Source of the DNA: a virus
DNA: 64,000 bases
Virus record (IMG/VR): IMGVR_UViG_3300033153_007277
Location: 1 to 64,000 of that record
Strand: one strand, 5' to 3'
Shown here one piece after another: positions 1 through 64,000 of this stretch. Each line of letters opens with the position of its first letter. Position 1 is the first letter of the stretch. The notes under the pieces were generated by a model that made no database searches, had not been told where the DNA came from, and saw only the letters and a list, made by a program, of their open reading frames with translations. The translations under genes and the position numbers were made by a program.

Positions 1-92
1 ATATAATTATTGTGCTACGATTAGGAAGAGGAAGGAGAAGGAATCTCAGTATCGGGCTGGGAGGTTTATTATTTTACCAATTTATTAGTGAT

Positions 93-755
93 ATGAAGGA
101 ATTAAATTTATTAGAATTATTTGCAGGATCGAGGAGTGTTGGAAGCGTAGCTTACGAGATAGGAATAAATTCATTCAGTGTTGACTGGGGAGACTATGAC
201 AACATTGATTTAATAATAGATATAGGCAACTTAACGAAAGAAGACATTCCTTTTATTCCAGATGTTATATGGGCCTCTCCAGACTGTACCACTTATTCAA
301 TAGCAGCTTGTTCTACTCATAGGACAAATACAAAAGAACCTAAGAGTGATTATGCTAAAGACTGTGATAGGATAAATCAACATTGGATATCGTTAATGAA
401 GCAGTGGCTAGAATTAAACCCAAACATGGTTTTCTTCATAGAGAATCCAAGAGGGATGTTAAGGCATATGCCATTCATGCAGGAATTTAAAAGACATACT
501 GTTTGGTATTGCAAGTACGGTGATGACAGAGCAAAACCTACTGACGTTTGGACAAATTCGGAAACATGGATTCCTCGTCCTATATGTAGAAATTACAAGT
601 ACGACAAGGAGGGGAACATAATAGACAAGCACTGCCATCATGAAAGTGCTAGAAGAGGAGCTAAAACCGGTACTCAAGGTCGTAAAGATAGCTACGACAG
701 ATCTAAAATACCAAGAGAGCTTTGTGTAGAGATATTAGCTAGTTTATATAAATAA
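93..755 (+). CDS. C5-cytosine methyltransferase-like protein (Dcm-like), phage type
   Basis: This 220-residue protein resembles the catalytic half of DNA cytosine-5 methyltransferases. An SAM-binding motif I-like segment LLELFAGSRSVG lies at about residues 6-17. A motif IV-like ASPDCTTYS has the candidate catalytic Cys at about 65, and a motif VI-like ENP is at about 117-119. The usual PCQ and ENV signatures are altered, and the protein is short for a bacterial C5 enzyme (300 or more residues), so the target-recognition domain is reduced or absent. I start at the ATG at 93 because motif I follows within a few residues; an in-frame ATG at 12 would add an Arg-rich tail not seen in the family. 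The likely role is methylation of phage DNA against host restriction. The motifs are seen; activity is inferred. Confidence 0.7.
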   Translation: MKELNLLELFAGSRSVGSVAYEIGINSFSVDWGDYDNIDLIIDIGNLTKEDIPFIPDVIWASPDCTTYSIAACSTHRTNTKEPKSDYAKDCDRINQHWISLMKQWLELNPNMVFFIENPRGMLRHMPFMQEFKRHTVWYCKYGDDRAKPTDVWTNSETWIPRPICRNYKYDKEGNIIDKHCHHESARRGAKTGTQGRKDSYDRSKIPRELCVEILASLYK

Positions 756-813
756 TTATCACTATCTTAGCAGTTCTCAAAACTCAAAAAAGATTCCAAT
801 GATTATAAAAAAT

Positions 814-886
814 CCATCCTAAGAATTTCGTGATCGAAAGTAGCGAAGCGGTGACTTTTTTGGCCGTGAGAGTTTCTAAGGGATGG
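814..886 (+). other. Stem-loop upstream of the first HNH gene
   Basis: The segment between the methyltransferase and the HNH gene contains CCATCC (814-819) pairing with GGATGG (881-886). An inner hairpin TTTCG-TGAT-CGAAA lies at about 825-839. It ends 11 bases before the HNH start. Similar long-range stems precede the other two homing-type genes at 10401 and 14106, so this may be part of the mobile unit. It could also be a simple leader structure. I see no open reading frame in it. Confidence 0.4.
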
Positions 887-897
887 TATTTTAAATT

Positions 898-1383
898 ATG
901 CCAAGATTAAAACATGGGATGTACAAAACCAGGCTCTATAATATATGGAGAGCAATGAAAGCTAGATGTTATTATCCTAAAAGAAATTGTTACGAACACT
1001 ACGGGGGCAGAGGTATTAAGGTGTGTGAAGAGTGGAAAAACAGCTTCATTCCATTTTACGAATGGTCCATGGAGAACGGCTACAAAGACCATTTAGAAAT
1101 AGACAGAGAAGAAGTTGATGGCAATTATGAGCCAAACAATTGTAGATGGGTTACTAGAGTTGAAAACCTGAGAAACAAAAGGAAGAAGGAGGGGTGTTCA
1201 TCTAAATACATAGGTGTGTGTTTCGATAAATCGAAGGGAAAATTCATGGCCTCTATTAGGATAAATAGAAAAAATATATTTATAGGGAGGTATACCACGG
1301 AAAAAGAAGCTGCTATTGCTAGAGATGAATATGTTAAAAACTCTGGTTTAATCGGATTTAATCTAAATTTTAAAAAACAATAA
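898..1383 (+). CDS. HNH homing-type endonuclease with C-terminal AP2 DNA-binding domain
   Basis: This 161-residue protein has the typical phage free-standing architecture. The N-terminal part has LYNIWRAMKARCYYPKR, followed by YGGRGIKVCEEW and then LEIDREEVDGNYEPNNCRWV, which carries the HNH-type His/Asn metal-finger region (about residues 30-85). The C-terminal AP2/ERF-like domain (about 100-148) has YIGVCFDKSKGKFMASIRI and a GRYTTEKEAAIARDEY helix that binds DNA. It would nick or cut DNA at a homing site and spread as a selfish gene. It stands between the methyltransferase and the exonuclease with no sign of an intron. Start: ATG at 898 directly after a stem-loop. Confidence 0.88.
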   Translation: MPRLKHGMYKTRLYNIWRAMKARCYYPKRNCYEHYGGRGIKVCEEWKNSFIPFYEWSMENGYKDHLEIDREEVDGNYEPNNCRWVTRVENLRNKRKKEGCSSKYIGVCFDKSKGKFMASIRINRKNIFIGRYTTEKEAAIARDEYVKNSGLIGFNLNFKKQ

Positions 1384-1385
1384 TT

Positions 1386-2015
1386 ATGTATTTAATGTTC
1401 GACACAGAAACGATTTCTTTACCAAAAGATTATAAGCAAGGACCATCAGCTAACGACAACTGGCCCAGGGTCCACGAAATCGCCTGGCAACGCTACAATG
1501 AAAAGCGAGAGCTAGTCCACGAATACAAAACCTTGATCAAACCTAAAGGATGGGAGGTGCCAAAAACTATGATTAAAGACGGGATTGAGGTTCCATCGTT
1601 TCAAGCAGAGTACGGATACTCTACTGAAGAGTGCGAAATGTTTGGAGAAGATATAGCCAAAGTATTAAGTTTATTCAGTATTCAATTATTTAAATCCAAA
1701 TATATCATTGCCCATAACATGTCTTTTGACCTCAATGTGGTGGCATCAGAAATGATAAGAACTGGATTGAAAGTTCACTATCCACCTGGTAAAACTCGTC
1801 CCAAGAAAATCTGCACCAAAGATGAAGGCACCGATTTCTGTGCCATTCCAAATCCTCATAAATGGGCTAAAGGCTTCAAATGGTGTAAGTTAGAAGAATT
1901 GCACATGAAACTTTTCAATGAAGAATTCGAAGATGCCCACGACGCATTAGGGGATGTCAAAGCTTTAGCCCGATGTTTCTTCGGCCTAGTAGACGCAGGA
2001 GTAATAACCCCCTAA
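1386..2015 (+). CDS. DnaQ-like 3'-5' exonuclease (DEDDh)
   Basis: This 209-residue protein matches the DnaQ/RNase T exonuclease fold. ExoI is MFDTET (Asp6, Glu8), ExoII is IIAHNMSFDLNVV (Asp near 114), and ExoIII is EDAHDALGDVKAL with the catalytic His and Asp near 188-193. The family removes 3' nucleotides from DNA or RNA for proofreading, repair or nucleotide recycling. No polymerase is fused to it and none is seen in the window, so it would act as a stand-alone exonuclease or in trans with a polymerase elsewhere in the genome. It begins 2 bases after the HNH stop, so it may be translationally coupled to it. Confidence 0.88.
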   Translation: MYLMFDTETISLPKDYKQGPSANDNWPRVHEIAWQRYNEKRELVHEYKTLIKPKGWEVPKTMIKDGIEVPSFQAEYGYSTEECEMFGEDIAKVLSLFSIQLFKSKYIIAHNMSFDLNVVASEMIRTGLKVHYPPGKTRPKKICTKDEGTDFCAIPNPHKWAKGFKWCKLEELHMKLFNEEFEDAHDALGDVKALARCFFGLVDAGVITP

Positions 2016-2037
2016 TAGGTACCCATTAGGCACCCAC

Positions 2038-2051
2038 TAGCTACCCAATGC
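2038..2051 (+). repeat. Regulatory repeat TAGCTACCCAATGC
   Basis: This 14-mer lies in the 112-bp gap before the gene at 2128 and is followed by AAGTAAAG- and AAGTAAA-rich sequence. A very similar block (TAGCCAATGC, then AAGTAAAG repeats, then GCCACATA) lies on the minus strand at 58943-58868, and a looser copy (GGTATCCAATGC) lies at about 59438. It looks like a binding site for a regulator shared by the two control regions. No protein partner can be named. Confidence 0.45.
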
Positions 2052-2093
2052 TATTAAAGTAAAGAAAAGTAAATCAAAATAAATATATATTTA

Positions 2094-2125
2094 TTGCCAC
2101 ATATCTAATTTTTTAATTACATTTG
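2094..2125 (+). promoter_or_regulatory. Bacteroidota-type promoter for the replication block
   Basis: TTG at 2094-2096 and TACATTTG at 2118-2125 are separated by 21 bases, fitting the known Bacteroidota primary-sigma consensus TTG-N(about 19-21)-TAnnTTTG. The -7 box ends only 2 bases before the ATG at 2128, so the transcript would start at or just inside the gene. The mRNA is either leaderless or the true start is a later ATG (2161). Transcription start mapping would decide. Confidence 0.55.
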
Positions 2126-2127
2126 CG

Positions 2128-2598
2128 ATGGGAAACACAAAACACACCTACAGAAGTAAGATGAGGGTTCATCCTGAAGATGTAGACAGAATGGAGATAT
2201 ATATGTTTAGATTATCAAATTGGATTTCATTTAGGGAAAGGAGGAGAAATCACGCACATGGCGTAATAACTCTTAGTACTCCTGACAAAAGATATGTTGA
2301 GATAAGCCTAGAACAAACAAAGAAAATTGTTTTCGAAATATCAAGGCTGGAAACATTCATCGAAATGTATGACTCAATGGTTGGAGGCAGGGGGCTTACT
2401 CTTGCTGTCAAGAATATAATCACTGGAGATATATTTACCTACGGAAATTACAAGGTCATGTCGGAGGTCACCGAAATAGACGCTATGAAAATTCATAACT
2501 CTGTAAAGAGGAAGTCCACTATCAACAACAAATATTTAGTCAAGGCATTCAAGTACGAAGAGATCGTGCCCGTTAATCAAATAGATTGGAGAATATGA
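2128..2598 (+). CDS. Hypothetical protein, first gene of the replication block
   Basis: This is a 156-residue basic protein rich in charged residues. I recognise no domain. The central stretch (about 50-85) has alternating hydrophobic and charged residues suggesting beta strands and an amphipathic helix. It is headed by a strong promoter-like site and overlaps the next gene by ATGA at 2595-2598, so it leads a co-translated string of small genes. A shorter form from the ATG at 2161 is possible because the promoter lies so close to 2128. Confidence 0.65.
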   Translation: MGNTKHTYRSKMRVHPEDVDRMEIYMFRLSNWISFRERRRNHAHGVITLSTPDKRYVEISLEQTKKIVFEISRLETFIEMYDSMVGGRGLTLAVKNIITGDIFTYGNYKVMSEVTEIDAMKIHNSVKRKSTINNKYLVKAFKYEEIVPVNQIDWRI

Positions 2599-2825
2599 TT
2601 GCAGCAGCTGATGTACCGGAGGATTTCTTAAAGTGCCTAGTGTTTAAAAACACTGAAAAGCTTAATGCGGATCAATTGAGAGAATTGGTGCATGATTTAC
2701 TTACGGATGAGATGGAGAGGATTCAGTTTGCTGTGGAGGCTTCTGGAAGTAAAGAACTTGCATGTAGGATAATCGGAATGAACAAAAGAACAATGCATAG
2801 AAGGTTAAAAAGTTTAGAGATATGA
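2595..2825 (+). CDS. Small Fis-type helix-turn-helix protein
   Basis: This 76-residue protein has a C-terminal segment SKELACRIIGMNKRTMHRRL (about 52-71) that looks like a Fis-family helix-turn-helix: a small residue, Ala, the turn Gly and basic recognition-helix residues. The start is the ATG at 2595, which overlaps the previous stop as ATGA; a TTG at 2586 in the same frame is less likely. It is probably a small DNA-binding regulator of the early operon. The N-terminal half is acidic and has no recognised fold. Confidence 0.65.
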   Translation: MIAAADVPEDFLKCLVFKNTEKLNADQLRELVHDLLTDEMERIQFAVEASGSKELACRIIGMNKRTMHRRLKSLEI

Positions 2826-3160
2826 ATAAATCAGAATTAACACATTACAGATACGTAAGAGAGTATCCATGTTATGAGGAGCTTGGACAAATAAGTATAG
2901 GGCTTGTAGAGTTTGAAACAGTAAGAGAAACTCCATGCGGTTATTGGATAAAGTTAAAAGGTGCAAGTAGTTATTATAAGCAAAAATTTGTATTAAAAAA
3001 CTCAACAAAAAGGTATGCTTACCCGACTAAAGAAGAGGCTTTTGAATCCTTTAGAATTAGAACTTCAAGATCACTAGGATACGCTAAAAGAGATGTTAGA
3101 AATGCCGCTGAGTTTATGAAATTGATTGCAGACTTTGAAATTAACACTTTAGAATCATGA
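2822..3160 (+). CDS. Hypothetical protein
   Basis: This 112-residue protein overlaps its upstream and downstream neighbours by ATGA (2822-2825 and 3157-3160), good evidence that it is a real translated gene. It is rich in Tyr, Lys and Arg. The segment PTKEEAFESFRIRTSRSLGYAK (about 68-89, helical) resembles conserved small phage proteins of unknown function. No function can be assigned. Confidence 0.65.
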   Translation: MNKSELTHYRYVREYPCYEELGQISIGLVEFETVRETPCGYWIKLKGASSYYKQKFVLKNSTKRYAYPTKEEAFESFRIRTSRSLGYAKRDVRNAAEFMKLIADFEINTLES

Positions 3161-3357
3161 ACCCAATAAAAATAAGCCCCAACACCCACAGGAACCCCAT
3201 AACCTACAACGTAATCTGCGAAGGATTAACCGAAAGCCGCTTCAATGTCGAGCTTCCTAATCTAGGAAAAGTTGTGAGGGATTTTAGCAATAAGGTAGAT
3301 GCCATTCAAGGCAGTAAATATGAAAACGAAGTCAATGACACTAGGAGAGCTCATTAA
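3157..3357 (+). CDS. Hypothetical small protein
   Basis: This 66-residue frame begins with an ATGA overlap and its end overlaps the following helix-turn-helix gene by 38 bases in another frame. It has no cysteines, no membrane segment and no motif I recognise. It is kept because of the overlap-type coupling and because no other frame fills the space. Confidence 0.5.
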   Translation: MNPIKISPNTHRNPITYNVICEGLTESRFNVELPNLGKVVRDFSNKVDAIQGSKYENEVNDTRRAH

Positions 3358-3547
3358 CAGCAAGGGCTATAAGCAGAAGTTTATAGTGGAGCAATTGCTC
3401 AAAAAAGGATTTGAGGTATCTCAGACCCATTTCTCAAGGCTATGTAGCGATAAGCATACACCCCACGGAAATGTTTTCTACGAGAAAGTATCTGAAATAT
3501 TAGGAACTTCCCAACAGGAAATTAAAGATTGTTTCCATGATAAGTAA
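3320..3547 (+). CDS. Small XRE/Cro-like helix-turn-helix protein
   Basis: This is a 75-residue protein. TLGELINSKGYKQKFIVEQL followed by VSQTHFSRLCSDKHTPHGNVFYEKVSEILG has the helix pattern of an XRE-type DNA-binding fold (about residues 7-60), though divergent. I choose the ATG at 3320 over the one at 3299 because it shortens the overlap with the upstream gene and places the first helix near the N-terminus. It is probably a regulator or an architectural DNA-binding protein. Confidence 0.6.
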   Translation: MKTKSMTLGELINSKGYKQKFIVEQLLKKGFEVSQTHFSRLCSDKHTPHGNVFYEKVSEILGTSQQEIKDCFHDK

Positions 3548-3653
3548 CAAGGATCCAGATGATGGAATTCCTCCGTTCAAAGATTTAATCATGCTGATGA
3601 TAGTGACCAGAGTGTGTTTGATGATGCTCGGGGCCTTGCTGTCATCAATTTAA
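3537..3653 (+). CDS. Small membrane peptide (38 aa)
   Basis: This short frame starts inside the end of the previous gene (ATG at 3537). It encodes an acidic N-terminus followed by one hydrophobic segment (LIMLMIVTRVCLMMLGALL, about 17-35), predicted to span the membrane. The overlap-type start and the hydrophobic segment support a real gene, but at this size it could be chance. Function unknown. Confidence 0.4.
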   Translation: MISNKDPDDGIPPFKDLIMLMIVTRVCLMMLGALLSSI

Positions 3654-3682
3654 TTAGTAATCAATAAATAATACATATAAAT

Positions 3683-4798
3683 ATGAAAAAAGAAGAGCTT
3701 ATAAATCTGCAACTAGAGAAGGGGCAGCTTGAGAAGGGCACTGGATTTGGTGGATTTTACACCAGACTTCCTCAAGTAATGAGAGGAAAGTTGAACCTAG
3801 CGATGCCAGCAGAATCAATTGGAAAACATCCATCAATGAGTTTTCTAAGTACAATTAAATCGATCTATGTTACAGAGAGATTGAATGATGTGTTCGGTGT
3901 AGGTGGATGGGATATAGAAACTGAAGTAGTTAGTGTCGATGCTATGATACATAAAGTTAAAGGAGTTGATGTTGAATATACACACGTAATAGTAAGTGGC
4001 AGAATTTACTTCAGGGAATTTGATTTATATGGACCAGTTAGCTACGGCGGCCACGATGAGAAGACATTGATGGCGGTTAACGCATTCAAGGGTGCTGTTA
4101 CCGATTGCCTTTCTAAATGCGCCTCAATGCTTGAGATTGGACTCCAAGTATTCAAGGGAAATCCAATGGATCGTACTCCTGGTAGTAAATCTAAAAGGTT
4201 AGATGAACACGCCCCAGTTAAAAAGGCTGAACCAAAGAAGGAAGCTGTAAAGGAAGAAGTAACTACAACAGCGGGAGAAACTGCAGATATGGGTAGTGAT
4301 GCTAATGCAGCTGGAATGGCTAAGCCTAGTGTTAATGAGTCGGAAGAAGCCCTTGTGTTAGAGGAAACTCCCCCGGCTAAAACAGAAGCTGAACTAGCTG
4401 CTGACGCTGAATTAGCACAACTACAGTCTCAACACAAATTCTTATTTGGCAAAAAAGCTAATGCCAATGTTAAGATTGATAATCTTAGAAAGAAGGTTCA
4501 GGATGAGCAAGCCAAGAGAAAGGCTGTTGAAGAAGCTCCTGTTGAAGAAGAGACTACTCAAGATGCGAAAGTTGTTGATGAAAGCCCATTTAGAGATGAA
4601 GTAGCTGAAGAGGTTGCAGCTGAAGTTGTGAAGGATTTAAATCACTTCAAAGGAATTATTGACACCTACACTTCTGCTGCTGAAATTGGCAAAGATGCCA
4701 AGAAATTATTAACTGAATGTGCTACTGCAGGATTAAGTGGAGATGAGCAAAAAGAGTTCAGACAGCACTGTAACGCTAAGTATAAGTCACTATCATAA
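3683..4798 (+). CDS. Rad52/Sak-like single-strand annealing protein
   Basis: This 371-residue protein has an N-terminal domain (about 20-165) with the pattern of phage Rad52/Rad22-type annealing proteins: a leading basic segment, then IKSIYVTERLNDVFGVGGWDIET, then a beta-rich part ending in KGAVTDCLSKCASMLEIGLQVF. The rest is a long, low-complexity acidic linker (Glu, Ala, Lys) with a short helical C-terminal domain (about 320-371). The family pairs complementary single strands during phage recombination and replication. It precedes a conserved coiled-coil gene, overlapping by one base (TAATG). Confidence 0.78.
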   Translation: MKKEELINLQLEKGQLEKGTGFGGFYTRLPQVMRGKLNLAMPAESIGKHPSMSFLSTIKSIYVTERLNDVFGVGGWDIETEVVSVDAMIHKVKGVDVEYTHVIVSGRIYFREFDLYGPVSYGGHDEKTLMAVNAFKGAVTDCLSKCASMLEIGLQVFKGNPMDRTPGSKSKRLDEHAPVKKAEPKKEAVKEEVTTTAGETADMGSDANAAGMAKPSVNESEEALVLEETPPAKTEAELAADAELAQLQSQHKFLFGKKANANVKIDNLRKKVQDEQAKRKAVEEAPVEEETTQDAKVVDESPFRDEVAEEVAAEVVKDLNHFKGIIDTYTSAAEIGKDAKKLLTECATAGLSGDEQKEFRQHCNAKYKSLS

Positions 4799-5289
4799 TG
4801 TCAGACTTACCATTCGAAGAGGAGGAGTACAGCTCAGAGCTGTCTCTTCCCGATGGTAACATAAACAAAACTGTTCTTAACGGAATAGCAAAAGCTTATG
4901 TTGCTAACGCTATTGAGGCTGGAGACATTGATATGATAGATATTTATGTTAAGGCAAAATCAACTGTTGAGTTAATGAACGCCGTTGCTAAAGAATCCAA
5001 GTCTAGAGCTGAGGAGGAAGTTGCTAGAGGAGGTAAGGAAGGTGTAAAAGTGTTTGGTGTCAAAGCTGAGATAGCTTCCGTGGCTACAAAATATGATTAC
5101 AGCGAAGACATAGGCTGGGTAGATCGAAAGAAGAAGCTCGATGAAGCTAAAGCCGAGCTAGATGCTTATCAGGATGCCATGAAACAAGCGATGAAGTATG
5201 AAGGTGTGTCGATTGAAGGAGAGGTTGTGGAGCCAGCTAAAGCTATCGGTGGTGGGGAGACCATTAAAATAACAATTCCAAAGAAATAG
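4798..5289 (+). CDS. Conserved phage protein of the recombination block
   Basis: This 163-residue protein is mostly helical, with a charged N-terminal acidic cluster. A conserved-looking segment VKAEIASVATKYDYSEDIGW (about 83-102) is followed by a coiled-coil stretch RKKKLDEAKAELDAYQDAMK. Proteins of this type commonly follow annealing or recombinase genes in Bacteroidota phages; their role is not established. The start overlaps the Rad52-like stop. A function assisting recombination or inhibiting nucleases is a guess from position only. Confidence 0.65.
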   Translation: MSDLPFEEEEYSSELSLPDGNINKTVLNGIAKAYVANAIEAGDIDMIDIYVKAKSTVELMNAVAKESKSRAEEEVARGGKEGVKVFGVKAEIASVATKYDYSEDIGWVDRKKKLDEAKAELDAYQDAMKQAMKYEGVSIEGEVVEPAKAIGGGETIKITIPKK

Positions 5290-5292
5290 GAT

Positions 5293-5709
5293 ATGAGAGA
5301 CATTGAATTTAAAGGAACCTGTTCAGACACTGGAGAAGTTATTTGTGGATCTCTCCTGATGAAAGCTTCTGGTGGTCCAAGAATAATTGGGAACGATGAA
5401 AACAAGAATGAGTGGTGTCCAGTTGAATTAGATTCTGTCAAATGGTATTCTGGCATTAACGATAAGACCGGAAGAAAACTATTCGAAGGAGATAAAGTTA
5501 CTGCCAACGGAAAGATAGGTAAGGATGTTGTTTTCGAAATAGTATTTGCTGATGGTGCCTTTTGCATGAAAGGATTCAGACAGATAGATAAAAAGTACGA
5601 TGATTTATGTACGATTAGAGATCAGATGTTCTTTGCTAAGAAACAAGGAAAAGAATTAGAGTTAACTTATTTTGAAGAGGCTGAAGAAGAGTTCGACCTG
5701 TTTGCTTAA
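5293..5709 (+). CDS. YopX-family protein
   Basis: This 138-residue protein has the hallmark of the YopX family: VKWYSGINDKTGRKLFEGDKV followed by a segment ending in VFADGAFCMKG (about 54-98), a small beta-rich domain frequent in phages and prophages. The molecular function of YopX proteins is unknown. The C-terminus is acidic and ends in DLFA. It sits between the recombination and replication-initiation genes in one plus-strand operon. Confidence 0.72.
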   Translation: MRDIEFKGTCSDTGEVICGSLLMKASGGPRIIGNDENKNEWCPVELDSVKWYSGINDKTGRKLFEGDKVTANGKIGKDVVFEIVFADGAFCMKGFRQIDKKYDDLCTIRDQMFFAKKQGKELELTYFEEAEEEFDLFA

Positions 5710-5719
5710 ACTTAAACAC

Positions 5720-6490
5720 ATGAGTAAAGACACATATTTTTTCAGTCATGACTCTTTTGCTAGAAGAGATCCAAAGATAATGGCAATGATGTCCATTTAT
5801 TCCTCAGCAGGATACGGATACTACTGGATACTTGTAGAGATGATGAGAGAGCAGGACGGATACAAGTTAAATATAGATGGCAAATATTCTTATAAAGTCA
5901 TAGGAACCGAGCTAGATATAGCCGATAAAGATGCTGAAGAGTTTGTTGATGACTGCGTGAACGAGTTTGGATTATTCAGAATTGAGGACGGACATCTGAT
6001 AAGCGATTCGCTCCTGTCAAGAATGAAGCACCTTGACGACAAGAGAGAGATGGGTCGGAAAAGTGCTAAGAAACGGTGGGATAAACACAATAAAAAGAAG
6101 AAGCCCGAGAAAGAAGTTGATAGTGGACTTCCCTTCGAAGATGAGGATGCCCCCAAGAAACCAACTGACACGGAAGTATTCTTGAAAGTGTTTAATTCGG
6201 TGAAAAAGGAATCTATAAAAGGTTCTAAAGGTCACGACTCTTTATCTGACACTTCCAAAAGAAATCTAAAAAAATTATTGAAGAGAGGTTATTTCATGGA
6301 TGAATTTGAAAAAGCAGCAATCGCTATGTTTCAAAACAAGTGGGTACATGATACTGGTAATACTGGTCCTGCCCATCTATTAGTTGAAGATAATTTCGAT
6401 AGGTATTACTGCCAAGCAGTTGAGCAAAATATAAAACCAACTATAGTTAACGATAATGTTCAATCTTATGAAGATATAATGAATGGATAA
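5720..6490 (+). CDS. Replisome-organiser-like replication protein (Lin1244/Lin1753-type N-terminus)
   Basis: This is a 256-residue protein. The N-terminal domain (YFFSHDSFARRDPKIMAMMS through YGYYWILVEMMREQDGYKL) is the pattern of the Lin1244/Lin1753-like domain at the start of phage replication initiators. A basic linker (about 115-150) precedes a DnaD-like helical C-terminal part that would load the helicase. It lies directly upstream of the primase-helicase and overlaps it by 8 bases. The start is the ATG at 5720, giving MSKDTYFF, not the longer in-frame 5672. The family recruits helicase to the origin; the C-terminal DnaD assignment is tentative. Confidence 0.75.
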   Translation: MSKDTYFFSHDSFARRDPKIMAMMSIYSSAGYGYYWILVEMMREQDGYKLNIDGKYSYKVIGTELDIADKDAEEFVDDCVNEFGLFRIEDGHLISDSLLSRMKHLDDKREMGRKSAKKRWDKHNKKKKPEKEVDSGLPFEDEDAPKKPTDTEVFLKVFNSVKKESIKGSKGHDSLSDTSKRNLKKLLKRGYFMDEFEKAAIAMFQNKWVHDTGNTGPAHLLVEDNFDRYYCQAVEQNIKPTIVNDNVQSYEDIMNG

Positions 6491-8291
6491 ATTTAGAGAA
6501 CTAGGAATCGATTTGAAAGGCAGGACTTCGGGACAGATTAAAACTCTTTGCCCCAATTGTTCTCACCTCAGAAAGAAAAATTCCAAAGAACCATGTCTGT
6601 CCGTTAATATTGACGAAGGAACTTACAACTGCCATCATTGTCAGGCTTTCTCTGGAGGAATAAACGATAACCGTCCAGTCTACAAAAGACCCGACGACAG
6701 TAGAATGGTTAGCCCTACCAGCCAGCTATTCGATCACTTCAGAAAAAGAGGTATCAGCAGGGAGGTTGTCCAGGCTAATGATATTTCCTCTTCAGATTCG
6801 GGATTAATTGTTTTTCCGTACAAGAGGAGAGGTGAGTTAATTAACTTTAAAGTTAAGTCGTTCGATAAAAAGAGGATGATGCAAGCTCCAGAAGCTGAGG
6901 CTATCATGTTCAATTACGATAGGTGTATTGGTGAAAAAGAGATCATAATTTGCGAAGGGGAAGAAGATTCTATGGTTTGGGAGATGGCAGGAATCACCTA
7001 CCACACTTCAGTAAACCAAGGTGCCCCCAACGAAAACGACACCAACATCGATAAGAAACTCCAATGCGTGGACAATTGCTTTGAGATGTTCGAAGCTGCT
7101 GATACAATTTATTTAGGTGCTGATAACGATGCTAATGGTCGTAGATTGAATAAGGAGTTGGCTAGAAGGTTTGGGGCTGAGAAATGTAAGATAATCGATT
7201 ACGGGATCTATAAAGATGCCAATGAAGTATTATTGAACGAAGGTCCAAAGGAACTCCTGAGAATGAAGAAAGACGCTAAGGATGTGCCAGTAAGTGGTAT
7301 ATTCAACGCTGACGACATGAGAGGTTCAATGCTCGATAGATACCGTAATGGTAAACCTAGAGGAACTACAACTCATATTAAAGAGATTGATCCAGCATGG
7401 ACATGGAAGACTGGAGAAGTTACAACATGGACCGGATACAACAACGAAGGTAAGTCTCAGTTCTTAGAGTATTTAGCAATAGCTAAAGCTTATTGGGACG
7501 GATGGAAGGGGGCTTGGTTTTCTCCTGAGAATACTCCAGTGGAAGATTTCTTCGATGAGATTATTGAGATGTTCGTAGGAAAGTCATGTGACAGGCATTA
7601 TAGTAGCTCCAGTCATTATATGAATCAGATGGAGTATGAAGCTGGAATTGATTTTGTGAATAAGCATTTTTTCAATATCATGCCAGACTTAGATTTTACT
7701 ATTGATAATTTATTTGATAAGGCTAGATACTTGGTAAAAAAGAAAGGGATTAGGATTTTAGTAATAGATCCTTACAACTGGGTAGAACATCAAATGAAGC
7801 CAGGAGAACGAGAAGACTTATATATCTCAAGATTTATGGCACAACTGAAGAACTTTGCTAAAGTAAATGACTTGTCAGTTCATTTAGTAGCCCACCAGAC
7901 AACCCCATCAAAGGATCAGTCAGGAAAATACTATAAACCATCTAAGTATAGAATAAAAGGAGGGGGAACATTTTCGGATAAAACCGATAACGTAAACTTT
8001 GTATGGCGGCCAAACCTTGCTATCGATCATAAAGATAACGAGACTATATTTGGTAGTCAGAAAATTAAGAAACAGAAATTAGTAGGTATTCCTCAAGACA
8101 TAATGGGAATAACCTATGACTTGAAATCAAGTAGATATTTATTCAACGGAAAAGATCCGTTCCGAGCCATTGATGAAGATAGGCTGGGGGTTCAAGCAGA
8201 AATCAATGACGATCCATTCGGGGCAATTCAACCGAACATGGCGTTTGATGATGAAGATGAGCCTGAATTTTGGAGCCAAATAAATGATTGA
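6483..8291 (+). CDS. T7 gp4-like DNA primase-helicase
   Basis: This 602-residue bifunctional replication protein reads, in order: an N-terminal zinc finger (CPNCSHLRKK...CHHCQ, about 19-54), a TOPRIM domain (EGEEDSMVW near 158 and GADNDANGR near 213), and a RecA-like DnaB-family helicase from about 300. The helicase has Walker A GYNNEGKSQ (about 318-326), a Walker B-like ILVIDPYN (about 421) and a following HLVAHQTT. It unwinds DNA at the fork and synthesises primers. Length matches the T7 gp4 and Twinkle type. It is the clearest replication gene in the window. Confidence 0.93.
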   Translation: MDKFRELGIDLKGRTSGQIKTLCPNCSHLRKKNSKEPCLSVNIDEGTYNCHHCQAFSGGINDNRPVYKRPDDSRMVSPTSQLFDHFRKRGISREVVQANDISSSDSGLIVFPYKRRGELINFKVKSFDKKRMMQAPEAEAIMFNYDRCIGEKEIIICEGEEDSMVWEMAGITYHTSVNQGAPNENDTNIDKKLQCVDNCFEMFEAADTIYLGADNDANGRRLNKELARRFGAEKCKIIDYGIYKDANEVLLNEGPKELLRMKKDAKDVPVSGIFNADDMRGSMLDRYRNGKPRGTTTHIKEIDPAWTWKTGEVTTWTGYNNEGKSQFLEYLAIAKAYWDGWKGAWFSPENTPVEDFFDEIIEMFVGKSCDRHYSSSSHYMNQMEYEAGIDFVNKHFFNIMPDLDFTIDNLFDKARYLVKKKGIRILVIDPYNWVEHQMKPGEREDLYISRFMAQLKNFAKVNDLSVHLVAHQTTPSKDQSGKYYKPSKYRIKGGGTFSDKTDNVNFVWRPNLAIDHKDNETIFGSQKIKKQKLVGIPQDIMGITYDLKSSRYLFNGKDPFRAIDEDRLGVQAEINDDPFGAIQPNMAFDDEDEPEFWSQIND

Positions 8292-8294
8292 GAT

Positions 8295-8552
8295 ATGACA
8301 GAACAAGAATTAATAGAAAAGATTGACACAGGAATCGTAATAGTTGTTGACACAAGTAATTATCTAGCATCATACTCAGAGGAAGTTCCTTTTAAGGCAG
8401 AGGTTGAATTTGTGACAGATTATCCAATGCTTACTGTAAAAAGTATGAGCACAAGTAAAGTGTATGAGTTATATCCTAATCAGATACTTGAATGTATGAG
8501 TATGGTGCAGATTCAAAATATGATTAATATTAAAAAATACGGAGAGATATGA
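8295..8552 (+). CDS. Hypothetical protein
   Basis: This 85-residue acidic protein begins 3 bases after the primase-helicase stop and overlaps the next small frame by ATGA (8549). The middle (FKAEVEFVTDYPMLTVKSM) suggests beta strands. No family recognised. Confidence 0.6.
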   Translation: MTEQELIEKIDTGIVIVVDTSNYLASYSEEVPFKAEVEFVTDYPMLTVKSMSTSKVYELYPNQILECMSMVQIQNMINIKKYGEI

Positions 8553-8635
8553 AATTATCGCCAAGAGCAATAGGAAATTTGACTGCAGGATCGACCTTCG
8601 CAGCAATAATGATTTTAATGTATTTATTGACATGA
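8549..8635 (+). CDS. Tiny membrane peptide (28 aa)
   Basis: This very short frame is bracketed by ATGA overlaps on both sides (8549-8552 and 8632-8635). It encodes a basic N-terminus and one hydrophobic segment of about 16 residues. The double coupling argues that it is translated. Function unknown. Confidence 0.45.
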   Translation: MKLSPRAIGNLTAGSTFAAIMILMYLLT

Positions 8636-8802
8636 AATTTAAAATAACAAAAGAATCGGACATTAAAGAAGTTGCCACAAGAATGGCAAATGAAGTGTTT
8701 AAGGCTTTGTCAAAAGGACTTAATGACCGTATTAAACAAATTGAAGAAGATGTGATCGTGGAGGTTAATATTGATGTTAATATTAAAAGTGATGATTCAT
8801 AA
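8632..8802 (+). CDS. Hypothetical small protein (56 aa)
   Basis: A 56-residue frame coupled by ATGA to the preceding peptide. It is an amphipathic helical protein with an acidic C-terminus of alternating Ile, Val and Asp. No family recognised. Confidence 0.5.
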   Translation: MKFKITKESDIKEVATRMANEVFKALSKGLNDRIKQIEEDVIVEVNIDVNIKSDDS

Positions 8803-8817
8803 TTATAAATAATTGAT

Positions 8818-9348
8818 ATGAGCGACAACATGCCATTTCCCCAAGAAGATCCTCTGCTAGAAGAGATAGAGTTAATCACTCACTTCTACGCCCGAGAGGA
8901 TGCCATGAAAGAAGGTCTTTCCGAGGCAATATTAAAACTAATAGAAGATTATGGAAGAGGAACATCCAATAGTAATGAGGTTCACGATGATAGTGGTAGT
9001 ACTGTTTCTAGTGTACTTAGCACTGGTCATCAAGAGCTCGACACAAGTCTCAGATTGGTCTCAAGAGCCATTGAAGAGTACGAAGGAAATCCAACCCCCA
9101 CAAGGGATGACATCAGCAGACATCTACAGATGATATCTTCCCATGTATTCTTCCTAGAGGTTTTCAGATCAGATTACCACAAGAAATGGAACTCAGTAGT
9201 ACATGGGTTTACTGGACCAAAAACCAGAGCTGAGATTGAGGCGAATGAGGAGGTGCCACAATTGTATATGTTGAGGAAGGTTACCGGGGCTGCCAATAAA
9301 TCTATGGATGCGATGAGGAGTCAACTTAGTGCAATGAAGAACAATTAA
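8818..9348 (+). CDS. Conserved-type phage hypothetical protein
   Basis: This 176-residue acidic protein starts MSDNMPFPQEDPLLEEIE. A low-complexity Ser/Asn linker lies around 47-70, then a helical domain (about 72-130) contains ISSHVFFLEVFRSDYHKKW. The shape resembles phage proteins encoded beside replication genes, but I cannot name a family. No membrane segments. Confidence 0.6.
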   Translation: MSDNMPFPQEDPLLEEIELITHFYAREDAMKEGLSEAILKLIEDYGRGTSNSNEVHDDSGSTVSSVLSTGHQELDTSLRLVSRAIEEYEGNPTPTRDDISRHLQMISSHVFFLEVFRSDYHKKWNSVVHGFTGPKTRAEIEANEEVPQLYMLRKVTGAANKSMDAMRSQLSAMKNN

Positions 9349-9360
9349 AAAATTAGAAAG

Positions 9361-9594
9361 ATGAAAATTTTATTAACAATAACCTTGCTAATATTGATAG
9401 CAACTTTTTTAGTTGTATGGTATTTTAAAAGAAAAAGGAAGGTAAAGAAGATATACTGTGTATCTGATTTTCCAAAACCAATAAATGGAGTAATACAACT
9501 TAAAAGCAATACAACTTATAGATTGATGAATGATTTAGACCTAGGAGATAACACCATCGTAATCAAGTCGGATACTACTATAATGGGAGATTGA
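9361..9594 (+). CDS. Membrane-anchored small protein with beta-helix-like repeat
   Basis: This is a 77-residue protein. An N-terminal hydrophobic segment (about 3-22) is followed by the basic cluster KRKRKVKK and then INGVIQLKSNTTYRLMND with DLGDNTIVI and a terminal IMGD. This second half resembles the first rungs of the pectate-lyase-like domain of the tail-fibre gene at 19380-20879 (VITIPSGAYHLG, DLAGDRIVF, CCILG). It looks like a single anchored piece of that fold. It could be a receptor-blocking or superinfection-exclusion protein, but that is speculation. Confidence 0.55.
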   Translation: MKILLTITLLILIATFLVVWYFKRKRKVKKIYCVSDFPKPINGVIQLKSNTTYRLMNDLDLGDNTIVIKSDTTIMGD

Positions 9595-9618
9595 ATAACA
9601 AATACAAAACCTTAGTAA

Positions 9619-9825
9619 ATGTTCTGTCCTAAATGCAAAAATAGAGAATCGAAAAAGCAGATTGAAGGCTTTGAAGAATTGAAAGCGATTCAGAAAAAGA
9701 GGTATGGCAAAATACCTTGTAATAATTGTCTAATCGAATTGATAGGAGGATATAACGAATATGAGAAACAAAAAATAAACCAAATACTCAAAGAAATGGG
9801 TATTGAAAAACCTTCGAACAAATGA
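9619..9825 (+). CDS. Small zinc-ribbon protein
   Basis: A 68-residue protein with CPKC at residues 3-6 and CNNC at about 34-37, a classic four-cysteine zinc-binding arrangement, followed by a charged helix. Such small zinc ribbons in phages often bind host transcription proteins or nucleic acid. The specific role is unknown. Confidence 0.6.
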   Translation: MFCPKCKNRESKKQIEGFEELKAIQKKRYGKIPCNNCLIELIGGYNEYEKQKINQILKEMGIEKPSNK

Positions 9826-9865
9826 AAGCTTTTAAAAAGGCAGATGAACTAATAAATAATAAGTA

Positions 9866-10390
9866 ATGGGAAAGCAAACAGAATTAGTAGTGTGTAAGTC
9901 ATGCGAAGAAACAGATATAATAGCCGAAGGTTCTTCATGCAAAAATTGCGGAGAAGTCTACAAGAAAGAGAAAATCAAGAAACCTTCTGCCATGGAAATC
10001 TATGTTCATGAAGTATCAGAAGCTAGAGATAAGTACATCAAGGCGATGAGGAAAGAGAAGCTTTCTAAGGAAGAGAAATTGGAGATGTATAAGGAAGAGG
10101 ACAAGGGTGTTATTTCTTTCAAGGAGGAGTTGCTGGAGTCGGATGAAATGAAATCTTACTTTGACAAGATTCAGGGTGCTAGGGAGAAGTTTATGGAAGA
10201 TAAATTGAAGGAGCATTTGAGTGAGGGGGATCGGGCTAAGTTTGAAACTTATAAGGAGTTGGCAGATTATTTCGCTGGTGAGGGGGTTGTGAAGACTTTG
10301 TACCAGGGATCAGGGTACTCAGATTCAAAGTATGGCATAATGATTAATGGGAAAGAGTATTGGCTTAAGGAAAGTGATATTGAAATATAG
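9866..10390 (+). CDS. Zinc-ribbon protein with charged helical tail
   Basis: This is a 174-residue protein. Two CxxC pairs (CKSC near 10 and CKNC near 26) form a rubredoxin-like or zinc-ribbon knuckle. A long, very charged helical region follows (about 45-130) and a short beta-rich end (KYGIMINGKEYWLKESD). Spacing from its neighbours is about 40 and 97 bases, and the latter gap holds a stem-loop. Function unknown; DNA or protein binding is plausible. Confidence 0.65.
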   Translation: MGKQTELVVCKSCEETDIIAEGSSCKNCGEVYKKEKIKKPSAMEIYVHEVSEARDKYIKAMRKEKLSKEEKLEMYKEEDKGVISFKEELLESDEMKSYFDKIQGAREKFMEDKLKEHLSEGDRAKFETYKELADYFAGEGVVKTLYQGSGYSDSKYGIMINGKEYWLKESDIEI

Positions 10391-10400
10391 TTGTATATTT

Positions 10401-10458
10401 GATATGGAGTTCAGACTTAGCGGTTTGACGCAAGAGGTTCACGTTCCTGCTCCATATC
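10401..10458 (+). other. Perfect 9-bp stem-loop upstream of the second HNH gene
   Basis: GATATGGAG (10401-10409) pairs perfectly with CTCCATATC (10450-10458), enclosing a 40-base loop. There is no T-run, so it is not a usual terminator. It ends 29 bases before the HNH gene at 10488. It parallels the stems before the other two HNH genes. Confidence 0.5.
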
Positions 10459-10487
10459 TCTAACAACGTGAATAAAAACGTATTAAA

Positions 10488-11027
10488 ATGGAAAAAGAAA
10501 GGTGGTTACCCATTGAAAATTATGAAGATTACTACGAAGTATCTAATTACGGAAACGTTAGATCGCTAGAAAGGACCTACGTAAATGTTAATATACGAGG
10601 TAAAAGAGGAAAGATTCTAAAAGGAGGAAAAGATACTAAAGGGTACATGTTTTTTTCATTTAGCGTAGAAAGTGTCAAAAAAAAGATGTGGGCGCACAGA
10701 CTTGTGTACCAGGCTTTCGTAGGAGAGCTAATAGAAGGTATGGTAATAAACCATATAGATCATGATGAATTAAACAATTATTACAAAAACTTAGAGCAAA
10801 TAACTAAAAGAGCTAATAGTTCTCATGGAAATAAAACTAAAAAAACTTCCAGTGAGTATACAGGAGTATACCTACATAAAGCCTCAAGAAAATGGATGTC
10901 TAGAATAAATATAAATAACAAGACGATATATCTAGGGCATTTTAAAGTAGAAGAAGATGCGGCTAGAGCTTATGACGCTGCATTAATAAAATACGGATTA
11001 GAAAACAAATACAAAAACTTTAACTAA
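10488..11027 (+). CDS. Homing-type HNH endonuclease with NUMOD4 and AP2 domains
   Basis: This 179-residue protein has the classic order. NUMOD4 (WLPIENYEDYYEVSNYGNVRSL, about 5-26) is followed by an HNH domain (HRLVYQAFVG to VINHIDHDELNNYYKNLEQI, about 65-105) with the catalytic His-Asn pattern. A C-terminal AP2-like domain (YTGVYLHKASRKWMSRI and LGHFKVEEDAARAYDAAL, about 124-165) completes it. It is a free-standing mobile endonuclease in the early operon. It overlaps the next gene by one base (TAATGG). Confidence 0.9.
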   Translation: MEKERWLPIENYEDYYEVSNYGNVRSLERTYVNVNIRGKRGKILKGGKDTKGYMFFSFSVESVKKKMWAHRLVYQAFVGELIEGMVINHIDHDELNNYYKNLEQITKRANSSHGNKTKKTSSEYTGVYLHKASRKWMSRININNKTIYLGHFKVEEDAARAYDAALIKYGLENKYKNFN

Positions 11028-11482
11028 TGGAAGAAGATAAATCTATAATAGATACTCATTTTACAGGTACGTCTGGAATACAGTTTGGTAATCCGATGAG
11101 TTCATGTTTCTTAGAGGTTAGTTCGATTTACGACAATGAAGAGATGTACGAAGAGTTGAACCCGAACCGCACTAAAGCGATAATCCTATGGATACTCGTG
11201 TATTCATTGATAGTGATAGAAGTGTTAGTTTCATTGGCTATTGGGGCATTGCTATATTACTGGATCCAAACTCCCCTTCAGGGTATCGCTTCTGCATTCC
11301 TATCTATTCAAATGATCAGGATATTCCCATTAATAACTGTAGATTTCTTCGAAGAAAAAATACCTTCTACATCGAAAATGCTTACTAAATGGAGAAAAGT
11401 GACAAAAGTAGATGGATTTATTCCGCTGAAACATTCAATTAAAGATAACTACAAAAAAGAAGGAAATGGCTATAAAAAATAA
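11027..11482 (+). CDS. Membrane protein, two transmembrane segments
   Basis: This 151-residue protein has two hydrophobic segments: IILWILVYSLIVIEVLVSLA followed by IGALLYYW (about 50-77) and IASAFLSIQMIRIFPLITV (about 86-104). The N-terminal part is soluble and acidic and the C-terminal tail is basic. No family is recognised. A membrane role such as superinfection exclusion is possible but unsupported. Confidence 0.6.
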   Translation: MEEDKSIIDTHFTGTSGIQFGNPMSSCFLEVSSIYDNEEMYEELNPNRTKAIILWILVYSLIVIEVLVSLAIGALLYYWIQTPLQGIASAFLSIQMIRIFPLITVDFFEEKIPSTSKMLTKWRKVTKVDGFIPLKHSIKDNYKKEGNGYKK

Positions 11483-11684
11483 ACACTACGCAATCCGAAT
11501 GGCTGATGAGATTCAATCCCTTCGTGAAAAATTAAGAATACTGGTCACTGATCCAAAATCCACGGCAGCTACACTTATAAAATTGGAAGTTAAGACAGAG
11601 GCTGATGCTGAGGATGCTGCATGGTTTGGAGATACATCTAAAAAAGGAAACGGACTTATCGATCAAATAGAAACCGATGAGTAG
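11466..11684 (+). CDS. Hypothetical small protein
   Basis: A 72-residue helical protein overlapping its upstream neighbour by 17 bases and its downstream neighbour by 8. The segment MADEIQSLREKLRILVTDPKS resembles a short coiled coil. Acidic C-terminus. No family recognised. Confidence 0.6.
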   Translation: MAIKNKHYAIRMADEIQSLREKLRILVTDPKSTAATLIKLEVKTEADAEDAAWFGDTSKKGNGLIDQIETDE

Positions 11685-12117
11685 GGCTTCAGAGAAATAT
11701 TCGGAAATGATGAATCAAATCCTTGGCAAGAAGGATGAGATTGTTAATGGAAAGTATCCAATTAGATTAAGCACATGGCATCTTAGGGATAAACCTAAAA
11801 AAGCCGTAAATTTAGATGCTGTAGACGATTTGTTTTCTGATGATTTAACGCTGAAGAAGTTGAGAGATCCCAGAAGAAAGAAGGAAAAGGAATATATTGC
11901 CAAAAATATTGTTGTGTCTGGAACTTCGAAAGAAATATGGAGGATGACCACAAGCGACAATTACTTGTTTCAAGTATTCTCCGATGTGTTTGGTAAAAGT
12001 AAAGCTGCCAAGAAAATTAAGGAGGGAAAGATTGAGGTTGTGAGAGTGGAACTTGATAGTGAAATATTGGGATGGGGTGTTGGTCAGCTGTCTCCAGAAT
12101 TGTTGTTCGATTATTAA
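11677..12117 (+). CDS. Hypothetical protein
   Basis: This is a 146-residue basic protein. It contains LSTWHLRDKPKKAVNLDAVDDLF and a later YIAKNIVVSGTSKEIWRM segment, without a fold I can name. It ends GWGVGQLSPELLFDY. It lies in the replication operon between small genes and the DUF1064 nuclease. Confidence 0.6.
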   Translation: MSRASEKYSEMMNQILGKKDEIVNGKYPIRLSTWHLRDKPKKAVNLDAVDDLFSDDLTLKKLRDPRRKKEKEYIAKNIVVSGTSKEIWRMTTSDNYLFQVFSDVFGKSKAAKKIKEGKIEVVRVELDSEILGWGVGQLSPELLFDY

Positions 12118-12129
12118 TTAAAAAACATT

Positions 12130-12438
12130 ATGAAAAAAATTATCGATAAAATATTTAATAAACTAGGGTACATTCCTAAGCCAAAAGAAATTCCTGTAAA
12201 TGCTTGTTACGGACAAGAGAGGTTGGTTTTAATTAAAATAGAGAAGAGGATCAGCAAGAAAGAGATATTGGAAATGAACGGAAACATCTCTATGGCAATG
12301 TATAGTCTTAAGAGAGAAATGAGGGAAGAACTTTTTATTGAATTAGAAAAATTCACAGAAATAAGACATGTAGCTATGCATGATTATAATCAGCTTGAAT
12401 TAATATTAAGAGTTGTTGACCTTGGGAAAGAAAAATAA
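12130..12438 (+). CDS. Hypothetical protein
   Basis: A 102-residue mixed-charge protein, predicted mostly helical, overlapping the nuclease gene by 26 bases. The segment KKEILEMNGNISMAMYSLKR is an amphipathic helix. No family recognised. Confidence 0.55.
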   Translation: MKKIIDKIFNKLGYIPKPKEIPVNACYGQERLVLIKIEKRISKKEILEMNGNISMAMYSLKREMREELFIELEKFTEIRHVAMHDYNQLELILRVVDLGKEK

Positions 12439-12823
12439 ATATAATGCTAAGAAAGTTGTTTGGGACGGTAAGACGTTCGACTCCACCAGAGAATGTTATG
12501 CCTATAAATTATTCACCAATTTAAAAATTCCCTTTAAATGGCAGGTAAGATATGAGCTTGTTCCAAAGTTCGAGTTCAACGGAATCAAGATTCAGGCATT
12601 GACTATGATTATCGACTATATAGTTGACACCCCCACTCATAAGATAGCTGTCGATGTCAAAGGTCATGTCACAGAAGTTGCCAAAATAAAATATAAGATG
12701 TTGAAGTTTCAGCAGCAGGAGATGGTATTTAGAGATTACGAAGAAGTAGTGTGGTTACATAGCGAATCTGAGATAAATGGATTTGCATTTAAAATTAGAG
12801 ATCAATGGCGAAATTCGAATTAA
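12413..12823 (+). CDS. DUF1064-type phage nuclease (Holliday-junction or homing-like)
   Basis: This protein of about 136 residues has the DUF1064 signature: KYNAKKVVWDGKTFDSTREC (about 9-28), then PKFEFNGIKIQALTMIIDYIVD and the DVKG motif (about 81). The DxxxxD...DVKG pattern is that of restriction-endonuclease-like or VSR-like nucleases. In phages DUF1064 enzymes replace RusA or endonuclease VII near replication genes, and resolution of branched DNA is a reasonable inference. There is no in-frame ATG: the start must be a TTG (12413, 12416 or 12422), probably aided by coupling to the overlapping upstream gene. Confidence 0.75.
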   Translation: MLTLGKKNKYNAKKVVWDGKTFDSTRECYAYKLFTNLKIPFKWQVRYELVPKFEFNGIKIQALTMIIDYIVDTPTHKIAVDVKGHVTEVAKIKYKMLKFQQQEMVFRDYEEVVWLHSESEINGFAFKIRDQWRNSN

Positions 12824-13077
12824 GTTTAGGTAAACCCGGGCTAATAAAAATATTTCCCAACTTCAATCGAAGCGGAGATCAACCGGAATATAGAGGCATC
12901 ATGACTGATGATATTGGTGATGAGTATATTGTGTCGCTGTGGGCGAAGAAGGGTGCCAAGGGAGGAAAATATTTGACGGGGAGAGTTACTAGGAAGAGTG
13001 ATTTGGAGAGTGTGATTAAGAAGCAGGATGTTGAGAGAGATGACAAAGTGGATGATGATGTTGATTTATTTGATTAA
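12805..13077 (+). CDS. Small protein with SSB-like acidic tail
   Basis: This is a 90-residue protein. The body (SLGKPGLIKIFPNFNRSGDQ, then DIGDEYIVSLWAKKGAKGGKYLTGRV) is basic and beta-rich. The last 15 residues are almost all acidic and end DLFD, recalling the acidic, Phe-containing tails with which SSB proteins contact replication partners. It starts inside the nuclease gene (18-base overlap). A nucleic-acid-binding role is inferred only from this shape. Confidence 0.55.
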   Translation: MAKFELSLGKPGLIKIFPNFNRSGDQPEYRGIMTDDIGDEYIVSLWAKKGAKGGKYLTGRVTRKSDLESVIKKQDVERDDKVDDDVDLFD

Positions 13078-13093
13078 ACTATAAATTTTAGAT

Positions 13094-13501
13094 ATGAATA
13101 AGGAGGAAATAAGAAAAATACTACTCAAAGAACTAACGTCTAATTATGATGAAGGAAATATTGAAGATGGAGGCATAGGAGGCGGTGACGAATGTATTGA
13201 TAAGATATTTAGCTTAATGGGCCAACAATCCAAAGCTAAAGATGAGGAGATAGAGGAAGCTAAAGCAAAAGCATTTAGAGCAGGAAGCGCAATGTTTGAT
13301 TTAAAGAAAGAGATAGCCGAACTGAAAGAAGGAATAAAAAAAGTTGCTGTCAGGTTTTCAAGAGGTAGGGACATTCACGCAAATAGGATGCAAGAAAAAG
13401 ATGTTTCACCTATTAAAAAAAATAGAGCATCATACTTAATGAATCATTGCGAAACTATTGTGTTGTCATTAGAGCTACTACTAAACCAAAACAGAGATTA
13501 A
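13094..13501 (+). CDS. Hypothetical coiled-coil protein
   Basis: A 135-residue protein with a Gly-rich patch (about 22-32) and a long heptad-like helix (about 45-85, rich in Lys, Glu and Ala) followed by a basic segment. No catalytic motif seen. Function unknown. Confidence 0.6.
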   Translation: MNKEEIRKILLKELTSNYDEGNIEDGGIGGGDECIDKIFSLMGQQSKAKDEEIEEAKAKAFRAGSAMFDLKKEIAELKEGIKKVAVRFSRGRDIHANRMQEKDVSPIKKNRASYLMNHCETIVLSLELLLNQNRD

Positions 13502-13509
13502 AAAAAAGC

Positions 13510-13782
13510 ATGAGGTACTATATTTACGTTTATTGGCAGCAAGGAAATGTTGGTGCTAAACAAGTTGACACACTAGAAGAACAGCCAAAAGAAGGATTTG
13601 CAACCGAAAGTAAAGCAGAAGAATATTTGCTTGATTTAATTGAAAAGAGAAAAGGATACTATTTTGACAGGGATTGGTATAAGTTTACTATTCTAAAAAC
13701 GTGGAACTCTAAAAGTGCGTTGGATAAACAACAATTAAACAATAACAGCCTTAATAAAGAAAAAGCTGTAAAACTTAAATAG
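13510..13782 (+). CDS. Hypothetical protein
   Basis: This 90-residue protein starts with MRYYIYVYWQQGN, a beta-strand-like N-terminus, and has FATESKAEEYLLDLIEKR as a predicted helix. A longer frame from 13447 exists, but the ATG at 13510 lies cleanly after the previous stop and is preferred. No family recognised. Confidence 0.6.
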   Translation: MRYYIYVYWQQGNVGAKQVDTLEEQPKEGFATESKAEEYLLDLIEKRKGYYFDRDWYKFTILKTWNSKSALDKQQLNNNSLNKEKAVKLK

Positions 13783-13785
13783 AAG

Positions 13786-13992
13786 ATGATGGAAATAGCA
13801 TTAGTATCTGCATTAATACAATATGAGGACTTACCTGTAAGTAGAAGGCAGCTCACCAAACAAATAAGAGAGTTTAATAATTTTGAGATGAGTATGACCT
13901 CTCGAAAGAAGTTACTACTAAATGATTTAAATGAGTTAAAGAGATTTGCTTTGTTTGTTAAATCCAATCCTAAACCACCTAAGAAACAATAA
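13786..13992 (+). CDS. Hypothetical small protein
   Basis: A 68-residue helical protein with two adjacent ATGs at its start (13786 and 13789). It has charged helices and a Pro/Lys-rich tail (PKPPKKQ). It is the last gene before the third homing-endonuclease unit. No family recognised. Confidence 0.55.
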   Translation: MMEIALVSALIQYEDLPVSRRQLTKQIREFNNFEMSMTSRKKLLLNDLNELKRFALFVKSNPKPPKKQ

Positions 13993-14007
13993 CTAAAAAG
14001 AGAAACT

Positions 14008-14124
14008 ATGATGTATATCACTCGACATGGAAAGCTAGTGTACTTCATAGGGCAGTCTGCAATAGAGATTATTGGGTTTAATAAAAACTTTTTATACATT
14101 TGCATTCGTAGCTCGGGCTTATAA
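14008..14124 (+). CDS. Possible 38-aa peptide ahead of the third HNH gene
   Basis: A short frame beginning MMYITRHGKLVYFIGQSAIE and ending in the stem-loop at 14106. It could be a small real gene or the 5' remnant of a gene interrupted by the HNH unit. The evidence is only an intact frame with a start in a suitable place. Confidence 0.3.
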   Translation: MMYITRHGKLVYFIGQSAIEIIGFNKNFLYICIRSSGL

Positions 14125-14161
14125 TCCGATGCAAAAGGTTTCATCAACTTACCTGCTACGA
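14106..14161 (+). other. Stem-loop upstream of the third HNH gene
   Basis: TCGTAGC (14106-14112) pairs with GCTACGA (14155-14161). It encloses a 42-base loop containing GG...CC and GCAT...ATGC sub-pairings. It ends 36 bases before the HNH gene at 14198. No T-run follows. Compare the stems at 814 and 10401. Confidence 0.45.
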
Positions 14162-14197
14162 TTCTTTTAAATAGTTGGTGTAAATAAAGTTGAAATT

Positions 14198-14728
14198 ATG
14201 GAAGAAGAAATTTGGTTGCCAGTTGTGGGTTATGAAGGCTATTACGAAATTAGCAATGAAGGTAAGGTTAAAAACCTAGAAAGAAAAGTTAAAAGTAGAT
14301 ATGGGCTTAGATCGGTGCGAGAAAGAATTTTAAAAATAGATTTAGGCTCAAGAGGATACATGATGGCTGATTTAAGTGTTAATTGCATAAAAATTAAATA
14401 TAGTGTACATAGATTAGTAGCGATAGCTTTTTTAAAAAACAGCAATAATAAAGAGCAGGTTAACCATATAAACGGAATTAAAACAGATAATCGTGTTGAA
14501 AACTTAGAATGGTGTACTCAGTCTGAAAACATGAAACACGCTTTTGAAAATAATTTATATAAAATTGGAGAATCACACCACCAGTCTAAATTAACTGAAT
14601 TAGAAGTTGTAAAAATAAAAGAATTAATATCAAAAAAAATACCGTATAGAGCTATAGGTAAAAAGTTCAATGTAACAGCTTCGACTATATACGATATAAA
14701 TAAAGGTAAAAATTGGAAACATATATAA
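14198..14728 (+). CDS. Homing-type HNH endonuclease with NUMOD4 and C-terminal HTH
   Basis: This is a 176-residue protein. NUMOD4 (WLPVVGYEGYYEISNEGKVKNL, about 6-27) is followed by an HNH_3 domain (HRLVAIAFL to VNHINGIKTDNRVENLEWCT, about 70-110). The C-terminal helix-turn-helix (LTELEVVKIKELISKKIPYR then IGKKFNVTASTIYDINKG) recognises DNA. The N-terminal half is related to the gene at 10488 but the DNA-binding end differs (HTH instead of AP2). It is a free-standing mobile gene between a small gene and the SSB-like gene. Confidence 0.9.
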   Translation: MEEEIWLPVVGYEGYYEISNEGKVKNLERKVKSRYGLRSVRERILKIDLGSRGYMMADLSVNCIKIKYSVHRLVAIAFLKNSNNKEQVNHINGIKTDNRVENLEWCTQSENMKHAFENNLYKIGESHHQSKLTELEVVKIKELISKKIPYRAIGKKFNVTASTIYDINKGKNWKHI

Positions 14729-14750
14729 ATAAAATCAAAAAATAAATAAA

Positions 14751-15098
14751 ATGGAACTAAAACTAAAAGGAAAAGTAAAAGAGATAATGGCTGTAGAAAA
14801 TTTTGACAGTGGTTTTTCTAAAAGGCAGTTTGTGATAACTACAGATGATACCTACCCTCAAGATGTAGTATTTGAGTTGATAAAAGATAAGTGCGATTTG
14901 ATAGATCCGTATGCCATAGGAAGTGATGTTGAAGTGTCATTTAATGTTCGAGGAAATTTTTACAATGGTAAATATTACACAAATATTCAGGCGTGGAAAC
15001 TTGCGGGAACTGCTGCAGCGCCAGCCAAAAAAGCTCCCCCTACTCCTGCAGCTGCTCCATTCGAAGTAGATGAAAGTGATGACAATACTCCATTTTGA
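14751..15098 (+). CDS. DUF3127-type single-stranded DNA-binding protein
   Basis: This 115-residue protein begins MELKLKGKVKEIMAVENFDS and has an OB-fold-like strand pattern (about 1-85). A Pro/Ala linker (about 86-103) and the acidic tail DESDDNTPF follow; the tail is typical of SSB proteins that recruit replication partners. DUF3127 proteins are widespread in Bacteroidota and their phages and are taken to be SSB-like. A rho-independent terminator follows directly. Confidence 0.78.
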   Translation: MELKLKGKVKEIMAVENFDSGFSKRQFVITTDDTYPQDVVFELIKDKCDLIDPYAIGSDVEVSFNVRGNFYNGKYYTNIQAWKLAGTAAAPAKKAPPTPAAAPFEVDESDDNTPF

Positions 15099-15105
15099 TC
15101 TAACT

Positions 15106-15136
15106 AGCCGACTCATGACGGGTCGGCTTTTTTTTA
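15106..15136 (+). terminator. Rho-independent terminator after the SSB-like gene
   Basis: AGCCGAC (15106-15112) and GTCGGCT (15122-15128) form a perfect 7-bp stem with a 9-base loop, followed by a run of eight T. It ends the early plus-strand operon. Confidence 0.85.
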
Positions 15137-15137
15137 T

Positions 15138-15164
15138 TATATTTGCAGTGGCGATATTGCCACT
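15138..15164 (+). promoter_or_regulatory. Promoter with overlapping palindromic operator
   Basis: TATATTTG (15138-15145) matches the Bacteroidota -7 box. It is followed at once by AGTGGC-GATATT-GCCACT (15147-15164), a perfect 6-bp inverted repeat lying at the expected transcription start. It could be an operator or a 5' stem protecting the mRNA. It serves the gene at 15185. Confidence 0.6.
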
Positions 15165-15184
15165 ATATATAAATTAATAAAGAC

Positions 15185-15454
15185 ATGTTTATTTTAAGAA
15201 AAATCACAGGTAAAAACCTGAACGGAAACATCGAAATGAATTTTAATCTAGGTAATAGTTATACAGTTATTACAGAAGAAAGAAACCCAGAACAATTTAA
15301 AGAAGCTGTAAATAAAGGAGCAATATTATGTGACCCTATTATTTATGGCTTTGTAACAGACGAAGGAGGTGAGGTTCATCAATTGTCAGTTCAACAACAG
15401 TCATATATCATGACAGAAACAGGAAAAACATTTGATAATTTGACTATTAAATAA
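15185..15454 (+). CDS. Hypothetical protein
   Basis: An 89-residue protein, beta-rich in its first half (MNFNLGNSYTVITEERNPEQ). It has its own promoter-like site and is followed by its own terminator, so it is a single-gene transcription unit. No family recognised. The separate control suggests expression at a different time from the replication operon. Confidence 0.6.
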   Translation: MFILRKITGKNLNGNIEMNFNLGNSYTVITEERNPEQFKEAVNKGAILCDPIIYGFVTDEGGEVHQLSVQQQSYIMTETGKTFDNLTIK

Positions 15455-15489
15455 TACTTTCGAAGTACGAAACTCGATAGGAAAGAAGA

Positions 15490-15519
15490 GGGCTTGCATT
15501 AATTTGTGAGCCTTTTTTC
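15490..15519 (+). terminator. Probable terminator
   Basis: GGCT (15491-15494) pairs with AGCC (15509-15512) around a 14-base loop and six T residues follow. The stem is short, but position and T-run fit a terminator for the gene at 15185. Confidence 0.55.
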
Positions 15520-15520
15520 A

Positions 15521-15528
15521 TATCTTTA
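15521..15528 (+). promoter_or_regulatory. -7 box-like site TATCTTTA
   Basis: TATCTTTA differs from TAnnTTTG at one position and lies 14 bases before the ATG at 15543, directly after the terminator. It is a plausible promoter for the small regulator gene. Confidence 0.4.
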
Positions 15529-15542
15529 TCAAAAATTAAATT

Positions 15543-15782
15543 ATGGCAAAAGAAAAATATTTTGTGGAAGGAGAACTTTCACCAGAAGACGTTGGATTAA
15601 CGATAGTTGAAATAAGAGACTGGATTGGTATAACGCAAGAAGGATTAGCTAAGGAAATCGGAATCAAGCTGGCAACCCTCAAGGACATCGAGGAAGGCAG
15701 AACAGCCCACGGTTACAATGCCCTATCAAAAGCAGTAGCTAAATACGATCTGAAATGTACAATCAGAGTTGAACAAAAATAA
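15543..15782 (+). CDS. XRE-family helix-turn-helix regulator
   Basis: A 79-residue protein with a clear Cro/C1-type HTH: IVEIRDWIGITQEGLAKEIG then IKLATLKDIEEGRTAHGYNA (about 22-62). It probably represses a phage or host promoter. It sits at the end of the plus-strand arm with its own promoter-like site, and the palindromes at 15147 and 51334 are possible targets. Confidence 0.8.
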   Translation: MAKEKYFVEGELSPEDVGLTIVEIRDWIGITQEGLAKEIGIKLATLKDIEEGRTAHGYNALSKAVAKYDLKCTIRVEQK

Positions 15783-15787
15783 ATATT

Positions 15788-16126
15788 ATGCATCTTACTG
15801 ATTTAATAATTTACTTGTTGGCAACAACGGGGCTGACATTAGCTGTTACATGGTCCAAGATATTTTATCCACTTAGGAATTTATTCGATATCGGAGAACA
15901 GACCAGGAGGGCTATAGACAATCCGCTCAATAAGATGAAAATTAGCCCCCGACAGAGCATTTCTCATTTTATATGGAGTCTTCTAACCTGCCCCTTCTGT
16001 TTGGCATTCTGGTGTGGGTTTGTAATATGGTGGTTAATGGGAACTGGAGAAATAGGATATGCTATATGCTTATCACTATCAGTAAGTACAGTGACGTATT
16101 CTATTTACCGAGCGTTTTGGTTGTAA
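15788..16126 (+). CDS. Membrane protein with CPFCLAFW motif (DUF1360-like)
   Basis: A 112-residue protein with hydrophobic segments at about 3-22, 62-84 and 88-110. The conserved-looking LLTCPFCLAFWCG (about 63-75) resembles DUF1360-type membrane proteins. The gene ends 26 bases inside the convergent minus-strand gene at 16101. Function unknown; a redox or envelope role is conceivable because of the CxxC pair. Confidence 0.6.
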   Translation: MHLTDLIIYLLATTGLTLAVTWSKIFYPLRNLFDIGEQTRRAIDNPLNKMKISPRQSISHFIWSLLTCPFCLAFWCGFVIWWLMGTGEIGYAICLSLSVSTVTYSIYRAFWL

Positions 16127-16751
16127 TGACTCCAGCAACAAATCCTAGTCCAATTTGGAACGGGGCTGACTCAAACCATTTCTTTTTCTTCTTAATTGTG
16201 TAACTGGTTATTGGTCCAGTATTCACATAAGGGTTGCTGTTCTGAATAGTAACTATATGGTCGTTCTTCTTGAATAGGCCATTTTTTTTGGTGCCTAAAA
16301 CAATTGATTGAATGTTCGGGATCTGGATACTATCTAATTTGAACATTGTGTTTGTAACGCTTCCGGATAAAGAATAGAACTCATGCTCAAGGCCAAATGG
16401 TTTATAAAAAGGAAAGCATGGAATACTATCTGTAAACCTCACTTCCACTTCTTTAATAACTATCTTCTCCTTAATCTGAATTATCACCCCCGGGTCTTTC
16501 ATTTTTATGTTCTTGATAGCTTTACTCAAACTATCATTCATCGTCATGAGGGTTTTCTCGGATATCTCAAGGGACTCATTGTATGCAATTACATCACCAT
16601 TAAGGGCTTTATAGAACTTTACGGTATCAGAATAGTCAACATAGGATTCTACTTCATTACGGAAGATGTTTTTATCATTACACTGCTTGAAAACCACCAT
16701 CAATATAAAGATGATAATCCCGTACATTACTATTCTTTCTAGACCCTTCAC
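16101..16751 (-). CDS. Inner-membrane spanin-like protein
   Basis: This 216-residue protein has one N-terminal transmembrane segment (MYGIIIFILMVVFKQC, about 9-24), then a long helical region (about 30-95) and a beta-rich part. It ends with a second hydrophobic stretch (FQIGLGFVAGVIT, about 197-209). An N-terminally anchored periplasmic coiled coil in a lysis cluster suggests an i-spanin-like role. The start is a GTG overlapping the stop of the upstream small gene as GTGA; an ATG lies eight codons later. No outer lipoprotein spanin is recognised nearby. Confidence 0.5.
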   Translation of the reverse strand: MKGLERIVMYGIIIFILMVVFKQCNDKNIFRNEVESYVDYSDTVKFYKALNGDVIAYNESLEISEKTLMTMNDSLSKAIKNIKMKDPGVIIQIKEKIVIKEVEVRFTDSIPCFPFYKPFGLEHEFYSLSGSVTNTMFKLDSIQIPNIQSIVLGTKKNGLFKKNDHIVTIQNSNPYVNTGPITSYTIKKKKKWFESAPFQIGLGFVAGVITTKTLGK

Positions 16752-16867
16752 TTAGTAGTTCTTTTCTTCAATAGATAGACTGGCCTTCCTTTTATCATTT
16801 TGACATTTCTTTGTGGGACTGGTCTAGCCACTGGTCTTTCTGTTTTCTTTCCTTCGCAACACCCCAT
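16748..16867 (-). CDS. Small basic protein (39 aa) in lysis cluster
   Basis: A short frame starting MGCCEGKKTERPVARPVPQR, coupled on both sides: TAATG with the peptidoglycan enzyme and GTGA with the spanin-like gene. Very basic, with a Cys pair at the N-terminus but no lipobox. The tight coupling supports it being real; role unknown. Confidence 0.5.
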   Translation of the reverse strand: MGCCEGKKTERPVARPVPQRNVKMIKGRPVYLLKKRTTK

Positions 16868-17466
16868 TATAACCACTCTTCTTTAAGTAAAGTATAAGTA
16901 AAGGAGTTACTCCATATTTCAGCTGACTCTGAACAGATTCTAATAAAGGTGTTGAAGTCGTGGGGATTCTGTAGAACTTGGCAACCAGCCGACCATTTCC
17001 TCACCTGAACCGACTCATTCTTAGCATTAGCCCTATGGATATTAATCCCAAACATTCCTGTCTCGGTTTCATCAAGATCCATATCGTGCTCTGAGTCTTT
17101 ATTGTTGTCTCTGAATACGGTAACATCTTTAGCCTGGCATAATGCCATATATTTCCCTTGGTGCTTTCTCAGTGCATAAGCTCCTCTGTACTGACCCTCC
17201 TTTAAAATAGCACATCCACTACCATTAAGCGGATTCTCTAGCCAGTGAATACCTGCATCTGCAGTCATAGGAAATTGCAACAAACTCCAAAATCCCTCAT
17301 GTTTCCAAAAAACACAAAGAACATCATCAAATTTATTAGGCTTTCCGTTAGCTGCTCTAACTCCAACTATATTTAAATTATGACTTTTGTCATCATTCTC
17401 GAAAATGGCATATCCTTTTCCAAGCATTGCCTTCATTAATTTCTTAACGGTTATATCTTTTCTCAT
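16867..17466 (-). CDS. YkuD-like (L,D-transpeptidase fold) peptidoglycan enzyme, endolysin candidate
   Basis: This 199-residue protein has a C-terminal region with GINIHRAN (about 144-151) and WSAGCQVL (about 161-168). This is the His...Ser-x-Gly-Cys arrangement of YkuD-type catalytic sites, with Cys as nucleophile. Upstream segments (NIVGVRAANGKPNKFDDVL, GIHWLENPLNGSGCAILKEG) match the conserved pattern of phage proteins of this kind. In a cluster with holin-like and spanin-like genes it is the best endolysin candidate, cleaving rather than making cross-links. No signal peptide is seen, so export by holin is likely. Confidence 0.72.
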   Translation of the reverse strand: MRKDITVKKLMKAMLGKGYAIFENDDKSHNLNIVGVRAANGKPNKFDDVLCVFWKHEGFWSLLQFPMTADAGIHWLENPLNGSGCAILKEGQYRGAYALRKHQGKYMALCQAKDVTVFRDNNKDSEHDMDLDETETGMFGINIHRANAKNESVQVRKWSAGCQVLQNPHDFNTFIRICSESAEIWSNSFTYTLLKEEWL

Positions 17467-17756
17467 TACTTAAAATATTGTCTGAGCTTGTCAGCCCTGT
17501 TTTTAGATTGGGACTGCTTCTTTGTATCATGACTCTTTTTAGATTGATGAGCTTCATCAATTCCATCGTGATTACCGTGAGTGCCCTTTTTGCGATTGAT
17601 TGCTTGTAGCACGGATCTATACTTCTTGCGGGCTTTTGTAGAGTGATACTTCTTGTTGTAGGCATCTCTCTTTTTTGCAGCTTCTGGATGTGTCTGGTAA
17701 TATCTTGCTGATTTACTTTTACCTTTCTTTGTTCCTGCTAGTCCGTTCCGTGCCAT
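17466..17756 (-). CDS. Conserved Lys-rich phage protein
   Basis: A 96-residue strongly basic protein: MARNGLAGTKKGKSKSARYY, then HSTKARKKYRSVLQAINRKKG, then ASN/Lys-rich KNRADKLRQYFK. This resembles a small protein found repeatedly in aquatic phage genomes. The Gly/Asn/Asp segment GTHGNHDGIDEAHQSKKS in the middle and the overall charge suggest nucleic-acid binding. Function is not known. Confidence 0.6.
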   Translation of the reverse strand: MARNGLAGTKKGKSKSARYYQTHPEAAKKRDAYNKKYHSTKARKKYRSVLQAINRKKGTHGNHDGIDEAHQSKKSHDTKKQSQSKNRADKLRQYFK

Positions 17757-17761
17757 GGTAA

Positions 17762-18079
17762 TTATTTCTTTTTGAGTTCTGCGATATAATCTTCGAAATC
17801 ACATAAATCCTTATGCATAGCCGCCCAATGGAAGTTAACCACACAGCCTTTAATAGTTTCGTAGATGTGCTCTTCTATTTCTACTTCTTCGTCAACCTTT
17901 AGCTTATCGTGTATAAGACACTGAACATCTAATCTCTTTTTCTGTTCTGATGTGACTAACCCTTCTCTAGGGATTCCGTCGGTACAAGCTTTTACAAGGT
18001 CTTGGTAACTCAACTCCTTAATAGATCCGTCTAATTGAGGTTCTTTAATTTCAGTTGGTTTGTTTTTGAATATTCTCAT
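17762..18079 (-). CDS. Conserved-type small protein
   Basis: A 105-residue acidic helical protein starting MRIFKNKPTEIKEPQLDGSI. IKELSYQDLVKACTDGIPRE then GLVTSEQKKRLDVQCLI resembles phage proteins encoded near tail or lysis genes. I use the ATG at 18079, which lies 22 bases below a good -7 box (18101-18108), rather than one at 18103. Function unknown. Confidence 0.6.
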   Translation of the reverse strand: MRIFKNKPTEIKEPQLDGSIKELSYQDLVKACTDGIPREGLVTSEQKKRLDVQCLIHDKLKVDEEVEIEEHIYETIKGCVVNFHWAAMHKDLCDFEDYIAELKKK

Positions 18080-18082
18080 TCG

Positions 18083-18108
18083 TATAAGTTTTAATTTATA
18101 CAAATATA
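18083..18108 (-). promoter_or_regulatory. Promoter for the distal lysis genes
   Basis: On the minus strand TATATTTG (18108-18101) matches the -7 box. It is followed by a near-palindrome TATAAATTAAAACTTATA (18100-18083) before the ATG at 18079. It would allow separate transcription of 18079-16101. Confidence 0.55.
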
Positions 18109-18119
18109 GGCATTTTTAT

Positions 18120-18326
18120 TTACGCCTCTTTCTTGAAGAAATTTGTAAGAAACTTTCCAGCCACACCTATACCTAAAGCAACATAAGAAATCATGTGGGC
18201 ATCTTCAGATATTCCGTAAGCCGTAATAAAGGCTGACACTGACAACAAGGCATCTCCTAATTTTCTCCACTTAGCTGGAGTAGGGGCACCGTAATTTGAA
18301 GTAACTTTTTCTATTGTTTTTTTCAT
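18120..18326 (-). CDS. Small holin-like membrane protein
   Basis: A 68-residue protein with two hydrophobic segments (about 25-41 and 46-61) and basic ends (MKKTIEKV, FFKKEA), the size and topology of class II holins. It lies next to another membrane protein and near the YkuD-like enzyme. It overlaps the upstream gene by ATGA. Holin function is inferred from topology and context only. Confidence 0.55.
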   Translation of the reverse strand: MKKTIEKVTSNYGAPTPAKWRKLGDALLSVSAFITAYGISEDAHMISYVALGIGVAGKFLTNFFKKEA

Positions 18327-18613
18327 TTCTTTAACTCATGTATAGCTGTTATTATTCGCAACTCCATAGCTTGCATTTTTCCGGTAATTTCTGTAACTGA
18401 ATTATCAGATCTTTCCCTATTTTCTTTAACATCTGTTTTAACAGCTTCAATCCTTTTGTTAAAAATCTTCTGATTAGTTTCTAAAGTCTCTATTCTTAAC
18501 TTTAATAAGTTAACTGAACCTTTTAATCTAAACCATACCCCAACAGCTCCTCCCGCTCCAAACAATATACTCAAAAGAGTTTGTAATCCAAATGTCATTT
18601 CTCCTGCATCCAT
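18323..18613 (-). CDS. Membrane-anchored coiled-coil protein of lysis region
   Basis: A 96-residue protein with an N-terminal hydrophobic segment (LQTLLSILFGAGGAVGVWF, about 10-28) followed by a continuous heptad helix (about 35-96). This anchor-plus-coiled-coil form is seen in holin accessory and spanin-like proteins. It could be the second component of the lysis pair with the gene at 18120. Confidence 0.55.
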   Translation of the reverse strand: MDAGEMTFGLQTLLSILFGAGGAVGVWFRLKGSVNLLKLRIETLETNQKIFNKRIEAVKTDVKENRERSDNSVTEITGKMQAMELRIITAIHELKK

Positions 18614-18624
18614 CCTAATCTTTT

Positions 18625-18999
18625 TTAATTCTCTTTATATTTTACATTTCTTTTTGGTTTAATCAAACCACACATCAATAATAAGTAAAATATAGGAGCT
18701 ATTATGCCGCAAACCATTATTGTTAATAAACTTAATATAAACATCATAATAGGATTGGGGGCTATATACTTCTCACTATCATCATTATGGTAGGCGAAAT
18801 GGCAATGATCTGGACCGTCTAAAGGAAAGAAGGTTCTATTGATTATGAATTGCATCATAACCCAATACCATTTTGTGAAGTCCCAAGCATGATTGGCATA
18901 ATAACCTACTCTGCCCGAAATAGTACAATCGGGATTACCCCCAGCAATAGCATTACCTAGTTGGTCAATTGAAACTAATATGTTCCCAACATAGCTCAT
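18625..18999 (-). CDS. Conserved phage membrane protein
   Basis: A 124-residue protein. The N-terminal part (SIDQLGNAIAGGNPDCTISG, RVGYYANHAW) and the later LDGPDHCHFAYHNDD look strongly conserved in phages I remember. Two hydrophobic segments lie at about 84-112. It is coupled to the upstream gene by a shared base (18999). Position between fibre and lysis genes suggests a lysis or envelope role; unproven. Confidence 0.6.
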   Translation of the reverse strand: MSYVGNILVSIDQLGNAIAGGNPDCTISGRVGYYANHAWDFTKWYWVMMQFIINRTFFPLDGPDHCHFAYHNDDSEKYIAPNPIMMFILSLLTIMVCGIIAPIFYLLLMCGLIKPKRNVKYKEN

Positions 19000-19376
19000 T
19001 ATCTTTCGTCTACAATAGCTTCAGAAGCAGCTCTGTCAGCAGCATCAAATATTTGTTTCTTAAGAATCCTTCCTGTATCTAAATGTCTTTTTAAAGTATC
19101 TTTACCTGCTGTCCAAAAAGCAACTACATTAGCTTCAGCTAAACTGTATTCGTTATTGTCTAATGTACTTATGTCTAACGGGAAAGTAAATGCAGATTGG
19201 TTAGTATGTATCTCAGTCCAATTTATCTGAGCATATACAGATAAAGAAAATGTATTAGATTCATAAGGAAAACCTGCTGAAATTAATATAGCAGTTCTTG
19301 TGTCTATTTCATTGTACCTGTATGCCTTGTATTCGTCAAGAGTATAGCCAGAAGTATCTATTCTTTGTTTTAGCAT
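18999..19376 (-). CDS. Tail-fibre assembly-like protein (DUF4376-like C-terminus)
   Basis: A 125-residue protein. An N-terminal short segment is followed by TRTAILISAGFPYESNTFSL, then SVYAQINW and repeated aromatic/helix elements to LKKQIFDAADRAASEAI. This is the pattern of DUF4376-type domains found at tail-fibre or chaperone proteins. It directly follows the beta-helix fibre gene on the same strand, so a role in its assembly or tip is likely. Confidence 0.55.
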   Translation of the reverse strand: MLKQRIDTSGYTLDEYKAYRYNEIDTRTAILISAGFPYESNTFSLSVYAQINWTEIHTNQSAFTFPLDISTLDNNEYSLAEANVVAFWTAGKDTLKRHLDTGRILKKQIFDAADRAASEAIVDER

Positions 19377-19379
19377 GTC

Positions 19380-20879
19380 TTAAAATATTATTGTTATTTG
19401 TTGCCCATGTTCAATATAAACATCTGGATTACCACCAGAGCTACTACCTCTTCTCACCCTACATGTATAAGATTTATTTTCATCTAAAATAAAGTCCTCA
19501 GTTGATATGAGTTCATCAACACCACCAGTAGTTATTGTTTTCCAAACAACACCACCTCCATAGGTTGTCGCAGGACTATCGGTAGCTTCGTCATCTGTAG
19601 CGTCCGTTCTATTAGGATTCGTTATTTCAATCCAATCAGCACCATCATTTACATCTGTTATTTCAAATACTCCATCATTAGAGGCGTTAGTAGCCGATTC
19701 AATAATCATTTTATCTCCAACTCTTGCTCTTGATAAATCAGGTGTTGTATTAAATGTATATCTAATAGTATTACCAGATTGCCATGCAATAGTATCAACA
19801 TCTAATTTGGCTAAACCACCAAATCCCATTACTAAGTTGTTTGTGGTATTGTACATTTCAATTACAACGTCCTGTCCAGATTGATCATGACCAACTGTAA
19901 CATCAAACCTTGCTTTAATAGTGGATGCATCTGGATTATATGAAGAAATCTCTCCTATAAATACAGGAGATTCTCCAGGTGCTGTTGGATCAGTTATCTC
20001 TAAAAATGTAGTACTTGTTGTACTCCATGATGATTTTATTGATGAATCAACATCTATATAAGCACCTGCTAAACCATCATTTGCATCAAATGGTATTCTC
20101 CAATTAGTTGTGCTTGCATCAGCACCGATTAAAGGAATTACATCATAACCTTCAAAATGACTTGATTCAATAGATGCTTCGCCAAATGTAGTTGGATCAA
20201 CAACAGAAGAAACATCTATAGCTATATCACCAGATTGATCTGATTCAAATGTACAATTTGCAACATCTAATTTTTCAGCTTTGTAAGATTGGCAATCTAA
20301 AAATGTAGTAGGTCCTGACCCTGAATTTCTTGAATGTATTATAAACGCATCACTCATGTGTATATGTCGCACTTCTGCCGTACGAACAATACCCTCATTC
20401 CAATTATTAAAATGGACTAAGGTATCAATATGAATGTCGTGCATTTCTCCAAGAGTCATAACCCTATTACAAGTATGTATTCTTGTTCTGTGTATAACAA
20501 GTTCTTTTGTGCCAGTAGTATCAGAAATATTTAAAACTGTTCCAGAAGGACAAGAAAGAGCTGTTGAAGCTATACCACATCCAACATCAGTAGCAGTTAC
20601 TAAATCACCAGCCAAACCTGTAGAAGTAAGAGATGTATGAGCTTCACCACTTCCAAGTATACAACAATCTCCACCAAAAACTATTCTATCTCCAGCTAAG
20701 TCTACATGAGCCCCTAAATGATAGGCTCCTGAAGGAATTGTAATAACACCTCCAGCGTAAGTAGTAGCAGCATCAATAAAATCTTGAGCAGTGTTTATAA
20801 CAACAATATTAGTAAGCTGTTTTAAAACAGTGATTCCTAAATCATCAAGACCATTTAACATTCTTTTTTCGCCAGCCAT
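19380..20879 (-). CDS. Tail fibre/spike protein with pectate-lyase-like beta-helix
   Basis: This 499-residue protein has an N-terminal segment (about 28-60, FIDAATTYAGGVITIPSGAY) typical of the first rung of pectate-lyase-like spike domains. Repeated short beta strands rich in Asp, Thr, Ile and Val (to about 300) follow, then further beta modules. Such proteins bind or degrade surface polysaccharide. No catalytic residues can be assigned. It ends 3 bases before the assembly-like gene. Confidence 0.7.
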   Translation of the reverse strand: MAGEKRMLNGLDDLGITVLKQLTNIVVINTAQDFIDAATTYAGGVITIPSGAYHLGAHVDLAGDRIVFGGDCCILGSGEAHTSLTSTGLAGDLVTATDVGCGIASTALSCPSGTVLNISDTTGTKELVIHRTRIHTCNRVMTLGEMHDIHIDTLVHFNNWNEGIVRTAEVRHIHMSDAFIIHSRNSGSGPTTFLDCQSYKAEKLDVANCTFESDQSGDIAIDVSSVVDPTTFGEASIESSHFEGYDVIPLIGADASTTNWRIPFDANDGLAGAYIDVDSSIKSSWSTTSTTFLEITDPTAPGESPVFIGEISSYNPDASTIKARFDVTVGHDQSGQDVVIEMYNTTNNLVMGFGGLAKLDVDTIAWQSGNTIRYTFNTTPDLSRARVGDKMIIESATNASNDGVFEITDVNDGADWIEITNPNRTDATDDEATDSPATTYGGGVVWKTITTGGVDELISTEDFILDENKSYTCRVRRGSSSGGNPDVYIEHGQQITIIF

Positions 20880-20881
20880 AA

Positions 20882-21280
20882 TTATACTATTGGAGCACCA
20901 TTAATGCTTGTTAATCTATTTATTACGGATACAGCTATATCGATACCTGTTTGACCGTTTAACCATAACATGTACTCATCAGTTGCAGGATCAAATAATA
21001 TAACATCTGGATCATCAATCATAGATCCTGGATTCTCTGGATCATCAATTTGAGGAGCTACTAAAGGTAGTCCATTTGGATTAAAAATAATTTGATAATC
21101 TTTAATTTCAGGAGCAAATTCTTCTGAACCTCCATCAGCAATATGATAATCTTTGTATAATACAACTATTCTTTTATTGCCAACTAAATTTATATGAACC
21201 TCTTCAAGTTCATTAAATCTTTTTAAACCAGGTATTTTTGAAGTTACCTCTGTTTTTATTACTGTTGTTAAATAATCCAT
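20882..21280 (-). CDS. Hypothetical tail-region protein
   Basis: A 132-residue acidic protein. The first half (VHINLVGNKRIVVLYKDYHI) is beta-rich and the middle is full of Asp and Pro (IDDPENPGSMIDDPDVILFD). It sits between two fibre genes with 2- and 11-base gaps. Probably a fibre connector or accessory; no family recognised. Confidence 0.55.
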   Translation of the reverse strand: MDYLTTVIKTEVTSKIPGLKRFNELEEVHINLVGNKRIVVLYKDYHIADGGSEEFAPEIKDYQIIFNPNGLPLVAPQIDDPENPGSMIDDPDVILFDPATDEYMLWLNGQTGIDIAVSVINRLTSINGAPIV

Positions 21281-21291
21281 ATCTTTTATTA

Positions 21292-22497
21292 TTAAGCTAA
21301 TTGTATTGCTAATGTTCCACCAGCATCTACGTAAATTCTATATCTTGTTCCTGAAGTTTCTTGAGCAACTATTAATCCTAATCCATTACCAACCGTTTCA
21401 ATACCACCAGTTACAGTTAGTTTCGAAGCTCCAGTTGCAGCTCCTATAACAACATTATCTGCACTCCAATCAACTCTAAGTAAGTTGGCATCTGATGTTC
21501 CTTCAAACAATGCATCTGCTGTTTTAGTGTGCAAAATAGTATTTGTTGCTGGAACTATATGTCCAAGTGCTAATCGTTGTTGAATATAGTTAGGTGGTCC
21601 ACCTCCAGTAGATAATTGAGTTTGTATTGTTCCTCCTGAATCAGTTATGGTCATATACGGATTAACACCCGTTTGAGTAAAAATGAATTTACCTGACCCA
21701 CTAAATGCTCTAAATTGAGCAATCTTTCCTGCTGATGCAGCTGCTGTTGATGTTAATGGAGCATAAGCAACAACCCCTCCTGCTACAATAGAGCCTGTAT
21801 TTGTTAGGACACCTATATTAGAATAATTTAATATATGAGATGCATCTGAATTTTGAGCTCTAAAAGAATATGTTCCGCTTCCGGTATCGACACCTTTTGT
21901 ATGAAGCTTTGCTGATGATGGATTTACTCCTACACCAAGATTTCCTGTTTGTACATGTAAACCATCAGCTTCTGCTCTTAATTTAGAAACAACAGCACCT
22001 GCTTTATACAATTCAATAATGCCTTGTCCTATTGATTCTGCTCTCAATTGAAATGCAATATTATCAGGAGTTGCAATAGTTCCAGACCTACCTATAATAA
22101 CGGGTTTTGAATATCCACTTGAAACAGAAGCTGAAATTTCAATAGTTCCTGAAGGAGCATAAGTAGCCTCTTTACCCCATGCTATTTTCTTTGTTGGGTT
22201 AGTTGCTGTATGTGTACTATGGATAGATCCTTCTCTGTTAATGCTTGTATAGTCAGAATTTGTGCTATTTGTAAATTTAACTGAATCAGCTAAAGATGCG
22301 TTTGGAGCTAAAAAATCTAAAGTATTTGTTCCAACTGTAACTACTGTTGTACCGCCTAAAGCTCCACTTCCTCCGTAAATTCCACCAGCAGCTAAATCAG
22401 CCATTGTAGCAAATGGATTCATAGCTGTAGGTGCTGCTGCACTTATAGCTGCTTGATACTCGTTATTTGGTAAATATCTTTTTATTCTAGTACCCAT
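21292..22497 (-). CDS. Tail fibre protein
   Basis: A 401-residue protein rich in Ala, Thr, Ser and Gly and made of short beta repeats. N-terminal YLPNNEYQAAISAAAPTAMN and GGSGALGGTTVVTVG, and C-terminal VIGAATGASKLTVTGGIETV, are typical trimeric fibre shafts. It lacks a recognisable chaperone domain. It would form part of the adsorption apparatus with the genes at 19380 and 22508. Confidence 0.65.
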   Translation of the reverse strand: MGTRIKRYLPNNEYQAAISAAAPTAMNPFATMADLAAGGIYGGSGALGGTTVVTVGTNTLDFLAPNASLADSVKFTNSTNSDYTSINREGSIHSTHTATNPTKKIAWGKEATYAPSGTIEISASVSSGYSKPVIIGRSGTIATPDNIAFQLRAESIGQGIIELYKAGAVVSKLRAEADGLHVQTGNLGVGVNPSSAKLHTKGVDTGSGTYSFRAQNSDASHILNYSNIGVLTNTGSIVAGGVVAYAPLTSTAAASAGKIAQFRAFSGSGKFIFTQTGVNPYMTITDSGGTIQTQLSTGGGPPNYIQQRLALGHIVPATNTILHTKTADALFEGTSDANLLRVDWSADNVVIGAATGASKLTVTGGIETVGNGLGLIVAQETSGTRYRIYVDAGGTLAIQLA

Positions 22498-22507
22498 ATT
22501 AAATGTT

Positions 22508-23383
22508 TTATACTACTGTTGTAATGTCTAAATCTCCTGTTGCTATAGTTACATAAGTGATAGCTCCTAAAGTATCGTTTTCTCCACCAGCATCAAAATC
22601 AATTCCCTTTCCAGACGCTAATGACGTTCCTTGTATAGTCGCTGCTGTAGGTCCATTATTAAAGAACGATACTGATCTTGCTCCTGCAGCTACTGACGAA
22701 CTTGCTATGCCCGCTACATTAGTATATGAAGGTGTACGGACCACAACTGCTGAAACCTCGTTTAAAAGAGATATAATAGCTCCTTCTGTATCAACGTAAG
22801 AGATAGCTCCTACTGGAACATATGTAGCTCCTGTAGAATCATAATATTGAGAGGCTCCGAAAGTACTTGTAGTTTGATCCCAGATAACAACTTCCCTAAA
22901 GATCAAATTAGCAGCTCCAGCATCTTTCATGAACCTCGATTCATAATCCTTTCCTTTCTGAAGTTCTGCCAATACTAATACTTGGTTGGCAGCTGTTGCG
23001 GCACCAGCCGCTGCCGCTATAGTTAATGCTTGAAAAGAAGCTAACCAAGTAGTAATACTTGTAACGGCAAGAAGCATTTTATCATTAAGTGACGCTCCAG
23101 CTTGCCATGCGGCTTGATTAGCCACATTCTCGACATCAAACTCTAAAACATCTCTAACATCACCTTGTCTCTTCAGAGAAATTAAAGCTCTTGATCCTTT
23201 GTTTTCTCCAGGATGTCTATTTGCTCTATCAGCGTTTTGTTTCGCTATTCTTGCGGAAACGTCTAACTGGTTCTTTGATATAGTTTCCCAATTTACACCA
23301 TCCCAGCTAATAGCTAAATGTCCTAGCCAAGAAGCATCAATATTCTCACCATTATCTATATATATTACTCTTTCAGTTGCCAT
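22508..23383 (-). CDS. Tail structural/receptor-region protein
   Basis: A 291-residue protein. The N-terminal third is charged and helical. An Ala-rich helix (about 120-145) separates it from a beta-rich C-terminal domain (about 230-291) with SVSFFNNGPTAATIQGTSLA, a form I associate with fibre tips or knob domains of Bacteroidota phages. No enzyme motif. It is in the fibre operon. Confidence 0.55.
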   Translation of the reverse strand: MATERVIYIDNGENIDASWLGHLAISWDGVNWETISKNQLDVSARIAKQNADRANRHPGENKGSRALISLKRQGDVRDVLEFDVENVANQAAWQAGASLNDKMLLAVTSITTWLASFQALTIAAAAGAATAANQVLVLAELQKGKDYESRFMKDAGAANLIFREVVIWDQTTSTFGASQYYDSTGATYVPVGAISYVDTEGAIISLLNEVSAVVVRTPSYTNVAGIASSSVAAGARSVSFFNNGPTAATIQGTSLASGKGIDFDAGGENDTLGAITYVTIATGDLDITTVV

Positions 23384-23385
23384 AA

Positions 23386-24099
23386 TTAATGTTTTTCTCT
23401 AACGTGTAATCTAGCTTGCTTAAGCCATCCATCAGATGCGTTTTTTGTTTTAAATTTTAATAGTACTGACTCTCCTGGACCTAATACAACTTCAGCTATA
23501 TCAGAGTTTGATGTATTTATATTATAAACATTGTTATCTAAATCCCCAGGAGTAGGAGTATACGTGAAATCTATCTGAATAGCTCCTATAATCTCTGATT
23601 CCATTGTATCAGTTGGTACTGTACTTCTATGGAATATTGCCATATCAACATCACTAGCCCCGTAAGATCCTGTCGTGTCAATTTTTCCATAACCGCATAC
23701 AGCGAAAACAATATATGTTTTAGAAGTAGAACTACTATTGGTATGGATAAGAGAAGAATAGCCACCTCCATCTGGAATAAAATAAGTAGAAGGAACAAAA
23801 TTTGAATCATCACCTAAAGACAATGCTGTTTCGTCATTATAGAGCTCCTCATCTAAACATACTTTAGCTGCTAAAGCTTCTACAACATCGGATAAGGTAG
23901 CACCAGGACTAAGAGGTATGCATGAAGGAAGTGTTCCTTTCCAGCATATTGCATCTTCCATTATTTGTAGTGCTTGAGATAGATTAGCTCCCAATGGTAT
24001 GTTTAAACACGAAAAGTTCGCGTCAAAGCAAACTTCGGAGGTACACACATTAATACCTGATTTTTTAGTCTTCAATAAATCTGGACATCCGTCACTCAT
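23386..24099 (-). CDS. Cys-containing tail protein
   Basis: A 237-residue protein. The first 90 residues hold nine cysteines (CPDLL, NVCTSEVC, SCLNIP, AICWKG, PSCIPL, KVCLDE) in two similar units (LGANLSQALQIMEDAICWKG and PGATLSDVVEALAAKVCLDE), an internal duplication. The rest is a beta sandwich-like domain ending LKFKTKNASDGWLKQ. A metal- or disulfide-stabilised adaptor is possible. Confidence 0.55.
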   Translation of the reverse strand: MSDGCPDLLKTKKSGINVCTSEVCFDANFSCLNIPLGANLSQALQIMEDAICWKGTLPSCIPLSPGATLSDVVEALAAKVCLDEELYNDETALSLGDDSNFVPSTYFIPDGGGYSSLIHTNSSSTSKTYIVFAVCGYGKIDTTGSYGASDVDMAIFHRSTVPTDTMESEIIGAIQIDFTYTPTPGDLDNNVYNINTSNSDIAEVVLGPGESVLLKFKTKNASDGWLKQARLHVREKH

Positions 24100-24106
24100 A
24101 GTTTTG

Positions 24107-24358
24107 TCATTTGCAACAATTCACAGAAAGGTTTTCCGAAAGCTTACCTGATAAGCAATCTACCTCTCCCTGAGTTAATGACTCACCTTGAGAGCATTCT
24201 AGCATCTTCCAGATAAGTGATTTTGCAAGTGATTCATTCCATGTGCCGTTGCAGCTTGGTAATCCAAATAACTCTGCTCCGGCTAATTTACTAATATCTT
24301 TTGAAATATTAGCCTTTGACAACTCAATAATATTATAATCTATACTTATATGACTCAT
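24107..24358 (-). CDS. Small Cys-containing tail-region protein
   Basis: An 83-residue helical protein with four to five cysteines near its end (CSQGE, DCLSG, NCCK). LTQGEVDCLSGKLSENLSVN echoes the duplicated unit of the following gene. It overlaps the upstream gene by ATGA. Confidence 0.5.
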   Translation of the reverse strand: MSHISIDYNIIELSKANISKDISKLAGAELFGLPSCNGTWNESLAKSLIWKMLECSQGESLTQGEVDCLSGKLSENLSVNCCK

Positions 24359-25605
24359 GAGCAGTTACAAATTGTACGCATTAAATTCATTTGCTGTTCT
24401 ACCTCATTCCAAGCACTACGGTTGATTGAGTACACCATAGCATTCTTCAACAGATCCAATTTAGTTGCCTGTAAAAAATCTCTATTCTTACAAAGCATGT
24501 CGTCATTGCAGAAGTCATTGTTAATCTCACAAAAAGCCTTATGTAAAAGTTTCTCGTTACACTCATTGATATCTAGGCACAAAACAACAACCTTATGTTC
24601 CATACAGTATCTAGTGAGAATTTCCTCATCTAATGTAGGCTCGTAAACTTCCCAATCGAGAGCGTTAAGGTCAGGCTGAGAATTAGTACTATCGAGTATT
24701 GCCTTGTATAATATGCCATTATAATAAACTACGTTAAGAACTGATGTGATATAAGATGCTGCATTATTCCATGTAGGATAAGTACACATTCTTATAGTGT
24801 AAATACCATCTCGGTCAATATCGTCCTGGAATAAGAAGTTGTAAGTACTATTACCAACACTCGGAGCCGAAATAGTTTCGTCAACATCTGTTCCTGTAAC
24901 AGAAGATAGAATATATGCACTGTTATCAGGTCTGGTAACTTTTACTCTAATATATTCTGAAAAGTCAGATAGAGTGTGCCCTGAGTTATTGTTGTTGTTA
25001 TAATTCGAAGTATCAGTAACAGATAACCCAAGACATCCGTCCAGTACTTCTATAGTGTTTTCTCCAGTGATATCTTCAATATTAGCTACAAAATTAGTAG
25101 TAGCTAGGCAAGATATTACCACGTTTCCAGAATCAGTGTATTTAGGGAAGCCTGCCTCTAGGGTAGGTTCATCGATTAAAACCCAATGTGGATCTCCAGC
25201 AGCAGGAGTGTTTGTTGAAGCTGCAGTGTCAGCAGCCCATAAATCTCCATTCCAAAAAACAACATCACTATCACCGTTCGAATAAGATTCCCCAGAAATA
25301 AATGTAGGCACAGACAATATTGATATAGCGTACGTGCCATTAATATCTGAAGGTTGGAAATTGTATATCGCTGAAAACAAAGATACGGCAGGGGTTTGAG
25401 CTAAAGAATCTCCACCTGCTTGAGCAGAGTAGATGTATTGAGTGGTATCCGGTCTAGTGACTTTTACCTTGAAAAAAGTATCGAATGCTGATTGGGCATG
25501 TGTAACAACCTGGTCGTTTGGAAAGTTCGATAAATCTTCGATCTCTAACCAACATCCTCCTGATGGATTTTGTTGAGATGATACTGTAGCGTTAAATACT
25601 GCCAT
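24355..25605 (-). CDS. Tail protein with duplicated beta modules and CBM5/12-like segments
   Basis: This 416-residue protein holds an internal duplication. Each copy has FKVKVTRPDTTQYIYS (or IRVKVTRPDNSAYILS) and, further on, a chitin-binding-like segment (ESYSNGDSDVVFWNGDLWAA, then a Trp-Val end; second copy AASYITSVLNVVYYNGILYK, then DWEVY). The W...Y..GD.V.Y.G..W pattern is that of CBM5/12 carbohydrate-binding modules. The C-terminal 90 residues are helical and Cys-rich. It probably binds host surface glycans. A good -7 box lies just upstream. Confidence 0.6.
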   Translation of the reverse strand: MAVFNATVSSQQNPSGGCWLEIEDLSNFPNDQVVTHAQSAFDTFFKVKVTRPDTTQYIYSAQAGGDSLAQTPAVSLFSAIYNFQPSDINGTYAISILSVPTFISGESYSNGDSDVVFWNGDLWAADTAASTNTPAAGDPHWVLIDEPTLEAGFPKYTDSGNVVISCLATTNFVANIEDITGENTIEVLDGCLGLSVTDTSNYNNNNNSGHTLSDFSEYIRVKVTRPDNSAYILSSVTGTDVDETISAPSVGNSTYNFLFQDDIDRDGIYTIRMCTYPTWNNAASYITSVLNVVYYNGILYKAILDSTNSQPDLNALDWEVYEPTLDEEILTRYCMEHKVVVLCLDINECNEKLLHKAFCEINNDFCNDDMLCKNRDFLQATKLDLLKNAMVYSINRSAWNEVEQQMNLMRTICNCS

Positions 25606-25609
25606 ATTG

Positions 25610-25617
25610 CAAATATA
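25610..25617 (-). promoter_or_regulatory. -7 box TATATTTG for the fibre operon
   Basis: On the minus strand TATATTTG (25617-25610) ends 4 bases before the ATG at 25605, so the transcript would be nearly leaderless. It would uncouple fibre expression from the virion operon upstream. Confidence 0.5.
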
Positions 25618-25625
25618 TAATAATT

Positions 25626-28600
25626 TTAATTAAAAAGGTTAGATTTTTTACTGCTCTTGGTTTCTAGCCTACCTGTTTCTTTATCAAACTCAATGACTTT
25701 GTTTTTTTTAGCATTTTCAAATAAGCTTAATCCAATTCTATCAGTAGTTGTTTTCCCGGAAGAAGTTTTGTATGTGAATTTTTTCTTAAGCTCGTAATCA
25801 GAGAAGCCTAATTGCTTCATTGACTCGTACTTCTTGTTCATAGTACCTAAGATATCTTTTAGCTTAGCTTCAGTAAATTCAAGTGATTCATCACCATTCT
25901 TGTAGTTATTGAGAACATTGGAAATAGTTTCTTTAAGAGCCCAATTTGTGAAAGAGTAATTATCAATCATACTATACTCCTTAAGCTTTACACCGACATT
26001 TGTATTTAAGAGTTCATTTTTCCATTTGGTTATTTTACCTCTATCGCTTTTCTTAATATCTTTTTCATCCTTGAATATATCTTCAATTATACCGCTAACA
26101 TCTCTATATGCTGTTGGCTCCATCCCTTTTGTGAGGTGATATAGCCTATTTGTGATCCAAGACTCGAAGCTTGCGTTGGCGGGAGATATAGGATTACCTC
26201 TTTCATCATATCCGGTAATTAATTCGAAAACTCTTTTACCAAAAATACTTGGAGAACGATATGGACCAGAAGCTTCTTTAGCAGCTTCGTACATTCCATC
26301 AAAAACACCGTCTGCCCTGCTTGCAGCTGTAAACATTTTATGGATATTTGAAGATGGATCAACATAAGATAGATCAAAGAATTTAGGATTCTTTTTATCG
26401 TCATTCATGTATAATCTAGATGAATTTTTAGCCCAAGGAGCCATATTTTCAGCTATAGCTTCATCGTCTTCGTCTGTCAAGCCATGTAGACTCATAAAAA
26501 AAGCTCTTGCGGCTGTTCCAGTTAACATCATAGTAGATAGACCTACCATTCTTCTAGCAGCCTGTTTTCTTAGCTTACTAGCTCTTTCTTTATGTACTTT
26601 AGAGTTAACATCATCTCCAGCTTCCTTGAGGTCTTTAGCTTTAATAGATTCTTCTTTGGCAGCTTTTGAAAAATTACTAATACTTTTAAGTATGTTCCAT
26701 TTATTCCTATATGTTTGGTAATCGAACAAAATGAAATCTGCTATAAATAATGATTTACTCATAGTTTTCAGTAATTCAGGAGACTCTGAATAGGTTGGCT
26801 GCTCTAGTCTAACTAGTTTTGCTGCCTCTTTATCTATTTCTGCATCGGTTTTTGTATCTCCGTAAATATCTTTTAGAGTGTTAACTTCACCCATAAACTG
26901 AGATATCTTAAACATAGCATCAGTTGCCTGATAAGGCTTAGAAAACATCTTCATGAAGTCTGAATAAATCTTCTTACTCTTGACCCTGAGTCCTTCTGTT
27001 TTACCAGTGACAGCTTTAGTGTGATATATCCCTTCTACAATCTCCTCAATAATGCTAGCTTCTACTGACTCATCCATCATTCTCTCCTTAGTCATTCTGA
27101 TAATTTGCTTTCGGATATTTTCTTTTGAAGTTCCCTTAAACTTCTCACCCATTGTTAGTGACGCAGCATACAACATACCAAAATAAGGATTCATTAACGA
27201 CCCTGTAATCTTCTGACCCGCGGTCATCTCACTTGCGACAATCGCTGCAGCTTCAAAAAGATGCTTAGGAAGGTGACCGGTAGTACCTAAATTTATAAAG
27301 GCACCAATCATGTTTCTTGATTGAGAACCAGGGCTCAATATGGTAAGATTTGCTTTTTGATAAGAATTGAGAGTTTTAAATAATGCAGCTACTTCACTTT
27401 CTGCTTCTAATTTAGTTTTACCTTCTGTAACAAATCCTTTCTTAAAAGGAGTTAATATATTTTGAGGTCTATCAAACAATAAAGAATACATTTCCGGAGA
27501 AGTCCAAAGACCGCCAAGTTGTTTGGATTTTTCCTTGCCTATAAACACTGTATTGGTAATATTGTCTTTTGTCTCTGTGAACAAAGTGCCTGTACCATTA
27601 GATTTTAATTCTGTTTCGAATCTCATTTTCTCTATAAGACCAGACATTTTCATACTTGTTCTAAGGAAATTGGTAGCGGGGTCTGTGTACTCACCGTAAA
27701 TAACTCTAATAGCGGGGTCTAGGTCAGCTCTCTTTTTAAGAACACTTAGGTCAGCCTTTTTAACGGTTCCGGTACCAGAACTAGCTAATGCTAATGTCTC
27801 TCCTTTCGTATCTACATCAAGTAAAGATTCTAATATTGATTCAGCATCTGCGGTTGAAATAGAGAAATCGATTAAATCACCTTTGGCAGATAAATTCCCA
27901 ATAGCTATTTGATCGCCTGTTTTACCAGCTTTTCTAGCTACAGCTATTTCGTTGTTTATGACATTAGCTATTTCCTCACCAAACATAACCTCAAATACAT
28001 TAAATGCATCCTCAGAGGGTCTTATTGATTCCCCGAAATTACTTCCAATACCAGATCTATTTGTAAAGTATAAATCGATATCACCAGACGCTGTTTCTTT
28101 CCATTCTATTCTAGAAATGTTATTGGAACTAAATTTAGATTTTATAGATTTTAAAGCGTCAATTATCTGTTCTTCTGAAAATATCTTTTTATATTTTTTG
28201 TGATACTCCGGAATGTCATATTTCATATATGTTCTATGAATATACATGCCTTCATTTTCATTGAAAGAAACCTCAAGCTCTGTAATATCTTGACCAGCTT
28301 CTTTATGAATTTCTAGTATTTCTTTAGACATTCCGCTAATGAACTCCTTCATTGACTGAACCTCATTTAACAGCTCTTTAGGGACTTTAAGGATACCTGC
28401 CTTAGTGTTTAAAGCCGAACCTACTATATCCCAAACTTCATCTGGATCAACCTTTCCTTCTGGATTACTTTTATAATCTTTCTTGTATTGGTTAAATTTC
28501 TTCTGGAAGTCAATTAACATTAACTGACCTTTCTTTTCTCTCTCAGCTAGGTTTCCTTTGAATTCTCCTTTAGAGTCATACAGCTCACTACTAACCCCTT

Positions 28601-31600
28601 TTTTTAGCCAATGATTTTTCCAGGACTTAAATACCCCCCACTTATTTCTATCAGACAATATAGACCTATCTATTTTAAATGGCATGGTACCTCCTTTGAG
28701 TTCTTCTGATAGTTTTTTACTGGATATATCGGCTAATTTTTCTCCTTTCAATAATTCTTTAGCAGCTAATGTTGTGAAATCATCTAAAGATGTGTTAGCT
28801 AGATTTATTCTTGGATTGATTTTCATCAACCTGCCTATATATTTAAACAGTTTATTCACCCACTCTTTAAATTTACTTTCGTTTTCGATTAAATCAAGAC
28901 CTTTGTCAGCTATAGCTTTTCCTAGAGCTTCGTGAAGAATCTCATTATTATCTGGCATTGTACCATCTTCTTTTCTGTGAGCCAAATCTTTGTAATGCTC
29001 TACAGTTTCTGCATGGTAGGGAGAATCTTTTACTAATTGAATACCTTTATTATAAATAGCTTTAGCTTTTGTTTTAGCTACAACTGTCCATAAGTGAGCA
29101 AATTCCTCAAGCACAGCCCCTTCATTCGCTTTTTCCGGGTTAATATAAATCTCATTTGTAGAGTGATCGTAGAATGCAACATTGTTGGCTATCCTATCTT
29201 GACTCCATCCATTTGCTTCAACTTTTTTGTCGTATGATTTCTTATCTGAATAGACTCCTATTTCAGGGAACGCTTTTTCAAGTCTGTTTATCAAAGTGGA
29301 TATGAACTTAGAAGCACGGGCAGAATTAGATCTCTGTTCGGATGTTTTCTTTTCAACAACAATATTTGGAGATTGAGTATCCTCGTATTTGATGTCTTCT
29401 TCAGCGGCTTTCTCTATATCTTTCTGCTTTGATAATTTTTCTTTGTATTTATCAGAGACCTCAGACATTTTTTTGATTAATGCACTCTTCTTTTCCGCAG
29501 GAAGATCAGATGATTTTATCTGGTTGGTTATGGTGTTTTCAATGCCAGTACCATTGATTTTTATACCTAATGGCTTACCACCATTATCTACGAGATTAGA
29601 TGCTTTTTCTATAGCAGATTCGAATGTGTCAGTAGTGAGATCTTTACTCTTAATTACTTCCGGTTTTTGCTTTTGGGTAATTTTTGTTGCAGCAGCTTTT
29701 TTAGCAGCTTCAGATCTTTTAGCAAACTCTTTCTTTTTTTCTTTTTTAGCCATCTCAGCTTTCGAAACTGTTGCTGATGCTACAGACGATACTTTACGAG
29801 AAGCATCTTCCATTTTCTTATTGGCATCTACATACGCATCTGGATTAACCATTCTTACAGAAGGAGATAACTCTCTAGCTTCTCTGTATGACTCGTAAGC
29901 AGCTTTATAATCCTTAGATTTTTCATGAGCCTTACCTTCTGATATTTTTAAATCATATTCTTTAACAGATTCTTGAGTAGTTTTTAACCCTTTCTTCGCT
30001 TGCTGCTCCGCTATTTTAGCAGTTTCAGCTTCTTTAATTTTCTCTTCACCTTCAATCTTAGTAATCGATTGGACAAAGTTATTAACTGTTTCATTGTCTT
30101 TAATATATTCTTTGGCAATAGCAGGAAGTGTCTTTCCTTTAGTGCCTAATTCTTCATTGACTTTACTTATAAATTCAGGTGTCTTTTTGCCGTAAGCTTG
30201 ATTAACGGACCTGGTAACCCTTTTACTTGATGCTTCCTGAGCTTTTCGCTCTGCAGATCCTTTCGATTTTCCTTCAGCTTTTTCTGCAGCTTTAATATGG
30301 CTGAATGCCTCAATCTTTAATTTGGAAACTTCTGGACTTATCTTTTGTTTTCCAACAAGAACTTCTTTGGCCTTTTTCTGGCCCTTAACTTTTGCAGCAG
30401 GAGCAATGATTTCCTCTTCTTTAGGGAACGGAACTCCTTCTTCTAGCCCTTCTGTTTTGGCCCTTTTTTCAGATTCCATATATTCAGACACGGCTTTGGG
30501 ACTAACTCCTAATTCCTTTGCCGCAGCTTTAAACTCATCTCTAGCTTTCTTTTCAACTTTAGCTTTTCCAACTGCACCACCTTCTATGGTGGCGACATCA
30601 GTGTCGTAAGCATCAACTAAATTGCTATGAAGTTTCTTTATGTTATCGTCTTTAGCTGCCTCAACTACAGCTTCTTTTTTATCCGTCAGCTCTATATCCG
30701 AAACCTCTTCTTTTACTTCTTTCTTTTTGATTTCTTCAGCAACTTCTACTTTCTTAACAGGTTCAACACCTTCAACTACTTTTTCAGCAACTTTTTCAAC
30801 AGGCTTCTCAACTTTTCTTTTAACTCCAAGAGTCTCTTCAAGTTCAACATCCTCTGTCGGAAGAACGGGAGCAGCTTCACCTAATCCAACGCCTTCTTCA
30901 GATAATTGAGCTTCAAGTTGACTGTATTGTTGCTGAAGAGCTTCTATTATTTCTGGGTCAGCTTTTTTCTGCTGAAGAGTATTTATTACAGCTCCACCTA
31001 TTTTAAGGTTAAAGGCAGTACTAAACATCATACTTATTATTCCGGTGGTGGCAAGCTTTTTCGTAAACTCATCACCAGTTTCTCCAAATGTTTTGTCAAA
31101 TGCCTTACTCCAATTATATCCTGTCTTATTAAGTTCATCTGTAAATTCACCGACAAACTCACTGATAGTTTCAGTAGTGGTACCGCCACCTATCTTAGCT
31201 AAATTTTCTATAATTATACCCCATTTTCCTCCGTATTTCTTAGCTATATTAAGTCCACCAACTATCTTTGATGCAGCACCCTCTCCAAACCCCATTGAAG
31301 CAGTTATGTCTTCTGATGAAGTAAGCCCATATACAAATGCTCCTTCAAGCCCACCTGATATGGTGTTGTATACAAATCTACCAGCTCTTCCACTTTTCTG
31401 AGTCAAAGCTGTCTTGACAATATTCATCGCCTTAGAAGCTCTGGATAATTTTGATACACCTGCAACTACAGGAGTGGCTATTATACTGGTTAATATAAGC
31501 TCTGTCATTGCGGGTATAGAACTACCTATTCCTTCTGCTACAGCTGTTGACAAATCTTCTTCAATTATAGATTCTTGCTCTTCAGAAAGACGAACGCCCA

Positions 31601-33758
31601 TTGACTTGAGCTGATTAATAGAATTTTTCGCGACATCAGCATCACTATCAACTTCACCTCCAAAGCCTTCAAATGCACCTTCTACCATGCTCTCTATGAA
31701 TCCACCGACTCCTTCTCTTAAAGTGCCTCCAGTAAATGTCTTTCTACCTGAAGGATCTTGATTGAGCATTACCATATAATTTAACGCATCAAAATCCTTT
31801 TTAGCTTCATCGTATGCTGACTTTCTCGATTCTAATTGTTTTTTGCTGACATCTCCATGAGGAACTATTTTTGTATAAATGTCTGGTTTTTGTGAACCAA
31901 CAAAATCCCTAGTAGACATATCCATTGAAAATATTCTTCCACCTTTTTCCCCGAGCTCATTCATCTCGTAATTAAGTGGCTCATCAAATAGCTTTTCAAA
32001 ATGCTTTAACCTAGCCATCGATTCCTGCCACTTTGAAACAAGTATGTCAACTGGCATGGTTTTATATTTTGCAGCAGCTTTAATGACTACATCTTGATAT
32101 GTTTTATCTTCCACATCTCCAACGTGTTTCCATGTTCCGTCATTAATGTCGTACATTTCTTTAGGACTATCCTGAAGTAATTTTATTTGCTTACTTAATG
32201 AAGCAACTTCATTCATTTTTTCAATCCTATTTGCTACATCACCTTCTTTTGGTTTTGTTGTATTTATCTCCAGTCTAAGTCTATTAACTTTGTCTTGAAG
32301 TGAAAATAACTGCCTTTGCTCATCGCTCAAGTGGGACATGGCATATTCCATATCTTTATTCACCTCTTGCATTTTTATAGCCTCAATAACATCAGCGTCT
32401 TGCCCAGAAAGGTTCACCCCATTATCTCGGGCTATTGTTCTGACACGTTCTTTTATTGTATAAGGCAATGAAGCCTGATTTGTTTTCGAAAACTTAATGT
32501 TTTGCCAAGCAGAATTAAATGTGGATTCATCTACATCTACACCTTTATCTCTTTTTATAAGAGCGATTATAGATGCGGCATCCTCATCTTTAAGTAATGA
32601 TATTTTATCGTTACTTTTCCCGTCTAATAATTCTTTTAAATAATCCTCAGTACTGTGTATGTCTTGTTGGATTCCATTTTTCCTTATGTTTTCATACCTT
32701 TCTGCCATCTCATCAGAGGTAAGAAATATTGGACCTTCTTCACCTTCTGGCTGTAAGCTTAGTCCAGTTGAATTATAATCAGGATGAAGTAGCTTCAATT
32801 CCCTTATTGCAGAAGCTTTAGTGTGGCCTTGTTTAAATGGATTCTCATTGTACAAATCTATATAGTCAGAAAGCCAAGCCTCTTCTTTGTGAGCTTCAGT
32901 TAAGTTCTCGCTAACGATTTCTTTCCTGATTCTAGATAAATCCTTTTCTTCTTTGTATTCTAAAGGAACATTTCCAATAACGCTTGATAAGGCTGTTTCT
33001 TCAGTCTCCTCTGGCTTGTATTCCTCGCCACTTTCTCTAGTTAAATCCTCTTCCTGTTTTTTAAGCCCTGAAGCTCTTCCCGATGCTTGAGTTAATATCT
33101 CCCTCTTATTAGCACTCCTCTCTGCTTCTTCTTTTTCTACGAGGATATCGTATTCGGTTTTCTTTTCATCCGGCTTAATAGCAAAAGCTTCATCAAATAC
33201 TCTCTGAGCTTTATCCACCTCGTCAATAACAGCATCGTCAGCTAAAGCGTTAGCTTCGTCTTTTGATCCAGAAGACATTTCTGCTTGATGAACATCTTCA
33301 ATTGGTCTATCTACTGGGTATAATAAGCTTTTAAATTCATCAAAATCTTTACCAAGCTGTATGTCTGTCTCTTTTCCATACGTAGACATAGCAAGTTGTT
33401 TCCGTAGATTCTTTAGAAGTTCATCATTTCCGCTAGATTTAGATATCATATTATCTAGAGTAATGTTCTTGTCAAATCCTTCTAGATTACTAACATGGCT
33501 ATATATATTATCCCAGTTAGGATTTTTCTTTTGAGGTACTGGAAGTGGTATTGGATCTCCCTCTTGCTTAGTAGGTTGAGAAACCTCTTCAGTAGAGCTA
33601 ACCAAACCTTGTTCTGGGACTGCTTGAGTTCCGGAAACTAAAGGGGATTGCTCGGTAACAGGTACCTTTACATTTTTATCAAAACGATCCGTATCTTTAG
33701 ATATTTCATGTACTTCTGGTGCATTTCCAGTTTGAGTATTTGTCACATCTACTGCCAT
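25626..33758 (-). CDS. Giant polyvalent internal virion (ejection) protein, 2710 aa
   Basis: This is the largest gene here. The N-terminal 600 residues are charged and helical. A hydrophobic segment (AMTELILTSIIATPVVAGVS) lies near 755 and another near 905. The middle (about 970-1500) is a long Lys/Glu/Ala coiled coil. At about 1545, VLEEFAHLWT resembles the metallopeptidase-like helix of polyvalent proteins. The C-terminal part (about 2130-2450) has GSQSRNMIGAFINLGTTG, FIADFILFDYQTYRNKW and a hydrophobic MVGLSTMMLTGTAARAFFM, recalling LPD-type domains. Such proteins are packaged in podovirus capsids and ejected to protect or translocate DNA. No lysozyme motif was seen. Family assignments are tentative; the role is inferred from size and position. 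Confidence 0.7.
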   Translation of the reverse strand: MAVDVTNTQTGNAPEVHEISKDTDRFDKNVKVPVTEQSPLVSGTQAVPEQGLVSSTEEVSQPTKQEGDPIPLPVPQKKNPNWDNIYSHVSNLEGFDKNITLDNMISKSSGNDELLKNLRKQLAMSTYGKETDIQLGKDFDEFKSLLYPVDRPIEDVHQAEMSSGSKDEANALADDAVIDEVDKAQRVFDEAFAIKPDEKKTEYDILVEKEEAERSANKREILTQASGRASGLKKQEEDLTRESGEEYKPEETEETALSSVIGNVPLEYKEEKDLSRIRKEIVSENLTEAHKEEAWLSDYIDLYNENPFKQGHTKASAIRELKLLHPDYNSTGLSLQPEGEEGPIFLTSDEMAERYENIRKNGIQQDIHSTEDYLKELLDGKSNDKISLLKDEDAASIIALIKRDKGVDVDESTFNSAWQNIKFSKTNQASLPYTIKERVRTIARDNGVNLSGQDADVIEAIKMQEVNKDMEYAMSHLSDEQRQLFSLQDKVNRLRLEINTTKPKEGDVANRIEKMNEVASLSKQIKLLQDSPKEMYDINDGTWKHVGDVEDKTYQDVVIKAAAKYKTMPVDILVSKWQESMARLKHFEKLFDEPLNYEMNELGEKGGRIFSMDMSTRDFVGSQKPDIYTKIVPHGDVSKKQLESRKSAYDEAKKDFDALNYMVMLNQDPSGRKTFTGGTLREGVGGFIESMVEGAFEGFGGEVDSDADVAKNSINQLKSMGVRLSEEQESIIEEDLSTAVAEGIGSSIPAMTELILTSIIATPVVAGVSKLSRASKAMNIVKTALTQKSGRAGRFVYNTISGGLEGAFVYGLTSSEDITASMGFGEGAASKIVGGLNIAKKYGGKWGIIIENLAKIGGGTTTETISEFVGEFTDELNKTGYNWSKAFDKTFGETGDEFTKKLATTGIISMMFSTAFNLKIGGAVINTLQQKKADPEIIEALQQQYSQLEAQLSEEGVGLGEAAPVLPTEDVELEETLGVKRKVEKPVEKVAEKVVEGVEPVKKVEVAEEIKKKEVKEEVSDIELTDKKEAVVEAAKDDNIKKLHSNLVDAYDTDVATIEGGAVGKAKVEKKARDEFKAAAKELGVSPKAVSEYMESEKRAKTEGLEEGVPFPKEEEIIAPAAKVKGQKKAKEVLVGKQKISPEVSKLKIEAFSHIKAAEKAEGKSKGSAERKAQEASSKRVTRSVNQAYGKKTPEFISKVNEELGTKGKTLPAIAKEYIKDNETVNNFVQSITKIEGEEKIKEAETAKIAEQQAKKGLKTTQESVKEYDLKISEGKAHEKSKDYKAAYESYREARELSPSVRMVNPDAYVDANKKMEDASRKVSSVASATVSKAEMAKKEKKKEFAKRSEAAKKAAATKITQKQKPEVIKSKDLTTDTFESAIEKASNLVDNGGKPLGIKINGTGIENTITNQIKSSDLPAEKKSALIKKMSEVSDKYKEKLSKQKDIEKAAEEDIKYEDTQSPNIVVEKKTSEQRSNSARASKFISTLINRLEKAFPEIGVYSDKKSYDKKVEANGWSQDRIANNVAFYDHSTNEIYINPEKANEGAVLEEFAHLWTVVAKTKAKAIYNKGIQLVKDSPYHAETVEHYKDLAHRKEDGTMPDNNEILHEALGKAIADKGLDLIENESKFKEWVNKLFKYIGRLMKINPRINLANTSLDDFTTLAAKELLKGEKLADISSKKLSEELKGGTMPFKIDRSILSDRNKWGVFKSWKNHWLKKGVSSELYDSKGEFKGNLAEREKKGQLMLIDFQKKFNQYKKDYKSNPEGKVDPDEVWDIVGSALNTKAGILKVPKELLNEVQSMKEFISGMSKEILEIHKEAGQDITELEVSFNENEGMYIHRTYMKYDIPEYHKKYKKIFSEEQIIDALKSIKSKFSSNNISRIEWKETASGDIDLYFTNRSGIGSNFGESIRPSEDAFNVFEVMFGEEIANVINNEIAVARKAGKTGDQIAIGNLSAKGDLIDFSISTADAESILESLLDVDTKGETLALASSGTGTVKKADLSVLKKRADLDPAIRVIYGEYTDPATNFLRTSMKMSGLIEKMRFETELKSNGTGTLFTETKDNITNTVFIGKEKSKQLGGLWTSPEMYSLLFDRPQNILTPFKKGFVTEGKTKLEAESEVAALFKTLNSYQKANLTILSPGSQSRNMIGAFINLGTTGHLPKHLFEAAAIVASEMTAGQKITGSLMNPYFGMLYAASLTMGEKFKGTSKENIRKQIIRMTKERMMDESVEASIIEEIVEGIYHTKAVTGKTEGLRVKSKKIYSDFMKMFSKPYQATDAMFKISQFMGEVNTLKDIYGDTKTDAEIDKEAAKLVRLEQPTYSESPELLKTMSKSLFIADFILFDYQTYRNKWNILKSISNFSKAAKEESIKAKDLKEAGDDVNSKVHKERASKLRKQAARRMVGLSTMMLTGTAARAFFMSLHGLTDEDDEAIAENMAPWAKNSSRLYMNDDKKNPKFFDLSYVDPSSNIHKMFTAASRADGVFDGMYEAAKEASGPYRSPSIFGKRVFELITGYDERGNPISPANASFESWITNRLYHLTKGMEPTAYRDVSGIIEDIFKDEKDIKKSDRGKITKWKNELLNTNVGVKLKEYSMIDNYSFTNWALKETISNVLNNYKNGDESLEFTEAKLKDILGTMNKKYESMKQLGFSDYELKKKFTYKTSSGKTTTDRIGLSLFENAKKNKVIEFDKETGRLETKSSKKSNLFN

Positions 33759-33760
33759 TA

Positions 33761-36385
33761 TTATTCGCTATATAAATTAGAAATATCACTTCCTGCAGGG
33801 TATGACACACTGCTTTCTTCAACTCTAGATCCAGGTACGTCAGGATCAACTAAGTTTAAATCTTTAGTTGCTTTAGTCAATGAGGATCCTGCTAAGGCAT
33901 TTTCATTTTTATTGTCAATATTATATCTGTAAACAACTTGAGGAGTTGAATAAGACTTTTTCTTAGTAGCTGTTTTAGTGTACACAGATGCGTCTTGAGG
34001 AAGTCCTTTTTCTTTTGCTTCAGCATTTAGTTCATCAGCTATCTCTTGAGCTTCCGCCCTGCTTCCTCTCTCTTCTCCTCCAGCTACGTAAACTGACACT
34101 TTGCCTTTTTCTCCGGCCAACTCTTCTTCAGTTTCGTATGATGATGAGTAATTTTCAGTGTACATGTTAAATGCATCCTCCCTATTTTCTCCAAAATCAT
34201 CCATTCCAAGCTCAACTCTTTCTCCTTCTCTATTTATGCCATAACTATGTTCGGCTGAATTTATCTTTATGCTTAATTTTTGGTCAGGATTAAGGTTAAT
34301 CATTCCTGCCAATTCTGGATGGTCTGATTCAAACTCACTATTTGATGCATAATCTTTTCTGGCATTAACCGCTAATCTAACAGCATCATTGTAGTTGTAA
34401 AGCTTTCTGCCTATCATGTAAGAAGCAGAGCTTGCTGGTACATCAAACTTGTTTTTCTTTTGCTCATTAGTCAATGGAACACTACCCGCTAATCTATTTG
34501 GATTATCAGGGTCTATGACAGCTTCAAATCCCATGTGGCTTGTATAATCACGCCTGACATCGTTTGGTTCTGTTATTCCTTGGTTAAGAAGAGCTGAGCT
34601 TCTTTCTAAATCTAATTTAGATTTCTCGTTAGCTATGGATCTATCGCCATCAACTATATTTGTCAGTAAAGTAGTTTTAGAGTCAGCATACTTCTTTTTC
34701 TGAAACGCCATTTTCTCTCTAAATTGCCCTTGTTTGGTGACGATATTTGTTAATCTTTCGGTGAGTCTATCGGCAAATAAAGACATGGTATAGTCAATAT
34801 ACCCTTGTCTTCTAGAGACTCTTTCCTTTTCATTTAAACCTAAATATATTTTATTTTGATCTAATTCAGTATCAACAATCTCTTCTATTGATTTTAGATC
34901 CATGAACTCTCTTGATATAGTATATATATTGTCGTAATTAGGACTCTTAAGCTTAGTTATAGCTTGATTTATACTGTTGGCAGTTTCTTTGCTGTTCCAA
35001 TCTATATCGGTCCTCATAGGCACCTTATCCAACTTAAGATCTTTGTATTTTTCTAACACATGAGTTGCGCTAGTATATGTTTGAACACCTTGCTCTAATT
35101 CATTGAATTTTCTTTTGTCTTTTTTGAAATCACTCATTGATAACGCACCGGAGTTCCACATCGATTGCAATTTCCTAGCAAATTTAGGTACATGCTTCTT
35201 TTCATCCAACTCATCTTTCATCATCTGCTTAACAAGATTGTCTGTCATTTTTGTTCTAGTTGCAAATGTCTGTAATTCATTAACTTCTTTGAACCACTCT
35301 CTACCGAGAGCACTTGACGGATCAGTAAGCATTGAAAAATCACCGCCTGTAAGGTCCATGTATTTTTCTATAAGATCAGAAGACATATCATCTACCTGAT
35401 GCTGTATAGGAACAGCACCTTTAGCATATGCCATCTCCAAAATCTTTCTTTTATTGGCGGCTTTCTCTTTTCCTGCTTTTTCCAATGCTCTTTTTCTAGC
35501 ATCAATTATTCCTATAGGCATTCTTCCACCTCCTGCAACATATATGTCACTTGTGCCTATTATGCTTCCGCTGTAAGATCCAACTCTGAGAGGTCTGTTT
35601 AAATCTGGATAATATTGCTGCACACCCATCTTTTCTATAGCTGGTTCTCTAGCATTTATTTTAGCACCTTTCAACTGATCCCTATATTCTTTTGCTTTAG
35701 CATATATATCAGGATCTCCTTGGGCATAATCATAAATAGCAGCGTCTGACTCATTTATTATGTCATCGGTTGTTAAAAAACTTTCAGTAACTATTTCTGG
35801 AGAAATATCGGTATCATCTTCAGTTATATAATCAAGGAGTTTTTTTGAATCTTTAACTCCTTCAACCTCCATATTTACAGCTTCATCAAGATTTGACATA
35901 GCATCTATATCTTGATCGTAAGCATTCATGTTTCCAGCTCTATTTCCGTCTATAACATCTGTTACGGCTTTAAGTTCAATTTTCTCATTACCATCTACAG
36001 TAGGGCTTTTGCCATATACATTTGTGCCTATTATATTAGATGGTTGCACGATACCTTCTCCTGACGGCTGAGCAAGAGGGTTTGAATAAGTTTGATGAGT
36101 AATAGTCTCTACGCCAGTAGCATCTGTTACGGCTTTCAATTTAGGTTCTGTAGCTGGTTTTTCACCAAACGCAGGAAGTTCTCCGGTTTTTTTAAATTCC
36201 CTGATTTCTTGTTTGGCAGCTTTTTTAGCACTGATATCTTTTGGCTGGGCTTTCTGTCTTCTTTTAAATTCTTTTTTACCAGCATCAATAATAGAGACAT
36301 CAACACCCGAACGCTTAACGCCTTCCATTTCCATTTCCTCTCGCTCTTTAGCAGACAGGTCTTCGTATTTTCTTTTCTTAGCCAT
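33761..36385 (-). CDS. Large internal virion-type protein, 874 aa
   Basis: A charged, mostly helical protein with no membrane segments. The N-terminus is Lys/Glu-rich (KKRKYEDLSAKEREEMEMEG) and the central region has long helices. The position between the giant protein and the gp14-like protein suggests an ejected internal core protein, as T7 gp14-16 are neighbours. No domain is recognised. It ends 2 bases before the giant gene and would be co-transcribed with it. Confidence 0.6.
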   Translation of the reverse strand: MAKKRKYEDLSAKEREEMEMEGVKRSGVDVSIIDAGKKEFKRRQKAQPKDISAKKAAKQEIREFKKTGELPAFGEKPATEPKLKAVTDATGVETITHQTYSNPLAQPSGEGIVQPSNIIGTNVYGKSPTVDGNEKIELKAVTDVIDGNRAGNMNAYDQDIDAMSNLDEAVNMEVEGVKDSKKLLDYITEDDTDISPEIVTESFLTTDDIINESDAAIYDYAQGDPDIYAKAKEYRDQLKGAKINAREPAIEKMGVQQYYPDLNRPLRVGSYSGSIIGTSDIYVAGGGRMPIGIIDARKRALEKAGKEKAANKRKILEMAYAKGAVPIQHQVDDMSSDLIEKYMDLTGGDFSMLTDPSSALGREWFKEVNELQTFATRTKMTDNLVKQMMKDELDEKKHVPKFARKLQSMWNSGALSMSDFKKDKRKFNELEQGVQTYTSATHVLEKYKDLKLDKVPMRTDIDWNSKETANSINQAITKLKSPNYDNIYTISREFMDLKSIEEIVDTELDQNKIYLGLNEKERVSRRQGYIDYTMSLFADRLTERLTNIVTKQGQFREKMAFQKKKYADSKTTLLTNIVDGDRSIANEKSKLDLERSSALLNQGITEPNDVRRDYTSHMGFEAVIDPDNPNRLAGSVPLTNEQKKNKFDVPASSASYMIGRKLYNYNDAVRLAVNARKDYASNSEFESDHPELAGMINLNPDQKLSIKINSAEHSYGINREGERVELGMDDFGENREDAFNMYTENYSSSYETEEELAGEKGKVSVYVAGGEERGSRAEAQEIADELNAEAKEKGLPQDASVYTKTATKKKSYSTPQVVYRYNIDNKNENALAGSSLTKATKDLNLVDPDVPGSRVEESSVSYPAGSDISNLYSE

Positions 36386-36395
36386 CTATCAAATA

Positions 36396-37061
36396 TTACA
36401 TAGTAGCACCACCGCCACCACTACTAGCAGCACCACCAGTAGCATCACCACCGCCACCACCATCTCCTCCAGAACTTTTACCGCCACCCATACTACCAAG
36501 TATTTGCGCCATTCCGGTATTTTTCTTCTCTTTTCTGTCTTGCTCTTTTTGAGCCTCTCTAGCCTGTATAGTGTTGTATTTAAGCATACCTAACTCAAGC
36601 TTTCTTTGAGATATACGTGTTAATTGTTGTTGAGCTTGTTGGCTGTACTGAAGTGCTTTATCTTGACCTTGTTGACCTAAACCTAGCATAGCTTGATTAA
36701 ACATAGATTGCATCATGTTCAGACCTCTAGTGCCTCCACCTGCTGCTATCGATTTACTCATTCCGGACTGCATCATTGAAGCCAAAGCATCTCTGTTGGC
36801 TTTCATAGCTGTTCCTGTCTGGAAAGCTCTACGCTGTCTTTTAGTATAATTTAAAGCTGCTCGTTCTTCAGGATCTTCTCTTCCTGGTAAGGCTTCATCT
36901 CCTTTCTTTTTTTTGAACATTCTTGTTGCCCATATAGGAAGAGGGTTTAAGTATGCTTTAGCATATTCACCAGCCCCACCACCTTGTTCTTTAGCTAATT
37001 CTGACCTGCCTGTTACATCTCCTATTCCGTGCTGTACTATTGCTGCCCATGGTGCTGCCAT
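36396..37061 (-). CDS. gp14-like internal virion/DNA-transfer protein
   Basis: This is a 221-residue protein. A Gly/Ala N-terminus (MAAPWAAIVQHGIGDVTG) precedes a basic patch (FKKKKGD), a Gln-rich helix (GLGQQGQDKALQYSQQAQQQ, about 128-147) and a Gly/Ser-rich end (about 190-221). Ala/Gln-rich amphipathic internal proteins with Gly-rich ends are typical of podovirus ejection proteins. Not conclusive by sequence alone. Confidence 0.6.
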   Translation of the reverse strand: MAAPWAAIVQHGIGDVTGRSELAKEQGGGAGEYAKAYLNPLPIWATRMFKKKKGDEALPGREDPEERAALNYTKRQRRAFQTGTAMKANRDALASMMQSGMSKSIAAGGGTRGLNMMQSMFNQAMLGLGQQGQDKALQYSQQAQQQLTRISQRKLELGMLKYNTIQAREAQKEQDRKEKKNTGMAQILGSMGGGKSSGGDGGGGGDATGGAASSGGGGATM

Positions 37062-37066
37062 AATTT

Positions 37067-40000
37067 CTATTTTAAAGGTTTGTATTGTATGTCGGTTGTT
37101 ACTACCTTGAAATCTTCGTCTAAATTATGACTTATTTTGAAGATAAGCAAACGACCCTGCATTCTATCTCTACTAACAGTCTGCCTAGGTATGTATTGTT
37201 CGAATCCGTTGTAGTCTTTTAAAGCTAATGGATTAGCTATAGTGTCTAATACGCATTGAGGAGTATTCGCGATAACTTGCTGTAAATTATCAAAAAACTC
37301 AACTTTAGTAGGTTTGTTGTCACTATTTACTCTAATTCTAACAAATTCCTTATCTTTTGGAGAGATAGCAGCGCAAACTTGGGTTACAAAAGATTCTATC
37401 AATGCACCACTTATAATCCTACCTGTATTAAGGATGTATGTTTCCATTTCCCTCATTCCGTATGAGGAGTTGTCGAAAGACAAGAACTTATTGAAATCGT
37501 AGGCATTAGTACCTTCCCATTGTTGTTTTTGATTATTAAACACTAATGTTGGTCTTTCTGAAGGGGGCTGAGCATCTATTTGAGCACTACACCAATATTC
37601 ATTATGTAAAACGTCATAAACTCCAGTAATTGCATCAGAGTAACCTGTATTCAGTTTGTCTAAAAATTCTCTTTTTATATATGAGTAATATCCGATTCTA
37701 CCAACATCAATTATTTGATTAGATGCCATCATATAGACAGATGTTTTATTCATCCATAGTATGATATTAGAATACTCTCCAACAGATCTCCACATCTCAT
37801 CAGATATACCGATCTCCTTGTTTAACCAAAGCTCATTAAGTATCCCTCCTATGTCCGAACCAACGGTAGCTAACTCGTTTGCATTTATCTCATGAATAAT
37901 TCGTTTATCAATTAAAAGAAGGCAAACTCCTGAATCGGTAAAAGCATAAAGATTGTTTCCTTTTTCGGAAATAGCATCAAAAGCTTTTTTGATTTCTCCA
38001 GTATCATCAGATATATCATAGACATCATGAGTGAAAAATGTTTTAATACTTGGAGAATCTTGGACATTTATAGGTCTTTTTTGTGACCAAGCTATTCTTG
38101 TACAAAATTTATTTTGCTCTTCAAACCCAATCTTTGGTACTGATGAAAAAGCGCGTGAGGTGTCTTTTTTCGAATAATCTAAATTTACTTGAGGTAAAAA
38201 CCTATAACCACCATACTTCCAATTCAGATACTCATCTCCATAGTCGGTTTCGTAGGCAGTAAAAATATTGTTATCAATATATACATCAGCAGCTATTCCA
38301 GCGGAAAATTTAGTATCATCCCACTTATAAGGACGCATAACGTAATTCTTTAACGGGAATTGTTGGTTGTGACCATTTATTGTGGTTTCATCGTTAAAAG
38401 AAAAGCTTAGATTTATTTTTGTTTCAGCGGTCCACATCGCTAATAACTGCCTTATAGAAGAATTAAAAACTCCTCCTGGGCTTACATTATATATGAAATC
38501 ATTCTGGGTTTTATTGGCTCCGGTTCCGTTCCTAGCTATAATATGCCTTGGATTTAATTGGAACCTCTTGTAAGGGAACGCTATACTTAATCTAAAGTCA
38601 TTTTGACCATCTCCAGTATCCCAAACACCGTCATTTATATTTTTACCGTCCTTAGCATACTCCTTATCTTTTACAGCCCACACAGATTCATTTATCCATG
38701 TATCTCCTCCAAAAACAGATATAGGTATTCTATTATCATATTTAACAATAATTTCATCTCCTAATAGAGGTATAAACATTGATTGATTATATCCACCAAA
38801 ATAATGATCGAAATGTATAGTAAACACGGGGCATGTAAAATCAACTGCTTCAGAACTTTTATACAATCCGTAAACTGTAAATGATCCAGATGTATCAGTT
38901 ACTATCGCAAATCCGTTATTTTGAATATCATTTAGTATGGTTGTAAGAGGAGCTCCTATTATATTATCTATATTTAACCATCTTTTTTCTACACTACCTG
39001 TCTTTATAAAAATAAACCTATAAAGGGCAGAATAATCATTCTGGACCTCTCCATTTATACTTTGGATAACATCTTCCCATCTTTCATCAACTAACTCATA
39101 CGATTGAGGAATACTTCCATCTGATATACCTATAGTAGATGATACCTTTTGGTAATGTCCCATTGACTCGTATTGTTCTGAATTTTTAGTAGGAACATCA
39201 GCAGATTTTCTAACTATATTTACTACGTATACGGGTTCATGCCAATTCTTAACGTCCGTATCATCGTTGTTTTGAGCTCCAGAAGTGGAGCCATAATGAA
39301 ATAAGCTTTTTGCCAATGTAAACCTGAAATAATTACTTCTACCCGATTGAGATACGTAATCTACAGGAGAGCCATCTAAATCTATTTCTTGATTCCCAAG
39401 ACTTCCATCTGGATATACAGGAGTTCCAGTTGAAGGAAAAGCGTCTGCTCTCCATTTCTGGTAAGCCACATATCTATCAGCTGGACTAAGAGGATCAGGA
39501 ATACCCATCAATGGATTTTCGTTAGGGTTTATTTTATGAACACTGTCTTCTAATATTCTGCAATAAGTTATCATATCAACACCTCTATCCCTTTCTGGAG
39601 TTGCAAAAGATGTGGTACTTAGAAATGAGGCAACTTCCGTAAAGAAACCTAAAGGAGACACAACCTGAATAGCAAATGCTGTTGGGTCAGTCTTTATATC
39701 CTCTATAATCTGCGGGTCTATACCTATGTCAGCGTCTAAATCTGGGAGGTACACAGCTATTTCGTTAGTTCTTTTAGTGGTATTAGCTCCGGCATCACCC
39801 TCTGAGCCAATCATAGAGTAATAAGCAAGGCCCTGAGCTACAACTTTAGATGCTGGGGCTGTCTTAACTATTGAAAAAGCTTCAGCCCAATCAGGTAAAG
39901 TGTCAGCTCCTTTAAAAGCAACACCTCCAGAAAAATAATTTGGTTCAAATCCTTTAGGGTGATAAGGCCCTAAATCGGAATCAGTTATGCCATGTCCTAT

Positions 40001-41710
40001 TGTGTAATTCCAATCTAAATGCGAACAGTCCTGGTCGTCTTGATTTACAGGTGCCCATGGACGATATCCTAGTTTGTTCATTTGGACTGGTGAGCCTAAA
40101 TCGGAATCCACCGGATCACAATCACCAAAATCAGGATCTGTGACATAATCAATATCACCAGTTCCTCTGGATCCATCACTTAATATGTTTGCGAATATAC
40201 AGTTATCAGATTTTTCTACAGCATCAACTAAATCAAACACCTCATGGGTCTGAGAAACACCGCTATTAACTCCAGCAGTTCCTTCAACATCAGCAGCTCT
40301 AACTGTTCCGAAATAAGAAACGCCTTCTGTAAGTGACGAAGTTATATCTCTTCTATTTGGGTATCTAAAGTTTTCTGCTCCTCCAATTGTCTTAACAAAT
40401 GTATTTTGTCCTTTTTCATCCCACAACATTATACCGTATCCATGCTTCTCTCCTCGCATTGTAGATTTGTGATAACATGCCGCATAAGGATCAGAATGTC
40501 CTGCTTTTCCCATTTTTCTAATAGCTGGAAACATAACAGTACTTAGATCTTCATCTATCATTGTGACCGTATTGTCCACATCTCTTGATTCGTACTCAAC
40601 ATTCATTAAGTACAATCTATTATTAAAATACCTAATCGCCTTAGCTCTGGAGATGGCAGACATTACATTTATAAGATCGTTGGTTCCTAAAGTTCCTTCG
40701 AATCCTCCTTTATCTAGAATATTTATTATGCCAAATTGTCCATTTGATATATCTATTCTGCCAGCTATTTGATAGCCTGCTGGAGTTCCTAATGGAGCTC
40801 CTGCAACCCAAGAATCTCTTCTAATTTCTATAGAATCGTAGTTATTTACATTATTGACTCTAAGTTTTATGTGAGCTCCATAAACGGACGTTACTGATAC
40901 ATCTGGATCTTTTGAAATAGACTTTAACCAGGCGTAAGCTCCACAACCAGACGAAACCTTTTTTAATACAGGTATCTGAGGAGTTGGAGCAGACCAAGAC
41001 GTTCTTTCTCCGCCTTCGGATATGTATCTATGTGAATAAGTAACGTAACCTACTGGAAGTCCACCGCCTCCAAACACGTAGTCATGACCTGATGCACTTG
41101 ATGTTAGTTTCACGAATGAAATATGATCTGGAGTTACATTTAGAGACAACGAGTGGTGAGCCGGATCAAATTCAGAGAAATATTTTTGAGTACAAGAACC
41201 AATCTCTCCTCCAACGTTTACGTTGCTGTTTAATAACAAGTCGTTAACATTAAATACCATCGGAACAGTGTTGAAGTCAGTTATATAAACTTCTCCTCCG
41301 ACACAAGATTCGTTTTTAGCTATTTGTAATGGCTTATCAAATACAATAGGGAAATCTGATGAATACAACACTATAAGCCCATCTATTCTAATTAAAGATG
41401 GATCAAGCGAATCGCTATCTGCCCAGAACTCAACTATTCTTCCGTTCATTTCAACAACACCAATGCATTCGTATGTGATAGATAAAGGAAGACTTGTGCC
41501 GCCACTACATCTATTGTCTATATTTTCGTACAATAAGTTTTCTCCTTTTATTTTTTTAGTAGAATCGTTATCACCGTCCATGGGCATAGTTCTCATATTA
41601 TGCCTGTCTAAAACAGCTCCTTCTTGAGAATTGTGCAATTCCTGATTAATATCAGTATTGGCCCCTTTATCGGTGGTCCTTATGTCGCGTGGGTGCTTTT
41701 GTTGATTCAT
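37067..41710 (-). CDS. Tail nozzle/muzzle-like protein, 1547 aa
   Basis: This very large beta-rich protein is immediately downstream of the ring-protein genes, the place of the T7 gp12 nozzle or the crAss-type muzzle. The start (RDIRTTDKGANTDINQELHN, then NMRTMPMDGDNDSTKKIKGE) and repeated short-strand segments with Asp/Gly turns fit a beta-propeller nozzle. A conserved-looking CIGVVEMNGRIVEFW lies near 82-96. It would form the distal tail tube channel to which fibres attach. Family naming is by analogy. Confidence 0.7.
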   Translation of the reverse strand: MNQQKHPRDIRTTDKGANTDINQELHNSQEGAVLDRHNMRTMPMDGDNDSTKKIKGENLLYENIDNRCSGGTSLPLSITYECIGVVEMNGRIVEFWADSDSLDPSLIRIDGLIVLYSSDFPIVFDKPLQIAKNESCVGGEVYITDFNTVPMVFNVNDLLLNSNVNVGGEIGSCTQKYFSEFDPAHHSLSLNVTPDHISFVKLTSSASGHDYVFGGGGLPVGYVTYSHRYISEGGERTSWSAPTPQIPVLKKVSSGCGAYAWLKSISKDPDVSVTSVYGAHIKLRVNNVNNYDSIEIRRDSWVAGAPLGTPAGYQIAGRIDISNGQFGIINILDKGGFEGTLGTNDLINVMSAISRAKAIRYFNNRLYLMNVEYESRDVDNTVTMIDEDLSTVMFPAIRKMGKAGHSDPYAACYHKSTMRGEKHGYGIMLWDEKGQNTFVKTIGGAENFRYPNRRDITSSLTEGVSYFGTVRAADVEGTAGVNSGVSQTHEVFDLVDAVEKSDNCIFANILSDGSRGTGDIDYVTDPDFGDCDPVDSDLGSPVQMNKLGYRPWAPVNQDDQDCSHLDWNYTIGHGITDSDLGPYHPKGFEPNYFSGGVAFKGADTLPDWAEAFSIVKTAPASKVVAQGLAYYSMIGSEGDAGANTTKRTNEIAVYLPDLDADIGIDPQIIEDIKTDPTAFAIQVVSPLGFFTEVASFLSTTSFATPERDRGVDMITYCRILEDSVHKINPNENPLMGIPDPLSPADRYVAYQKWRADAFPSTGTPVYPDGSLGNQEIDLDGSPVDYVSQSGRSNYFRFTLAKSLFHYGSTSGAQNNDDTDVKNWHEPVYVVNIVRKSADVPTKNSEQYESMGHYQKVSSTIGISDGSIPQSYELVDERWEDVIQSINGEVQNDYSALYRFIFIKTGSVEKRWLNIDNIIGAPLTTILNDIQNNGFAIVTDTSGSFTVYGLYKSSEAVDFTCPVFTIHFDHYFGGYNQSMFIPLLGDEIIVKYDNRIPISVFGGDTWINESVWAVKDKEYAKDGKNINDGVWDTGDGQNDFRLSIAFPYKRFQLNPRHIIARNGTGANKTQNDFIYNVSPGGVFNSSIRQLLAMWTAETKINLSFSFNDETTINGHNQQFPLKNYVMRPYKWDDTKFSAGIAADVYIDNNIFTAYETDYGDEYLNWKYGGYRFLPQVNLDYSKKDTSRAFSSVPKIGFEEQNKFCTRIAWSQKRPINVQDSPSIKTFFTHDVYDISDDTGEIKKAFDAISEKGNNLYAFTDSGVCLLLIDKRIIHEINANELATVGSDIGGILNELWLNKEIGISDEMWRSVGEYSNIILWMNKTSVYMMASNQIIDVGRIGYYSYIKREFLDKLNTGYSDAITGVYDVLHNEYWCSAQIDAQPPSERPTLVFNNQKQQWEGTNAYDFNKFLSFDNSSYGMREMETYILNTGRIISGALIESFVTQVCAAISPKDKEFVRIRVNSDNKPTKVEFFDNLQQVIANTPQCVLDTIANPLALKDYNGFEQYIPRQTVSRDRMQGRLLIFKISHNLDEDFKVVTTDIQYKPLK

Positions 41711-42489
41711 TATTTATGGAACATTGAACTTAAATACTCATTTAAACTTTCTTTTTCGAACGTATTCATATTAGCTACTCTTATTCTAGCTTTTCTCATG
41801 CTTCCTCCGTTTCCATTTGTTCCTGTTGAGTCATTAACAGAATCAGCCCATAAGCCTCTGTACTTTCTAGGCTCCCTAGCTTTCATAGCTCTATAAAACT
41901 TAACTAAAACAAAATCAACAACAGCAGCTTCGAAAAATCTAGGAACCAATGGCAAATCGCCTATCTCTCCTCCAATTCCGTTCGCTATGATTCTAACATG
42001 ACTGTATGCTCTACAATCGGTGCTAAACATTAAAGTGCCATTCATTACATTAGCGTAAAACTTGGTTCCGCTATAAAAGTTTGAACTTGCATAATTAGAA
42101 GCTGTAGGAAGAAAAGGATCTGAATAATCAGTACCTCCGCTGTCTTTTATCTTAGCTGTATATCCATCTCCACCACCTTTATTGTTAAAAGTTCTTTTCC
42201 ACCAAACAACTTGGCTAGTATTCGCTCCACAACACTCAGCGTTATACATGTATATCTCACGTATATTAAAAATACCTTCAGGCATTTCAAGAGAAAGGGT
42301 TTCTTTATTAAATTCTAAATCAAGAGTAACTTCATCAAAGAAAGTTTCGAAAGCTAATTCTTGTAAAGCTTTCTGTATTCTAGATACATACCATCCTTTG
42401 GAGAAGCCTCTTCTTAGTTTCTCATCATCAACAGTACTTAAAATATCTGCCAACAAGTGATCTACGGATACAAAGTCGTTTATATTCAT
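41710..42489 (-). CDS. Ring/tail-tube adaptor protein
   Basis: A 259-residue protein starting MNINDFVSVDHLLADILSTV and containing VSRIQKALQELAFETFFDEV, a helix pair common in gp11-like ring proteins of crAss-like and related podoviruses. A beta-rich middle and a final basic helix follow. It overlaps the nozzle gene by one base and its upstream neighbour by one base. It connects portal and nozzle in the tail. Confidence 0.65.
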   Translation of the reverse strand: MNINDFVSVDHLLADILSTVDDEKLRRGFSKGWYVSRIQKALQELAFETFFDEVTLDLEFNKETLSLEMPEGIFNIREIYMYNAECCGANTSQVVWWKRTFNNKGGGDGYTAKIKDSGGTDYSDPFLPTASNYASSNFYSGTKFYANVMNGTLMFSTDCRAYSHVRIIANGIGGEIGDLPLVPRFFEAAVVDFVLVKFYRAMKAREPRKYRGLWADSVNDSTGTNGNGGSMRKARIRVANMNTFEKESLNEYLSSMFHK

Positions 42490-43220
42490 TATTCATTATT
42501 TTGTTGGTCGTTATATTCTGGTGCTGGTGGAGCAATAGGTGCTTGTGGGGCATTAGGTAAAGACTCATCAGAACCTTGATTAATCCTTTCTTCAGGCATA
42601 AGTGTAACCCATCTACCTAGCTCCAGTACAGTTTTCATAAGCTCTTCAACTCTTTCGTCAGGAATTGGAACTTGTTCATCTAAGCTGCAGATATCTGTAG
42701 GGCTTAATGATGTTTTAAGGCCAAGTTCCACATCTTGAAGGATTATACATTCAGTTCCTAAAAAGTAAAGTCTATCAACATTCACGTTATCAACTCTATC
42801 TCCAACTCTATAGAAGTAAGGATTCTTAGGAGTTGGTTTTTCATACTTGTCCATATATAATCTATGCGACTTTGATATGGTTGTTGGCTGAAAAGGAGTA
42901 TGCGCGAAATTAGGTCCAGAACAACAGCATCCAGTATCGTAATTATACGTGATAAATTCAACACCGCCTTCGTTAGGCAAATCCATTATAGATTTTGGAA
43001 GGTCAACATATTGTCTACTTTTTTCGTCCACTGAAACAGGAACCGAACTAAAAGTTGATACAAATAATCCTGAACCAGTTTTTTGCTCCTGGTCAACACG
43101 TATTCTATTAGCTACAACCTGTATCCAGTAAACAACTTGAGCCAACCTAACGTCAGCGTCATCAAATGCTTTTTTAAGAGATTTCTGTATGTCGTGTGCA
43201 ACGTATCTGTAAGTAGCCAT
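42489..43220 (-). CDS. Ring/stabilisation protein
   Basis: A 243-residue protein. MATYRYVAHDIQKSLKKAFD with DADVRLAQVVYWIQVVANRI at the N-terminus is an adaptor-type helical start. A central beta domain contains a CCCSG cluster (about 97-101). The tail is Pro/Gln-rich. It is coupled to both neighbours by single-base overlaps, so it is made in step with them. Likely part of the head-tail connector. Confidence 0.65.
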   Translation of the reverse strand: MATYRYVAHDIQKSLKKAFDDADVRLAQVVYWIQVVANRIRVDQEQKTGSGLFVSTFSSVPVSVDEKSRQYVDLPKSIMDLPNEGGVEFITYNYDTGCCCSGPNFAHTPFQPTTISKSHRLYMDKYEKPTPKNPYFYRVGDRVDNVNVDRLYFLGTECIILQDVELGLKTSLSPTDICSLDEQVPIPDERVEELMKTVLELGRWVTLMPEERINQGSDESLPNAPQAPIAPPAPEYNDQQNNE

Positions 43221-43990
43221 TATGTTATAGCGTTAATTAATGCATTAATATCCTGAGCTGTTACCGTATAAAGGTTAGTCTGATCTCCTTGCTTGTATGC
43301 GATATATTGAAGTGCCTTATCAAATATCATTTGAAAAGTTGTTTCGGGAAAGTCAATATCATCAGCAAGAATAGCAATAACAGTTGGTTGCTTTACATAC
43401 TCAACAGTAATCAACCCTTGATTAACAATGGGCCTAACTTCTATTTCTTTGGAAATATCGTTTGCAGGATTTACAGGATCGTAGTTTTTTGGCGGCAAAT
43501 AAGCGTAATCCAATAAATCGGTACAAGTTGGAGATATTCCAATATACCCAGCTTCAAAAGGATTCCTCTTATTGTCTATCCATTCCTCACTAGTAAGTCT
43601 CTTACAACTAAATTCAGAAGAAACATGATATAAATCAGGTCTATGTATAGAGTTTTTCGTTGTAACTGGAGGTGTTCCTGCAGCAACTGTAGTTGACTTT
43701 GTTTCGGGAAGGGGATAAACTGCCAAGATGGTCCATACGGGATCGGGAAACACATCTAGAGATATTCTTGAGTCCTCGGACGTTTGAAATACTTTTACGA
43801 TGGAAATGTCTCGAAAAACCTCCTCGGCAGATTTATTTTTTCCTAATGCCATGTTGACTACATTCGTCAACCATTTTATCGAGGCGTTAATAGCTGGGAT
43901 TATATCCCTGTCATCATCGTAATAATCAGAACCTTCCGCATCTAAAGCGAATAACATTTGGTCCCTTACATCTTGCGTCGATATTGGCAT
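43220..43990 (-). CDS. Head-tail adaptor protein
   Basis: A 256-residue protein. N-terminal helices (TQDVRDQMLFALDAEGSDYY, then IIPAINASIKWLTNVVNMAL) resemble head-completion or adaptor proteins that bind below the portal. A beta-rich centre follows, and C-terminal helices (FPETTFQMIFDKALQYIAYK). First of three consecutive connector genes. Confidence 0.62.
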   Translation of the reverse strand: MPISTQDVRDQMLFALDAEGSDYYDDDRDIIPAINASIKWLTNVVNMALGKNKSAEEVFRDISIVKVFQTSEDSRISLDVFPDPVWTILAVYPLPETKSTTVAAGTPPVTTKNSIHRPDLYHVSSEFSCKRLTSEEWIDNKRNPFEAGYIGISPTCTDLLDYAYLPPKNYDPVNPANDISKEIEVRPIVNQGLITVEYVKQPTVIAILADDIDFPETTFQMIFDKALQYIAYKQGDQTNLYTVTAQDINALINAIT

Positions 43991-44005
43991 TATTTATTTT
44001 TTTAT

Positions 44006-44797
44006 TTATTCGTATACATTCGCTTGAGGTGAAGCCTTACTAGCTTGTAAATGACTAGGTATATTTTTCATCTCTGGATTACTATCATCATTTCTAAGCC
44101 TACCTTCTTTAGTAATCATTTTCTCACCTTCTATAGCTTTCTTTGTAAAAGCTGCAGTAAGCTGTCTTCTAAGCTCTGGAACGTCAGCATTGTTAATAGC
44201 TAAACCTTCTATTTTAGCTCTCTCAACAACATTCATGTCGTTCATTCTAGAAACTATACCGTGCTGCTCTAATTGCTTTTGAGCAAATGAAGCATCTAGG
44301 TTTTTAACAACGTCAATATTTTCGAAGAATTTAATTCCGAACTCAGTATGTTTTTTCAAATATTCAATTTCAGACTTACTATTTGTGCTGAATTGAGATA
44401 CTGAAACAACTTTCCAATCTTGCCCGTGTCTTTTTCTCCATCTGTAAACACCATCGAATCTAATTGGACCATGAGGGGGGAGAATTTCTTTTCCTTTCCT
44501 CTTGTCAGTATAAATTCCATGCCAGTCAGAAAAACAGAAAAATACAGCTTTCTCGTCTTGGAAATCGTCGATTACAGATCCTCCATCTTCATCTAGTGCA
44601 GCTCTACTACTTTTCATTTCGGCCATGTCTTTTTGCATGCCCTTCATCATTCTAAGTAAATCAGCGTTAGATAAATCTTCTACCTTTTCAGTCTCCTCTT
44701 TTGGAGATTGCTTTTCTTTTGTTGTTGAAGCAGAGTCTTCTATAAATGGCATAGCACCATCTTTGCTCTTTTCAACTTTACCTTTGTTTAAAGTCAT
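44006..44797 (-). CDS. Hypothetical head-associated protein
   Basis: A 263-residue protein. The N-terminus is charged and disordered. A segment AVFFCFSDWHGIYTDKRKGK and VYRWRKRHGQDWKVVSVSQF (about 83-140) suggests a small beta domain, and the rest is helical with many Lys and Glu. It lies between capsid and adaptor genes, separated from the capsid by a terminator. Possibly a head auxiliary or connector protein. No family recognised. Confidence 0.55.
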   Translation of the reverse strand: MTLNKGKVEKSKDGAMPFIEDSASTTKEKQSPKEETEKVEDLSNADLLRMMKGMQKDMAEMKSSRAALDEDGGSVIDDFQDEKAVFFCFSDWHGIYTDKRKGKEILPPHGPIRFDGVYRWRKRHGQDWKVVSVSQFSTNSKSEIEYLKKHTEFGIKFFENIDVVKNLDASFAQKQLEQHGIVSRMNDMNVVERAKIEGLAINNADVPELRRQLTAAFTKKAIEGEKMITKEGRLRNDDSNPEMKNIPSHLQASKASPQANVYE

Positions 44798-44817
44798 TTT
44801 AATTGTTATTTGTAAGT

Positions 44818-44846
44818 TAAAAAATAGGCCCCCAGTTCAGGAGGCC
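44818..44846 (-). terminator. Terminator downstream of the major capsid gene
   Basis: On the minus strand GGCCTCC (44846-44840) pairs with GGGGGCC (44833-44827), a 7-bp stem with one G-T pair, followed by TATTTTTT. It would partly stop transcription after the capsid gene and so set a high capsid-to-connector ratio. Confidence 0.75.
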
Positions 44847-44865
44847 CATTAAATTGGATTAGATT

Positions 44866-46104
44866 CTATAAGTTAACATCTAACCATCCACATCCTAGTG
44901 GATTGTTAAATTTAACACCCATATTAGCGTCAACCCACATCTCTTTGTATCTTTTTGGAACACCGTCAGTACGAGATAAAGTATCTCCTGAACGCTCACC
45001 CCACATTTGGCAAAGGTTGATGTTCTTCATATCAGTAAGCACAATACGGTTTCTGAATGAAGTCGGGAAAGATGCCTGGTCTTCAAATCTTTTGAAAGGA
45101 ACAAGTACGATTCTAGAAGAACCGATATTCACTTCGTCAAGACTTAATTTAGCAATAGCATCATTTGGCTTGTAACGAGTTTTCTCGTCTTTGTAAGCTT
45201 TAGATAATTCTAAACAAACTCTAGGAGTTGCAAATGCGAAACGAACTTCTCCGTATTCACCGAACTCAGTGTTTAAAACTACATCTTCGAAAGCACCAGT
45301 TAAGGTAGCTAAAGAAGCAGATGCGTTTGGAGATCCTGCTGCAACCATCGCTGGGAAAATCCCTCCAGTTGTTTTAGCATCTTCTCCGCTTGCTAATTGA
45401 ACATTTCCTTTTTGACCATTCCAGAATGCATTCGAGATGTCAATTTGGAATTGACGATACATTGCTTGTCTCTCCATTTTAAGGAAGTTGCTTGTTACAG
45501 CAGCATTCTTTAATTTGTGAAGTTCAACTTCTCCGTACTTAATAACTTTGTTAAAAAGTTGGATAAAGTTGTGACGTTCAATAGTCGATGCTCTGAAATA
45601 TTGTGCCCAACCATCAGCTCCATCTGCTTCAACAGAAGAAAGGTTTGCGAATACATCATTCGCTACTACAGCAGGAAGAGTGTCATTCGTGTAAGGCTTA
45701 ACTTCAATAGTTCCGGCAGAAGCATTAGTGCCAACTACTGTACCTTTAGAGTTATTTGGATAAACGATAATCATATCAGTAGAAACATTATCTACAGCAG
45801 AAATCGCAAAAGTTTGAGTTGCTGGCCATACAACCGCAGCAGCACCACCAGTAGCGGTAATAGGCTCACGTTGGTACCCCATCTCTTTATAGAAAAACTC
45901 ATCTGATACTTCAGTATCAAAGCTTTTCATGTTTAACAATTTCAAATCGAAAAACTGCTTTGGAGCAGAATCGAAAATCACTTTATTAGTTACTTTCTGA
46001 ACTAATAGGCTAACATCCTTACCGTAATCTTGTGCGTATTGCGAACCAATACTATTAAGATTCGTGTTGTTGAATGAATCATTTGGCAAGTTATATAAAC
46101 TCAT
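44866..46104 (-). CDS. Major capsid protein (HK97 fold)
   Basis: This 412-residue protein sits after the scaffold and portal genes in the usual order. It begins with a helical arm (QDYGKDVSLLVQKVTNKVIF) and has a beta-rich E-loop region with a Gly/Ala-rich segment. Helices include QLFNKVIKYGEVELHKLKNA and FQIDISNAFWNGQKG, with C-terminal strands RIVLTDMKNINLCQMWGERS and MGVKFNNPLGCGWLD. Lengths and element order fit an HK97-type shell protein. Its own terminator follows. Identification is from context and fold pattern. Confidence 0.8.
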   Translation of the reverse strand: MSLYNLPNDSFNNTNLNSIGSQYAQDYGKDVSLLVQKVTNKVIFDSAPKQFFDLKLLNMKSFDTEVSDEFFYKEMGYQREPITATGGAAAVVWPATQTFAISAVDNVSTDMIIVYPNNSKGTVVGTNASAGTIEVKPYTNDTLPAVVANDVFANLSSVEADGADGWAQYFRASTIERHNFIQLFNKVIKYGEVELHKLKNAAVTSNFLKMERQAMYRQFQIDISNAFWNGQKGNVQLASGEDAKTTGGIFPAMVAAGSPNASASLATLTGAFEDVVLNTEFGEYGEVRFAFATPRVCLELSKAYKDEKTRYKPNDAIAKLSLDEVNIGSSRIVLVPFKRFEDQASFPTSFRNRIVLTDMKNINLCQMWGERSGDTLSRTDGVPKRYKEMWVDANMGVKFNNPLGCGWLDVNL

Positions 46105-46148
46105 TTTGTTTTGTATTTAATTAATAATCACTTTTCTAGTCGTGATGA

Positions 46149-47402
46149 TTAAGCATACGGATCTTCATCAAAATGGCTGCCTAAATGAGAAACTGCATCT
46201 TTGTGTTCTTTGCTTTGGGGCATTTCAGTCCCTTTGCTAGATTCACGTATCTGCTTATCGCTCCTATCGACAATCTTTTTATTAGCTTTACTTGTGGCAT
46301 CTTTCGATGTTTTATTAAGTAAAGACTTAATGACCCTCTCTCCGTACATAGCAAAAGCAAGCATTTTTGCTGCTCCTGTTTTGTAACTTCCATCCTTTTC
46401 ATAAAACGGTTCTTCGATTGTCCCGTCAACCATCCTTTGCTGAACCCTTTGTAGGTCTGCTTGGGAGAAGTTGGGAAATTCTTTCTTTAGGCTATTAACG
46501 GAACTGCTTATACTTCCTGTGCGAGATTCTTCAATTTTATCCTGCTTGTCAATATAATCAGCACGTTGTTTCTGGAAGCCCTTTTTGTCGTTTTTGAAAA
46601 GTCTTTCCGAAAGTTCATGCAACTCATCGTATCGCTCTGCGTAATCTTCTTCATCAATTGTTTCACCTTCAAGTTTTTCCTTGAGGGTATCCAACTTCTG
46701 TCCGAAGTAATGCTGAACAACTGCTTCTTTGTCTTGTTTTTCAAAGTCACCGCTGTAGTCCAGTCTTGATTCTGAGCTTCCGAATGCTGCGTGATAGTCA
46801 TCGCCTTCAGCGTATGCTGAAATTGCTGCCTTTATATTATTTGGTAATGATGCTAATCCTTCTTCAATATCTGTGAATTTGGTTTTAAATTCAGATCCTT
46901 CCTGGGCTTGATTTCTCCAGGTGTCAACGCTGTTAAAAAACTTATCAGCATCTTCTATTGAGTACTTATCTTTAATATGACTTAAAGTATCTTCATTAAG
47001 ATTTATGTCAATCTTTTTTGGTTTCTCTCCAAATAACCCAAACACATCATCTTCATCCTTCTCTTCTCCTTCTTCATCCTTCTCTTCTTTTTTAGGAGCT
47101 TCTTTTTTACTAGAAGACTCTTCACTATCAACTACGGGAGCTTCTTCTTGGTCAGCTTCCTTTTTGTCTTTAGACTCTAATTTAGATAAAGTATCTTTTA
47201 AAGCTAGATAACCAGGATCTTCTAACATAGAAGGATCCATCTCAGTTAAAGATTCGATTTGTTGAATATCAGCAATTACACTATCTGATGTATGCTCTAC
47301 TACATTTTCTGTCAAAGAACTTTGCTCCTCAGCAACTTGTTCTACTTGTTGCTCAGTCGCTTGTTCTGAAGCTGCTGAGTCTTGTGTTTCTTCTTCTGCC
47401 AT
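46149..47402 (-). CDS. Scaffold-like protein
   Basis: A 417-residue, very acidic protein of Glu/Gln/Ser/Lys composition. Residues 1-130 are disordered and highly negative. A helical region follows (about 135-340), ending with a basic segment (KDATSKANKKIVDRSDKQIR). Acidic helical proteins between portal and capsid genes are scaffolds in podoviruses. No protease domain seen. A -7 box upstream (47429) suggests its own promoter shared with the capsid. Confidence 0.72.
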   Translation of the reverse strand: MAEEETQDSAASEQATEQQVEQVAEEQSSLTENVVEHTSDSVIADIQQIESLTEMDPSMLEDPGYLALKDTLSKLESKDKKEADQEEAPVVDSEESSSKKEAPKKEEKDEEGEEKDEDDVFGLFGEKPKKIDINLNEDTLSHIKDKYSIEDADKFFNSVDTWRNQAQEGSEFKTKFTDIEEGLASLPNNIKAAISAYAEGDDYHAAFGSSESRLDYSGDFEKQDKEAVVQHYFGQKLDTLKEKLEGETIDEEDYAERYDELHELSERLFKNDKKGFQKQRADYIDKQDKIEESRTGSISSSVNSLKKEFPNFSQADLQRVQQRMVDGTIEEPFYEKDGSYKTGAAKMLAFAMYGERVIKSLLNKTSKDATSKANKKIVDRSDKQIRESSKGTEMPQSKEHKDAVSHLGSHFDEDPYA

Positions 47403-47428
47403 ATCTATTTTTTAATACATGGTGTATG

Positions 47429-47436
47429 CAAATATA
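47429..47436 (-). promoter_or_regulatory. -7 box TATATTTG upstream of scaffold/capsid
   Basis: On the minus strand TATATTTG (47436-47429) is followed by GCATACACCATGTATTA, a short inverted repeat (ATACA/TGTAT) at the expected start, then the gene at 47402. It is a second internal late promoter. Confidence 0.55.
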
Positions 47437-47467
47437 TACTTTTTTACGATACATATCTACATTACCA

Positions 47468-49678
47468 CTATTGTTGTTGATTTTTTCTATCTTCTCTTTC
47501 GTTTTTAGCCCCTTCCTTAAGTAGGATTGATTCAGTTGCATGATCTCTGTCTAATTGCTTATTAGCATTTTCGTTATCAACCATTGCTTGCTGACTATCG
47601 ACAGCCATCTGCTGTTGCTGAGCTGCTTGCTGTTGCATGATTTGATTTTGCTGTGCCATCATGTCTTGTTGGGCATTAGCTGCCTGAGATTTCTCTGCTT
47701 GGAACTCTCTCATTGATTTAGCTATCATATCTGCATCAGCTCTTCCGAATAAGTTAGCGAATCTGAATTGGTCAATTAATCCTGCTTGAACAAGAGTAAA
47801 CAGTAATTGATTACCAGCTTGAATGGCAGATTTCTCGCCTTCAGCTCTTTCAATAAATATTTTAAACTCTTCAAGAGCAGTATCCTCAGTAAGGATTATA
47901 TTTTTCATTCCCCTATCTCCAGTGGCGATTGCCAATCTTCTAGGGTTATCGACATATATTCTTTTACCAACAGTAGCGATGTGCTGGTTGGCTTGCTTTA
48001 ATATAGATGTAAGTGCCCAATAAAAAGGTTCTTGAACTATAGATCCTCTTTGGATTTGAGATTCTATAACCCCAACAAGTTGGTCACTACCTCCTTGAGT
48101 ACCTGTCATTGCTTCATTAATACCCGTACTGTTTTGGACACCAGCCATAGTCTCTCTCATTATATTGAAAAGATTCATGGTTCCGGCCCCAATATTGCTT
48201 CCGTATTCACCAACTGAATTTTGAACAGAACCTGTTCTTGTGGTGTCAACAAATATAGGTTTAGATTTATTAACATTTCTCATTATAGTCTCCTCTCCAT
48301 CTTGAGGATCTACAGCGTCCTTAGCTATAACCGTTCCGCTTCCTCTAGAGTTGTTGATTTGAGACTCAGCAACTGATTTAAGACGGTTAATAAACCTTTG
48401 CGGATTAATGGCATCATCTAACGGAGAAAGAACCTCTCCTTTGTCGTATGTCCATGTGTAGCATTTGTATGGAAATTGAACATTTGAAGGGCTCAATGCC
48501 TGTTTCTCTTGGTATTTAACTTCTCCGTATTCTAAAACTATATCACCTCTTCCAGATGCTGATCCTATCTCTTCTCTTGGAATAAAAATACAATACCTCA
48601 ATATATCAACGTATATCTTATCCTTCTTCCTTTTGCCCATCTTCTTTTTATCCTTCTCAGTCGGTGGGTCAATAATATCTTTGTCAGTGTATTTAGATTC
48701 TTCATGATTTATCCTAGTGTAGAATGGATAATCATAAGGATCCAATACCCAAGCATATTCTTGTTTCTCTGAATCTTTCCAATAGGTTTCATACACAGGG
48801 ATCTTTGATGTGGATGCCGTGTAATAATTATTGATTATTTTATGAATATCTAAAGAGCCATTAGTAGAATGATTTTCTAAAGCTAACCTGTCCTCTGCAG
48901 ATATGTTTTGATACTTCTCAAATAAGGTTGGAGTGTCCATGTAATACCAGTCACCCATAAACTCAGAGTCACTAAGATCTGGTTTTTTAGCAGTCATGTC
49001 CCAGAAGAAAAACAAAGGATCCAATGCTTCACCCATGTACCTTCCATTTTGCTCATACCCTTTATAAATTCCAAGTCCAGATATAGACAAATGCCTAGTT
49101 ATTTGAACTTTTAATTCTTCCATGTCAATCTCTTTATTGACAAACTCAAGTAGGAAGTTAATATCTTCTTCATGAGTATCGATCCAAGAGTTTTCAAAAA
49201 TCTCTTCGGTCTCTATTGGTGTTTTACCTAGGGGTATTCTATCTCTAATTACTTCGTTAAATTCCGGAACAGCCATTGATACTGCCTCATAGAATTTAAG
49301 TCGTTTTAATTCTTTTTCTCTTTGGTTTATAGCGAAGTCAGATGTAGCTTCAGCTTTAGCGTTGTAGGTTATTCTTATGGCATTACCAACATATTGGTTA
49401 ACCATTGGACGGATAATATTCTCGGTCATTTTTAACCTGTTACGAATATCTCCAGATTCATCTAAAAAGAATGCTTCTAAATCCTCTTCAAAAATCCATT
49501 GACCATCTCCACCTTTATAGAAGCTCCAGTTGACTAATGTTTTCGTAACAAACCTTCTGTAAAGAGAATTATTGATGGTTTGTAGACACCATCTGCCAAA
49601 CTTAACGTGATAGTCTTCGTTTTTCTTGTCGCTTAACCTGTTAGGTCTTTGTTGGTTTGTCTGTAGAAATAGTCCCAT
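47468..49678 (-). CDS. Portal protein
   Basis: A 736-residue protein with portal-type features. The N-terminus is charged with NLYRRFV-like helices leading to WSFYKGGDGQWIFEEDLEAF. MTENIIRPMVNQYVGNAIRI is a typical portal clip-region helix. A wing region has beta strands, and the C-terminal barrel is Gln/Ala-rich (about 640-736: MMAQQNQIMQQQAAQQQQMA). It lies upstream of the scaffold and downstream of terminase, as in podoviruses. It forms the dodecameric DNA gate. Confidence 0.85.
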   Translation of the reverse strand: MGLFLQTNQQRPNRLSDKKNEDYHVKFGRWCLQTINNSLYRRFVTKTLVNWSFYKGGDGQWIFEEDLEAFFLDESGDIRNRLKMTENIIRPMVNQYVGNAIRITYNAKAEATSDFAINQREKELKRLKFYEAVSMAVPEFNEVIRDRIPLGKTPIETEEIFENSWIDTHEEDINFLLEFVNKEIDMEELKVQITRHLSISGLGIYKGYEQNGRYMGEALDPLFFFWDMTAKKPDLSDSEFMGDWYYMDTPTLFEKYQNISAEDRLALENHSTNGSLDIHKIINNYYTASTSKIPVYETYWKDSEKQEYAWVLDPYDYPFYTRINHEESKYTDKDIIDPPTEKDKKKMGKRKKDKIYVDILRYCIFIPREEIGSASGRGDIVLEYGEVKYQEKQALSPSNVQFPYKCYTWTYDKGEVLSPLDDAINPQRFINRLKSVAESQINNSRGSGTVIAKDAVDPQDGEETIMRNVNKSKPIFVDTTRTGSVQNSVGEYGSNIGAGTMNLFNIMRETMAGVQNSTGINEAMTGTQGGSDQLVGVIESQIQRGSIVQEPFYWALTSILKQANQHIATVGKRIYVDNPRRLAIATGDRGMKNIILTEDTALEEFKIFIERAEGEKSAIQAGNQLLFTLVQAGLIDQFRFANLFGRADADMIAKSMREFQAEKSQAANAQQDMMAQQNQIMQQQAAQQQQMAVDSQQAMVDNENANKQLDRDHATESILLKEGAKNEREDRKNQQQ

Positions 49679-50262
49679 TAGTCTTTAAGTCTATCAGTGT
49701 GCTCAGATAAGTTAGTTAACACAATTCCTGTTTTATTTTTCTTTTTGAGTTTTACGCCATAACCACTTTCCATTCGGGAAATTAATTCTGGCATCTCAGA
49801 AGAAATTTTAATCGACAGTTCGGCATATTTCTTTTTACCGTCAGCATCCAACTTCATTGCTGTTTCCTCATCTTCATTTAAAACTACTAAGCCATTAAGC
49901 ATGTTAAAGATGTACTCATCCATCCATTTAGCTTGAAGCCTATATGTTGGAGTAAATGACTTAAACCTACTAACTCCAGCAACTATCTTGTCTGGAGGGT
50001 TCATTGCTAAAACTTCTTTTACAACTTTGTCGTATTCTCTTGCTCTATCGTCATAACAAGCTGAAACTGCTGCTTCAACTTTAGCTGTTCCTTTTAACTT
50101 ACTTTTAGCTAATGGACTGGTAGAGTTTCCGAGGTACCAACATAATTTAACCTCTCTAACAGTTAAACTATCAAACTCACTAAAAGCCTTGAGTTCAGGA
50201 TAGTCTTTCAACATATCACTGCCTGAAGGCTCGAACATAGTTAAGTCAAAGTCTTTACTCAT
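49678..50262 (-). CDS. Hypothetical protein between terminase and portal
   Basis: A 194-residue helical protein: MSKDFDLTMFEPSGSDMLKD, then LTVREVKLCWYLGNSTSPLA, then FNMLNGLVVLNEDEETAMKL. It overlaps the portal start by one base. Small helical proteins here may be terminase-small-subunit-like or portal chaperones. I cannot decide which. Confidence 0.6.
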   Translation of the reverse strand: MSKDFDLTMFEPSGSDMLKDYPELKAFSEFDSLTVREVKLCWYLGNSTSPLAKSKLKGTAKVEAAVSACYDDRAREYDKVVKEVLAMNPPDKIVAGVSRFKSFTPTYRLQAKWMDEYIFNMLNGLVVLNEDEETAMKLDADGKKKYAELSIKISSEMPELISRMESGYGVKLKKKNKTGIVLTNLSEHTDRLKD

Positions 50263-50435
50263 TAAAAGCTAACTTTTTTTCCTGTTTTTGGATCTACCAT
50301 GCTAACAGTTCTCGTTTTAACCTTCTTTTTCTTTTTCTTTGCGTTTTTCTTCTCGTTCTTGTCACCAGGTCCACCTTCAGAGCGAACTCCGTGCTTAGCT
50401 AAAGAGTTTTGGGCATTTTCACTTGTATATAGCAT
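50262..50435 (-). CDS. Small very basic protein (57 aa)
   Basis: A short frame coupled by TAATG to the gene at 50262. The middle is a lysine run (KNEKKNAKKKKKKVK) flanked by VRSEGGPGDK and a C-terminal MVDPKTGKKVSF. It may be a virion DNA-binding or head-decoration peptide. Confidence 0.5.
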   Translation of the reverse strand: MLYTSENAQNSLAKHGVRSEGGPGDKNEKKNAKKKKKKVKTRTVSMVDPKTGKKVSF

Positions 50436-50449
50436 AATAATTATTTTTA

Positions 50450-50480
50450 GTTAAAATAGAGGGAGGTTGCAGCCTCCCTC
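50450..50480 (-). terminator. Strong bidirectional-looking terminator
   Basis: GAGGGAGG (50459-50466) and CCTCCCTC (50473-50480) form a perfect 8-bp stem with a 6-base loop. On the minus strand it is followed by TATTTTAAC. It ends the transcript of the gene at 50497. Confidence 0.8.
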
Positions 50481-50496
50481 ATTGATTAGTTAAAAC

Positions 50497-51270
50497 CTAC
50501 AGTCCTAAGTAGTCAGCAGCTGGAGTGTGAGTTCCAGCCAATACTGCATCTAACTCAGTTTCAAAAGCAGCGTAGTTAGTAGCTCCTGTATCAGCGAAGA
50601 TATATACATACTCATCTTTACGAGATTCCATTCCAGAAACACCTGAGTGCTTGTAATAGTGCTTGTAATCGATTTTCCAAGTAGTATATGTAGCTGTTGG
50701 GCTAGATTGTGTTGGAGCGAATCCTTCAACGATTGCTGGAGTTCCTGCTGGAGCTACATAAGGAGTAACAACATTTTCAGTAACACCTGGTTCTTGTTCA
50801 GTTCTGAAGTCACCTTCATCAACAGAGTCAAGAGTTAATCTTAATTTAGCAGAAACAACAGTTGCTGTAACATCTGCGCTTGGATCAAGATTAATTCTGT
50901 CAGCCATTAACTGAGCTAATTCAGTTGCTGATGGAGCCGAAGATCCAGTAGAAACAACATACTCTCTAATCGGAATTAACTGATTAGCTTCTTTTCCTCC
51001 ACCATTGAAATCGATTCTTCCATCGATAATAACAGCAGTTCTGTACTGAGAATCACCAGCTAAAACAGCAGCAGCGAAATCATAATCCTTTACAGATACA
51101 GTTCCTGCAGCGTAAGCTGTTTTAGTCGAACCTTCTCCGTCAACTAACTTCACCTCTTCCAAGATGTCGACAGATCCGTCATTTAAACTTAATTTTCCTC
51201 CTGACAATACAACGTCAGCGGCAGCAGCTTGAATAGTATTCAATACTGCTAAATCTTTTGGTACATGCAT
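50497..51270 (-). CDS. Probable abundant virion protein with its own promoter and terminator
   Basis: A 257-residue protein rich in Ala, Val, Asp and Thr, with many short beta strands and two long Asp/Gly-rich loops (IIDGRIDFNGGGKEANQLIP). It is the only gene between an operator-type promoter (51334) and a strong terminator (50450), a pattern of heavily expressed structural proteins. It may be a head decoration or fibre protein. No family recognised. Confidence 0.6.
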   Translation of the reverse strand: MHVPKDLAVLNTIQAAAADVVLSGGKLSLNDGSVDILEEVKLVDGEGSTKTAYAAGTVSVKDYDFAAAVLAGDSQYRTAVIIDGRIDFNGGGKEANQLIPIREYVVSTGSSAPSATELAQLMADRINLDPSADVTATVVSAKLRLTLDSVDEGDFRTEQEPGVTENVVTPYVAPAGTPAIVEGFAPTQSSPTATYTTWKIDYKHYYKHSGVSGMESRKDEYVYIFADTGATNYAAFETELDAVLAGTHTPAADYLGL

Positions 51271-51333
51271 GATAATTTTGTTTTGTACACAGATGGTTTA
51301 TTTTCCATCAGTGAAAGTTTATAAAAATAAAAC

Positions 51334-51361
51334 TCTACACAGTGTAGATTCTACAAATATA
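51334..51361 (-). promoter_or_regulatory. Late promoter with 15-bp perfect palindrome
   Basis: On the minus strand TATATTTG (51361-51354) is followed at the expected transcription start by the palindrome TCTACACAGTGTAGA (51334-51348). A further stem GATGG...CCATC lies before the gene. The palindrome may be an operator bound by a small phage regulator such as the HTH protein at 15543. Confidence 0.65.
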
Positions 51362-51367
51362 TAAATT

Positions 51368-53437
51368 TTAACTTAAATACCTCTTTACCTCCCCTGTTTT
51401 AATATTAACCTCAGCTTTTTTAAGCTCAAAATTAGTTTCTCTATTCTGAACATATCTGATTTCAAATTTCTTTGCTTTATCTCCTGTAACTAGTTGAGGC
51501 TGATATTTTGAGTGAGCTTTTGCATTGATATAAGCAAACACAGAAGAGAATATGGCATCATCAAAATCATACCTCATATCAGCAGCTTGGAAACGAGTCT
51601 GCCTACCTGTAGTTGATTTCAAATCTTTTTCTACAAATGTTTTTAGCTGCAGGAACACCCATGGAATAAAGATATTAGGAGCGTATGACTCCATCATTTC
51701 TATTATCTGATTAGTTATCTTTCCAGCTGTATTGGCTCTATTGGCAATACCCCACCAAGAACTAGAAGGAGTCTGTAGCCACGGAGGAAGAGCTTTATTA
51801 GGAACCTGCCTTCTTCCGAATCCTGTCATGTCTTCGATGTCTTGATAGTTTGCTCCAATATTACTTTCTATAAGTTCCGGAACTCCCATTCTTTTTTCCC
51901 TATCGTAGTAAATTCCCTGGAGAATACATTGCAGATAACACTCCTTGTAATCTCTAATTCTCCAAAATACTACGCTAGATATAGTGTTCATTTCAGCATC
52001 CCATATAGCTCCAGACATCTTAGAATGCCCAGTTTCTGAGTTGATGGGGTCAATCCCTTGATAATACCTCCATTTCCAGATTTCTTTTGAAGGATCTGGT
52101 GGATGTTTAAATATACAAGCTGTAGTTCTTTCATCTTCCATTCCGGAAGAGGGAACCCATATAGCGTCCTTTATCCTGAACTCATAATGACCATCTGGAG
52201 TTGGAGAAGTAGTGTCGTATATCGGTTCGAAGTAACCATACTGTATTTGGTCGTTGCCTTTTAAATTATAAATTCTGTTAAGATGACTATTACATTCATC
52301 AAGAGGAATCAAGGTTTTTGCATCCCTTGAGAACATGTCATCGATGGTTATTGGGTAGTGCTGATGGAACTTAACTTTATGTTTAGACCCTTTGGAATAG
52401 TATGCTCTTTTTTCAGATTCATATATCGCTTTTGTCACACCGTTTCTAGCGTATGCATCAAAGAATAATGGTATTATACCATATTTAAAATCTCTTTCTC
52501 TCCACGACTTTAAAGTTGCCTTAAATTCAAGTTCGAAGGCAGCCCCACCTTTTTTCATTTCTCCACCTGTACCCCAAGCAAAAAGCTGTCTTCTGATTTT
52601 CATTTTACCATCAGCTGGATCGAAGAAGAACAGTGTTGGACGCCCCTCTGTAATCATCTCAGAGAACACATCTCCTTCGAATAATCCAATCTCATCAACG
52701 AATGTTACCTGTGGAGATCCACCGTTAATTGCATCTACAGCTGGAGTACAAACCTCAATACGAGATGAAGCTCCATCAATTTCTGCTGTTTTTCTATCTC
52801 TCTCTTCAAGCGATAATGTAGTTGCAGAGAAGTTGTGGGCCTTATGCCTTAACCATTTTGGAATGGATTTACCGAACCCCCATTGGATTTTATCTCTAAA
52901 TATCTCCTCCCCTTTATCTTTACTGTGAGTAACAAACTTAGCGTAATAACTATTATGGAAGTTAATTGCTGACTGAGCTATAAGACCCATGGTTGTGGTA
53001 AAACCAACCTGTCTTGCCTTACCGATTATACATGAATATCCACAATCGAAAAAGAATACTATAAGCTCCTGAGCTTCCCAAGCCTTGTAGTCGATAAAAC
53101 CCGAAGACACATCACCTTCTTTTATTTTCCCGTATTTGTTACAGAAGTAAAGTGAATTTTCCCTACACCTGTAATATTCCTGAATAATGTAATCTCCCTG
53201 CTCTTCTTCGGTATTGTAATTTAGAATATCATCGTTCTCTTCAATCCACTGCTTCGCCTGTTCTCTATACAGATCGAACGGCTTGTATTGAAGTTTATTT
53301 CTCCATCCTTTATTGATTGAATCCACCCACCTAACGAAGGATTTTGGATAATCCATCGGCTCATGAGAAGGCATCCATTCGGACGTTTTTATTTTCCTTG
53401 GTTTACTGGGCTCGGTGTCTGGGAAAGGTAAACTCAT
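51368..53437 (-). CDS. terL: Terminase large subunit
   Basis: A 689-residue protein. Its ATPase has a Walker A-like CIIGKARQVGFTT (about 135-147) and a Walker B VTFVDEIG (about 250). The C-terminal RNase H-like nuclease has GIDPINSETGH (about 470), SNIGANYQD and MRYDFDDAIFSS (about 640-651), with the acidic residues that bind metal. It pumps and cuts DNA during packaging. It starts the virion-side minus-strand block and overlaps the RepL-like gene upstream by one base. Confidence 0.93.
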   Translation of the reverse strand: MSLPFPDTEPSKPRKIKTSEWMPSHEPMDYPKSFVRWVDSINKGWRNKLQYKPFDLYREQAKQWIEENDDILNYNTEEEQGDYIIQEYYRCRENSLYFCNKYGKIKEGDVSSGFIDYKAWEAQELIVFFFDCGYSCIIGKARQVGFTTTMGLIAQSAINFHNSYYAKFVTHSKDKGEEIFRDKIQWGFGKSIPKWLRHKAHNFSATTLSLEERDRKTAEIDGASSRIEVCTPAVDAINGGSPQVTFVDEIGLFEGDVFSEMITEGRPTLFFFDPADGKMKIRRQLFAWGTGGEMKKGGAAFELEFKATLKSWRERDFKYGIIPLFFDAYARNGVTKAIYESEKRAYYSKGSKHKVKFHQHYPITIDDMFSRDAKTLIPLDECNSHLNRIYNLKGNDQIQYGYFEPIYDTTSPTPDGHYEFRIKDAIWVPSSGMEDERTTACIFKHPPDPSKEIWKWRYYQGIDPINSETGHSKMSGAIWDAEMNTISSVVFWRIRDYKECYLQCILQGIYYDREKRMGVPELIESNIGANYQDIEDMTGFGRRQVPNKALPPWLQTPSSSWWGIANRANTAGKITNQIIEMMESYAPNIFIPWVFLQLKTFVEKDLKSTTGRQTRFQAADMRYDFDDAIFSSVFAYINAKAHSKYQPQLVTGDKAKKFEIRYVQNRETNFELKKAEVNIKTGEVKRYLS

Positions 53438-53985
53438 TATATATCTTCAGTGTCAATCTTCTCAATTCCCATTTTTTCCTCGAAATCTTTGAGTCTGATT
53501 TTCGAAAGAGATATATGGCCTTTCCAAAATATAGCGGGATTTACATGATACACATTTTTACCTCTCTTCCCTGTAATAGCTATTGCCCCAAACTCTCTAA
53601 GTTGCCTCATAGATAAAACAACTGTTTTTCCTGACATTCCTAGTTTTTCTGCCAACTTTCTGTAGGAAATATCAAAGGCGTAGTTCTCGAATTTAGTCCT
53701 ACTGGCAATGTATAGTAAAATTTTTACGGAGCTGCCAGAAAGATTTTTCATTAAATCCTCTATTGGATCCTGATGCATGGAGATGAATGTTAGTCCATCT
53801 CTTTTTCCATTACGTATCTTCTTAGCTATCCTGCTGGCATCTTCTCCGATAAGTACAGCTACTGGGGTTGTTTCTCCTGTAACCTTATTTATAAAATACA
53901 AGGTATCTGGAGCAACATCCATGTCTTTCAATCGATCAAGCTGATTATAGAGTATGTGGTATGAGTTCTTAAGTGTTTTTGGCAT
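53437..53985 (-). CDS. RepL-like winged-helix protein
   Basis: A 182-residue protein. The central domain (about 85-160) has LSGSSVKILLYIASRTKFEN, YRKLAEKLGMSGKTVVLSMR and ITGKRGKNVYHVNPAIFWKG. This is the winged helix plus the N-P-x-x-F-W-K-G end seen in plasmid RepL-type initiators. Next to terminase it may act in replication-origin control, or as a small-terminase-like DNA-recognition protein. The two roles cannot be separated here. Confidence 0.65.
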   Translation of the reverse strand: MPKTLKNSYHILYNQLDRLKDMDVAPDTLYFINKVTGETTPVAVLIGEDASRIAKKIRNGKRDGLTFISMHQDPIEDLMKNLSGSSVKILLYIASRTKFENYAFDISYRKLAEKLGMSGKTVVLSMRQLREFGAIAITGKRGKNVYHVNPAIFWKGHISLSKIRLKDFEEKMGIEKIDTEDI

Positions 53986-54298
53986 CTTTTGATAATATCA
54001 ATCTCTTCAGGCTTTTTTGTATTTTTAATAAGTAACCCTGCTTCACCTTATGGGTTTTATTCTCTAATTGAAGCATTGCCTTCACAGCTCTGAGAAACTC
54101 TTCTGGTACCATATCTGCTTTAAGTCGGTTACAGTCGCCACATGCCGGAACACTATTCCTGTTGGCACGGATGCCATCACGAGATTCTGGTATTAAATGG
54201 TCTTTTGTACGGGAAAACTCGTCGATACTGCGCTTACAATAGTAGCACTTCGTAAGATCAATATCAACGCGATGTCCGTATATCTTTTTTCCTTTCAC
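53969..54298 (-). CDS. HNH nuclease beside terminase
   Basis: A 109-residue protein with CYYCKRS (about 18-24), then DHLIPESRDGIRANRNSVPA and CGDCNRLKAD (about 33-62): two CxxC pairs and the His-Asn metal site of the HNH fold. In many phages an HNH gene beside terminase assists genome cleavage during packaging. It overlaps the RepL-like gene by 17 bases. Confidence 0.8.
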   Translation of the reverse strand: MKGKKIYGHRVDIDLTKCYYCKRSIDEFSRTKDHLIPESRDGIRANRNSVPACGDCNRLKADMVPEEFLRAVKAMLQLENKTHKVKQGYLLKIQKSLKRLILSKDAKNT

Positions 54299-54696
54299 TA
54301 AGAGATTTTCTTCAGCTCAGCTAACCAATCTGGCATTAAAACTTCAGAATCAGAAACCATCTCAATCTGATTTTTATTCAACCAAACTTCAGTTCCTTTG
54401 AAACTCAAACAAACATCAAGATTTCTTTCGTGAACAACCTCTTTAAACTTCAATTTAACGTGCCCATCTTTAGTAGATGCAGCTTCAGGTTGTTTTTCAG
54501 TACTGGGAGGCACCGAAGGAATTGCTTTCTCCATTGCAGCGACAACTCTATTTTCGAAATTTGCACCTCTAGAGCTAATTCCAAGCTTGTCTCCAATGTT
54601 TTTAATGATCTCCTTTGTGGTATCTGCTTTATCAACAATTACCTTTAGTTTTTTAGCAGCAAGAGTCCATTCTGCTTTATTTTTTGGTTTTGCCAT
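54298..54696 (-). CDS. Hypothetical protein
   Basis: A 132-residue basic protein starting MAKPKNKAEWTLAAKKLKVI. Helical N-terminus, disordered Pro/Ser middle (IPSVPPSTEKQPEAASTKDG), beta-like end. The ATG at 54696 is preferred over a longer frame from 54795 because a -7-like box (TATATTTA) lies 14 bases upstream. It overlaps the HNH gene by one base. Confidence 0.55.
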   Translation of the reverse strand: MAKPKNKAEWTLAAKKLKVIVDKADTTKEIIKNIGDKLGISSRGANFENRVVAAMEKAIPSVPPSTEKQPEAASTKDGHVKLKFKEVVHERNLDVCLSFKGTEVWLNKNQIEMVSDSEVLMPDWLAELKKIS

Positions 54697-54709
54697 GACT
54701 TTTTTGGTG

Positions 54710-54717
54710 TAAATATA
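54710..54717 (-). promoter_or_regulatory. -7 box-like TATATTTA
   Basis: On the minus strand TATATTTA (54717-54710) differs by one base from TAnnTTTG and lies 13-14 bases before the ATG at 54696. A possible promoter for the HNH, RepL-like and terminase genes. Confidence 0.35.
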
Positions 54718-54724
54718 GTTATTT

Positions 54725-55066
54725 TTATTTTTTGATAATTCCGACCTCTTGTTTGATGATTTTCTGCTTTCCTTCTTCAGCAGCTTTTTGTTCATCCATT
54801 TTTTCAGCCATTGCCATAATAGTCATTCGAACTCCTGACTGTAAAACCATCATGTGCATTTTATCTATCAATGCTTTTGCTGGGGTTTTACCGGGAGCTA
54901 CAACTCTCATGAGCGGAGCGTCTTTGTAGTGTTCCGGATCACCTCCTTCCGGTACGCTTGGCTTTAGCATTAGCCAAATGTATTTCTCTTCTTTGTTTTC
55001 GGAAGTTTCGATTTTAGCGTAAGTTCCTGTGTGGGCTATAAGCCCGTTAAATGTTCCTAATGTCAT
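54725..55066 (-). CDS. Hypothetical protein
   Basis: A 113-residue protein. The first half (TLGTFNGLIAHTGTYAKIET, then YIWLMLKPSVPEGG) is beta-rich; the second half is helical with QSGVRMTIMAMAEKMDEQKA. It may be a small nucleic-acid-binding protein. No family recognised. Confidence 0.55.
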   Translation of the reverse strand: MTLGTFNGLIAHTGTYAKIETSENKEEKYIWLMLKPSVPEGGDPEHYKDAPLMRVVAPGKTPAKALIDKMHMMVLQSGVRMTIMAMAEKMDEQKAAEEGKQKIIKQEVGIIKK

Positions 55067-55078
55067 TTCTTTTGATTT

Positions 55079-55420
55079 TTATTGATTGATTTTCTTGATG
55101 TGTGAATATACCAGCTCAAATATCAAACTGAATAGTATTTTTATTAAAACGAATTTATAGATCCAATTGTCAAATTGAATTGCAATAGCTAATTGCCAAC
55201 TAGTATGGAACATGAATTGGAAGAAGTGCCATCCATCAGTAGTCCAGACAAAGATTGTTGTAGATCCCGGGAAGGCTGGTCCATTTTCTTTTTTCCCTAA
55301 TTTGTATTTATTTTTTGAACCCGTAGCTTTATCCCAGTACCCATTAAATTTCCCCTCAGACGATAAATCCATTAAGGCATTTGAAACAGCTGCTATAATG
55401 AGTAATACGATTATTATCAT
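55079..55420 (-). CDS. Membrane protein
   Basis: A 113-residue protein with an N-terminal hydrophobic segment (MIIIVLLIIAAVSNALM) and a second near the C-terminus (WIYKFVLIKILFSLIFELVY, about 86-105). The central part, rich in Lys, Asn, Trp and Phe, is probably extracytoplasmic (KGW-type aromatic motifs). Overlaps the next small membrane gene by ATGA. Function unknown. Confidence 0.55.
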   Translation of the reverse strand: MIIIVLLIIAAVSNALMDLSSEGKFNGYWDKATGSKNKYKLGKKENGPAFPGSTTIFVWTTDGWHFFQFMFHTSWQLAIAIQFDNWIYKFVLIKILFSLIFELVYSHIKKINQ

Positions 55421-55638
55421 TTGTTTTTTCTATAAATTAACCAAACTCTCAAAATAGCCAGGAATATTATGAACGAAAGAAATACTATAACACCTTCAAG
55501 AACGTAGGGGTCAAAGTCTTCTCTAGTTTGATATGATACGATTATTCCTAGAGATGCCATTCCACAGATGATGTAAATGGAGATTACGTTTCGGGGAGTG
55601 TCTGAGAGAAATTCCCAGAATGAGGTGTATTTTTTCAT
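55417..55638 (-). CDS. Small membrane protein
   Basis: A 73-residue protein with two hydrophobic segments (about 18-35 and 48-68) and a basic C-terminus (RVWLIYRKNK). It overlaps both neighbours by ATGA. Probably an early host-envelope modifier. Confidence 0.5.
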   Translation of the reverse strand: MKKYTSFWEFLSDTPRNVISIYIICGMASLGIIVSYQTREDFDPYVLEGVIVFLSFIIFLAILRVWLIYRKNK

Positions 55639-56834
55639 ATTTTTCCTTTTAATTCTTTTGCTTTATCTAGATACCATTTCTCTTTACCCATCTCCTGATC
55701 AACACCATCTTTATGCCCCAACCTCATTCTATACTTGAAGGCAGTCATTTCGCAGTACCAAGCGGTTTTCTCTGGACCCCAGATCTTTTCCATCATCTCG
55801 ATTGCTTCGAAGGGATATTGCTTGTAGTGGGAAGGATTAATTACATCCTCTCTGGTGTCTGTTCTAACAAGTATAGGTGGACGCTTTTTCGAACTTTCCA
55901 TTTGCTTTTTAATCGATTCGGCTATGTTGAATTTTGCCATGGGATGTTCAGTGAGGAAGAGATCGGTATCGGCTATGCCAGTGTAGTTGATTGGAGAATC
56001 ATCCTCTATGTTTGAAATTATTTCAGCGAATTTACCATTACTCCGTAGCAAAACACCATAATCTCTAGCAACGAACCAGACTTCTGATTCTTTTTCATCA
56101 TAACAATACTCACCAACACAGTAAACGTTTCTATCTTCTTTAGTTTTGAGACATTTAACTATTTCTGCATTTTTGTAAAATTCTCTAACCCCTCTCATAA
56201 TCGATTCTACTTTCAATTGAGCAGGTGTTGATTTCGAAAGAACGGGATTAGATTTTGCTGTATCATGCATCGCAAGAATAGTTTCTCTAGAATATCCTGA
56301 AACAATAATATTTACACCTCCAATTTTTTCAACTATTATTTTAGCATATTTACCATTACGGTAAACCGTGACGTAAGGGTCGTTAATTCCAAACCCTTTG
56401 GGCTGGAATAAAACCATGTTATTTCCAGAAGTACTAAAAGTGCCACCTTCAATTTTATATGGCATATTATTGTCGATACATGCAATCTTAATAGAATGCT
56501 TGAAATATGTTTTAACATCATCAAGTAAGCTAAGGATTGCGATTGGAGACTCTTCTTCTGAAGGACCACGTAATTCTCTACCGTAAGCTACAGTGGCCCA
56601 ATCACCATTTTCATGCATTAAAGGAGTTTTGTTTTTGCCTTCAATGTAATACAGCACATCATTGAAGTATCCTATACTCATGTCTGTAGGTAAGTCGACA
56701 ATCTTACCAGTAAGAGGACATGCTATAGCTCCAACATTACTGAATTTTGAATAAGCAACATCAAGCAACTTTTTCTGATCTTTTTCTGGTATTATCATAT
56801 TTGATTTCAATTTTATCGTTACCATAGAAACCAA
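55635..56834 (-). CDS. DUF3310-containing protein with long N-terminal extension
   Basis: A 399-residue protein. The C-terminal 65 residues (NPSHYKQYPFEAIEMMEKIW, then YCEMTAFKYRMRLGHKDG and a final WYLDKAKEL helix) are a complete DUF3310 domain, usually found alone as a small phage protein annotated as a putative nucleotide-kinase-like domain. The first 320 residues show repeated beta-rich units and no family I recognise. An internal start (M12, at 56801) is possible. The fusion is unusual; the domain role is uncertain. Confidence 0.6.
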   Translation of the reverse strand: MVSMVTIKLKSNMIIPEKDQKKLLDVAYSKFSNVGAIACPLTGKIVDLPTDMSIGYFNDVLYYIEGKNKTPLMHENGDWATVAYGRELRGPSEEESPIAILSLLDDVKTYFKHSIKIACIDNNMPYKIEGGTFSTSGNNMVLFQPKGFGINDPYVTVYRNGKYAKIIVEKIGGVNIIVSGYSRETILAMHDTAKSNPVLSKSTPAQLKVESIMRGVREFYKNAEIVKCLKTKEDRNVYCVGEYCYDEKESEVWFVARDYGVLLRSNGKFAEIISNIEDDSPINYTGIADTDLFLTEHPMAKFNIAESIKKQMESSKKRPPILVRTDTREDVINPSHYKQYPFEAIEMMEKIWGPEKTAWYCEMTAFKYRMRLGHKDGVDQEMGKEKWYLDKAKELKGKI

Positions 56835-56895
56835 ATCGAGCCCCTCTTACTCTGATGGAAGCCGACTTAATACTATTTGTAACTTGGGTTAACAT
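56761..56895 (-). CDS. Candidate 44-aa protein overlapping the DUF3310 gene
   Basis: A short frame beginning MLTQVTNSIKSASIRVRGAR and ending just inside the start of the DUF3310 gene in another frame. It is kept because a start codon and a following conserved-looking Arg/Gly segment are present. The overlap is large unless the downstream gene starts at 56801. Uncertain. Confidence 0.3.
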   Translation of the reverse strand: MLTQVTNSIKSASIRVRGARFGFYGNDKIEIKYDNTRKRSEKVA

Positions 56896-56902
56896 TTATT
56901 TT

Positions 56903-57232
56903 TTAATGATATACTTTTTTGAATATATAAGCTCTGTTGGTTTTCTTTTCCAACCAAAAAGATAGCTTATCAGGAACAGGAATCGATACAGCCCACCTCA
57001 AATAAGGAAGTATCCCAATTACACCAATACCCCAGTGTCCTGAACAAACTACTGATAGCTCTAAATTAAAACTATCAAGTATCCAAAACTTAAAAAACAA
57101 CCAATGGAAGCTAAAAGACCTAGTGTTATGTTTGTCTGATTTTCTTTTAACTACATTTGGAAGCAGTGGAAATTTATTACTTCTATACCAGGTTGGTTTT
57201 CTATAGTTTTCATTTTCTTTTACGTTACTCAT
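56903..57232 (-). CDS. Hypothetical protein
   Basis: A 109-residue protein with a strongly basic N-terminus and a Phe/Trp-rich centre (SFHWLFFKFWILDSFNLELS), followed by an aromatic C-terminal region (GHWGIGVIGILPYLRWAVSI). It could be a membrane-associated or DNA-modifying accessory protein; no family recognised. Confidence 0.5.
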   Translation of the reverse strand: MSNVKENENYRKPTWYRSNKFPLLPNVVKRKSDKHNTRSFSFHWLFFKFWILDSFNLELSVVCSGHWGIGVIGILPYLRWAVSIPVPDKLSFWLEKKTNRAYIFKKVYH

Positions 57233-57235
57233 AAT

Positions 57236-57403
57236 TTATTTTTCAATTATTTTTACCATTATTGCGGTTGCCCTCACATCACCTTGATGAACTGTCTCAC
57301 TGTAAGATTTTATCACAAAACCTTTTTTGCCATTTTCATTTAATGCATCTTGGAGATCTTCGAGTTTGTCGGTGTGTATTACGATATGTTCGGCTTCTTT
57401 CAT
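57236..57403 (-). CDS. Small protein (55 aa)
   Basis: A short frame encoding a small mixed-charge protein (MKEAEHIVIHTDKLEDLQDA and VRATAIMVKIIEK) with a beta-alpha-beta pattern suggesting a small ferredoxin-like or nucleotide-binding fold. It is the first minus-strand protein gene downstream of the RNA cluster, so an RNA-cluster transcript would run into it. Confidence 0.5.
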   Translation of the reverse strand: MKEAEHIVIHTDKLEDLQDALNENGKKGFVIKSYSETVHQGDVRATAIMVKIIEK

Positions 57404-57425
57404 AATTTCAATCTAAAAAGAATTA

Positions 57426-57455
57426 GGTGGGTTTTTTTAAGTTTGGCGTCCCACC
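57426..57455 (-). terminator. Hairpin at the end of the RNA cluster
   Basis: GGTGGG (57426-57431) and CCCACC (57450-57455) pair around an 18-base loop that holds the A-run on the minus strand. It is a weak terminator candidate: a T-rich stretch (CTTTTTAG) follows at about 57421-57411. It may act as a processing barrier between the tRNA-like gene and the protein gene. Confidence 0.35.
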
Positions 57456-57478
57456 TTCTTCCCTATCTTACTCGTTAG

Positions 57479-57552
57479 AACGATTAGCAGGATTCGAACC
57501 TAATACGAACTATTTCTAGATCAGCCATCACCAACTCGGCATCTCTAATCGT
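57479..57552 (-). tRNA. tRNA-like A (abnormal anticodon arm)
   Basis: Acceptor ACGATTA/TAATCGT pairs perfectly (7 bp). The D arm GCCG-AGTTGGTGA-TGGC is normal and the T arm TTAGG-TTCGAAT-CCTGC is acceptable, with one mismatch. But the acceptor-to-D linker is 5 instead of 2 bases. The anticodon segment GATCTAGAAATAGTTC forms a stem only with a T-T mismatch and a 6-base loop without U33. The variable loop is short. It is either a degenerate tRNA or a tRNA-shaped RNA. A hairpin motif shared with tRNA-like B precedes it. Confidence 0.5.
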
Positions 57553-57555
57553 TAC

Positions 57556-57596
57556 GCTCGTCGTTTCCGAGCTGTCATACAACCTCCCTATGTTGT
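57556..57596 (-). repeat. Conserved pre-tRNA hairpin motif, copy 1
   Basis: TATGACA (57579-57573) is followed by GCTCG-GAAACGA-CGAGC (57572-57556), with a CATAGGGAG tract (57592-57584) upstream. A second copy precedes tRNA-like B at almost the same distance (27 against 28 bases from TATGACA to the first tRNA base). It may be a processing signal, a ribozyme element or a promoter-like leader. Confidence 0.45.
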
Positions 57597-57665
57597 AATC
57601 GTGACATGGTTACTGCTTATATTGAAAAAGGCATTCTAGTTACCATGTAAACCCATTCGCCTTTG

Positions 57666-57748
57666 TGCTAGGGGGATGATTCGAACATCCAACCTGTAGG
57701 TCAATTTTACTGCTTCCTACCGCTCTTACCTGCTTGAGCTACCCACGC
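57666..57748 (-). tRNA. tRNA-like B (15-base anticodon loop)
   Basis: The D arm GCTC-AAGCAGGTAA-GAGC is good and the T arm GGATG-TTCGAAT-CATCC is perfect. The acceptor GCGTGGG/CCCTAGC has two central mismatches. The anticodon stem GTAGG/CCTAC is perfect but encloses 15 bases instead of 7. These can refold as a short CA/TG stem with a 7-base loop GTAAAAT (U33 present, AAA in anticodon position). This is a possible extended anticodon arm or tRNA remnant. Confidence 0.5.
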
Positions 57749-57753
57749 AATTT

Positions 57754-57817
57754 CCCAGTCTTTCCTGAGTGTCATATCTGCCCTGAAAGGTGTTTCGGAT
57801 TAATCCAACTCCCTATG
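57754..57817 (-). repeat. Conserved pre-tRNA hairpin motif, copy 2
   Basis: CATAGGGAG (57817-57809), TATGACA (57776-57770) and CTCAG-GAAAGA-CTGGG (57769-57754) mirror copy 1 at 57556. The spacing to the first base of the following tRNA-like sequence is nearly the same, while the bases between CATAGGGAG and TATGACA differ in length. Confidence 0.45.
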
Positions 57818-57835
57818 CCTACTCATGTAGCTCGA

Positions 57836-58140
57836 TAAGCGACCCGACTCTTACGGGTTATCGTTTAATGAGTGGGGGATTATCGTTTCCCCCAGTACGT
57901 TCTACGCTGCAACTCTAAGCTGCGGTGTAAAAAGGTTTATAACTTTTGCAGTTATATTTATCAATCTAAAGTTCATTACCCTTATCTCGCTGTCAAATCC
58001 AGGTCACCCCCATATATCCACCAGAGGTTTGATAGTTCCTAACTCTGGCCCATTGGAAAATGGTAGTGGAGGTGGGGGAAATCGAATCCCCGTCCAAACA
58101 AGTAGCTAATAACAAATTGTGCCATGCACTAGATTAATGT
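57836..58140 (-). ncRNA. ssrA: Circularly permuted tmRNA candidate
   Basis: On the minus strand the 3' part comes first. T arm GGGGA-TTCGATT-TCCCC (58091-58075) is preceded by GGAC and followed by acceptor CACCTCC and discriminator A (58074-58067). After 55 bases comes a textbook tmRNA 5' end, GGGGGTG followed by ACCTGGATTTGACAG (58011-57990). GGGGGTG pairs with CACCTCC over 7 bp (one G-T). A P2-like helix joins CGAGATAAG (57989-57981) with CTTGTTTGG (58102-58094), continuing TAATgAAC with GTTATTA and TAGATTGA with TTAATCTA. A tag frame starting GCA (57949) encodes AKVINLFTPQLRVAA and a TAG stop (57904-57902). Hairpins GGGGG...CCCCC (57893-57874) and CCCG...CGGG (57857-57843) follow. tmRNA rescues stalled ribosomes. 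The outer ends of the two pieces are estimates. Confidence 0.72.
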
Positions 58141-58144
58141 TTTT

Positions 58145-58418
58145 AAATGTAAATAAAATTAGATCAACTTACATGCTATCGTGGCAAGGCTAATTGTATT
58201 TACCAATATGTTAAAGAACTAACGAGGTTCTCCTGCTACTAACTTATTGTTTTCATTAATGATTCGACTGTCCATAAACTCATAAATCCTTTCGGTGCTT
58301 TTCCAACTATCTTTTACAAAGCATCAAACAGCGTTGCTTAAACTTGATCTCATGAAACCAAGATATGGCCTCCCTCATTAACTATTCAATAAATCAAAGA
58401 ACCTCTTTTCTATGCTTG
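58145..58418 (-). other. Structured non-coding segment of unknown nature
   Basis: This segment lies between tRNA-like C and the tmRNA. It has no convincing open reading frame but several pairings: GATCAAG...TTTGATG (58347-58319), CC-GAAA-GG (58290-58283) and a promoter-like TAGTTCTTTAACATAT (58221-58206). The last could start the tmRNA precursor. An ACCGAAAGG also occurs in tRNA-like C. It may be a spacer, the 5' leader of the tmRNA or another RNA gene. Confidence 0.4.
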
Positions 58419-58574
58419 CAGTGCAAACAGGATTTGAACCTATGGACCCTTTCGGTAGTTGCTTCCCTACTCCGGGTCAGTAGTTGTTATCCTTGAGCAA
58501 CAAATAAAGAAGTTTACTCTTTATCAATCATTTGGATTAGACCACCGCTTTCAACCATACTTAGCTATTGCACT
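58419..58574 (-). tRNA. tRNA-like C with 81-nt insertion at the anticodon
   Basis: A perfect acceptor stem AGTGCAA/TTGCACT (58574-58568 with 58426-58420), TA linker, D arm GCTA...AAGC with GG in the loop, and a T arm ATAGG-TTCAAAT-CCTGT. The anticodon stem GGTGGT (58546-58541) can pair with ACTACC (58459-58454), but 81 bases lie between. The insert holds hairpins ATAAAGA-GTAAACT-TCTTTAT and CTACT-GACCCGG-AGTAG. The latter loop can pair with GGGTC (58449-58445) as a pseudoknot. The whole is 156 nt instead of about 75. It is an intron-containing or composite tRNA-like RNA; the type of intron is not recognised. Confidence 0.45.
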
Positions 58575-58846
58575 ATGACAATATTGCATCTCTACAACAA
58601 AGCCATTGCAAATGTAAACAAATATCTGAAAGTAACAAAAGAAAAACCAACTGTTTACATAACAACCCCCACTTTTATTCAATCAAACAACACATACCCA
58701 ACCAATTACAAACCCCCCCTATAAAGTATTTAATCTATAACACAAAGAATCCTTAATATAGATATTTATGAAGACTCCGGAACATAGCCTAAGTTATTGT
58801 TCTTCGCCCCCACCAAGCTCTGATCTATTCAATGGACCTTGGGTGG

Positions 58847-58943
58847 CAAAATGTAATAATTAAATCGTATGTGGCACTTACATAATATACTTTTATTTAC
58901 TTTACTATACTTTACTTTACTTGCATTGCGAACGCATTGGCTA
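58847..58943 (-). promoter_or_regulatory. Putative promoter region for the RNA cluster
   Basis: Read on the minus strand: TAGCCAATGC (58943-58934), repeated AAGTAAAG/AGTAAAGTA, GCCACATA (58875-58868) and TTACATTTTG (58856-58847). This reproduces in the same order the block before the gene at 2128 (TAGCTACCCAATGC, AAGTAAAG, GCCACATA, TTACATTTG). The -7 box has one extra T, so strength is doubtful. A CCACCCAAG/CTTGGTGG hairpin follows on the transcript. It is the likely start of transcription for the minus-strand RNA cluster. Confidence 0.5.
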
Positions 58944-59500
58944 CCTATCCATCACCCATATAGGTAATCTATGGGTACCCATTAAGTACCTATTCCCTCC
59001 CCATGTACGGGTACCTCATATATAAACACCCCCACCCCTTTTAACTTCTTGATTATCAAATTGTTATAAGTGCCATATTCTATCTGGAGAAAAAGTATTG
59101 ATGAAATATCAGGGATAATACTACTGGGGGTAATCCGTATCCGTGGGGGTAGTATATAATACAATAGGCCCCCACCCCTTTTCAAACCGAAACCCCCAAC
59201 AACTTAACCTCCTAAAACCCAAATCCTTAACTATCTTTACTCTTTTACCCCGTAACCCCTTTGGGAGGGGCTACTCTCTTGAGGGTCACTTAGTTAGCTG
59301 AGTATTCATTGCAGAGCTTCGCCTCCCAAGGCGGGGCGGGGTGCTCTTTGTCAGGGGCAAAAACCTACCCCCCAGCCCCATGACCTATTCATCCATTACC
59401 TTAATACACTGAGTTACAACACATTGCCCCGAATGGGTATCCAATGCTAACCTATTAGTAGCCCACCTTTTACCCATAACATCGGGCCTATTGCATTGTA

Positions 59501-59526
59501 TTATATCTATATATTATATCTATATA
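59501..59526. repeat. Perfect tandem repeat of TTATATCTATATA
   Basis: Two exact 13-bp copies (59501-59513 and 59514-59526) in an AT-rich tract. In a non-coding region at the divergence of transcription this may be a DNA-unwinding element or protein-binding iterons. Confidence 0.7.
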
Positions 59527-59757
59527 GAGAGTGGACACACCTTTAGGGGGTTGGTACTAATCACTACAGCCCAGTGATACCAACACATTCACACATTCAA
59601 TTTGTTTCTCTCAGCATTTAGCCTGATGTTTACAATGTCGACAGGCAAACGAGCCAACAGACATACACACTGACAAGCACATGACACGAGCATTACATGT
59701 GTACCTTTTCACTCACATCTACACAGTGAGAGTTTAACACAGATTAAACGAGGTTGC

Positions 59758-59775
59758 TAGTTCTTTGACATATGA
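59758..59775 (+). promoter_or_regulatory. Promoter-like element TAGTTCTTTGACATATGA
   Basis: The element is shared, with few changes, with the minus strand at 58221-58203 (TAGTTCTTTAACATATTGG). Its form resembles upstream elements of strong Bacteroidota promoters. It would start transcription of the early plus-strand genes from 60077. Confidence 0.4.
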
Positions 59776-59911
59776 AGTTGTAAAACGAAGGGGTGCTAAC
59801 AAACCCTAAAAAGAAAACCCAAGTGGGGGGAAAAGAGTACCACTTTAAACAGACAAAAGACTACGGTGACCAGTGAATAAAGTAACTGGATACGTAGCAA
59901 GATTATACAGC

Positions 59912-59985
59912 TATGAAGTGTTAATAGAGTGACGCAAGGATGGCAACCTTAAAAACTAAACCATGAAGTGTTAACAGAGTTACGC
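59912..59985 (+). repeat. Direct repeat in the early leader (about 24 bp, 50-bp period)
   Basis: TATGAAGTGTTAATAGAGTG plus ACGC (59912-59935) recurs as CATGAAGTGTTAACAGAGTT plus ACGC (59962-59985), with three or four changes. A stem CCAGTT-GGT-AACTGG (59988-60002) follows the second copy. Possibly binding sites or RNA hairpin-associated repeats in the leader of the gene at 60077. Confidence 0.6.
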
Positions 59986-60011
59986 CCAGTTGGTAACTGG
60001 TAAAACTGTTT

Positions 60012-60056
60012 CCCCTCAATCATTCATTTGGTTGCGGGGAACAAAGGCGTTATGCC
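60012..60056 (+). other. Structured leader motif, copy 1
   Basis: CCCC (60012-60015) pairs with GGGG (60036-60039), followed by AACAAAGGCGTTATGCC. The block GGGGAACAAAGGCGTTAT is nearly repeated at 61999 (GGGGAACCAAGGCGTTAG). Each copy precedes a small early gene by about 20 bases. It is probably an RNA regulatory element of the early genes. Confidence 0.5.
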
Positions 60057-60076
60057 ATTCATTAAATCATACTATT

Positions 60077-60466
60077 ATGAGCAAAATTGAGAGCACTGTA
60101 AAAGGGTTAATTAATGCTGTAAACTACAAAGGAGAGTTTGCAAAAGAATCCAAGGATAAACTACTAGAGTTCTATTTGGTTACGAATAAAACTAGGTTAA
60201 ATTCACTAGATTTAAACAAAGTAAAAGATCATGATTTTAAAAGCGAAATAATGACCGGAGCAATGAGACTTGGAAAACAAAGAGACCTCAGAAAAATAGT
60301 TACAAAACTTGAGAGACATGCTTATGCCCCCGAATTAAATCAACTTCATTTTAAAAACGGTAAAACGCTCAAAGTAAAAGCCGATAACATGGATGACGCT
60401 ATACTTTATGCTTCAATATATTTAAGCTCTGGAGAGGTGAAAAGATACGGATATACAATAACTTAA
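60077..60466 (+). CDS. Hypothetical early protein
   Basis: A 129-residue basic protein: MSKIESTVKGLINAVNYKGE, then LEFYLVTNKTRLNSLDLNKV, LGKQRDLRKIVTKLERHAYA and a beta-like end (LKVKADNMDDAILYASIYLS). The start is the ATG at 60077 after the structured leader, not a longer frame from 59990. No family recognised. Confidence 0.6.
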   Translation: MSKIESTVKGLINAVNYKGEFAKESKDKLLEFYLVTNKTRLNSLDLNKVKDHDFKSEIMTGAMRLGKQRDLRKIVTKLERHAYAPELNQLHFKNGKTLKVKADNMDDAILYASIYLSSGEVKRYGYTIT

Positions 60467-60548
60467 TTACAAGCCCCCGAATGTTATTCGATTAACTCAG
60501 GGGTTCCAAGTCGATGGAGGACTATAACTCCACACATCAACAACAACT

Positions 60549-60608
60549 CGCAGTACAGCGGTGCTCATAGAATAAGCTATGGGGGTGGTTCGACTCCATT
60601 TTCTGCGA
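60549..60608 (+). tRNA. tRNA-like D, D-arm-less (low confidence)
   Basis: Acceptor CGCAGTA/TTCTGCG (one T-T mismatch), anticodon-like hairpin CATAG-AATAAG-CTATG with a 6-base loop, and T arm GGTGG-TTCGACT-CCATT. The D arm is replaced by ten bases that can form only AGC-GGT-GCT. Total 60 nt. It may be a degenerate tRNA or a tRNA mimic in the leader of the gene at 60629. Confidence 0.3.
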
Positions 60609-60628
60609 CAAACTAAACACTTAGAATT

Positions 60629-60781
60629 ATGACGAAGCAATATAAATGGAGACTGTTTCTATTTGGAGACATAATCTACGAAACAGATGACATCTTAGCT
60701 GCTGAGGCTTACAAGTCGACGTACAAAGAAGTGTTAAAAAAGCATATAACAATTGAACAAAACACATTGATAACTAAATAA
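60629..60781 (+). CDS. Small early protein (50 aa)
   Basis: A short frame starting MTKQYKWRLFLFGDIIYETD, followed by an Ala/Lys helix (LAAEAYKSTYKEVLKKHI). It precedes the DUF8033-like gene by 10 bases. A real gene by spacing; no function recognised. Confidence 0.55.
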   Translation: MTKQYKWRLFLFGDIIYETDDILAAEAYKSTYKEVLKKHITIEQNTLITK

Positions 60782-60791
60782 AACTACTATT

Positions 60792-61625
60792 ATGAAAAAG
60801 GTATTTACAAGCTCATACGATGTGATACATCTATTTGCACAAAGAAGTCAAGACGAAGCAAGAGTTTCAAACAGAAGCGTATATTTTAACAACGAAACAA
60901 AGATTTATTCTTATGGTTCGCATTATTTGTTAGGTGAGTTTTTAGATGCCAACACAATAATGATAAATGATGACGGATATAGCGTTACAACATCAAAACA
61001 TATCAGCCAAATAAAAGGAGCAACAAGCCAGTATAGACAGTTCTTAAAATCAGAGTCGGACATCGACAGAGTACATAGTCACGTAATAGCTAACAAAAAC
61101 AGGTTAGCAAATGCAAGAAAGCCCGAAATGTACATAAACCCCATTTTAAATCTATGGTCCACGCTTAACACTTTCCTTGAATACAGCAAAGCAAAGAAGT
61201 ACAAAAGCAATAAAAAATATCGAGAGATTAAATCTATTGTGAATGCCCTCAATAATGGTTCCGATGACTTCAAAGAGAAATTGAGACTTGCAGCCATAAA
61301 AGAAGCGAAAGCTCAAAAGAGAAAAGACGCGAAAGAACTAGTAGAAAAACTAGAGAAATTCAACAACTATGAAATCAATTTCTTTAGAGTTGGAAAGGAG
61401 GACTACCTGAGACTATCACAGGATGGTGAAAGAGTGGAAACTTCCCAACATGTAAGCGTTAAGCGAGAGAATGCAAAACTATTGTATCAAATGATCGAAA
61501 GAGGTATTGAAATAAAAGGCAAGCATATCGAAAACTATGTAGTTACCAGTATAAACGGTACATTGAAAATTGGATGCCATAGTATAAATATTGAGAGCAT
61601 GCATAAAATAGGCAAATCTCTGTAG
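60792..61625 (+). CDS. DUF8033-like early phage protein
   Basis: A 277-residue protein. The N-terminus (VIHLFAQRSQDEARVSNRSV, IYSYGSHYLLGEFLD and YSVTTSKHISQIKGATSQYR) matches a conserved early phage/plasmid protein domain known as DUF8033. The rest is a Lys-rich helical part and a C-terminal domain repeating the pattern on a smaller scale (INFFRVGKEDYLRL, VETSQHVSVKRE). Function unknown; typical of the first-expressed genes. Confidence 0.65.
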   Translation: MKKVFTSSYDVIHLFAQRSQDEARVSNRSVYFNNETKIYSYGSHYLLGEFLDANTIMINDDGYSVTTSKHISQIKGATSQYRQFLKSESDIDRVHSHVIANKNRLANARKPEMYINPILNLWSTLNTFLEYSKAKKYKSNKKYREIKSIVNALNNGSDDFKEKLRLAAIKEAKAQKRKDAKELVEKLEKFNNYEINFFRVGKEDYLRLSQDGERVETSQHVSVKRENAKLLYQMIERGIEIKGKHIENYVVTSINGTLKIGCHSINIESMHKIGKSL

Positions 61626-61706
61626 TCGACTAAGCGACTCTAAACCACATTAAGCTTAGTGCGTCCCTCATTGCGAGGGGGTTGTATAAACTAAAACACA
61701 TATAAA

Positions 61707-61967
61707 ATGAAAGGATTACTAGTAATTGCAGCAGCTGCAATGTCGAAAGAAGCACTTGTTGACCTATTAGAAGAAGCAGTCGAAGAGTTTAAAAAAGACC
61801 CCACCGATGAAAACTTCAAAAAGGTAGCCATGCCCGCTTTAATGGTGACTACTAAAGCCTCTATAATAGAGAAGGGAGGAGATAGTACTGAAGCTGCTAT
61901 TGAAATGATTCAGGAATTAGATAGAACGGGGAAAGCATCCAAGCTACTTGACTCAGAAGAAAATTAA
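61707..61967 (+). CDS. Small acidic protein
   Basis: An 86-residue protein. MKGLLVIAAAAMSKEALVDL is followed by an acidic helix LLEEAVEEFKKDPTDENFKK and a helical end. Possibly a host-takeover modulator; no family recognised. Confidence 0.55.
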   Translation: MKGLLVIAAAAMSKEALVDLLEEAVEEFKKDPTDENFKKVAMPALMVTTKASIIEKGGDSTEAAIEMIQELDRTGKASKLLDSEEN

Positions 61968-61998
61968 CAACATTCCCCAACACCCCTCAAAAGGTCCA

Positions 61999-62018
61999 GG
62001 GGAACCAAGGCGTTAGCC
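61999..62018 (+). other. Structured leader motif, copy 2
   Basis: GGGGAACCAAGGCGTTAG plus CC repeats the element at 60036. The GGGG can pair with either CCCC at 61975 or 61983. It lies 22 bases before the ATG at 62041. Confidence 0.5.
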
Positions 62019-62040
62019 ACAAAACCAAACACATACCACT

Positions 62041-62205
62041 ATGAAAAATGTAATAAGTACAGCCGTAAAGAATGAAATCAAAGCCATGAGCGCAAGCAAA
62101 GTCGAAGATTCAATATCAACGTCCGACAGGGTGAAAATTGGCATCTGCTTAGTATTAGTTGTAGCGTTAGGCGTGTTAATTGTAACGTTCGGAGAATCTT
62201 TTTAG
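62041..62205 (+). CDS. Small membrane protein (54 aa)
   Basis: A short frame: a charged N-terminus with NEIKAMSASKVEDSISTSDR and one hydrophobic C-terminal segment (VKIGICLVLVVALGVLIVTF, about 31-50). It may be a membrane inhibitor or a small holin-like protein of the early region. Confidence 0.55.
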   Translation: MKNVISTAVKNEIKAMSASKVEDSISTSDRVKIGICLVLVVALGVLIVTFGESF

Positions 62206-62207
62206 TT

Positions 62208-62435
62208 ATGTGCCATTCAGAACTAGTAGAACTTTTATTTGAATTAGATTCAGTAAGAGAAGCGTTACACAGAACAGATGTAGCTATGATCCGTCAGGCC
62301 CAAATGGAAACCAATGAGCGAACAATTGACAATCGCGTTAGAATCCACCGCCAACAAAAACAACTAAGAAAAGAAAGAATAAGAGCGAACATGGAAATAG
62401 GTTTCGCTCTTGAATGTCCAACAATGAAAAACTAA
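62208..62435 (+). CDS. Small coiled-coil protein
   Basis: A 75-residue protein: CHSELVELLFELDSVREALH and RTIDNRVRIHRQQKQLRKER, mainly helical and basic toward the end. It begins 2 bases after the previous stop. No family recognised. Confidence 0.5.
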   Translation: MCHSELVELLFELDSVREALHRTDVAMIRQAQMETNERTIDNRVRIHRQQKQLRKERIRANMEIGFALECPTMKN

Positions 62436-62446
62436 AAATCACTATC

Positions 62447-63267
<821 letters not shown>

Positions 63268-63271
<4 letters not shown>

Positions 63272-63525
63272 AAACAGTGACAATAAGAGCTAGATTCCAA
63301 CAGTCAGAAAAGGCATACATCTTCCTCAACAGCTCACCAAGAACCTACAAAGGAAAGTTCCTCAACAACATGATTTCCCTCCCAAAATCCCAGACCGAGA
63401 TCATCGAGATAGAAGAGATTGCCATGAGCCTAAAAGCAGTATCAGTCGCCATACCAAACTGGTTATACGACAAACTCCCCCTGGATTGCCCAGAGTGGAA
63501 AGATTTAATAAAATCACTATCATAA
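63268..63525 (+). CDS. Hypothetical protein
   Basis: An 85-residue protein starting MKTVTIRARFQQSEKAYIFL, coupled to the repeat protein by ATGA (63268-63271). Segments IISLPKS-like and VAIPNWLYDKLPLDCPEW are unrecognised. Probably expressed together with the Imm-5-like protein. Confidence 0.6.
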
Positions 63526-63547
63526 TTATTAACTAACACGTATTAAA

Positions 63548-64000
63548 ATGAGTAGAATAACAAAAGCAATAACTGAAGAAGTAGCTATTAAAATGACGGT
63601 TAAAAATGCCGAAGAAATAGAGGTTCTAAAAAAAGAGCTTAATGACAAAGCAATAGAATTTCATATTGCTAATACTCCTAAAGAAATTTTAGAAATGTAT
63701 GCAAAATATCCATCTTATTTTAAAAGGGCAACCCAGTTTCGTTTAGGATCTGATTTTAGTTATAAATACGTTGAATCTTCAGTAAAACTACCTTACGAAG
63801 GAGATTCATGTTTTAACAATAATTATATCAACTTTACTAATAAAGAGGAAACTAAATTAGTTAAACTACATTATAAAATAATTGATGCAGAAAAAGCCCT
63901 AAAAGATTTGAGACAAGATATTAAAATAGCTTTATATAGTATGCGAACTTACGCTAAGGTTGAAAAGGAATTTAATGAAGCTTTTAAATTTCTGCCTAAG
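63548..64000 (+). CDS. Nmad5-like protein, 3' end outside the window
   Basis: An open frame of at least 151 residues running to the edge. MSRITKAITEEVAIKMTVKN, then IALYSMRTYAKVEKEFNEAF and FKFLPK near the end of what is visible, match the pattern of Nmad5 (nucleotide-modification-associated domain 5) proteins. These are found in phages with modified DNA; their exact chemistry is not established. The gene is truncated by the window, not broken. Confidence 0.55.
   Translation, partial: MSRITKAITEEVAIKMTVKNAEEIEVLKKELNDKAIEFHIANTPKEILEMYAKYPSYFKRATQFRLGSDFSYKYVESSVKLPYEGDSCFNNNYINFTNKEETKLVKLHYKIIDAEKALKDLRQDIKIALYSMRTYAKVEKEFNEAFKFLPK

What the first reader, a model, noticed from the sequence alone, without database searches (positions are those of the whole stretch)
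57836..58140. Circularly permuted tmRNA encoded by a phage
The 3' half (T arm, GGAC, acceptor CACCTCC) lies upstream of a textbook tmRNA 5' end (GGGGGTG followed by ACCTGGATTTGACAG) on the same strand. They are joined by a perfect 7-bp acceptor helix (one G-T) and by a long P2-like helix between the two pieces (57989-57981 with 58102-58094, then further pairs). Permuted, two-piece tmRNAs are established for alphaproteobacteria and some cyanobacteria. One-piece tmRNA is the rule in Bacteroidota. I do not know of one described in a Bacteroidota phage. It may let the phage rescue ribosomes with its own tag.
Basis: partly seen in the sequence, partly recalled or inferred. Interest (0 to 1): 0.88.

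Follow-up and report, generated by a model that had tools for sequence, protein, structure and literature searches.

The report
Phage-borne two-piece ribosome-rescue RNA
This virus of Bacteroidota bacteria carries a rearranged, two-piece version of the RNA that frees stuck ribosomes, with its own protein-tagging sequence; relatives turn up in other, otherwise unrelated Bacteroidota viruses although the sampled bacteria themselves keep the ordinary one-piece gene.

Summary
The minus strand at about 58113-57867 holds a complete circularly permuted tmRNA gene: RF04321 scores 71.7 bits (cut-off 47), and ARAGORN calls it permuted with tag AKVINLFTPQLRVAA. The genome is a 70-kb phage with 114-bp terminal repeats. 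Its start sites (no Shine-Dalgarno, A-rich) and primase relatives point to a Bacteroidota host. I found clear relatives in IMG/VR contigs, in a flavobacterial prophage and in named phages (Maribacter Panino, Chryseobacterium MA9V-3, several Crassvirales), deposited only as generic 'tmRNA'. Acceptor, T-arm and P2 helices are kept across them by compensatory changes. Core members share a distinct tag, (A/G)KVI(N/Q)..., unlike host tags (GEDNYALAA). The distance from 5' end to resume codon is 57-65 nt, against 83-90 in other permuted tmRNAs and about 95 in host one-piece tmRNA, so pseudoknot PK1 seems absent. About 790 sampled Bacteroidota genomes gave one permuted hit above cut-off, in that prophage. 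The window's tRNA-like domain resembles flavobacterial one-piece tmRNA (84%) more than the few alpha/beta-type permuted genes compared (60%), suggesting an independent permutation. Permuted tmRNA in marine phages of other phyla was already known: a new variant of a known kind.

The parts
58067..58113 (-). Acceptor piece of the two-piece tmRNA: P2 3' strand (58113-58097), GGAC, T arm, acceptor CACCTCC and discriminator A
   Evidence: RF04321 match; sequence; covariation
58012..58066 (-). Intervening segment (55 nt) between acceptor and coding pieces; presumably removed by tRNA-processing enzymes. CCA is not encoded directly after the discriminator (A-CTACCA follows)
   Evidence: sequence; spacer computed; processing inferred
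57902..58011 (-). Coding piece: acceptor 5' strand GGGGGTG, D-like region ACCTGGATTTGAC, P2 5' strand (57991-57971), tag reading frame
   Evidence: RF04321 to position 213; ARAGORN
57902..57949 (-). Tag reading frame: resume GCA 57949, AKVINLFTPQLRVAA, stop TAG 57904-57902
   Evidence: ARAGORN; tag relatives
57873..57894 (-). Hairpin TGGGGG/CCCCCA just after the tag stop; probable 3' end structure of the coding piece
   Evidence: sequence; matched by the 3' hairpin of the beta_tmRNA model
58609..58639 (-). Bacteroidota-type promoter TTTG-N19-TACATTTG upstream of the RNA-gene cluster
   Evidence: pattern scan; consensus match only; 5 matches of this pattern in the whole genome, both strands
58419..58574 (-). 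Neighbouring tRNA-like element with a long insert in place of a normal anticodon arm (same putative transcript)
   Evidence: RF00005 35.1 bits
57666..57748 (-). Neighbouring tRNA-like element with a 15-nt anticodon loop
   Evidence: RF00005 40.5 bits; not called by ARAGORN
57479..57553 (-). Neighbouring tRNA-like element with a GAAA tetraloop in place of an anticodon loop
   Evidence: sequence and script; only 18.2 bits to tRNA-Sec

Best explanation
A real, phage-encoded, circularly permuted (two-piece) tmRNA of a lineage spread among Bacteroidota phages. Shown by sequence: acceptor half upstream of the 5' half, pairing of the two pieces through the acceptor stem and P2, an intact resume codon and tag frame, relatives with compensatory changes. 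Inferred: one transcript made during infection is cut by host tRNA-processing enzymes at about 58067 and 58011, the 3' end gets CCA, host AlaRS charges it (G3.U70 invariant), host SmpB and EF-Tu deliver it to stalled ribosomes, and stalled proteins receive AKVINLFTPQLRVAA and go to ClpXP-type proteolysis. It would add to or replace the host's one-piece tmRNA while host mRNAs are being broken down. Also inferred, with less confidence: the permutation arose independently of the alpha, beta and cyanobacterial lineages, from a flavobacterial one-piece tmRNA, with loss of PK1.
For: RF04321 71.7 bits; ARAGORN permuted, intact tag. Homologues over the RF04321 cut-off in 8 IMG/VR contigs (about 5 distinct sequences), in a prophage with integrase, DNA polymerase and RIIA in a Bacteroidota genome that also has its own one-piece tmRNA, and in Panino, MA9V-3, cr50_1 and cr10_1. 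Acceptor and T stems: 120/120 cells paired, 5 pairs changed on both sides, no slid register comes close. P2: only 2 of all 5040 strand assignments (own one included) reach the own-strand score, and a fraction 7e-5 of random assignments with ten sequences. Core tag family (A/G)KVI(N/Q) with synonymous codon changes. Bacteroidota host: SD-like cores not above chance, A-rich starts; primase 45-46% to Tenacibaculum phage JQ and a Lutibacter MAG. No SmpB in the phage records, one in the prophage's host genome. Window P2-flank columns identical to a flavobacterial one-piece tmRNA, 64% to the best alpha/beta-type permuted one.
Against: No expression, processing or charging data. The only lineage-specific permuted model listed, beta, is below its cut-off (47.0 against 84). 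50 viral contigs, most of them sharing the primase, gave no RF04321 hit (many are fragments), and the one close relative contig (L001) ends before the locus. Origin rests on about 55 columns and only four alpha/beta-type permuted comparators; L153, L156 and the G286 prophage do not favour the host one-piece group. PK1 loss is inferred from spacing.
Confidence: 0.85

Rival explanations
1. Same molecule, different origin: the phages took a permuted tmRNA from an alpha/beta/cyanobacterial lineage (for example through marine phages) and its tRNA-like domain was later reshaped towards the host by recombination or selection.
For: Permuted tmRNAs are common in marine phages (PMC9004378); L153 and L156 look as close to alpha/beta-type permuted sequences as to host ones; the beta model gives a sub-threshold match over 58176-57869.
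Against: Window, L158, L155, Panino and MA9V-3 match flavobacterial one-piece tRNA-like domains at 0.73-0.84 against 0.60-0.65 for permuted comparators; most tags start with Gly (GGC or GGT), as in flavobacterial hosts; no PK1-sized segment.
Confidence: 0.3
2. It acts mainly as a competitor or decoy of the host's tmRNA (binding SmpB, AlaRS or ribosomes) rather than as a working tag-adding tmRNA.
For: A tRNA-like-domain-only molecule like that of phage DS6A inhibits endogenous tmRNA (PMC4131195, PMC11915505); PK1 is apparently absent; the hosts keep their own tmRNA.
Against: The tag frame is intact in every member read and conserved at peptide level with synonymous codon changes; most tags end in -AA.
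Confidence: 0.12
3. A decaying relic, for example captured at a tmRNA/tRNA integration site, with no present function.
For: It sits in a nearly gene-free stretch beside tRNA-like elements with broken anticodon arms.
Against: Acceptor, T arm, P2, resume signal and tag are all intact and conserved across diverged phages; a permuted gene cannot simply restore a one-piece host gene at an attachment site.
Confidence: 0.06
4. Chance resemblance or a mis-called tRNA fragment.
For: None beyond the presence of tRNA-like sequences nearby.
Against: E 8.6e-12, ARAGORN, family with covariation.
Confidence: 0.01

Closest known systems
Two-piece (permuted) tmRNA of alphaproteobacteria, betaproteobacteria and cyanobacteria (RF01849, RF01850, RF01851; merged model RF04321)
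   Same: Gene order (acceptor half first), acceptor stem with G3.U70, T arm, P2 joining two pieces, resume codon and tag frame; RF04321 above cut-off
   Different: No lineage-specific model passes its cut-off; 5' end to resume codon is about 57-65 nt instead of 83-90, apparently without PK1; tag (A/G)KVI(N/Q)...; tRNA-like domain flavobacterial in type; found in phages, not as the host's own gene
Two-piece tmRNA of marine phages (methylophage Melnitz, pelagimyophages, cyanophages; PMC9004378)
   Same: Phage-borne permuted tmRNA
   Different: Those follow alphaproteobacterial, gammaproteobacterial or cyanobacterial lineages; this one belongs to Bacteroidota phages and has another tag
Permuted tmRNAs deposited in Maribacter phage Panino (PP540027), Chryseobacterium phage MA9V-3 (PV245944), Crassvirales cr50_1, cr10_1, cr272_1, cr273_1
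   Same: Permuted, Bacteroidota phages, short 5' part where I counted it; Panino's tag GKVMNVSFAPTVRQFA resembles the window's
   Different: MA9V-3 and Crassvirales tags differ (GNVIDINKYVAKLEVAA, GNNFVTDY..., GNINVVDY...); annotated only as tmRNA; the Panino paper does not use the words permuted or two-piece (PMC11590407)
One-piece tmRNA of flavobacteria and of Cellulophaga phage Calle_1 (RF00023)
   Same: Sequence of the tRNA-like domain and P2; Gly-first tag in flavobacterial hosts
   Different: Not permuted; has the extra ~30 nt before the resume codon; tags GEDNYALAA, GNEEFALAA in hosts

Membership tests
Permuted (two-piece) tmRNA, RF04321 | Covariance-model score above the curated cut-off | tested here: met
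   71.7 bits against 47, full model 1-213
Permuted (two-piece) tmRNA, RF04321 | 3' half upstream of 5' half on one strand, joined by a 7-bp acceptor stem | tested here: met
   58074-58068 with 58011-58005; further stem versions by double changes in relatives
Permuted (two-piece) tmRNA, RF04321 | P2 helix between the two pieces | tested here: met
   2 of 5040 assignments reach the own-strand score; 7e-5 with ten sequences
Permuted (two-piece) tmRNA, RF04321 | Resume codon and short tag frame ending in small/hydrophobic residues | tested here: met
   AKVINLFTPQLRVAA* and relatives
Permuted (two-piece) tmRNA, RF04321 | Alanine identity G3.U70 | tested here: met
   G.U in 10 of 10 sequences
Permuted (two-piece) tmRNA, RF04321 | Processing into two RNAs, aminoacylation, SmpB-dependent tagging | not testable with these tools
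   needs RNA and protein experiments
Betaproteobacterial permuted tmRNA (RF01850) | Score above lineage cut-off | tested here: not met
   47.0 bits against 84
Permuted tmRNA with PK1 (hairpin in RF04321 between P2 and resume codon) | PK1-sized segment present | tested here: not met
   model hairpin aligned to a gap; 5' end to resume about 62 nt against 83-90; absence of PK1 itself is inferred
One-piece tmRNA (RF00023) | Standard-order model above cut-off | tested here: not met
   no RF00023 match listed in the window at cut-off or at E<=5 in the local scan, where lower-scoring overlapping clan matches are left out
Bacteroidota phage | Host signature | tested here: met
   no SD excess, A-rich starts, primase relatives; no direct host link such as a CRISPR spacer

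The most novel reading that the evidence does not exclude
A fourth, independent origin of circularly permuted tmRNA: it arose inside Bacteroidota phages from a flavobacterial one-piece tmRNA, lost PK1, spread among unrelated phages (temperate, lytic, crAss-like), and carries a conserved phage tag (A/G)KVI(N/Q)..., perhaps recognised differently from the host's GEDNYALAA-type tag.
Probability: 0.5. Interest if true: 0.72.

Novelty: new variant of a known kind. Interest (0 to 1): 0.6.

Why it matters
Permuted tmRNA is taken to mark three bacterial clades. Finding it as a phage-only form in a phylum whose sampled members use the one-piece gene makes the origin of permutation, long an open point, directly testable with isolates in hand (Panino, MA9V-3). 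It also shows a compact two-piece design apparently without PK1, and a conserved tag at odds with the host's, which asks whether phages redirect ribosome rescue. Databases label these genes plain tmRNA, so the pattern is hidden.

Tried and rejected
Exact 22-base probe in IMG/VR: none. Terminase and portal searches found one close contig (L001, 83-84%), too short to reach the locus; L015 is a distant portal relative without tmRNA. 50 viral contigs, most sharing the primase: no permuted tmRNA. A first wide pattern found 11 phage contigs, whose permuted tmRNAs mostly score to alpha or beta models; those my script could parse serve as comparators. Calle_1's tmRNA is one-piece. blastn of the window's 2.2-kb RNA region against phages: none. 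The second tag pattern also hit six contigs of an unrelated protein gene, discarded. A free duplex comparison of P2 strands was too loose (85 of 5040) and was replaced by a register-bound one; the replacement was chosen after seeing the first result, so its p-value is optimistic, and the wider ten-sequence run adds three sequences scored with the same rule. A FastTree of the short domain had weak support and is not relied on. My script failed to parse the alphaproteobacterial genomic tmRNAs L213-L216, so they are not among the comparators. Literature: no mention of permuted tmRNA in Bacteroidota phages in the held library, which lacks many subscription papers, including 'Variations on the tmRNA gene'.

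Full report
What is there. The minus strand holds, in order: P2 3' strand, GGAC, T arm and acceptor CACCTCC (discriminator A58067), a 55-nt spacer, then GGGGGTG (58011-58005), CTGGATTTGAC, P2 5' strand, resume codon GCA (57949), the frame AKVINLFTPQLRVAA, stop 57902, and a G/C hairpin 57894-57873. RF04321 matches full length with 71.7 bits (cut-off 47, E 8.6e-12); ARAGORN calls a permuted tmRNA. The beta-lineage model matches below its cut-off (47.0 against 84).

The carrier. The record is an IMG/VR virus of 70,207 bases with a 114-base exact terminal repeat, so probably complete. Terminase and portal profiles match. Of 88 ATG starts only 4 have an SD-like core, as many as chance; A is enriched at -3, -6 and -9 to -13, as in Bacteroidota (the comparison with Bacteroidota is from general knowledge; Cellulophaga phage Calle_1 shows the same signature). 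The primase is 46% identical to that of Tenacibaculum phage JQ and 45% to a gene in a Lutibacter MAG. A TTTG-N19-TACATTTG promoter match lies upstream of the RNA cluster; it is a consensus match only.

The family. An RF04321 search of 395 genomes of the phylum of a Chryseobacterium genome (G052), and 396 of the order of G286 (the two draws overlap), found one match above cut-off, in genome G286. It lies in a prophage (DNA polymerase, helicase, RIIA, integrase) beside tRNA genes, and G286 has its own one-piece tmRNA, tag GEDNYALAA. These large searches used strict filters that lose weak matches. A pattern from the two genes found seven IMG/VR contigs, a looser one an eighth, all above cut-off. 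Some are near-duplicates (L152/L156; L153/L157/L154). Tags: AKVINLFTPQLRVAA (window), AKVINLFGNEAKLAA (L158), GKVINLFGNTVQAAA (L155), GKVINLFSAPVRLAA (L152), GKVINLHEVNLLETAA (L153), GKVIQMFAQPVRLAA (L177), GKVIQMNNAPVRLAA (G286). The patterns required K-V-I, so its conservation within the IMG/VR set is partly by selection; the window and G286, which were not chosen by tag, agree on it, Panino, found by the T-arm region alone, has GKVMN, and the later residues NLF and the ending were not fixed by the first pattern. The carriers share almost no proteins with the window phage; none shows a strong SD excess (G796 has 5 against 2.0 expected, the highest) and all have A-rich starts.

Named phages. 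Blastn with two family members hit Maribacter phage Panino, Chryseobacterium phage MA9V-3 and Crassvirales cr50_1, cr10_1, cr272_1 and cr273_1. In each the T arm lies at the start of the annotated tmRNA, and ARAGORN calls them permuted. RF04321 passes for Panino, MA9V-3, cr50_1 and cr10_1, not for cr272_1/cr273_1. They are annotated simply as tmRNA. The Panino paper does not mention permutation.

Structure test. In ten sequences all 120 acceptor and T-stem cells pair; five pairs change on both sides; sliding the register destroys this. The sequences had been picked with acceptor and T-stem pairing as a filter in my script, so the 100% figure is partly by selection; the double changes are not. 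G3.U70 is invariant. For P2, which was not used for picking, only 2 of 5040 assignments of strands reach the own-strand score, and a fraction 7e-5 of random assignments with ten sequences. Relatedness of the sequences is not removed by these tests, but the P2 strands differ widely.

Size of the coding piece. The distance from 5' end to resume codon is 57-65 nt in this family (corrected by one base), against 83-90 in three permuted tmRNAs of other phages and about 91-97 in Bacteroidota one-piece tmRNAs. The segment missing is that of PK1, aligned to a gap in the model. Loss of PK1 is an inference.

Origin. Over about 55 columns the window's tRNA-like domain is 84% identical to a flavobacterial one-piece tmRNA and 60% to the best of four alpha/beta-type permuted ones; the P2-flanking columns are identical to one host sequence. 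MA9V-3, L158, L155 and Panino behave alike; L153, L156 and the G286 prophage are undecided. This favours an independent permutation, but the data are short and the comparators few.

Mechanism. Most likely the RNA is transcribed in infection, cut into two pieces by host tRNA enzymes, charged with alanine and used with host SmpB (no SmpB in the phages, one in the G286 genome) to rescue ribosomes and tag proteins. Only the anatomy is shown; every step from transcription onward is inferred. Phage two-piece tmRNA is published for marine phages (PMC9004378) and permuted forms are catalogued in bulk (PMC11915505), so the kind is known; the Bacteroidota phage lineage, its tag and its compact form are what seem new.

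Noticed in passing
window 58574-58419(-), 57748-57666(-), 57553-57479(-), 60549-60608(+); L014 1088-1276(+): Five tRNA-like elements with T arms and mostly good acceptor stems but aberrant anticodon arms (82-nt insert, 15-nt loop, GAAA tetraloop, mini form, long insert), while ARAGORN finds no ordinary tRNA in the phage. Function unknown.
   Followed up: partly
L155 about 9805-9875(+): Another tRNA-like sequence with a very short anticodon arm directly after the permuted tmRNA of a different phage.
   Followed up: no
window 61624-61686(+): Pistol ribozyme, 58 bits, at the stop codon of the 277-aa ORF 60792-61625.
   Followed up: no
window 57404-59989: About 2.5 kb with almost no plausible protein gene, holding the tmRNA and tRNA-like elements; other structured RNAs may be present (nested helices at 57872-57820).
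   Followed up: partly
window 62414-63271(+): 285-aa ORF dominated by Ala/Asp/Tyr repeats.
   Followed up: no
window 25626-33758(-): 2710-aa protein without Pfam match.
   Followed up: partly
L181 852-1018, L182 121-299: RAGATH-22 and RAGATH-9 RNAs near the permuted tmRNA in crAss-like phages.
   Followed up: no
L153/L157 permuted tmRNA: ARAGORN reports a wrong tag (DNQQLIELY) here and misses several family members; tags have to be read by hand (GKVINLHEVNLLETAA).
   Followed up: yes
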